From positions 1-24,886 of the forward strand of contig JADHWW010000021.1 of the NCBI GenBank assembly GCA_016783285.1: a stretch of DNA of 24,886 nt, read 5' to 3'. Shown here one piece after another: positions 1 through 24,886 of this stretch (position 1 is its first letter; every line of letters begins with the position of its first letter). This DNA comes from Anaerolineae bacterium (GTDB lineage: Bacteria > Chloroflexota > Anaerolineae > B4-G1). The position numbers and the translations under genes were made by a program. The notes below the pieces were generated by a model. That model worked only from the letters and a program-made list of their open reading frames with translations. It made no database searches and had not been told where the DNA came from.

Positions 1-2
1 AT

Positions 3-140
3 TCGGAATTCACACCTTGGTCTATATCAGTGAATCCTCATGATGGCTATGTTTACATCGGATCATCTCATGGAACCTGGAGATTGCCACCACCATATCA
101 TGATCGAGTGTATTTGCCAGTGGTTCTGAGGAATAACTAG
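3..140 (+). CDS. 3' end of an exported or surface protein (5' part outside window)
   Basis: The only frame that stays open from the window edge ends at the TAG at 138-140 and gives about 45 residues finishing in RVYLPVVLRNN. The stretch before it (ISVNPHDGYVYIGSSHGTWRLPPP) reads like the last strand of a beta-propeller or a similar repeat fold. An aromatic-Leu-Pro-Leu/Val-Val terminus is common on secreted Chloroflexota proteins, and a related ending (TYLSLVRRSD) occurs on the broken beta-helix protein at 13787-14990. Too little is left to name the protein. The codon usage and the natural stop make it a real gene end, not a shadow. Confidence 0.55.
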   Translation, partial: SEFTPWSISVNPHDGYVYIGSSHGTWRLPPPYHDRVYLPVVLRNN

Positions 141-222
141 ATCACAAGGGAAGCGTGTCGCTGATATGATGATCTTATGCATCCGAGGCCAATGACCAGG
201 AGCCTACCCAAGGAGCACACCA

Positions 223-1599
223 ATGACCATTTTCAACCGTCAACGATTGGACAACACTGTTTTCAAATTGGACGTTGAGAGGATGCGCCGGGGCTGGTAC
301 TCTGACAAGTACTTTGAGAACGTGCATCGCATGCTCACTGCCCTGGCTGCCTCTGGCTACCGGTACGATGGCCAGTACCCCCGCGACATCGGGATGGACA
401 TCAGCGACCTGGACGTGGGGAATATGGCCGTCGAGATGCAGGTCTTCACTCGCCGCAAGGGGCTGACGGTGGTGGTGGGGCTGGACAAGGCGTTGACGAT
501 GCTGCGCCACTGCACCGGCTACCTGGACGAGGATGGCGGTTTCGTCGAGACCTGCGGCCAATTGGGGGTCTGGGTGATGCACGACGGCGCGGTGGTGCAT
601 TATCCACCCAAGGGCAACGCCGGGGGAGGCGACCCGCGCTTTGTGCAGCCGGTGATGAAAATTCGGGGGCGCTACCGGGACTTTGCCCTGTTGGAGACGC
701 CCATCCTGGGCGCGTTCAGCCGGGCCAGCCGCATCGCCACCAACGTCTACGAGACCATGGTGGCGGCGCGGGGCAAGCCGGTGCTCTTCTTCCCCGCTCG
801 CTTCGACGCCCACGAGGTGCAGGCCGCCGACGGTTATGCCTACGACGTCGCCGTGCAGCGTTTCAACCACGACTATGGCCAGCATACCCCGTCGCTGGTC
901 TCCACCGACGCGCAGGGCGACTACTGGGGGAGCACGGGCATCGGCACCGTCCCTCACGCCGTCATCGCCTGCTTCCTGGGCGACATTGCCGCCGCGATGG
1001 TCGCCTTCGCCTCCACGCTCCCTCCCCAGGTCTCCCGCATTGCGCTGGTGGACTTTAACAACGACAACGTCACCGGCAGCCTGCGCACGCTCAAGGCCAT
1101 GTTCGACTGCTACCGGGAGTTGATGGACGCCGGGAACGAGGAGCAGGCCCGCAAGTATGTCCTCTACGGCGTGCGGCTCGACACCTCCCGCTCAGTCCGT
1201 GACGTGGCCGTGCCACCGCTGGGCGCCCCGGAACTGGACCTGGGTGTCAACCCACGGCTGGTCTTTATCGTGCGGGAGGCGCTGAACCGGGCCTGGGAGA
1301 GTTGGGGCCTGCCGCCGGAGTGGGAGGAGCGGGCGAAGGAATACTGCCGCAACGTCAGGATCGTCGTCTCCGGTGGCTTTAACCCCGAGCGCATCCGCCG
1401 CTTTGAGCATCTGGGCGTGCCGGCCGATTCCTACGGTGTCGGCTCGTCGCTGATGTCGAACGACACCATCGTCGGCACCAACACCGACTTTACGGCCGAT
1501 GTGGTGCGCATCCGGGTCAAGGGGCAGTGGGTGGACATGGCCAAGGTGGGCCGTGCTCCCTGCGACAATGCGGAGATGGAGCGGGTGGGGTGGGAGTGA
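223..1599 (+). CDS. pncB: nicotinate phosphoribosyltransferase family protein
   Basis: 458 residues. It probably makes nicotinate mononucleotide from nicotinate and PRPP (Preiss-Handler NAD salvage) in the cytoplasm. Family features visible are an N-terminal FKLDVERMRRGWYSDKYFENV segment, a GTVPHAVIA segment near residue 240, VDFNNDN near 286 (the phosphoribosyl-binding strand region), VSGGFNPERIRRFE near 382 and YGVGSSLM near 405. Length fits the 400-490 residue family. The ATG at 223 has an AAGGAG site 7 bases upstream. It stands alone between the tail of an exported protein and a convergent minus-strand gene. Quinolinate phosphoribosyltransferases share the fold but are shorter (about 280 residues), so NAPRTase is the better call. 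Whether it prefers nicotinate or nicotinamide cannot be told from the sequence. Confidence 0.85.
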   Translation: MTIFNRQRLDNTVFKLDVERMRRGWYSDKYFENVHRMLTALAASGYRYDGQYPRDIGMDISDLDVGNMAVEMQVFTRRKGLTVVVGLDKALTMLRHCTGYLDEDGGFVETCGQLGVWVMHDGAVVHYPPKGNAGGGDPRFVQPVMKIRGRYRDFALLETPILGAFSRASRIATNVYETMVAARGKPVLFFPARFDAHEVQAADGYAYDVAVQRFNHDYGQHTPSLVSTDAQGDYWGSTGIGTVPHAVIACFLGDIAAAMVAFASTLPPQVSRIALVDFNNDNVTGSLRTLKAMFDCYRELMDAGNEEQARKYVLYGVRLDTSRSVRDVAVPPLGAPELDLGVNPRLVFIVREALNRAWESWGLPPEWEERAKEYCRNVRIVVSGGFNPERIRRFEHLGVPADSYGVGSSLMSNDTIVGTNTDFTADVVRIRVKGQWVDMAKVGRAPCDNAEMERVGWE

Positions 1600-1607
1600 G
1601 GAAATAA

Positions 1608-1644
1608 CCGGCCCGGCCAGGGGTGTGTGCCCCGGCCGGGCCGG
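1608..1644. terminator. long GC-rich hairpin between convergent genes
   Basis: An 11-bp arm CCGGCCCGGCC pairs with GGCCGGGCCGG; a bulged A and a 4-bp GGGG/CCCC extension with a TGTGTG loop complete it. It lies 9 bases after the pncB stop and before the convergent stop at 1672. There is no T-run on either side, so it may act as a transcript-end stabiliser or Rho-assisted stop and not as a classical intrinsic terminator. Confidence 0.55.
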
Positions 1645-1671
1645 CGGTTCCAGGAAGCACGTTCTGGTAGG

Positions 1672-2571
1672 TCAGTTGTTCACCTCAAATACCCGCTCCA
1701 GGGCCCGCTCCCAGAAATCCGTCCGCCCATCCAGCACCAGCAGTACCCCTTCCACCTGAGCCAGCGATCTGGCCCCTTCGGTGACCCGCTCACCCGCCAC
1801 GGCAGGCACAGATACGTAACCCGCCCGGCTCAAGTGTCCGGCCCGCCGCACTGCCCGCTCCACGTCGTGCCGGTCAACCACCCCTGAGACCTCGATCGCC
1901 AGCCAGACCTGGGGAGCGTCGGGCAAGTGGCGCGGCCGCCCCCTGACCAACAGGTCCAAATTCAGCAGGTCTCGGAACTCTTCGACGGAGAGGTGGGCTT
2001 CCAGGTCATCTTCGATCTGTGTGATGGAGAGGACACGCACACGGCGCAGGAGGGGCCCAAAGTATGTCCCGGCTCGCTCCTTGTAGGTGAGTTCCAGTTG
2101 GCGGCCCTTGACGGCTCCCAGGGTGTCTTGCATACTGGCCTGGCCTTTTTGTAGCGCAGCCTGGCCTTTTTGTAGCGCAGCCTGGCCTTTTTGTAGCGCA
2201 GCCTGGCCTTTTTGTAGCACAGTTACGTCTTTCTGCAGCGCAGCCTGGCCTTCCTCCAGCCGGCCTAGCCGCTCATCAGTGCGCTCCTGAGTTGCGGCCA
2301 GTTTCTCCAACGCCGCCTCAGTGCGCGCCTGAGCTGCGGCCAGTTCCCGCATCGTCGCCTCGGTGCGCTCCTGGGCTGCGGCCAGTTCTCGCATCGTCGC
2401 TTGCAGGGCGTGAAAATCCGACCGCGTCACCCCGGCCGCGTGTACCTGCGCCGCCACCCGATCCAGTACGTTCACCAGCACCCGTGTGGTGGACCGGTCA
2501 AAGACCCGTCCCAGTTCTCTCTGCACCGCCTGGCGGTCAATCAGCATCAACTCAGGAGCCATCGTGTTCAT
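1672..2571 (-). CDS. coiled-coil protein with C-terminal restriction-endonuclease-like domain
   Basis: 299 residues from an ATG at 2571 preceded by GGGAGAGG, a strong ribosome site; the longer open frame upstream has no support. Residues 1-60 are helical. Residues about 60-160 form a long coiled coil with repeated ATMRELAAAQERTE units and then LQKGQAA heptads. The last 130 residues carry LLNLDLLVRGR, WLAIEVSG and DVERAVRRAGHLSRAGY, the pattern of a PD-(D/E)XK-like family common in Cyanobacteria and Chloroflexota, in which the E-x-K position usually reads E-V-S. Nuclease activity is therefore uncertain. Function is unknown. The gene at 13107-13715 has the same coiled-coil-plus-nuclease-like layout. 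It has its own promoter at 2618-2646 and is separate from the upstream membrane protein. Confidence 0.75.
   Translation of the reverse strand: MNTMAPELMLIDRQAVQRELGRVFDRSTTRVLVNVLDRVAAQVHAAGVTRSDFHALQATMRELAAAQERTEATMRELAAAQARTEAALEKLAATQERTDERLGRLEEGQAALQKDVTVLQKGQAALQKGQAALQKGQAALQKGQASMQDTLGAVKGRQLELTYKERAGTYFGPLLRRVRVLSITQIEDDLEAHLSVEEFRDLLNLDLLVRGRPRHLPDAPQVWLAIEVSGVVDRHDVERAVRRAGHLSRAGYVSVPAVAGERVTEGARSLAQVEGVLLVLDGRTDFWERALERVFEVNN
2138..2263 (-). repeat. 21-bp tandem repeat coding for coiled-coil heptads
   Basis: Four near-identical 21-base units (plus-strand form GCCTGGCCTTTTTGTAGCGC + A) run from 2138 to 2221, followed by two diverged units to 2263. Each unit is exactly seven codons (LQKGQAA), one coiled-coil heptad. 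Copy-number change would alter the length of the rod without breaking the frame. Confidence 0.9.
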
Positions 2572-2617
2572 CACCTCTCCCTGAGGCCGAGACACCAAAG
2601 CCCGACCTCTCTTTGAA

Positions 2618-2646
2618 ATTATAGCACACATCGCCCGATAGGACAA
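2618..2646 (-). promoter_or_regulatory. sigma70-type promoter for the 1672-2571 gene
   Basis: On the minus strand TTGTCC (2646-2641) is followed, after a 17-base spacer, by a perfect TATAAT (2623-2618). This gives a 5' leader of about 40 bases before the ATG at 2571. Confidence 0.75.
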
Positions 2647-2648
2647 TC

Positions 2649-3083
2649 TTACGCAGGAGGCATCGCCCCCACATCTACCGGCAATCCTCCCACCACCGTG
2701 AAGTGCCGCTGTATTGGCATCGTCGCCGAGGGTGGGAGCGCGTTCCAGGCGCCAGGCTGTTGCTGCCCACCCGGCGGTGTGACCACCACCACCGGCGGAT
2801 ACACCCCCTGCGGCATGGATGGCTGCGTGGCTCGACTGGGCCTGTCCTGAGCGCAGCCGAAGTCTCGTCGCTCGTCGCGCCGGCGGGTGACTGCGACGAC
2901 GAGCAGGCTGGTGGGGATGGCTGCCCCCACGCCGCACACCGCCCCGGCCAGCACCGCCAGTGCCTCGTCACTCAGCCGGTTGCCGACGATCACCGCCAGC
3001 GTCACGGCGAACGCCATCACCACCAGTCCGGCAAAGATCTTTAGGCGGCTCCAGCCGCCGTTGCGATTCTGCCTCTCGTCCAT
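2649..3083 (-). CDS. small two-helix membrane protein with Pro-rich tail
   Basis: 144 residues from the ATG at 3083, which has AGGAG at good spacing and starts 2 bases after the stop of the FtsK-like gene; an in-frame ATG at 3104 would overlap that gene and has weaker support. A basic N terminus (MDERQNRNGGWSR) is followed by two hydrophobic segments at about residues 15-35 and 40-65, then a charged stretch and a Pro/Gly/Val-rich soluble tail. The segment FGCAQDRPSRATQ is encoded by a dispersed genomic repeat (2843-2862) and is probably an in-frame insertion. No family is recognised. Coupling to the FtsK-like gene suggests a shared element or membrane complex, but this is inference. Confidence 0.6.
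   Translation of the reverse strand: MDERQNRNGGWSRLKIFAGLVVMAFAVTLAVIVGNRLSDEALAVLAGAVCGVGAAIPTSLLVVAVTRRRDERRDFGCAQDRPSRATQPSMPQGVYPPVVVVTPPGGQQQPGAWNALPPSATMPIQRHFTVVGGLPVDVGAMPPA
2843..2862 (+). repeat. dispersed short repeat (CTGAGC..CGAAG family), copy 1
   Basis: TGTCCTGAGCGCAGCCGAAG lies inside the small membrane-protein gene and adds the peptide FGCAQDR in frame. It shares its core with copies at 3113, 6914, 7082 and 11226. Confidence 0.75.
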
Positions 3084-3085
3084 CC

Positions 3086-4306
3086 CTACACTCCTGCCTT
3101 CCACCCTCCACTTGTACTGAGCCCAGTCGAAGTATTCTCCATCCTCCTCACCACCTCCCGAATCTCGGCCGGTGAGACGTGGGCCGTCTGAAAGCGCGTC
3201 ACCCGTCCCTCGGCCACGGCCAGGAAGTCCCCCCGGCCCAGCAACCGCTCGGCTCCCGTGCCACTCCAGCCGGTGGCCGTGCGTGCATCCTCCACACTGG
3301 TCACTCGCCCCACCAGCCGTACCGGAAAGTTGGCTTTGACCAGGGGGCCCAGCACAGCCGCCGTCGGCTTCTGAGTGGCTGCGACGACGTGGATGCCGGC
3401 CTCACGCCCGCGCTGCGTGAGCCGGGTCAGTGCGCGCTGCGCCGCCTTTCCACCCACCATCAACAGATCGGCCAACTCGTCGATCACGACCACCACGCTT
3501 GGCCCGAGGCCTCCGCTGAGGCATCGGCCGAAGCGCGAAGGCGAAGGATGCGGCTGTCCTCGCCTTTGGGACCCTCCCTCCCCGAACCGGGAGGTGGAGA
3601 GGCCCTGCCTCTCCATCAGGCGCACCAGGCTCTGGAGTGCCTCGGTCGCTTCCTCTACCTCGCGGATGACCGGGCGTGCCAGGTGTGAGAGCCCCTCGAA
3701 GAGGCCGAAGGCGTGGCCTTTCGGGTCTATCAGCACCAGCGCGAGGTTCTGGTGAGGGTTGGTCATCGCCAGGCTGAGGATCATCGTCTGAAGGAGCACC
3801 GTCTTCCCCGAGCCGGTCGTCCCTGCCACCAGGACGTGAGCCACGTCGGGGGATGGCAACCGAACGAGCAAGGGTGCGCCATCCTCGGCCAGGCCCAGTA
3901 TTGCAGTCACCGGTGGGATGGGGGAAGAATGGGAAGAATGGAGAATAGAGAATGCAGAATCTCTGGTCTCCATTCTTCTTTCTTCATTCTTCCCTCTTCT
4001 TTCTTCATTCTCCCCGGTGAGTTGGCGGTAGAGGGGTAGGAGGCGCACGGGTTGGGGATCGTCGCGTGGCACCTCGACGGCCACGGCAGCCCCACGCCGG
4101 GACACCCGGCAACTGGGCGCGTCCAGCGCGGCCGCTAGTTCCTCGCTCAAGTTCTTGATCTTGGAGATCTTGGCCCCCACGGCAGGCAACACCTGGAAGC
4201 GCACCCAGCGGGGCGTCACCGTGCCGCCGGTCACCCGTGCCGGCACCTTGTGCAACGCCAGCACCGCCTCGATCCTATCTGCCTGAAACTCCAGTTTCTT
4301 GCGCAT
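3086..4306 (-). CDS. FtsK/SpoIIIE-type DNA translocase ATPase
   Basis: 406 residues from the ATG at 4306, which has GAGGAG 7 bases upstream; a longer frame to 4348 lacks such a site. Walker A is GTTGSGKT (residues 162-169), Walker B VVVVIDEL (271-278), and IDPKGHAF and VAATQKPTAAVLG are typical of the FtsK motor domain. There are no N-terminal membrane helices and no C-terminal gamma winged helix, so it is not the chromosome-segregation FtsK. It resembles the mobile-element FtsK-like proteins of actinobacterial integrative conjugative elements. Two low-complexity insertions interrupt it: residues about 99-129, encoded by GAAGAATG-type repeats, and 237-268. The C-terminal ENTSTGLSTS is encoded by a dispersed repeat at 3113. 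Substrate is presumably double-stranded DNA. Confidence 0.8.
   Translation of the reverse strand: MRKKLEFQADRIEAVLALHKVPARVTGGTVTPRWVRFQVLPAVGAKISKIKNLSEELAAALDAPSCRVSRRGAAVAVEVPRDDPQPVRLLPLYRQLTGENEERRGKNEERRMETRDSAFSILHSSHSSPIPPVTAILGLAEDGAPLLVRLPSPDVAHVLVAGTTGSGKTVLLQTMILSLAMTNPHQNLALVLIDPKGHAFGLFEGLSHLARPVIREVEEATEALQSLVRLMERQGLSTSRFGEGGSQRRGQPHPSPSRFGRCLSGGLGPSVVVVIDELADLLMVGGKAAQRALTRLTQRGREAGIHVVAATQKPTAAVLGPLVKANFPVRLVGRVTSVEDARTATGWSGTGAERLLGRGDFLAVAEGRVTRFQTAHVSPAEIREVVRRMENTSTGLSTSGGWKAGV
3113..3134 (+). repeat. dispersed short repeat, copy 2
   Basis: A TGTACTGAGCCCAGTCGAAG core forms the last codons of the FtsK-like gene and supplies the tail STGLSTS, so the natural C terminus of that protein has been altered by the repeat. 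Confidence 0.65.
3919..4013. repeat. low-complexity GAAGAATG/CTTCATTC tract inside the FtsK-like gene
   Basis: Plus strand reads GGGAAGAATGGGAAGAATGG, then short GAGAATAGAGAATGCAGAAT runs and ATTCTTC/TTTCTTC repeats. In frame it adds roughly 30 Glu/Arg/Ser-rich residues between the N-terminal and motor domains of the translocase. It is not part of the usual family fold. Confidence 0.7.
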
Positions 4307-4397
4307 CCTGTTTCTCCTCATCCAACCCGCTGCCGTCTGTCTCACCAAGAATCAGAACCGCTATCAGGTAGTAGCACGAGTGTTCTACCTCAGACAT

Positions 4398-4426
4398 ATA
4401 ATACCAGAGCAGTCGTAGGATGTCAA
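4398..4426 (-). promoter_or_regulatory. strong sigma70-type promoter for the FtsK-like gene
   Basis: Minus strand: perfect TTGACA (4426-4421), a 17-base spacer, then TATTAT (4403-4398). Predicted start near 4391 leaves a leader of about 85 bases before the ATG at 4306. It probably transcribes the translocase and the small membrane protein together. Confidence 0.85.
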
Positions 4427-4597
4427 GCGGCACTACCCTCGAATTATCCCAACTACAGACGTTATCCCAAACACGATGACTTGGCCGACGCCATAGAGAG
4501 GAAACCCATCCTTGCGTCGGCGCCTGGGGCGATGGAATTGGTAGCAGAACTCCATCGTCCCTTTCATTTGCTCTCAGACACGCCAGATGGAGGTGAG

Positions 4598-5119
4598 ATG
4601 AGCGACTTCTGGACGATTGCCCACCTGGACAGCCGTACTTTCCGGGTGGACGACTGCGGCTTCTACGATGAACTGATCGAGGTTCCCCTGGATGCCCTGG
4701 AAGTGAGCGAGAACGAGCAATACCCGAGATGGGTACGGCGATACGCCGAGATGTACCGGGACGGTTCGCCGTTCCCGCCTATTTCCGTGGCTGGCGTCAC
4801 GCCGGACAATCCCCGGTACCTGATCTTGGACGGCCATCACCGCTACCGAGCAGCGCGGCGGGCCGGGGCCGGTAACATCCGGGCCTGGACCTGCTTCTAC
4901 GTGCCATTCGAGGACGCGTATGGACGGACGTGCTACAGCCTGGCCCGCATGAGCGACACCGAACTGGGCCGGAGATTGGCGCGTAAACTAGGGCGCGAGT
5001 GGTGTCCCCAGTGCGGGAGGTTTCTCGATTACCGCCCCGACCTGGGCATGTGTCTCGCGTGTAGTCTATCGATTCGGAAGGGAGAAGAAGATGCCACACG
5101 ACGGAAGGCAGTGCCGTAA
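4598..5119 (+). CDS. ParB/sulfiredoxin-fold protein with C-terminal zinc ribbon
   Basis: 173 residues from the ATG at 4598, which sits behind GGAGGTGAG. The open frame extends upstream to 4250, but that part overlaps the promoter and start of the divergent FtsK-like gene and is rejected. Residues about 25-100 carry IEVPLDALEVSENEQYPRW, PPISVAGV and LDGHHRYRAARRAG, the signature of ParB-like N-terminal domains (CTP/ATP-binding or nuclease-like). The C terminus has CPQCGRFLDYRPDLGMCLAC, a likely four-cysteine zinc site. No helix-turn-helix is obvious, so it is more like an element-encoded ParB-like regulator or nuclease than the chromosomal partition protein. It overlaps the next gene by 29 bases, so the two are translationally coupled. 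Confidence 0.7.
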   Translation: MSDFWTIAHLDSRTFRVDDCGFYDELIEVPLDALEVSENEQYPRWVRRYAEMYRDGSPFPPISVAGVTPDNPRYLILDGHHRYRAARRAGAGNIRAWTCFYVPFEDAYGRTCYSLARMSDTELGRRLARKLGREWCPQCGRFLDYRPDLGMCLACSLSIRKGEEDATRRKAVP

Positions 5120-5762
5120 CATCGCGGACCTGACCAGCAAGGTTTTCGAACTGCTGTACACCGACCAGTGGGAAAACTGCTGCGGAGAGACGATCGTGGA
5201 GCGGCACTACCGCCTCACGATCGTCGAGGCAAAGCAGAACTTGCTCGCCCTGGTAAATCCTGGGCAATTAGACCGCGTCGCCGAGAGAGCCCAACGGCTT
5301 CCCGGTGGATGGGTGAAGTACATTCACTGCGAGGCTACCGGGAATGGCGGGTCTCGGCGTCAGTGGACATCGTGTTCATCGCGTCCCTACGTTCAGGGCT
5401 ACGGCTGTGATGGACGGACGGACGAGTGTATCCATCTGCTGGCTTCTACCCTGGCCCAGCGCCTGGGCCTCGACTACGAAAGCCTGTACGCCAGGGCGTA
5501 TCCTGACCAGGAGATGGAGCCGGGGTGGACCGAGACCCTGGAGCGGGCGCGTGGTGAGACCATAGTGCCCGACGACGTCGACCCCCTGCTGGCGCTCGAC
5601 GACCTGATGGACATCAACGACTACGACTTGACCCACGTGCTGGGCGAGGAGTTGGTGGCCCGCGGGTTGGTGCCGGAGAACCGGGTCTGGATCCGTTCGG
5701 GCGCGGAGTTCGAGGCTCGCCAGGAGCGGGCACTCCAGCAGGCGAGGGAGATGGGGAAGTGA
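5091..5762 (+). CDS. protein of unknown function, coupled to the ParB-like gene
   Basis: 223 residues; the ATG at 5091 follows GGGAGAAGAAG and lies inside the end of the ParB-like gene. I recognise no family. The N-terminal half is cysteine- and histidine-rich (ENCCGETIVERHY, KYIHCEATGNG, WTSCSSRPYVQGYGCDGRTDECIH), which could bind a metal. The C-terminal half is acidic and helical (DDVDPLLALDDLMDINDYDL). It is soluble, with no signal or membrane segment. The position between a ParB-like gene and a recombinase remnant suggests that it belongs to a decayed mobile element. Confidence 0.6.
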   Translation: MPHDGRQCRNIADLTSKVFELLYTDQWENCCGETIVERHYRLTIVEAKQNLLALVNPGQLDRVAERAQRLPGGWVKYIHCEATGNGGSRRQWTSCSSRPYVQGYGCDGRTDECIHLLASTLAQRLGLDYESLYARAYPDQEMEPGWTETLERARGETIVPDDVDPLLALDDLMDINDYDLTHVLGEELVARGLVPENRVWIRSGAEFEARQERALQQAREMGK

Positions 5763-5799
5763 TCCTGGAAGTCGAAGGGAACAAAGTTCAGGCCGGCCA

Positions 5800-6560
5800 C
5801 ATTGCCCCGGTCGAGAGACGAGAGGCAGCCGTTACGTTGCGGCTCAGATGGCCTACCTGGCCTTCCAACATTACCAGGCAGCGGGGGCGGTTCCATGCCT
5901 GGCCGCAAACTCGGATGCAGCCATCCAGCACCTGCACGACGCGGCGCTGGTCCTGGGATTTGGGCCCGAGTTCGAGGCATCTTGCTCACTGCCCTGTTCA
6001 ACATCCCTAATTTGCTCGAAATAGTAGCACGGTGGGACAGACTGGTTCGTGCTCAGTTGCCACCCGATGTGCTTTGGTACGCCACGCTGAGTAGAGATGG
6101 GATGAACTTCACCGGCAAAACAAGGGCTGGAGAAAATAGAAGATCTGCAGTTGCTAAAGGGCTTGAATCGCTGTGTGACCGCGCAGGCATCCCTTACCTA
6201 CCACCACACAGCCTGCGACATGGCCATGCACTCTTTGCACTTGAGCGAGCCACCAGTATAGCAGCAGCGAAGGCTATATCCCAGAACCTGATGCATGACA
6301 GCCTCACAACTACTGAAAAGATCTACGGTAAGCTCAAGTTAGACAACGTAAGAAAGCACATTGCGGCACTTACTGACCCCGAGAAATTGTCTTCTGACGT
6401 TACTTTGGATGCAATTGTCAGAGGATTCTCTGGGAATCCCGGAGCCCTTCTCGACCCACTTGCTGATGCGCTCGCCAAACGGCTATTCGAAACCCCCAAC
6501 AATTTCGTTGACACACTTGCCAAAGCAACCGCCAGCCGGATCAACGTCATACAAATAGAG
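5800..6560 (+). pseudogene. tyrosine recombinase (integrase) remnant
   Basis: From about 5975 the frame reads ILLTALFNIPNLLEIVARWD, then FTGKTRAGENRRS, HSLRHGHALFAL and LMHDSLTTTEKIYGKL, the catalytic C-terminal half of a phage-type integrase: box II H-x-L-R-H and the tyrosine in EKIYGKL are present. The N-terminal DNA-binding half is missing. Just upstream a different frame (from ATG 5848: MAYLAFQHYQAAGAVPCLAA) looks coding and could be part of the same ancestral gene, frameshifted near 5970; it ends at a TAG near 6023. The integrase frame has no stop of its own and runs on through the antisense of tRNA-Pro to 6806, so the end given is where similarity fades. Its base composition is more AT-rich than its neighbours. 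Confidence 0.7.
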
Positions 6561-6585
6561 GGTGCCCTTAGTTTGGGGCACCCTC
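6558..6585 (-). terminator. hairpin terminator downstream of tRNA-Pro
   Basis: GAGGGTGCCC pairs perfectly with GGGCACCCTC over an 8-base loop. On the minus strand it lies 5 bases past the tRNA 3' end and is followed by TATTTGT, a modest U-tract. It could also end transcripts of the recombinase remnant on the plus strand. Confidence 0.7.
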
Positions 6586-6590
6586 ATCTG

Positions 6591-6665
6591 TCGGGGCGCC
6601 GGGATTTGAACCCGGGGCCTCTACAACCCCATTGTAGCGCGCTAGCCAAGCTGCGCCACGCCCCG
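6591..6665 (-). tRNA. tRNA-Pro (anticodon GGG)
   Basis: A canonical 75-base cloverleaf without encoded CCA. The acceptor is CGGGGCG/CGCCCCG with discriminator A, the D stem GCGC/GCGC, the anticodon stem CTACA/TGTAG with loop ATGGGGT, and the T stem CCGGG/CCCGG with loop TTCAAAT. Anticodon GGG reads CCC and CCU. A strong promoter lies directly upstream and a hairpin terminator downstream. The 3' end faces an integrase remnant, the usual geometry of a tRNA-targeting element. Confidence 0.95.
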
Positions 6666-6675
6666 TACACTAAAG

Positions 6676-6704
6676 ATTATAACAAAGAGTGCGCTGTTTG
6701 GCAA
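6676..6704 (-). promoter_or_regulatory. promoter of tRNA-Pro
   Basis: Minus strand TTGCCA (6704-6699), 17-base spacer, TATAAT (6681-6676); predicted start about 5 bases before the mature tRNA 5' end. Confidence 0.85.
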
Positions 6705-6913
6705 GTCGAGATTGGGGAGCGTTGCGCCTATGGGACAAGCCCCCGTAGAGCTCCGGGCGGCCATCCGAGCAATTGTCCCCGCACGACTCGGGCAATGGGC
6801 ATGTGACTGATGTCGTAGCCAGCCAGCTCCAGGGGACATTTGCCGCGAATGTCCAGTTTTCGTCCTTCCACTGTCCGGTTGTCTTTGGCGAAAGGAGTGA
6901 AGCGATAGGTTAA

Positions 6914-6934
6914 CCCTTCGACAAGCTCAGGACA
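6914..6934 (-). repeat. dispersed short repeat, copy 3
   Basis: The plus-strand form starts CCCTTCGACAAGCTCAGGAC, and on the minus strand it encodes CPELVEG. It is identical over 21 bases to copy 4 at 7082-7102. Confidence 0.9.
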
Positions 6935-7081
6935 CCGCTCAAACAGATGCAGATACTTCCGCGCCGTTTCAATGCCATCGAAGTCGCACATGTTCTGATA
7001 ATGCTGGTCAAAGCGGCGATTGACCAGTTCCACCGTGTTGTTGGTCAGCGGGATGAGTGGGTTCTCAATCACGTTGACCAA

Positions 7082-7102
7082 CCCTTCGACAAGCTCAGGA
7101 CA
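7082..7102 (-). repeat. dispersed short repeat, copy 4
   Basis: Same 21 bases as copy 3, again encoding CPELVEG in the transposase frame, near the break point of the transposase remnant. Confidence 0.9.
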
Positions 7103-7170
7103 GGTTTGGGATAGTGGCGCTCCAGCAAGACGAGACAGAATGCACCGGAGGCATAGAGGCACGGCGTGGC

Positions 7171-7199
7171 TTGACAAAAAATGGCTTTTGCGGCATAAT
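7171..7199 (+). promoter_or_regulatory. promoter of the pheS operon
   Basis: Perfect TTGACA (7171-7176), 17-base spacer, CATAAT (7194-7199). The predicted start near 7206 gives a leader of about 280 bases before pheS, the length expected for a T-box leader. Confidence 0.85.
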
Positions 7200-7205
7200 G
7201 CCAGC

Positions 7206-7459
7206 CACAACTGATTACCGGAAAGGCCGCGACGGAGAGGAGTAGGCGGAGGAAGACCGACAGGGAGACAGAGGCGGGTGCCCGTGGTTTCACCCCTTCG
7301 ATCCGCGTGAGGATACTGAAAGAGCGTTAACGGGGCAGCCGGTCGCACCCAGGAGTGCCGCCGGTGAAATGAGTGGGCTCCATCATCAGGAGCCAAGTGG
7401 GGGTGGTACCACGGGAGAAACGCGCTCTCGTCCTCAGGGGCGAGGGCGTTTGTCGTTCT
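7206..7459 (+). promoter_or_regulatory. T-box riboswitch leader of pheS with antiterminator and terminator
   Basis: The diagnostic T-box sequence TGGTACCACGG (7404-7414), preceded by GGGG and followed by the conserved CGTCC (7429-7433), forms the antiterminator whose UGG bulge senses an uncharged tRNA 3' end. Upstream, a Stem III-like hairpin GGCTCC(ATCATCA)GGAGCC lies at 7376-7394, another hairpin at 7339-7364, and Stem I-like elements at 7228-7310, including AGTA at 7241-7244 and a GCGGA/TCCGC pairing (7246-7250 with 7302-7306). A UUC triplet at 7297-7299 is a possible phenylalanine specifier, but I could not fold the specifier loop with certainty. Expected behaviour: uncharged tRNA-Phe stabilises the antiterminator and turns on pheS and the genes behind it. 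Confidence 0.85.
7418..7451 (+). terminator. T-box attenuator terminator
   Basis: AAACGC (7418-7423) pairs with GCGTTT (7446-7451) and CTCGTCC (7427-7433) with GGGCGAG (7438-7444), around a short TCAG loop. The 3' arm continues into TGTCGTTCT. It shares the CGTCC segment with the T-box antiterminator, so the two structures are mutually exclusive. Confidence 0.8.
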
Positions 7460-7483
7460 GGATATTGAATAAGGGAGATGCTG

Positions 7484-8506
7484 ATGCTAGACCAATTGAG
7501 TCAACTGGAAAAACAAGCCCTGGGCGCGCTGGACGCAGCCGAGGGTAAAGATGCGCTGACCGCGTGGCACAGGCGCTACCTGGGCAAGAAGGGCGCGCTG
7601 ACGCTGATGTTGCGCTCCGTCAGGGAACTGCCGAAGGAGGAACGACCGGCCTTCGGACGAGCCGCCAACGAGGCCAAAGTGGCGCTGGAGGAGGCCTACC
7701 AGACGCGATCCGAGGTGTTACGCCGGGCAGAGATGGAGCGCGAGTTGGAAGAGAGCGCGATTGACGTCACCTTGCCGGGCCGGCCCACCGGCCCCGGCCA
7801 CCTGCACATCACCACCCAGACGTTGCGCCAGATTTACGCCATCTTTGCCGAGATGGGCTTCCAGGTCTACGAGGCCCCTGACGTCGAGACCGACGAACTG
7901 AACTTTGGGCTGCTCAATATGCCGCCCCACCACCCGGCCCGCGATATGTGGGACACCTTCTGGATTGACGATGAGGTCTTGCTGCGCACGCACACCTCGC
8001 CGGGGCAGATCCGAGTGATGCGCGAGCGCTGCCCCGAGCCCATCCGCGTCATCCTGCCCGGCAAATGCTATCGCTACGAGCAGGTCACCGCCCGCTCCGA
8101 GCACCAGTTCTACCAGGTGGAGGGGCTGGCGATAGGGCACGCTATCACGATGACCGACCTCATCGGCACGCTGACCGAGTTTGCGCGACGACTCTACGGG
8201 CCGGAGCGTCGTATCCGTATCCGGGGCTCTTACTTCCCCTTCACCGAACCTTCCATTGAGGCTGACATGGATTGCATCCTGTGCGGCGGTGAAGGTTGCC
8301 GGGTGTGCAAATACTCCGGCTGGCTGGAGATCGGTGGGGCGGGAATGGTGCACCCGGTCGTACTGCAGAACGGTGGCTACGACCCCGACGAGTGGAGTGG
8401 TTTCGCCTTCGGGATGGGCGTCGAGCGGCCGGCCATGCTCAAATACAGCATTGACGACATCCGCATGTTCTACGGGAACGACCTGCGGTTCCTGCGGCAG
8501 TTCTAG
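7484..8506 (+). CDS. pheS: phenylalanyl-tRNA synthetase alpha subunit
   Basis: 340 residues. The catalytic subunit of the alpha2-beta2 enzyme that charges tRNA-Phe. The second ATG (7484) is chosen because AGGGAG lies 6 bases before it, while it touches the first ATG at 7478. An N-terminal coiled-coil tRNA-binding arm (residues 1-85) precedes the class II core: THTSPGQIRVM (motif 1/2 region), GKCYRYEQVTARSEHQFYQVEGL (motif 2), the Cys cluster CILCGGEGCRVCKYSGWLEI and the motif 3 region FAFGMGVERPAMLKY. Length is normal (330-350). It is preceded by a T-box leader, and transcription probably continues through the next gene into pheT. Confidence 0.97.
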   Translation: MLDQLSQLEKQALGALDAAEGKDALTAWHRRYLGKKGALTLMLRSVRELPKEERPAFGRAANEAKVALEEAYQTRSEVLRRAEMERELEESAIDVTLPGRPTGPGHLHITTQTLRQIYAIFAEMGFQVYEAPDVETDELNFGLLNMPPHHPARDMWDTFWIDDEVLLRTHTSPGQIRVMRERCPEPIRVILPGKCYRYEQVTARSEHQFYQVEGLAIGHAITMTDLIGTLTEFARRLYGPERRIRIRGSYFPFTEPSIEADMDCILCGGEGCRVCKYSGWLEIGGAGMVHPVVLQNGGYDPDEWSGFAFGMGVERPAMLKYSIDDIRMFYGNDLRFLRQF

Positions 8507-8516
8507 GATTTACGTT

Positions 8517-10298
8517 ATGGTACAGTGGTGGCAGTCTGAGCGTCCTATCGTGCTGCTCGTTGCCGTGTTCGTGGTATTGGGTGTGGTGTACAGTGTGACC
8601 GTGCCGCTGTGGGAAGCACCCGACGAGGTGGCGCATTTCGCCTACGTCGCTCACCTCGTCAGGACACGCTCTCTGCCAGTGCAGCAGATGGGGGTGCTCG
8701 ACGAGGCGCATCAGCCTCCGCTGTACTACGTGGTCGCGGCACTGGTCGGCAGCGTGGCGGACTTGAATGATACTACGGGAGCCTACCAACGCAATCCAGG
8801 CTTCGTCTGGGCCGGGCAGGGCGGGTCGGAGCATAACGCCGCCCTCCACCACACAGCCGAGACCTTTCCCTACCGCGGCATCGCGTTGGCGGCGCATCTG
8901 GCGCGGTGGGTCTCAATACTGACCGGCGCGGTAACGGTAGTGTTCACCTATGCCATCGCGCGCCGTGTCTTTCCTGAGACTCGAGGGCTGGCCCTGCTCG
9001 CGGCTGCGCTGACCGCATTCAACCCTCAGTTCCTGTTCGTCAGCGGCAGTGTCAGCCTGGACGGAATGACGGCAATGACGTGTACGCTGGCCTTATGGCA
9101 ATTGATACGCACGCTCGAAAGGCCGCCACGATGGCAAGGATGGGCGTTGACCGGCGTATGGTGCGGATTGGCTGTGCTTTCCAAACCCAGCGCTTTCGTG
9201 GTGGGGCTCGTGGCCGGCATATTGCTCCTGCTGTGCGCAGTGCGCCACCACTCGTGGGGCCTGCCATGGCGCGGCGCTCTTCCGTTGGGAGTGACATTCT
9301 TACTGGTGAGCGGGTGGTGGTTCGTGCGCAACTGGGCGCTATACGGCGACCCCCTGGGCTGGCAGACCTTCCTGGCGAACTGGGCGGTCGTGCAGCGTAA
9401 CAGCAGGGTCAGGTGGGACGACGTGTGCAGGTTCTTCACCACGCAGTTCCAGTCATACTGGGCCCGTTTTGGGTGGATGACGATCTCAACGCCAGGATGG
9501 GTCTATCCGTTGCTGCTGGTCTTGTGTGGCCTGAGCCTCGTGGGCTGGGGGATATGGTTCTGGCGACGCCGGCATCGCTCGCTGAGTGGGGCCCAATTGT
9601 TTGGCCTGATCTCCCTGGCACTCTTTCCACTGCTGCAGGAAGCGTTCCAGTTCCGGAGTATCTTTGTCTTTAACGATTCCTGGTACCAGGGACGCTACCT
9701 GTTCCCTGCCGTTGCCGCGTTGAGCACACTGCTGGCGGCAGGGCTGTGGAATCTGACATCCAACCGAGTGGCGCCCATCGTATCAATCGTGGTGGGAGCA
9801 GGGTTGTTGCTTCTTTCGATTGCGGCGCCGATCTGGGTGATCCGACCGTTATACACGACCCCCGCCCTGGCCAAGTGGCAGGTCTGGACCTTGCCCCATC
9901 GCTCCGACGTCACTTTTGGCGAACGGATACGGTTGCTGGGCTACCGAATGGAACGCGCAGAAGCATCCGATCAACGTAACGTCACGATAACATTTTACTG
10001 GCAAGCCGTACAGCATCCCGAGTTGGACTATTCGGTGTTCGTGCACGTGATCAACGAGGCCGGTGAGTTGATCACTCAGGGTGACGTCGGCCTGGGCAGT
10101 GACCAGAACTATCCGACCAGCGCCTGGTGGGCAGGGGACATCGTCCCCAGCCAGCATGCTCTCGTGCTACCGCCGGATGGCTACGAAATCCGAGTCGGTG
10201 TGTATTTCTGGGCTGACGGGTCACGTCTGCCCGCAGTCGAAAATGGCATCCCTGTAGGCGACCTTATCACGCTGGACTCAGAGTTCCTTAAACAATGA
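8517..10298 (+). CDS. GT-C fold membrane glycosyltransferase-like protein (GT39/ArnT type)
   Basis: 593 residues from the ATG at 8517, ten bases after pheS; the frame extends back inside pheS but that part is a shadow. A first membrane helix (residues about 10-30) is followed by the loop VPLWEAPDEVAHFAYVAHLV, where Asp-Glu matches the catalytic motif of polyprenyl-phosphate-dependent sugar transferases, then DEAHQPPLYY and about ten further hydrophobic helices to residue 460. The last 130 residues are soluble and beta-rich (YSVFVHVINEAGELITQGD), a domain often seen at the end of such Chloroflexota proteins. It probably moves a sugar from a lipid carrier to an acceptor on the outer face of the membrane; donor and acceptor are unknown. 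It lies between pheS and pheT, which normally adjoin. Confidence 0.75.
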   Translation: MVQWWQSERPIVLLVAVFVVLGVVYSVTVPLWEAPDEVAHFAYVAHLVRTRSLPVQQMGVLDEAHQPPLYYVVAALVGSVADLNDTTGAYQRNPGFVWAGQGGSEHNAALHHTAETFPYRGIALAAHLARWVSILTGAVTVVFTYAIARRVFPETRGLALLAAALTAFNPQFLFVSGSVSLDGMTAMTCTLALWQLIRTLERPPRWQGWALTGVWCGLAVLSKPSAFVVGLVAGILLLLCAVRHHSWGLPWRGALPLGVTFLLVSGWWFVRNWALYGDPLGWQTFLANWAVVQRNSRVRWDDVCRFFTTQFQSYWARFGWMTISTPGWVYPLLLVLCGLSLVGWGIWFWRRRHRSLSGAQLFGLISLALFPLLQEAFQFRSIFVFNDSWYQGRYLFPAVAALSTLLAAGLWNLTSNRVAPIVSIVVGAGLLLLSIAAPIWVIRPLYTTPALAKWQVWTLPHRSDVTFGERIRLLGYRMERAEASDQRNVTITFYWQAVQHPELDYSVFVHVINEAGELITQGDVGLGSDQNYPTSAWWAGDIVPSQHALVLPPDGYEIRVGVYFWADGSRLPAVENGIPVGDLITLDSEFLKQ

Positions 10299-10314
10299 AC
10301 AGGAGACCCGAAAA

Positions 10315-12996
10315 ATGCGAGTACCTACAAGTTGGCTAAGAGACTATGTGGACATCGCCCTCCCCATCCCCGAACTGGCCGAGCGGCTGACGCTGGCCGG
10401 GCTGGAGGTGGAGACGGTCGAGTACATTGGCCTGCCGGGGGCCGAACTGGAGTGGGATCCAGAGAAAATCGTCGTGGGCGAGATCCACGCCGTGCGCACC
10501 CACCCCAACGCCGACCGGCTGGTCCTGGCCGAGGTGGAGTACGGCGGCCCGCAGACGGAGGTCGTCGTGTCGGGGCCTCCCAGCCTGCTGCCGCTCCGAG
10601 GTCAGGACGACCTGCACCTCAAGGTGGCCTTTGCGATGGAGGGCGCCCGTCTCTGGGACCCCTACGCCGAGGAGCCGCGCATCAGAAAACTGAAAAAAAG
10701 CAAGATTCGCGGCGTCTCTTCCCGGGCTATGGTCTGTTCCGAGAAGGAACTGGGCCTCTCCGACGAGCACGTGGACATCATCTACCTGCCCGACGACGCG
10801 CCGGTGGGCACGCCGCTGGCCGAGTACCTGGGCGACGCCGTCTTGGAATTCGACATCAAAGGGCCTTTCGCTCACCTGTACTCGGTCGTCGGCGTCGCCC
10901 GCGAGGTGGCGGCGCTGCTCGACGTGTCGCTCAGGCGGGACGCGCTACAAGTGCTGGACCGCCACCCGACAGAACTGACCCCCACGCCGGATTTTCTGGT
11001 GCTAGAGATCGCCGACCCCGACCTGTGCCCGCGCTACTCGGCGGCCTTTATCCGGGGCGTGAAGGTGGGCCCTTCGCCCTTCTGGATGCAGACGCGGCTG
11101 CACCGCGCCGGGATGCGCCCGATCAACAACATCGTGGACGTCACCAACTATGTCATGTTAGAGTTAGGGCAACCGCTGCACGCCTTCGACTATCACCTTC
11201 TGCGCCCCAGGCCTGCCCTGAGCGCTTGCCCTGAGCGTGGTCGAAGGGAAGCCGAAGGGCTCGGCGGCAACCAACCAGCAATCATCGTGCGCCGCGCCCG
11301 CCCCGGCGAGCAGATGAAGACGCTCGACGGGATCTCGCGCACCTTCGACGAGGAGATGTTGCTCATCACCGACGGGGGCGGCCCCGTGGCCGTGGCCGGC
11401 GTGATGGGCGGCCTGGAAAGCGAAGTCACTGAGGCAACGACCGACATTCTCCTGGAAGCGGCCAACTTTTACTTCCTCAACGTCCGCCGCACCTCCCGCC
11501 TGCTGGGACTGGTCAGCGAATCGAGCACCCGATTCGGGCGGCGGGTGGACCCAGAGTTGACGGTGAAAGCGGCAGCGCGGGCGGCCCACCTGATGGCGGA
11601 ACTGGGCGGCGGCGCCGGCGTCCCGGTCATCGGCGACCTGTACCCCGGCCAACAGCCGTTGCGCACCATCGAACTGGCCCCGGCGCAGGTCAACCGCATC
11701 CTGGGCATCGAAATCCCAACCGGCGAAATCGTCCGCATCCTCACCTCCCTCGAATTCCAAGTCACCCAATCACCCAGTCACCCAGTCACCCAGTCACCAG
11801 TCACCCAGTCACCAGTCACCAAGTCACCAAGTCACCAGGTCACCATCCCCTCCCACCGCCCTGACGTCACGCTTCCCGTGGACCTGGCCGAGGAGGTGGG
11901 GCGCGTGTGGGGCTACGACCGTTTCCCGACGACTTCTCTGCGCGACGAACTGCCGCCGCAGCGGGCCAATCCCCGCCTGGAGGCGGCCGAGCGCGTGCGT
12001 GACCTGCTGGTCGGCTGTGGCCTGGATGAAGTGATCACCTATTCGCTGGTGAACGTCGAGGATGAGGGAAAACTGGAGTCCAGCAGGGCGACCGCGGAGG
12101 GTCGCAGGGCGACCACGAAGGGTCGCAGGGCGACCACGAAGGGTCGCAGGGCGACCACGAAGGGTCGCAGGGCGACCACGAAGGGTCGCCCCTACCTGCG
12201 CTTGCGCAACCCTCTCTCGGCCGAGCGGGCCTATCTGCGGCAGACGCTGCTCCCGTCCCTGCTGGACACCACACGCGAAAACCTGCGCTTCCTCGACTGC
12301 GTGACCATCTTTGAAGTCGGCGCAGTCTACCGGCCGGTGGAGGGGCAGACGCTGCCCGACGAACCGCTCCTGCTGTCCATCGTGATGACCGGCCCGCGGG
12401 AGGGCCGCTCGTGGCTGGCGGGGCAAGATTGCGCGCCGTTGGGTTTCTACGATCTCAAGGGGGTGGTGGAAACATTGCTGGCGGGGCTGGGGCTGGAAGG
12501 GACGTTCGATCCGGGCGAGCACCCAGCCTTCCATCCGGGCCGGTGTGCGCAGGTAAGCATCGGCGATAATGTGGTGGGCGTGATGGGGGAATTGCATCCC
12601 CTGGCGCGGGAGGCTTTTGACCTGCCGGAGCAACCCGTCTGCGCGTTAGAGCTCGACCTGGACAGGCTGTTGGCGGCCTGGGGTGCGCCTCGCACGATGA
12701 CACCCATCTCCGCCAACCCGCCGGTGTACGAGGATCTGGCGGTGGTGGTGGACGAGGACGTGCCGGCGGTGCGCGTGCGCGACCTCATCGCCCAGACCGG
12801 CAAGTCGCTCGTGCGCTCGGTCGTGCTGTTCGACGTCTACCGGGGGGAGCAGGTGGGGGCCGGCAAGAAGAGTATGGCCTACCGCCTCACCTACCAGGCG
12901 GACGACCGCACGCTGACCGACAAGGAGGTCGCCAAACTGCGGGGCAAGATCGTGCGCCGGTTGGAGCGGGAACTGGGGGCAACGCTGCGAAGTTAG
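10315..12996 (+). CDS. pheT: phenylalanyl-tRNA synthetase beta subunit with in-frame repeat insertions
   Basis: 893 residues against about 800 in most bacteria. Start ATG 10315 has AGGAG upstream, 16 bases after the preceding gene. Domains in order: N-terminal and EMAP-type tRNA-binding domain (VVGEIHAVRTHPNADRLVLA, residues 55-75), B3/4 editing domain (MQTRLHRAGMRPINNIVDVTNYVM, residues about 260-285), B5 domain ending SHRPDVTLPVDLAEEVGRVWGYDRFP (about 518-545), catalytic-like core (LRNPLSAERAYLRQTLLPSLL) and the C-terminal FDX-ACB anticodon-binding domain (NPPVYEDLAVVVDEDVP to the end). Three insertions explain the extra length: residues about 300-320 (dispersed repeat), 482-510 (VTQSP repeats) and 589-625 (ATTKGRR repeats). 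All conserved blocks around them stay in frame, so the protein is probably functional. Confidence 0.95.
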   Translation: MRVPTSWLRDYVDIALPIPELAERLTLAGLEVETVEYIGLPGAELEWDPEKIVVGEIHAVRTHPNADRLVLAEVEYGGPQTEVVVSGPPSLLPLRGQDDLHLKVAFAMEGARLWDPYAEEPRIRKLKKSKIRGVSSRAMVCSEKELGLSDEHVDIIYLPDDAPVGTPLAEYLGDAVLEFDIKGPFAHLYSVVGVAREVAALLDVSLRRDALQVLDRHPTELTPTPDFLVLEIADPDLCPRYSAAFIRGVKVGPSPFWMQTRLHRAGMRPINNIVDVTNYVMLELGQPLHAFDYHLLRPRPALSACPERGRREAEGLGGNQPAIIVRRARPGEQMKTLDGISRTFDEEMLLITDGGGPVAVAGVMGGLESEVTEATTDILLEAANFYFLNVRRTSRLLGLVSESSTRFGRRVDPELTVKAAARAAHLMAELGGGAGVPVIGDLYPGQQPLRTIELAPAQVNRILGIEIPTGEIVRILTSLEFQVTQSPSHPVTQSPVTQSPVTKSPSHQVTIPSHRPDVTLPVDLAEEVGRVWGYDRFPTTSLRDELPPQRANPRLEAAERVRDLLVGCGLDEVITYSLVNVEDEGKLESSRATAEGRRATTKGRRATTKGRRATTKGRRATTKGRPYLRLRNPLSAERAYLRQTLLPSLLDTTRENLRFLDCVTIFEVGAVYRPVEGQTLPDEPLLLSIVMTGPREGRSWLAGQDCAPLGFYDLKGVVETLLAGLGLEGTFDPGEHPAFHPGRCAQVSIGDNVVGVMGELHPLAREAFDLPEQPVCALELDLDRLLAAWGAPRTMTPISANPPVYEDLAVVVDEDVPAVRVRDLIAQTGKSLVRSVVLFDVYRGEQVGAGKKSMAYRLTYQADDRTLTDKEVAKLRGKIVRRLERELGATLRS
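11226..11248 (+). repeat. dispersed short repeat, copy 5, inside pheT
   Basis: TTGCCCTGAGCGTGGTCGAA and the bases around it, with a partial second copy (CCTGCCCTGAGCGC) just before it at 11213, add RPALSACPERGRREAEGLG between the HAFDY and IIVRRARPGEQ blocks of the B3/4 domain. Confidence 0.8.
11758..11845 (+). repeat. AGTCACC(C) tandem repeat inside pheT
   Basis: About eleven 7- to 8-base units of the form AGTCACC or AGTCACCC, in frame, code for the VTQSPSHPVTQSP-type stretch inside the B5 domain. Because unit length varies between 7 and 8, expansions would often shift the frame; the present array has a net length that keeps it. Confidence 0.9.
12080..12190 (+). repeat. 21-bp tandem repeat of small hairpins inside pheT
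   Basis: Four perfect units of GTCGCAGGGCGACCACGAAG + G (12101-12184), preceded by one diverged unit. Each unit is seven codons (GRRATTK) and contains GGTCGC-AGG-GCGACC, a 6-bp hairpin with a 3-base loop. The array sits just before the LRNPLSAERAYLRQ block. Confidence 0.9.
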
Positions 12997-13042
12997 TCGG
13001 GAGCCTTTGCCGACTGCTAAACGCTGATTTCACAAAGCCATG

Positions 13043-13071
13043 TTGAAACCAGAGCTGTTGTGTGGTATAAT
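13043..13071 (+). promoter_or_regulatory. promoter of the 13107-13715 gene
   Basis: TTGAAA (13043-13048), 17-base spacer, perfect TATAAT (13066-13071); predicted leader about 30 bases. Confidence 0.85.
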
Positions 13072-13106
13072 ACGGGCAAGTTACCGGGAAAGGCAGGTGG
13101 AGTCCA

Positions 13107-13715
13107 ATGTTCGAGACGACGGAAAAACGGCACGTCACTGACCTGGAAGAGCTGAGGGCGCAAGTGTGGCACACCATTGACCGGGTGGATCGCCAGATTG
13201 ACCGGACGCAACGCCAAATTGAGCAGACGTCACGAGAGATGCGCAAATCCAGGCAGGAACTGAACAAAAAGTGGGGCGAGTTGGCGAACAAGATGGGCAC
13301 GATGGCCGAAGACCTGGTGGCCCCAAGCGTTCCTCGCATCCTGCGCGAGACCGTAGGCTTCCCTGACGGCCACGTGGACAGTATGGCGGTGCGCGTGCGA
13401 CGGCTACATCCCGCTGACCGAGGGCGTTCACAAGAGTTCGACGTGGTGGCGGCGTGTGGAGAGCACGTGCTGATCAACGAGACCAAGAGCAGTCTGGACT
13501 CAAAGGATGTGCGGAATTTTGCGCAACTGATGCGCGAAGCGCGCGATTTCTTTCCCGAATATGCCGATAAAAAGTTCATCGGCGCTATTGCCTCTCTGTA
13601 CGTGGACGAGAGCGTGGTGCGATACGGCGAGAAGCAAGGGTTGATCGTATTGGGCTTTGGGGAAGACGTGATGGAGGTGCTGAACTCGCCCGGCTTTAAG
13701 CCCCAAACGTTCTGA
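13107..13715 (+). CDS. coiled-coil protein with PD-(D/E)XK nuclease-like domain
   Basis: 202 residues; ATG 13107 follows GGTGGAG. Residues 1-65 are a coiled coil (LRAQVWHTIDRVDRQIDRTQRQIEQ). The C-terminal domain carries QEFDVVAACGEHVLINETKSS around residues 110-132, which has the D-x(n)-E-x-K spacing of the restriction-endonuclease fold, followed by helical and strand elements (NFAQLMREARDFFPEYADKKFIGAIAS). Unlike the gene at 1672-2571 the E-x-K lysine is kept. Such proteins are abundant and functionally undefined in Chloroflexota and Cyanobacteria. It is a single-gene unit with its own promoter and terminator. Confidence 0.75.
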   Translation: MFETTEKRHVTDLEELRAQVWHTIDRVDRQIDRTQRQIEQTSREMRKSRQELNKKWGELANKMGTMAEDLVAPSVPRILRETVGFPDGHVDSMAVRVRRLHPADRGRSQEFDVVAACGEHVLINETKSSLDSKDVRNFAQLMREARDFFPEYADKKFIGAIASLYVDESVVRYGEKQGLIVLGFGEDVMEVLNSPGFKPQTF

Positions 13716-13743
13716 GGGACTGTCTCCTGCGACACAGTATTCA

Positions 13744-13779
13744 GGAGCCCGGCGCCTCGCAGGCGCCGGGCTCCTTTGT
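13744..13779 (+). terminator. intrinsic terminator after the nuclease-like gene
   Basis: A perfect 14-bp stem GGAGCCCGGCGCCT / AGGCGCCGGGCTCC with loop CGC is followed by TTTGTT. It stands between convergent genes and could stop transcription from both sides. Confidence 0.85.
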
Positions 13780-13786
13780 TGGCGGG

Positions 13787-14990
13787 TCAATCGCTGCGCC
13801 TCACCAGCGACAGGTAGGTCTTGTAAAAAGAGGCTTCGTACGCGCCCATGTCAACGATGGGGGCAGTGCCGTTGCCGGTGTCAGGCACGTCGGGCACGTC
13901 CACGCGGCGCGGGTTGCCGTCCAGGTCAAAAGTGACGGTGATAGCATCATTGTCCCCCGCGTCAATGGCCGGGGAGATGTCGCGCAGGCGCAGATCATCG
14001 GCGCCGACAAACTGCAGGTCGGCGTTGAGGTTCCCCGTGCCGGTGTAAACCGTGGCGCTCTGTATCAGACTGTAGGTCACGGTGATGGCGCTGGTCTCGT
14101 TGGTGATCTGGGTCGTCTCACCGGTGCCGCTGCCGTCGCTGTTGCCCCACAGGATGCAGTTGGTCAGCCGGGCGTTACTCGCGGACGAGTTATACATCCC
14201 GCCGCCGCTGCCCGGCCGTGTTGTTGCTAAAAGTGACGTTGGTCAACGTGGGATTGCTGTTGTCCTCATTGCACATCCCGCCGCCATCCCTGGCATAGTT
14301 GCCGCTGAAGGTGACGTTGGTCAGTGTGGGACTGCTGTCGGCGTTGTACATTCCACCGCCGTTGTCGTAGGAGGCACGCCCGTTCGCCTGGCCGCCGGTG
14401 ACGGTGAAGCCATCGAGCACGGCGGTCTCGGTCACGCCGCCGCCGGTGACGACGTGGTAAGCGTTGCTGCCAGTGATGTTGGTCGTGTTGGTGACCACGC
14501 CGTTCGCGCCGGTGGTGTCGCTCCCGTCCAGGTCGCCGCTGAGGACGGTGACGTGAGCCTCCCAATCACGCTGGTCGCGGGCGGTCTCCGTGCCCGCAAA
14601 GCCGCCGTAGAGCGCCACGCCGTTCACCAGCGTAAAAGTCGCTGTGCGGGTGATGCCGGCGGTCGGCGTGTAGATGCCCTCGGCGACCAAGATTTCGTCA
14701 CCGCCGGTGGCGGCGTCCAGGGCGTCTTGCAGGTCGGTGCAGGCGTCGCTCCACGAGGCGCCGTTGTTCGCGCCGGTGGCGTCGTGGTCCACGTAGATTC
14801 GTGCCTGGTCAGGCAGCGCCGGTTCCGCCTGGGTCAGGTTGGCGCCGGTGCAGTCCGGCGTTTTGTGTGCCATCGTCGGCGCGTCCAGTGTCGCCGAGGC
14901 TGCCTGCATCGGCGTGGGATTGCCGGTCAGCAGGGCCGGGAGTAGCAAGGTGAGGACGATCAGTCTGCTGAATGGTTTGCGTAGGTTCAC
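13787..14990 (-). pseudogene. secreted beta-helix (pectin-lyase-like) protein broken by a single-base frameshift
   Basis: The first part starts at a GTG at 14990 with AGGAG 5 bases upstream, has a signal peptide (RKPFSRLIVLTLLLPALL, ending near QAASA), then ARIYVDHDATGANNGASWSD and repeats of the form GGGMYN..SSPTLTNVTFSGN typical of right-handed parallel beta-helix surface proteins. It ends at a stop near 14188. A second frame (to 13787) continues the same repeat, GGGMYNSSASN, through NADLQFVGADDLRLRDISPAIDAGDN, to a TYLSLVRRSD tail. Removing one G near 14210 restores NNTAGSGGGMYNSSASN exactly. The joined protein would be about 400 residues and exported; its ligand is unknown. Confidence 0.8.
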
Positions 14991-15146
14991 TTCAACTCCT
15001 GTATTCTCCAATGGGCTGTGGCTCCAATTCGAATCACTAAAGCGCTGAGGGCACTGAATTTCACTGAACGGTGAGCATTTATCAGTGTCATCAGTGAATT
15101 CAGTGCCTCAGTGGTTCGAGGCCCGCATTTCTAGCGTGCCACCGCG

Positions 15147-15174
15147 ATTATACCCGTTTTCCCTCCGGTGACAA
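15147..15174 (-). promoter_or_regulatory. repeat-borne promoter for the beta-helix gene
   Basis: Minus strand TTGTCA (15174-15169), 16-base spacer, TATAAT (15152-15147). The whole promoter lies inside the 42-base repeat copy A. Confidence 0.75.
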
Positions 15175-15192
15175 GATTCGCGCCGCCGTGAT
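15151..15192 (-). repeat. 42-bp promoter-containing repeat, copy A
   Basis: 37 of 42 bases match copy B at 16183-16224 in the same orientation. Both copies are also flanked by CACTGAATxxCACTGA-type sequence. It carries the promoter of the beta-helix gene on the minus strand. Confidence 0.8.
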
Positions 15193-15243
15193 CCGGCGGA
15201 CTGTTTCTGGAGAAACATAGTGCCCGGCGCTGGTTCTGCACAC

Positions 15244-15271
15244 TTGCTTTTCCTACCGACAGGGGTATAAT
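15244..15271 (+). promoter_or_regulatory. promoter of the Sec-type tRNA
   Basis: TTGCTT (15244-15249), 16-base spacer, perfect TATAAT (15266-15271). The predicted start is at 15278-15279, only 3-4 bases before the mature tRNA 5' end. Confidence 0.75.
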
Positions 15272-15281
15272 CTACATCGGT

Positions 15282-15365
15282 GGAGCGGAAACTCCACAGG
15301 TGTGGGGCCTTGCCTGATAAGCAAAGGTTGCCTTCGGGCATGGGGTTCGAGTCCTCTCCGCTCCG
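15282..15365 (+). tRNA. non-canonical selenocysteine-type tRNA, 8/4 branch, anticodon GAU
   Basis: 84 bases. Acceptor stem of 8 bp, GGAGCGGA (15282-15289) with TCCGCTCC (15357-15364), discriminator G. Linker AA in place of the usual U8. D stem of 6 bp with a 4-base loop, CTCCAC-AGGT-GTGGGG (15292-15307), as in tRNA-Sec. Anticodon arm CCTTGC-CTGATAA-GCAAAGG (15308-15327) with one bulged A; U33 and A37 are present and the anticodon reads GAU. Long variable arm TGCC-TTCG-GGCA (15329-15340). T stem of 4 bp, GGGG/CCTC, with loop TTCGAGT. Total acceptor/T branch is 12 bp. The flanks extend the stem further (ATCGGT with GCCGAT). G73 and the long arm suggest seryl-tRNA synthetase as charging enzyme, so an isoleucine-type anticodon would make it a missense tRNA or a non-coding RNA; this is inference. 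It is not tRNA-Sec, because the anticodon is not UCA. Confidence 0.75.
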
Positions 15366-15370
15366 CCGAT

Positions 15371-15399
15371 TTGACAAAATCCCATCTTTATGCTATATT
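15371..15399 (+). promoter_or_regulatory. promoter of the predicted anti-tRNA small RNA
   Basis: Perfect TTGACA (15371-15376), 17-base spacer, TATATT (15394-15399). The expected start, 7 bases after the -10 box, is G15406, exactly the first base of the segment complementary to the anticodon arm. The spacing to the tRNA 3' end is 5 bases. Confidence 0.75.
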
Positions 15400-16141
15400 A
15401 TTGATGCTTATCAGGCAAGGGGATGCGAACCGTCCCGAAGGCGCCGGGCTGACCCGGCGCTTTTGCTTTGCAGAACCGTATCGTCTGCGTGAGCGCGCTT
15501 CCTTCCGCTTCTGTCCCTATCCGTTGTAGTGTTCCGCCTTCCACGTGCCAGGCGCCGCTCAGGCGCCTGGCACGTTTGACTTGTGGCCCAGCGTGGCTGT
15601 GTCCCCTACTGGTGACGATTACTTTTGGCTGGTCGGGTAGTCTCAGCGTGGCGCGGGCGAAAAAATCGTCGTCGAGTGGCGGAATGTCAGAGTAGTCTAT
15701 TTCCTCGTCTGTCATTGCCTCTAGTCTTTGCCAGTCAGTTTGTGGGTCGGAGATGTCATACCCGCGCTGTTTCAGCAGCACCGCCGCCTGCGCCCTGACG
15801 AGCAGCGTTTCGCGGTAGAGTGCCAGCAAGGTCTGTTCTTCAGCCTGTTCCCTGGCTGTCAACCTTTGACGCTGTTGTTGATGGTGCAGTGCTTCGAGGC
15901 GCTTCCGCTGCCTGGCGGGCATTGTCGCCCGGGCGGTTTGCCACAGGGCTGCGTCGTTGAGATAGGCCATCTGCGCCAGTGCCGTTCGTAGTTTCTCCGA
16001 CGCGGTATCCATCACCGGGGCGACGGCCGTGACCGCTTCGACCAACACCTCATCAACCGGTCGTCGCGCCTTTTCCGCTGCCCGCTGAATTCGCCTGTAG
16101 ACTGTTCTGGGTAGGTTTAGTGTGATAGCCTGAACTCCCAC
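15398..16141 (-). CDS. chimeric antitoxin-like protein with altered C terminus
   Basis: 247 residues from a GTG at 16141 with GGAGG 7 bases upstream. Residues 1-130 (VQAITLNLPRTVYRRIQRAAEK to LVRAQAAVLLKQRGYDI) match a helical family I recall as a complete stand-alone protein ending near that point. Residues 131-172 (TDWQRLEAMTDEEIDYSDIP, PLDDDFFARATLRLP) match the N-terminal part of BrnA/CopG-type antitoxins, which should then continue into a ribbon-helix-helix. That is missing: residues 175-247 are Arg/Gly-rich, run across a 14-bp hairpin (15543-15575) and then antisense to the small RNA terminator, and look non-native. It may therefore be a fusion of two antitoxin-type genes with a lost end. 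No partner toxin of BrnT type is next to it; VapBC follows upstream. Confidence 0.55.
   Translation of the reverse strand: MGVQAITLNLPRTVYRRIQRAAEKARRPVDEVLVEAVTAVAPVMDTASEKLRTALAQMAYLNDAALWQTARATMPARQRKRLEALHHQQQRQRLTAREQAEEQTLLALYRETLLVRAQAAVLLKQRGYDISDPQTDWQRLEAMTDEEIDYSDIPPLDDDFFARATLRLPDQPKVIVTSRGHSHAGPQVKRARRLSGAWHVEGGTLQRIGTEAEGSALTQTIRFCKAKAPGQPGAFGTVRIPLPDKHQ
15406..15466 (+). ncRNA. predicted ~60-nt small RNA antisense to the anticodon arm of the adjacent tRNA
   Basis: The first 15 bases (GCTTATCAGGCAAGG, 15406-15420) are the exact reverse complement of 15308-15322, covering the 5' half of the anticodon stem, the whole loop and two bases of the 3' half. Further on, CGAACC (15426-15431) matches the T arm (15344-15349) and CCCGAAGGC (15434-15442) the variable arm (15330-15338). 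It ends in a strong intrinsic terminator at 15441-15469. Promoter, start point, complementarity and terminator coincide, which makes a real transcript likely, but no such family is known to me. Readthrough from the tRNA promoter would place both partners on one RNA. It lies antisense to the last codons of the open frame at 15398-16141. Confidence 0.6.
15441..15469 (+). terminator. intrinsic terminator of the small RNA
   Basis: Perfect 8-bp stem GCGCCGGG/CCCGGCGC with loop CTGA, followed by TTTTGCTTT. It would also end readthrough from the tRNA. Confidence 0.9.
15543..15583 (+). terminator. perfect 14-bp hairpin
   Basis: ACGTGCCAGGCGCC (15543-15556), loop GCTCA, GGCGCCTGGCACGT (15562-15575), then TTTGACTT on the plus strand. 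It resembles the terminator at 13744 in its GGCGCC core, and lies inside the doubtful C-terminal part of the minus-strand antitoxin-like frame. Confidence 0.55.
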
Positions 16142-16182
16142 TTTTCATCCTCCGGTACGGATCGTATGTTCCTGGCGTACAT

Positions 16183-16224
16183 TACCCATTTTCCCTCCAG
16201 GGACGAGATTCGCGCTGCCGTGAT
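16183..16224 (-). repeat. 42-bp promoter-containing repeat, copy B
   Basis: Matches copy A (15151-15192) at 37 of 42 positions, same orientation, about 1 kb away. Its promoter elements are weaker (TCGTCC, 16-base spacer, TAATGT at 16184-16179), but it stands directly upstream of the GTG at 16141 in the right orientation. Flanking CACTGAATC..CACTGA sequence is shared with copy A. Confidence 0.75.
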
Positions 16225-16299
16225 TCACCTGAACCACTGAATCGCTGAAGGCACTGATTGCACTGAGGCCAACCGGTCGTGCGCCAGCCGGCCATCCGT

Positions 16300-16698
16300 T
16301 CACCAGATGGCCCTGACACTTGAAAGCCGGATCTTTCGATCACGGCTGATGACTGGAAGACCCAGGTGCAGTGCTGTTGCCACAACGATGCGGTCGGGCA
16401 TGTCTGGAACCTGACTGCGCGGAACTCGAGAGATTGCGTCGGCCACTCCTCCCGTAAGATCAAAAAGAGCAAGGCCAGTAGTCCCGCTTTGCAGTTCTGC
16501 GTCCAGTTGCTTTTTGAGGTCAGCCGGGATGCGCCCTTTTTCCTGCAGGTAGATGATCTCCACCACGCAGATCGTGGGGATGTAGATGATCAACTCTCCG
16601 GCATCGCAGGAATCGAAGAACTTGGATGCTTGCGGCCCCAGCCGGGGATCATCTTGCAGGTACCATATCAGGCCGTGGGTGTCTGTTACAGCGTCCAT
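16300..16698 (-). CDS. vapC: VapC-family PIN-domain toxin
   Basis: 132 residues, normal for VapC. PIN-domain metal-binding acids are visible at D6 (VTDTHGLIWYL), E47 (VVEII), D102 (MPDRIVVATAL) and D120 (ISRDRKI). Such toxins are Mg-dependent ribonucleases, several of which cut tRNA anticodon loops or the ribosomal sarcin-ricin loop; the target here cannot be read off. The ATG at 16698 starts 4 bases after the antitoxin stop, with GGGAG upstream; the longer frame to 16770 overlaps the antitoxin and is rejected. It is co-transcribed with the antitoxin from the promoter at 17037-17065. Confidence 0.85.
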   Translation of the reverse strand: MDAVTDTHGLIWYLQDDPRLGPQASKFFDSCDAGELIIYIPTICVVEIIYLQEKGRIPADLKKQLDAELQSGTTGLALFDLTGGVADAISRVPRSQVPDMPDRIVVATALHLGLPVISRDRKIRLSSVRAIW

Positions 16699-16702
16699 TG
16701 AA

Positions 16703-16939
16703 TTAGAACTCCCGCTCACCAAAGTGCTCCCACATTTCTCGACGAATCTCTGCGATCTCTTCCTCCCCAATTGTCAGGCCCCGCCACAGGCCGCGCAGCG
16801 ACTTGCGCGGTCGTGGATGGACAAACAATTCTTTTTCCAATGCTGGCAGGGCCTTGCTTACCACCCGCAGTTGCTCACGCGGTGGCAACTGTCGCAGGAG
16901 TACCAATACCTGATCGGCTGTCGCTACATAGGTTGACAT
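16703..16939 (-). CDS. vapB: VapB-type antitoxin
   Basis: 78 residues from the ATG at 16939, which has AGGAGAG upstream; the track of open frame to 17197 above it is not coding. The N-terminal part (MSTYVATADQVLVLLRQLPP to LRVVSKALPALEKELF) is helical, and the end (LRGLWRGLTIGEEEIAEIRR EMWEHF) is the toxin-wrapping tail seen on antitoxins paired with this VapC group. It should block the VapC active site and repress the shared promoter. It directly precedes vapC, the usual antitoxin-first order. Confidence 0.8.
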   Translation of the reverse strand: MSTYVATADQVLVLLRQLPPREQLRVVSKALPALEKELFVHPRPRKSLRGLWRGLTIGEEEIAEIRREMWEHFGEREF

Positions 16940-17036
16940 ACCACTCTCCTTCAAACGAGTCTGGCTTGGTCGGTGACTGGCCAGAGCATTTGGAGCACAC
17001 TCTGTAGGAACGGGCCTCGCGTATGCTTGTAGGGTC

Positions 17037-17065
17037 AGTATACCACAAGGCATCCGGGTTTTCAA
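17037..17065 (-). promoter_or_regulatory. promoter of the vapBC operon
   Basis: Minus strand TTGAAA (17065-17060), 17-base spacer, TATACT (17042-17037); leader of about 90 bases to the vapB ATG. Confidence 0.75.
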
Positions 17066-17081
17066 CTGTCTGCCGGCCAAC

Positions 17082-18458
17082 CTACAGTGGCTCGAACCGT
17101 GCCGTAAAGTGGCGCAGGATGGCCGGCGCGTAGGTGTAGCGCATGCCCCGAATCTGGTCGCGTTTCTCGTAGAGGCGCTGGCAGACCTCCACCACATAGT
17201 CCAGGTGCGCCTGGGTGTAGACCCGACGCGGGAGCGTCAGCCGCACCAATTCCAGCGTTGGATAAATGTCCTCGCCCGTCTCCGGGTCCTCACGGACAAA
17301 TGCCACGCTGCCCATCTCTGTCCCACGGATGCCGCCTTCCAGGTACAGCGCGCAGGTGAGCGCCTGGCCGGGCAGTTCGCGCTGCGGGATGTGCGGCAGG
17401 AAGCGCTTGACGTCCACGTAAACCGCGTGGCCGCCGGCAGGCTCCAGGATGGGGATGCCCTCTTCCATCAGCCGGTCGGCCAGGTACTTTGTGTGGGCGA
17501 TGCGGTAGGCCAGGTATTGCTCGTCCACTCCTTCCCACAACCCACGCGCCACTGCCTCCAGGTCGCGCCCCGCCAGCCCGCCGTAGGTGGGGAACCCTTC
17601 GCGCAGGATCAGTTCCTGACACACGCGCCGGTATAACTCTTCGTCGTTCATCGCCAGGAAGCCGCCGATGTTGACCAGCGCGTCCTTCTTGGCCGACATT
17701 GTGCAGCCGTCGGTATAGGAGAACATCTCGCGGGTGATCTCAATGACGGGCGTCTCTGCGTAGCCTGGCTCGCGCAGTTTGATGAAATAGGCGTTCTCGG
17801 CGTAGCGGCAGGCGTCGAGGAAGAAAGGGATGCCATAGCGGTGGAGCACCTCACCGGTGGCGCGGATGTTAGCCATCGAGACCGGCTGACCGCCGCCGGC
17901 ATTGTTCGTCACCGTCAACATCCCCAGCGGAATGTTCTCCGGCCCCGTCTGCTGGATGAACGCTTCCAGTTTCTCGACGTCTATGTTGCCCTTGAAGGGC
18001 GCGCGGCTGGTAGGATCGAGTCCTTCCTCGACCAGCAGGTTGACCGGATCGCCGCCCCGGGCGATGACGTTGGCCTGGGTGGTGTCAAAGTGCATATTGC
18101 TGGGCACCGACTGGCCCGGCTTGACCGTGCAGGCGAACAGCACATTCTCGGCGGCGCGGCCCTGGTGGGTGGGCACAAAGTAGCGCAGACCGGTGATGGA
18201 CTGGATCGCCTTCTCCAGGTTGAAAAAGTTGCGGCAGCCGGCGTAACTCTCGTCGCCGAGCATCATCCCGGCCCACTGGTTGTCGGACATCGCCGCCGTG
18301 CCCGAATCGGTCAGCAGGTCAATGTAGATTTCCGCGCCGCGCACGCCAAAGATATTGTAGCCGGCCCGCCGCAGGATCTCCTCCCGCTCGGCGCGGGTGG
18401 TCTGGTGGATGGGCTCGACGACTTTGATCTTGAATGGCTCGACAGGGAACTTGGGCAT
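17082..18458 (-). CDS. tnaA: tryptophanase (tryptophan indole-lyase)
   Basis: 458 residues. PLP enzyme of the beta-eliminating lyase family, splitting tryptophan into indole, pyruvate and ammonia. The ATG at 18458 has AGGAG 7 bases upstream. Family blocks are IYIDLLTDSGTAAMSDNQWA, VPTHQGRAAENVL, NNAGGGQPVSMANI, FFLDACRYAENAYFIK, the PLP lysine in CTMSAKKDALV, and RLTLPRRVYTQAHLDYV. Residues that I recall as separating tryptophanase from tyrosine phenol-lyase point to tryptophanase: FDTTQ (Asp, not Thr), RHFTARF (His, not Phe), and GTEMGS in place of SMERG. Overall blocks are mixed between the two, so substrate should be treated as probable. No TnaC-like leader peptide is visible in the roughly 75-base leader, and no permease adjoins. 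Confidence 0.85.
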   Translation of the reverse strand: MPKFPVEPFKIKVVEPIHQTTRAEREEILRRAGYNIFGVRGAEIYIDLLTDSGTAAMSDNQWAGMMLGDESYAGCRNFFNLEKAIQSITGLRYFVPTHQGRAAENVLFACTVKPGQSVPSNMHFDTTQANVIARGGDPVNLLVEEGLDPTSRAPFKGNIDVEKLEAFIQQTGPENIPLGMLTVTNNAGGGQPVSMANIRATGEVLHRYGIPFFLDACRYAENAYFIKLREPGYAETPVIEITREMFSYTDGCTMSAKKDALVNIGGFLAMNDEELYRRVCQELILREGFPTYGGLAGRDLEAVARGLWEGVDEQYLAYRIAHTKYLADRLMEEGIPILEPAGGHAVYVDVKRFLPHIPQRELPGQALTCALYLEGGIRGTEMGSVAFVREDPETGEDIYPTLELVRLTLPRRVYTQAHLDYVVEVCQRLYEKRDQIRGMRYTYAPAILRHFTARFEPL

Positions 18459-18538
18459 TTGCACACTCCTTTGTTTGATGTTCAGAGCATCCGTTGTTGT
18501 CTTGTAATCCGCCGTTCTACGATCCGATGGCGGCCAAT

Positions 18539-18567
18539 AGTGTACCACTGTTCTGCACAGAGGGCAA
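18539..18567 (-). promoter_or_regulatory. promoter of tnaA
   Basis: Minus strand TTGCCC (18567-18562), 17-base spacer, TACACT (18544-18539). Its -35 box directly touches the -35 box of the divergent promoter at 18568. Confidence 0.65.
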
Positions 18568-18596
18568 TTGACAGTTAAGCGGTTCTCATTTAGAAT
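18568..18596 (+). promoter_or_regulatory. promoter of the MNT nucleotidyltransferase gene
   Basis: Perfect TTGACA (18568-18573), 17-base spacer, TAGAAT (18591-18596). Leader of about 37 bases. Confidence 0.8.
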
Positions 18597-18639
18597 ATGA
18601 CCACGGCACATTCTGTGGAAGTGGAAATGGAGGCGTGAT

Positions 18640-18960
18640 ATGGTGACATCTAAAGTCGTCGCTGAGATGGTGACCAGAATCCGGGAGGCGGTTCGCCCAA
18701 GTAAGATAGTCCTCTTCGGTAGTCAGGCGCGTGGGGAAGCCCGCCCCGGTAGCGACTTGGACCTGTTGATCATCGCGCCGTCAACCCTGCCCCGCTGGCG
18801 ACGGACACCTCCCTTGTACCGGCTCCTGGCAGGGATGGGTGTGCCTAAGGACATTGTATGGTGGACATCGGAAGAAGTCGAAGAATGGCGTGGGGTGAAA
18901 TCGCACTTTATCAACACAGCCATGCGAGAAGGAAAAGTGCTCTATGAAAAGTCCGCGTGA
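18640..18960 (+). CDS. MNT-type minimal nucleotidyltransferase (antitoxin of a HEPN/MNT pair)
   Basis: 106 residues; ATG 18640 with GGAGG 6 bases upstream. The nucleotidyltransferase signature GSQARGEARPGSDLDLL (residues 27-43) gives G-S and the D39/D41 pair; D71 in KDIVWW is the probable third acid. Proteins of this type AMPylate and neutralise a HEPN ribonuclease encoded next to them. Here the downstream reading frame starts like a HEPN protein but is broken (18944-19039), leaving the MNT as an orphan. It is divergent from tnaA. Confidence 0.85.
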   Translation: MVTSKVVAEMVTRIREAVRPSKIVLFGSQARGEARPGSDLDLLIIAPSTLPRWRRTPPLYRLLAGMGVPKDIVWWTSEEVEEWRGVKSHFINTAMREGKVLYEKSA

Positions 18961-19039
18961 ACATGCCCTGGGTCTGCTGAACAAGGCGGAGCACGGAAAT
19001 CCACAGTCTGGTTGCCCAGATCGTCCGGCATCCAGATAA
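18944..19039 (+). pseudogene. remnant of a HEPN-domain toxin start
   Basis: An ATG at 18944 overlaps the MNT stop by 17 bases, as usual for MNT/HEPN pairs. The first 17 residues, MKSPREHALGLLNKAEH, resemble the N-terminal helix of HEPN proteins; the rest (GNPQSGCPDRPASR) does not, and a TAA follows at 19037. Most of the gene, including the R-x4-6-H catalytic motif, is gone, and the EF-G paralogue starts 25 bases later. Confidence 0.55.
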
Positions 19040-19063
19040 ATTTGAAAGGGGGTCGTAATTTCT

Positions 19064-21130
19064 ATGAAAGAATATCACACCAAGCAACTGCGTAACATCG
19101 TCCTGCTCGGACATGGCAGTTCTGGCAAAACTTCGTTGGCAGAGGCGCTTGCTTTCGCCAGCGGCGCGATCAACCGCATGGGGCGCGTCGAGGACGGCAC
19201 CACCATCGCCGACTTTGACGATGAGGAGACCCGCCGCCACATCTCGCTCAACCTGGCCCTCGTCCCCGTCGAGTGGGAGGGTTGCAAGATCAACTTGCTG
19301 GACGCACCCGGCTACACTGACTTTGTCGGCGAGGTCAAGAGCGCGGTGCGGGTGGCCGACCACGCGCTGATCCTGGTGGACGCCGTGTCTGGCGTCGAGG
19401 TGGGGACCGAGTTGGTCTGGGACTTTGCCGAGGAACACAATCTGCCCCGCATGGTGGTCGTCAACAAGATGAACCGGGATAACGCCAACCTGGGCCGCAC
19501 GCTGGAGGCGCTGCGCGAGACCTTTGAGAAGAACTTTATCCTTTTCCAACTTCCTATCGGCACAGAGGGAGAGTTCGCGGGCGTGGTGGACCTGGTGAAC
19601 ATGCAGGCGCGGATGGGCCCCGAGGGCAGCGTCGCCGAGATTCCGCCCGACCTGGCAGATCAGGCGGAGGAAGGCCACATTCAGTTGATCGAGGCGGCCG
19701 CCGAGTCGGACGATGAACTCATCATGAAATATCTGGAGGGAGAGGAACTGACCCAGGAGGAAGTCCGGCAGGGGTTGCGCTCCGCGATCCTCGACGGGAC
19801 GACCATACCGGTGCTGGTGACGGCGGCGACGGCGAACCTGGGCACGCGGGCGCTGCTGGCCGCGCTGGCCGCTTATGCTCCCTCGCCGGCCGACCGAGGC
19901 CCGGTCACGGCGCTCACGGGCGTGGGCGAGGAGCAGATTGAGATAAACGAACTGGCCTCGCTGGCGACGTTGGTTTTCAAGACAACTGCCGATCCCTTTG
20001 TAGGTAAACTGACCTACCTCCGGGTCTATGGCGGAATGATGCAATCGGATAGCCGCATCTACAACAGCCGGGCCGAGGAAGAGGAGCGGCTGGGCCAACT
20101 CTACGCCATGCGCGGCAAGGAGCAGATCCCGGTGCCGTGCTTGCACGCCGGCGACATTGGCGCGGTGGCCAAGTTGGGCCACACGCTGACCGGGGATACA
20201 TTGTGCGACAAGGGCCATCCTGTGAGCCTGCCCGGCCCGGTGTTCCCATCTCCGCTCTTCGCCGTGGCCGTCAGCCCCAGGAGCAAGGCCGCTCAGGCCA
20301 AACTGGCTACCACGCTGGCCCGCATCTGCGAGGAGGACCCCACGCTGCGCTGGCACCAGGAGCACAGCACGCGACAGACGATCCTGGAGGGGATGGGTGA
20401 GGCCCACGTAGACATCGCCGTGCGCCGGATGGAGAACCGCTTTGGCGTTGGCGTCGAGACCGCGACTCCCAAAGTGCCCTACCAGGAGACGATCACCCGC
20501 GTTCACGCCGACCAATACCGGCACAAGAAGCAGACCGGCGGCGCGGGCCAGTTCGCCGAGGTGCACATGCGGCTGGAGCCATTGCCCCGAGGTACTGGAT
20601 TCGAATATGAATGGGAGATCAGGGGTATGGCAGTTTCGCGCTCCTTCGAAGGCTCCATCGAAAAAGGCATCAAGCAAGCTATGGATCAGGGCGTCATAGC
20701 CGGCTACCCTGTGGTTGACGTCAGAGCAGCAGTCTACGATGGTAAGGAACATCCAGTCGACTCGAAAGATATTGCTTTCCAGATCGCCGGACGCGAGGTG
20801 TTCAAGAAGGTGATGCTGGATGCCGGGCCGGTGCTCTTGGAACCGATCGGCCACGTCGTCATCACCGTGCCGGAAGAGTACACCGGCGACATTATGGGCG
20901 ACCTCAACACCAAACGGGCGCGGGTGCAGGGGATGGATCAACGGGGCGGTAAGGCCATCGTCAACGCACTCGCACCGTTGGCCGAGATGCAAACCTACGC
21001 CACTGATCTGCGCAGCCTAACCCAAGGTCGGGGTATCTTCTCGATGGATTTCGATCACTACGAGAGAGTCCCCTCGTATCTGGCGGAGTCGATCATTGAG
21101 GCGCACCGGCGGGAGAAGGAGACACGGTGA
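19064..21130 (+). CDS. elongation factor G-like GTPase (EF-G paralogue)
   Basis: 688 residues, full EF-G length. P-loop GHGSSGKT (residues 16-23) in place of the GHIDAGKT of translocating EF-G, DAPGYTDF (80-87) and NKMNRD (134-139) complete the G motifs. Domain II follows (about 275-390), then domain III with LEGMGEAHVDIAVRRMENRF, domain IV (KKQTGGAGQFAEVHMRLEP, the EF-G-specific block) and domain V (EPIGHVVITVPEEYTGDIMGDLNTKRARVQGM). The altered P-loop, the DAPGYTDF and the lack of str operon genes nearby identify it as one of the EF-G-like paralogues whose role is not settled (some lack translocase activity). AAAGGGGG lies 11 bases before the ATG. It is followed by a low-complexity tract and a separate gene. 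Confidence 0.85.
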   Translation: MKEYHTKQLRNIVLLGHGSSGKTSLAEALAFASGAINRMGRVEDGTTIADFDDEETRRHISLNLALVPVEWEGCKINLLDAPGYTDFVGEVKSAVRVADHALILVDAVSGVEVGTELVWDFAEEHNLPRMVVVNKMNRDNANLGRTLEALRETFEKNFILFQLPIGTEGEFAGVVDLVNMQARMGPEGSVAEIPPDLADQAEEGHIQLIEAAAESDDELIMKYLEGEELTQEEVRQGLRSAILDGTTIPVLVTAATANLGTRALLAALAAYAPSPADRGPVTALTGVGEEQIEINELASLATLVFKTTADPFVGKLTYLRVYGGMMQSDSRIYNSRAEEEERLGQLYAMRGKEQIPVPCLHAGDIGAVAKLGHTLTGDTLCDKGHPVSLPGPVFPSPLFAVAVSPRSKAAQAKLATTLARICEEDPTLRWHQEHSTRQTILEGMGEAHVDIAVRRMENRFGVGVETATPKVPYQETITRVHADQYRHKKQTGGAGQFAEVHMRLEPLPRGTGFEYEWEIRGMAVSRSFEGSIEKGIKQAMDQGVIAGYPVVDVRAAVYDGKEHPVDSKDIAFQIAGREVFKKVMLDAGPVLLEPIGHVVITVPEEYTGDIMGDLNTKRARVQGMDQRGGKAIVNALAPLAEMQTYATDLRSLTQGRGIFSMDFDHYERVPSYLAESIIEAHRREKETR

Positions 21131-21166
21131 CAAGGAGAGGGGGAGAGGGGGAGCAGGAGGCAAGAA
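21131..21166 (+). repeat. GGGGAGAG low-complexity tract
   Basis: Runs of GAGAGGGGGAGAGGGGGAG follow the EF-G stop. The same motif occurs at 22199-22235, where it encodes the tail of the transporter gene. Confidence 0.75.
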
Positions 21167-21184
21167 ACAAAGGAGGTTCGTTAA

Positions 21185-21556
21185 ATGAAATCAGAAGCAA
21201 TTGGAATGTCCATTGGAATGCCCGTCGTGGCCCCTCCGGTGACTGTACCCAAAGTGGCCCTGAAGGTGCTGACCGAACTTACGGGAGAGCCTCGGCTTAA
21301 CGTGGCCTTGCTCATCGCTTTACGAGATGCCGTTGAGCATCGGCTGGAGAAGGTCAATAAGGCCATCCGTGGCTATGAGCATAGATATAAGATGCACTTT
21401 AAACAATTTCAGGCTCGTGGTCAGACTGAAAGCATCCCTAATCAATTTTCCTACAAAGTAGAAAAAGATTACTTGGAATGGGATGAGTTGACGAGTCGGA
21501 AGAAAAAACTCGCAAAGATTCTAAAGATTGTGGAAGAGCACAGTGCAAAAAGGTGA
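21185..21556 (+). CDS. small helical protein of unknown function
   Basis: 123 residues; ATG 21185 behind GGAGG at 8 bases. An N-terminal Val/Pro-rich stretch (IGMPVVAPPVTVPKVALKVL) is followed by charged helices (LRDAVEHRLEKVNKAIRGYEHRY), then FSYKVEKDYLEWDELTSRKKKLAKIL. I recall the EKDYLEWE-type ending from small Chloroflexota proteins next to toxin-like partners, but cannot name the family and no partner is present here. Its coding sequence is clearly more AT-rich than its neighbours, which suggests later arrival. It overlaps the start of the transporter gene. Confidence 0.6.
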   Translation: MKSEAIGMSIGMPVVAPPVTVPKVALKVLTELTGEPRLNVALLIALRDAVEHRLEKVNKAIRGYEHRYKMHFKQFQARGQTESIPNQFSYKVEKDYLEWDELTSRKKKLAKILKIVEEHSAKR

Positions 21557-22244
21557 AAGTAAGCGTTTGTCCCCCATCCCGGCACAGCGTTCCAACAGTA
21601 TAGCCACTCTCACGATTTCAGGCGTCCTCGTCGTCGCCGCCTACATCGCCGCGCAGATGCTCTCCGACGTGCTCAGCCTCAAGATCGCGCTGGTGGCCGA
21701 CTTTAGCATAGACGCCGGGACTTTTGTGTACCCTTTCACCTTCACGCTGCGCGACCTGGTGCACAAGCTGCTCGGGCGACGAGCCGCGCGCGCCGTCATC
21801 GTCGCCGCCGGCGTGATCAACCTGCTGATGGCCGGCCTGTTCGCCTTCACCGCCTGGCTTCCGCCGGACCCCACCTGGACGTTGCAGCGCGAGTTCGCCG
21901 CCGTGCTCGCTCCCGTGTGGCGCATCGTCGTCGCCTCCATCGTCGCCGAGATCATCAGTGAGTTTACCGACACCGAGATCTACCACCTGTGGGTCACGCG
22001 GGTGACGCGCCGTTACCAGTGGGCGCGGGTGCTGGTCAGCAACGTCGTCAGCGTGCCGCTGGACAGCCTGATCTTTTGCTGGGGGGCGTTTGGCGGCCAG
22101 TTGCCCAGTGCGACCGTGTGGTCCATCTTCTGGGCGAACGTGCTCGTAAAGGGCGCGGTTACACTGGTGAGTTTGCCGGGAATCTACCTGGTGCCAGAGA
22201 GAGGGAGAAGGGGAGAGGGGGAGAGGGGGAGAACAGGAAGGTGA
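21543..22244 (+). CDS. queuosine precursor transporter (YhhQ/QPTR family)
   Basis: About 233 residues from a GTG at 21543 with GGAAGAG upstream; a TTG at 21528 is also possible, and both overlap the preceding gene. Five to six hydrophobic segments are visible, with DAGTFVYPFTFTLRDLVHKL and the hallmark AEIISEFTDTEIYHLW. The family carries 7-cyano- or 7-aminomethyl-7-deazaguanine or related bases into the cell for tRNA queuosine synthesis; queuosine sits in the anticodon of GUN tRNAs. The last 13 residues (RGRRGEGERGRTGR) are encoded by a GGGGAGA repeat and are not part of the family fold. Confidence 0.8.
   Translation: MQKGESKRLSPIPAQRSNSIATLTISGVLVVAAYIAAQMLSDVLSLKIALVADFSIDAGTFVYPFTFTLRDLVHKLLGRRAARAVIVAAGVINLLMAGLFAFTAWLPPDPTWTLQREFAAVLAPVWRIVVASIVAEIISEFTDTEIYHLWVTRVTRRYQWARVLVSNVVSVPLDSLIFCWGAFGGQLPSATVWSIFWANVLVKGAVTLVSLPGIYLVPERGRRGEGERGRTGR
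22199..22240 (+). repeat. GGGGAGAG low-complexity tract at the end of the transporter gene
   Basis: GAGAGGGAGAAGGGGAGAGG and further GGGGAGAG units replace the native C-terminal codons of the transporter with Arg/Gly/Glu codons. Confidence 0.75.
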
Positions 22245-22247
22245 ACA

Positions 22248-22634
22248 ATGGGGCAGAGGATTCGGAATCACCATGATTTGGAGGTGTATCGGATGGGGTT
22301 CGAGGCGGCGATGAGGATCTTTGAGGTGACGAAGATGTTTCCAAAAGAGGAGCGATATTCGTTGACCGACCAGATGCGGAGATCGTCGAGATCGGTGTGC
22401 GCCAACATCGCTGAAGCGTGGCGGCGCAGACGCTACGAAGGCTCTTTCATCTATCGCCTCAACGACTCTGAGGCCGAGGCCGCCGAGACACAAGTCTGGC
22501 TGGAATTCGCTGTCAAGTGTGGCTACCTTGATTCCGCCATCGCACGCGAACTATACGCGACCTGCGACAATATCCTGGGGAAACTGGTGACAATGATCTG
22601 CCACTCAGAGCAATGGGTGATCACACGGCAGTAG
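22248..22634 (+). CDS. four-helix-bundle protein (S23/23S rRNA intervening-sequence type)
   Basis: 128 residues; ATG 22248 follows GGAAGGTG, 3 bases after the transporter stop. The protein has the typical opening IRNHHDLEVYRMGFEAAMRIFE, the block FPKEERYSLTDQMRRSSRSVCANIAEAWRR and the acidic SEAEAAETQVWLEFA. Members are small pentameric helical bundles, some encoded inside rRNA intervening sequences, others free-standing as here. Their role is not established; several lie next to retroelement or low-complexity sequence. It is probably co-transcribed with era. Confidence 0.85.
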   Translation: MGQRIRNHHDLEVYRMGFEAAMRIFEVTKMFPKEERYSLTDQMRRSSRSVCANIAEAWRRRRYEGSFIYRLNDSEAEAAETQVWLEFAVKCGYLDSAIARELYATCDNILGKLVTMICHSEQWVITRQ

Positions 22635-22636
22635 GT

Positions 22637-22676
22637 CTCCTTGTCCCCCTGTCTCCCTGTCTCCTTGTCCCCTTGA
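22637..22676 (+). repeat. CTGTCTCC/TTGTCCCC low-complexity tract
   Basis: Five 8-base units alternating TGTCTCCT and TGTCCCCC separate the four-helix-bundle gene from era. It is the complementary style of the GGGGAGA tracts nearby and lies directly upstream of the era ribosome site. Confidence 0.7.
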
Positions 22677-22684
22677 GGAATATG

Positions 22685-23620
22685 ATGACTGAAACAGAGT
22701 CCTACAATCTTGACGAGACACCTCCCGGCCACCGCTCCGGCTTCGTCGCCGTCATCGGCCGGCCGAACGTCGGCAAGTCCACACTGATGAACCAGTTCGT
22801 GGGCCAGAAGGTGGCCATCGTCTCCCCCAGGCCGCAGACGACCCGCAGCCGCATCCTGGGCATCCTCACCCGCCCCGACGTCCAGGTCATCTTTGTGGAC
22901 ACTCCTGGCATCCACCGGCCCCGCCACAAGTTGGGCCAGGCGATGGTCGCCACCGCCACCCACGTCCTCCCCGACGCCGACGTGGTGCTGTTTATGGTGG
23001 ACGTTTCGGTGCCACCCACCGGCGAAGACCGGATGATTGCGCAACTGATCAGCAAGCACACCGACGCCCCGGTCATCTTAGTGCTCAACAAGATGGACCT
23101 CTTGCCGCCAGAGAAGGTCAAGCCGCACACTCAAGGCTATTGGGAACTGGCACCCTACCACCACGAGTGGATGATGACCATCGCCACCAGGGGCGTGAAC
23201 CTGGACAAATTGCTGGGCCTGATCGTCGCCGCGTTGCCGGAGGGGCCGCGTTATTACCCCGGTGACCAGGTCACCGACCAGACCGAGCGGGAGATCGCCG
23301 CCGAGTTGATCCGTGAGCAAGTGTTGCGCCACACCCGTCAGGAGGTACCCCACGCCGTGGCTGTCGTCGTGGAAGAGTTCAAGGAGCGGGAGAGCGGCGC
23401 GGTCTACGTGGCGGCCAATGTCTTTGTCGAGAGAGACTCGCAAAAGGGCATCATCATCGGTCGAAAGGGGCGGATGCTGCACCAGGTTGGGACGGCGGCG
23501 CGGCAGGAGATTGAGCGTATGACCGGCGGCCGGGTCTACCTCGACCTGTGGGTCAAGGTGCGCAAGGGTTGGAGACGGGACGAGAGGGAACTGCGCCGGC
23601 TGGGGTTGAGCGGCGGTTAG
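22685..23620 (+). CDS. era: GTPase Era, 30S ribosomal subunit maturation
   Basis: 311 residues from the ATG at 22685, 5 bases after GAGGA; an ATG at 22682 and a frame back to 22613 are less likely. GTPase motifs are GRPNVGKS (residues 25-32), the G2 region PQTTRSRI, DTPGIHRP (72-79) and NKMDLL near 137. The C-terminal KH domain carries KGIIIGRKGRMLHQVG and binds the 3' end of 16S rRNA. Length is normal. It is last in a likely unit with the four-helix-bundle gene. A short direct repeat (CCGTAGCGATT twice, 23622-23643) follows it. Confidence 0.95.
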   Translation: MTETESYNLDETPPGHRSGFVAVIGRPNVGKSTLMNQFVGQKVAIVSPRPQTTRSRILGILTRPDVQVIFVDTPGIHRPRHKLGQAMVATATHVLPDADVVLFMVDVSVPPTGEDRMIAQLISKHTDAPVILVLNKMDLLPPEKVKPHTQGYWELAPYHHEWMMTIATRGVNLDKLLGLIVAALPEGPRYYPGDQVTDQTEREIAAELIREQVLRHTRQEVPHAVAVVVEEFKERESGAVYVAANVFVERDSQKGIIIGRKGRMLHQVGTAARQEIERMTGGRVYLDLWVKVRKGWRRDERELRRLGLSGG

Positions 23621-23649
23621 CCGTAGCGATTCCGTAGCGATTCCGTCAC

Positions 23650-23678
23650 TTGAAGTCTGGCGTCTTTTGTGGTATAGT
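23650..23678 (+). promoter_or_regulatory. promoter of the PPC-domain protein gene
   Basis: TTGAAG (23650-23655), 17-base spacer, TATAGT (23673-23678); leader of about 48 bases before ATG 23733. Confidence 0.75.
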
Positions 23679-23732
23679 AGTGTTGGTCAGAGTGCTTTGA
23701 TCAGGGATACGCTCTGCCAGGAGGTTGTGACG

Positions 23733-24886
23733 ATGAAACGTACACATATATTTATCGGACTGGTGGCATTTGCGCTTTTAGTGTTCGCCTCCATCACGGC
23801 CACGCTGGCTGCTCCGGGAAACATCCCGTTTCTCCAGTCTACCAGTGAGACGGAGCCCAACAACAGTTTTGATGAAGCCGATGAGGTGGGCATGCCGGAC
23901 CCGGGCTACATCATCGGCGAGGTCTACAACACGCCGGTCACGGAAACGCTAGACTATTTTGTGATGGACACCACGGTTGGGTACAAGTACCAAGCCAACC
24001 TCACTATTGACAGCCCGCAAGGCCTGAACCTAAAAATGGTTCTTTGGAATGGCAACAGGCAGTGCATGGACACCAGTTCCTCCTCGTCGAGCAGCACCAG
24101 TCTATCGTGGACGGCGTCTTATACCTCCCATTACATCCGCGTCGAGGCGGTCACTATCAGCACCAGTACTCTCAAGACTGCTAACTATCGCCTGGATGTA
24201 TTCGAGAGGGCCGAGCCGACTGACACGCCAGAGCCGACCAACACACTCTCTCCTAATCCCTGGGACGAGTATGAACCGAACGACAGCCTGGGTGAGCCCA
24301 GTGATGATGCGTCAATCGGGGCTACCCTGGAGAACCTGAACTTCTGGCCCTACGAGGCTTACACCGAAGAGGAGGCCAATGCTATAGAGGATGTGGATGT
24401 CTTCCGTGTCTGGTGCAAGCCCGGCCACACCTGCCGTGCTAAGGCCGCCGTCACGACCGGCGTGGACACTATGGTCAAGGTGTATGCCGACGATGCCACC
24501 GATCCCAGCGAGCCGACGATTGTTGAAAATGATGACTATGGAGAAACACTAGGTTCCCAGGTCACATGGCAATCCAGCGCCAGCGGCGACGGCTACTACA
24601 AGATCTGGATTGAGAACCTCGACAGATCACCCCGCCAGTCAACGGGTCAGACCTACAATCTGACCCTGATCGACCTGGTTGCCACGCCAACCCCGACCCC
24701 GACCCCCGGCCCCTCACCTACGCCTGGCCCTGGCATCAATCCCAAGTCCGATAGTTGTGAGGACAACCTCGACTTTGCCCACGCCTGCGTCATCCCTGCT
24801 AACCAGTCCCAAACCTTCAACTTCGTCCCGCCGTATGGCGGGGTGGACAACGATTACTTTAAAATCTGGGTCAAGCCGGGGCTCAT
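23733..24886 (+). CDS. exported protein with PPC-type beta domains (3' end outside window)
   Basis: 384 residues without a stop. ATG 23733 has GGAGG 8 bases upstream. A signal peptide (KRTHIFIGLVAFALLVFASI, cleavage probably after TLA) is followed by ETEPNNSFDEADEV and YFVMDTTVGYKYQANLTI, the pre-peptidase C-terminal (PPC)-like pattern. It recurs as YEPNDSLGEPSD with DVDVFRVWCKPGHTCRAKAA, and begins again as SCEDNLDFAHACVIPANQSQ with DNDYFKIWVKPG. Linkers are Pro/Thr-rich (ATPTPTPTPGPSPTPGPG). Probably a cell-surface or secreted protein of stacked beta domains; any catalytic domain would lie beyond the window. Confidence 0.75.
   Translation, partial: MKRTHIFIGLVAFALLVFASITATLAAPGNIPFLQSTSETEPNNSFDEADEVGMPDPGYIIGEVYNTPVTETLDYFVMDTTVGYKYQANLTIDSPQGLNLKMVLWNGNRQCMDTSSSSSSSTSLSWTASYTSHYIRVEAVTISTSTLKTANYRLDVFERAEPTDTPEPTNTLSPNPWDEYEPNDSLGEPSDDASIGATLENLNFWPYEAYTEEEANAIEDVDVFRVWCKPGHTCRAKAAVTTGVDTMVKVYADDATDPSEPTIVENDDYGETLGSQVTWQSSASGDGYYKIWIENLDRSPRQSTGQTYNLTLIDLVATPTPTPTPGPSPTPGPGINPKSDSCEDNLDFAHACVIPANQSQTFNFVPPYGGVDNDYFKIWVKPGL

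Follow-up and report, generated by a model that had tools for sequence, protein, structure and literature searches.

The DNA analysed here (the window: 24,886 nucleotides from an Anaerolineae bacterium of the Chloroflexota) carries on its plus strand a tRNA gene of unusual build, followed by a predicted small-RNA gene whose 5′ end is exactly complementary to the anticodon arm of that tRNA (Table 1). The tRNA matches the Rfam tRNA-Sec model RF01852 at 48.0 bits, 1 bit above the gathering cut-off of 47, and has the 12-bp branch (8-bp acceptor plus 4-bp T stem) of the 8/4 allo-tRNAs, together with their combination of a non-serine anticodon, a long variable arm, and the Ser discriminator G73. The first-pass annotation, made from the letters alone, had called this tRNA non-canonical. 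It is not read as a true tRNA-Sec, as the anticodon UCA is absent and the loop CUGAUAA presents GAU. ARAGORN, run on the window, called no tRNA at 15282-15365.

The promoter of the small-RNA gene, with hexamers and spacing as the first-pass annotation had placed them, begins five bases beyond the discriminator of the tRNA. The antisense starts five bases after the -10 hexamer, at the expected start of a transcript; that annotation, too, had noted that the two starts coincide. The annotation had also proposed 15 bases complementary to 15308-15322; the complementarity is real and the length was too short, since 15405-15420 pairs with 15308-15323 over 16 nt. The 8-bp GC terminator that it described is a perfect stem (15441-15448 / 15453-15460), followed by TTTTGCTTT at 15461-15469. 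The fold of 15401-15469 beats 200 of 200 dinucleotide shuffles (z -3.81). A reading of the small RNA as an opposite-strand antisense tRNA was rejected, the gene being a separate stretch downstream of the tRNA on the same strand.

Table 1. Features of the tRNA gene and the predicted small-RNA gene in the window
Feature	Position	Strand	Basis or remark
Probable tRNA-gene promoter, TTGCTT-N16-TATAAT	15244-15249 / 15266-15271	+	read from sequence, consensus match only
tRNASec-like / allo-tRNA-type (8/4) tRNA gene	15282-15365	+	RF01852 alignment and acceptor pairing
8-bp acceptor stem	15282-15289 / 15357-15364	+	8 perfect pairs
6-bp D stem	15292-15307	+	RF01852 alignment
Antisense target: 5′ strand of anticodon stem, entire anticodon loop, first bases of 3′ strand	15308-15323	+	inverted repeat I1, 16 nt, 100%
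Anticodon GAU (Ile) in loop CUGAUAA	15316-15318 in 15314-15320	+	
Variable arm	15329-15340	+	
4-bp T stem	15342-15356	+	RF01852 alignment
Discriminator G, CCA not encoded	15365	+	
Small-RNA promoter, TTGACA-N17-TATATT	TTGACA 15371-15376, TATATT 15394-15399	+	conserved in G031 and G002 modules
Predicted small RNA, ~65 nt	15405-15469	+	span between promoter and terminator
Segment 1, exact 16-nt antisense of anticodon arm 15308-15323	15405-15420	+	100%
Segment 2, second antisense stretch	15421-15442	+	CGAACC against T loop, CCCGAAGGC against variable arm
Intrinsic terminator, GCGCCGGG-CTGA-CCCGGCGC then TTTTGCTTT	15441-15469	+	

Related modules in cellular genomes and viral contigs

We identify 17 further modules of this kind, nine of them in eight genomes related to Chloroflexota and eight in IMG/VR viral contigs. 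With the window this makes 18, each a tRNA gene joined to a predicted small-RNA gene, and together they carry 11 anticodons. The cellular modules come from at most 866 genomes, many of them scanned repeatedly, and their number is a minimum because only strict T-loops and promoters were sought.

Relatives of the window were found through the neighbouring PheT gene (21 loci, 19 from Chloroflexota and two from other phyla). The module, compared by blastn with 100 relatives, had a match in eight genomes, which was full in one of them (G031, 81% identity over positions 3-200 of 201) and short and of tRNA type in the others. The G031 copy keeps the promoter, the antisense, and the terminator, and the DNA that it has in common with the window also stops at the terminator. 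One pair of its anticodon stem has changed from T-A to C-G, and the small RNA has changed in step from A to G. The nearest homologue has thus retained complementarity and promoter through compensatory change, and it does not show the loss of either that would have spoken against the first-pass interpretation. Its tRNA is damaged, however. Over the first third from the 5′ end the sequence reads as a dispersed repeat, and no full acceptor stem forms, so this tRNA is probably non-working now; a looser blastn alignment still extends through its 5′ part. The repeat (around positions 14880-15000 of contig C22 of that genome, L122/L131) reads as one of the GTTCGTAG... type, with two copies in L274, and the small-RNA gene there looks intact.

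An anticodon-blind pattern of T-loop, spacer, and promoter was run over the class to which G031 belongs (396 genomes, of which 47 matched), and the sites were then checked for complementarity between the tRNA and the DNA after the promoter. Contig C62 of G002 proved to hold a complete module (G002a), whose anticodon is UAG and whose antisense is 15 nt long. Further modules were found on contig C71 of the same genome (G002b, anticodon CGC), in G083 (CGC), and in G343 (CCU). Of 111 genomes related to G343, 17 had a match, and these added G766 (CCA), G785 (GUC), and G754 (UCU) besides G343 itself; of 108 related to G083, 24 had a match, and these added G025 (CCA). A scan of 400 genomes drawn evenly from the phylum, with 21 matching, returned only G031 and G083 again; its stricter -35 missed G343 although that genome was included. 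A relaxed -35 pattern matched in 31 of 199 genomes and gave no new module at the places examined (all but G056:C40). RF01852 proved unsuitable as a search tool, as it matched in 14 of 14 control genomes, by our reading mostly on other long-armed tRNAs. It was replaced by the promoter pattern and by a model with the intermolecular helix (R1), which matched at E <= 1 in 104 of 249 genomes; only G002 and G031 stood out (at 153 and 149 bits, the next score being 38.6), and no antisense was present at the loci examined for the remaining matches.

The viral modules were reached by another route, with terminator or hairpin patterns and no promoter pattern. The conserved terminator of the G754 and G766 small RNAs occurs as a 16-mer in 13 IMG/VR contigs and as a 15-mer in 44, six of which have a T-loop motif within 330 nt upstream; all six carry an antisense (anticodons GCU, UCC, GAC, GCA, GCU, and CCA). 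A second conserved hairpin pattern hit three viral contigs and three modules, two of them new, namely L603 (GCU) and L604, the latter nearly identical to the G343 module. Other probes of viral and mobile DNA were negative: the 15-mer GCTTATCAGGCAAGG occurred in 70 viral contigs, none with both arms in the stretch examined; two T-loop/promoter scans of viral contigs gave no module among the matches listed; the type-A promoter pattern had no match in viral contigs; and blastn of plasmids and phages gave no match. Three candidates were discarded, L186 (11 nt) and L117 as inverted matches at the wrong place, and L431 as a 9-nt match at a distance.

The coupling of promoter and antisense extends across the modules: in 17 of the 18, between 3 and 7 bases lie between the best -10 hexamer and the beginning of the antisense. 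In the exception, G083, the script chose a poor hexamer, and the hexamer of the search pattern itself lies 8 bases from the core. Seven of the nine cellular modules (all except G031 and G002a) were found only by the pattern that combines T-loop and promoter, and the promoters of these seven therefore cannot count as separate support. All eight viral modules have a -10 match of at least 5/6 and a -35 match of at least 4/6 upstream of the antisense, and these promoters are independent support, since no promoter pattern was used to find them. A terminator follows the antisense in most members examined; the scripted terminator search found none for G343, and in G002a the script picked a later hairpin than the terminator read by eye.

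Pairing, tRNA bodies, and genomic setting

Different anticodons come with matching, different antisense stretches. In the window, G002a, and G031 the intermolecular helix comprises 16 pairs, with 48 of 48 cells standard pairs and six pairs doubly changed; none of 500 shuffles was as high in score or in cells paired, and slid versions were 29-51% paired. Over tRNA positions 27-38 of 16 modules (all but L603 and L604), 175 of 192 cells are Watson-Crick, against a mean of 88.6 (sd 8.1, max 127) in 20,000 reassignments of partners. Positions 29 and 31-35 are paired in all 16 modules, position 30 in 15 with one G·U, and position 36 in 14, with up to four kinds of pair per position and an invariant U33. 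The complementarity is therefore maintained by compensatory change, as expected of an antisense RNA with a dedicated target.

Exact antisense lengths over the 18 modules are 10-16 nt, with the exception of V542, where an exact run of 6 lies within 12 pairs that include one G·U. At 52 distinct sites where a promoter follows a T-loop, one of them in the window, the longest matches were 16, 15, 15, 14, 13, and 12 nt, and the other 46 sites had at most 7 nt. Among 2652 mismatched pairings of these sites the two longest were 13 and 11, both from the homologous window and G031 modules matched against each other, and the rest did not exceed 9. The small RNAs of six modules (window, G031, both of G002, G083, and G343), compared with 192 distinct tRNAs, had no match longer than 9 nt to any tRNA but their own. 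In a control of 441 T-loop sites in viral loci L308-L374 matches reached 10 nt, and the background reached 11 once (L186). By exact length V537 and V540 (10 nt each), V539 (11), and V542 (6) lie within this background, and these four are held as members by the position of their antisense.

A second, weaker signal lies further along the small RNA. When each small RNA was set against the D arm and the variable/T arm of its own tRNA, 8 of 16 pairs had an antisense stretch of at least 8 nt, against 9 of 238 pairs with swapped partners (L604 and G031 left out as near-duplicates). The stretch follows changes in the tRNA, as with CCACTAAGC/GCTTAGTGG in L539 and ATTGAGTTA/TAACTCAAT in L603. In an energy test of the second segment (30 nt allowed, 500 shuffles each) p was 0.002-0.006 in the window, G031, and G766 and 0.026-0.088 in G083, G785, and G002b; G754, G025, G343, and G002a were not significant at this length (p > 0.1). 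With 45 nt allowed the signal was weaker throughout, except in G002b. The composition of the segment varies. The T-loop complement CGAACC is found in the window, G031, and G002b and is absent in G002a, and was dropped as a family trait. The 9-mer CCCGAAGGC at 15434-15442, complementary to variable arm 15330-15338 (inverted repeat I7), is only partly kept in G031 and was used within the second segment rather than as an independent signal.

The tRNA bodies fall into three types. Type A (window, G031, and G002a) is tRNASec-like with a Ser-type discriminator; G002a shares the 8-bp acceptor of the window tRNA, and both combine the 8/4 branch, a long variable arm, and G73 with an Ile or Leu anticodon. 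Type B (G002b, G083, G785, and some viral members) has Arg-like or other bodies. Type C (G343 CCU, G766 CCA, G754 UCU, G025 CCA, L538 UCC, and L542 CCA) has G3·U70, which thus stands with non-Ala anticodons in 6 of 15 intact tRNAs; pair 3-70 was assigned in a 7-bp acceptor register. A first register of G754 with another anticodon was replaced by the one that gives UCU. In all, at least 8 of the 15 intact tRNAs carry an anticodon foreign to the identity of their body, which is Ser-like or, with G3·U70, Ala-like. Anticodon stems are weak in several modules (G083, V540). Outward extension of the acceptor stem by at least 3 pairs past the discriminator is more frequent in intact modules (6 of 9 cellular, 3 of 6 viral) than among control tRNAs (13 of 203, including one that is itself a module), and such extended stems may affect processing by RNase P.

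The modules share no common genomic position. That of G031 lies between nuoJ and nuoL on the other strand (gene names from reading of the frames), so its location is not the one in the window. Phage head genes adjoin the modules of G754, G766, and L533, tyrosine integrases lie by those of L537 and L540, and a serine integrase by that of L542. Phage contig L546 has no module at the place among the head genes that different modules occupy in G754 and L533/L547, and the capsids of L546 and L547 are 99% and 98% identical to the G754 query. The modules of G754 and L533/L547 thus have the marks of phage morons, with their own promoter and terminator, a place between phage genes, and absence from a close relative. 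This mobility and the several phage-borne modules, the other tRNA bodies, and the second antisense stretch in about half of the small RNAs had not been foreseen in the first-pass annotation.

Several observations concern the neighbours. A similar N6/N4 DNA methyltransferase with an Mrr-like (restriction-like) C-terminal domain adjoins the modules of G343 (L415/L530), L539, and L540. A gene for a single-strand DNA-binding protein lies near those of G002a and G785 (L305 5373-5792 and L501 2428-2973), the L305 protein being assigned by similarity to that of L501 and by reading. In the window, 16303-16770 on the minus strand encodes a PIN-domain protein (PF01850, E 5e-9), VapC-like by reading and with no PADLOC match; the small frame 16706-17197 upstream of it has no Pfam match. 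A frame at 5802-6806 on the plus strand reads like the end of a tyrosine recombinase, has no Pfam match, and overlaps a tRNA-Pro gene (6590-6665, minus strand), possibly an old integration site. The PheT gene of the window (~11190-11260 and 12060-12300) contains what appear by eye to be in-frame dispersed or tandem repeat insertions, of the CPERGRREAEG type and of repeated RRATTKG.

Proposed function and its alternatives

We propose, with a probability of roughly 0.6, that these loci are two-gene mobile RNA modules in which an anti-anticodon RNA keeps in check a tRNA that could mistranslate, most likely in the manner of a toxin and its antitoxin. The first gene would make a tRNA whose identity elements often clash with its anticodon. 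The second, with its own promoter and terminator, would make a small RNA of ~65-120 nt whose 5′ end is antisense to the 5′ strand of the anticodon stem and to the loop; about half of these small RNAs would also carry the second stretch, directed against the D arm or the variable/T arm. On the covariation, the coupling of starts, and the controls, the small RNA is almost certainly the antisense partner of the adjoining tRNA. We infer that the genes are transcribed and that the two RNAs pair in the cell, where the small RNA would open the anticodon stem and cover the anticodon; because the paired region comprises the anticodon loop and the 5′ strand of the stem, pairing must undo that stem. A tRNA covered in this way would be unreadable by the ribosome, and it is likely that the small RNA silences its decoding.

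What the tRNA would do when free is suggested by its identity elements. According to the part of the review PMC7609411 considered here, SerRS does not recognise anticodons, and allo-tRNAs with G3:U70 inserted mainly Ala and Ser; tRNAs of types A and C could therefore be charged with, and place, Ser or Ala at foreign codons. Mischarging is unexplained for type B (G002b, G083, and G785), for which there is no obvious anticodon-blind synthetase. The module would travel as a unit, its carriers being temperate phages and other variable DNA in Chloroflexota and related bacteria, and may act in the lysogen as a moron-borne RNA-RNA toxin-antitoxin pair, the tRNA being freed, with presumably toxic effect, once the small RNA is lost or no longer made. 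A toxin-antitoxin-like unit is the most economical account of mobile, often phage-borne tRNAs of mistaken identity, and we advance this part of the proposal tentatively. With similar reserve, we raise the possibility of a mobile, RNA-only class of toxin-antitoxin (or phage-defence) systems in which the toxin is a mistranslating tRNA with almost any anticodon placed on a body that an anticodon-blind synthetase (SerRS, AlaRS) reads, an antisense small RNA serves as antitoxin, and phages swap tRNA bodies and anticodons freely provided that the antisense follows.

The main rival to the toxin-antitoxin reading, which we consider unlikely, is a useful phage tRNA that the small RNA merely times, for instance by keeping it silent in the lysogen, with no toxin involved. 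Phage tRNAs with helper roles are known (codon supply, replacement of cleaved host tRNAs, or tRNA-dependent lysogeny, as described in the part of PMC10865867 considered here), and several modules do lie in temperate phages near integrases or head genes. However, the clash of identity and anticodon in at least 8 of 15 intact tRNAs means that wrong amino acids would be inserted, the codons served are diverse (11 anticodons), and no phage gene was recognised among the few neighbours scanned beside the copies in the window, G031, G002, and G025.

Two further explanations are less probable than the helper tRNA. If the real target of the small RNA were an mRNA or the host tRNA of the same anticodon, the odd tRNA would act as a sponge that soaks up the small RNA. 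In E. coli, fragments derived from tRNAs are known to act as sponges for small RNAs, and up to 9 nt of the small RNA also match some normal isoacceptors, because the anticodon loop is common to them. The match to other tRNAs went no further than these 9 nt in the six small RNAs tested, however, and the small RNA tracks the stem sequence peculiar to its neighbour, as well as the D or variable/T arm in roughly half of the modules. Alternatively, the small RNA might serve maturation or protection, by shielding the anticodon from anticodon nucleases or by guiding the processing of an unusual precursor. PIN/VapC toxins often cut tRNAs, and a PIN-domain protein is encoded near the module in the window; the outward pairing of the acceptor stem (6/9 cellular and 3/6 viral modules against 13/203 controls) would also fit. 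Against this, the anticodon would be unusable while covered, it is the anticodon arm that is paired and not the ends to be processed, and no PIN protein was found among the scanned neighbours of the other modules.

It is very improbable that the repeat acts only at the DNA level, as a recombination or attachment site or as the leftover of an inverted duplication. The modules are mobile, some lie beside integrases, and an inverted copy could have left behind the stretches complementary to the variable/T arm, but the complementarity is renewed at the anticodon by compensatory change, starts at the predicted transcription start, and is followed by a terminator in most members examined, and modules among head genes have no evident attachment role. 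A chance match from a long scan, conceivable for a 16-mer picked by eye from the whole window, is practically excluded by the independent members, the permutation tests, and the controls, in agreement with the first-pass annotation, which had judged the match to be beyond chance.

If confirmed, the proposed toxin-antitoxin-like modules would add decoding itself to the processes controlled by antisense RNA, give a role to some puzzling mis-identity tRNAs and allo-tRNAs, and provide an example of a toxin made of tRNA. For work on the genetic code, they would also supply a natural means of turning suppressor tRNAs on and off.

Comparison with known systems

The first-pass annotation knew of no such tRNA and anti-tRNA pair; likewise, in the open-access literature, to which our search extended (subscription papers and preprints lying outside it), we found no described tRNA with a dedicated antisense RNA gene that co-evolves with its anticodon. 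T-boxes are mRNA leaders that pair with the three anticodon bases and sense charging. In them, as proposed for the modules, an RNA reads the anticodon of a tRNA by base pairing, whereas the antisense of the modules covers the arm with 10-16 bp and no downstream controlled gene is seen. RNAI and RNAII of ColE1 form an antisense kissing pair, in which a short antisense RNA achieves loop-loop recognition. The modules would be alike in this recognition and differ in having a tRNA as target, whose gene lies apart from that of the antisense and does not overlap it.

CreTA belongs to the type VIII (RNA-RNA) toxin-antitoxin systems. It consists of adjacent small RNAs and has an addictive character, as is presumed of the modules, and CreT acts on the tRNA pool; in the part of PMC8501985 considered here, however, CreT sequesters a host tRNA through its codons, and CreA represses CreT with CRISPR-Cas. 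In the modules, by contrast, the presumed toxin is the tRNA itself and the presumed antitoxin is antisense to its anticodon. The antisense tRNAs of Pseudomonas aeruginosa, as presented in the part of PMC8765398 drawn on here, are likewise bacterial RNAs complementary to tRNAs, in one case tied to a mobile island, but they are antisense counterparts of the tRNA genes themselves, from the opposite strand. The predicted small-RNA gene of the modules instead lies downstream of the tRNA gene, is distinct from it, and is read from the same strand by a promoter of its own; its match to the tRNA is partial and co-evolves with it.

Closest in the tRNA itself are the allo-tRNAs, 8/4 and 9/3 tRNASec-like tRNAs (Mukai et al. 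2017, via the review PMC7609411), with which the window and G002a tRNAs share the 8/4 branch, the long variable arm, G73, and a non-Ser anticodon. The part of that review considered here names Clostridia, Proteobacteria, and Acidobacteria, with no occurrence of ‘Chloroflexi’, ‘antisense’, or ‘regulatory’. Most modules, moreover, have tRNA bodies of ordinary size, and all have a dedicated antisense with its own promoter. Allo-tRNAs, RNA-RNA toxin-antitoxins, CreTA, and opposite-strand antisense tRNAs are thus the nearest kinds, each sharing one aspect with the modules described here and each without a dedicated anti-anticodon RNA gene.
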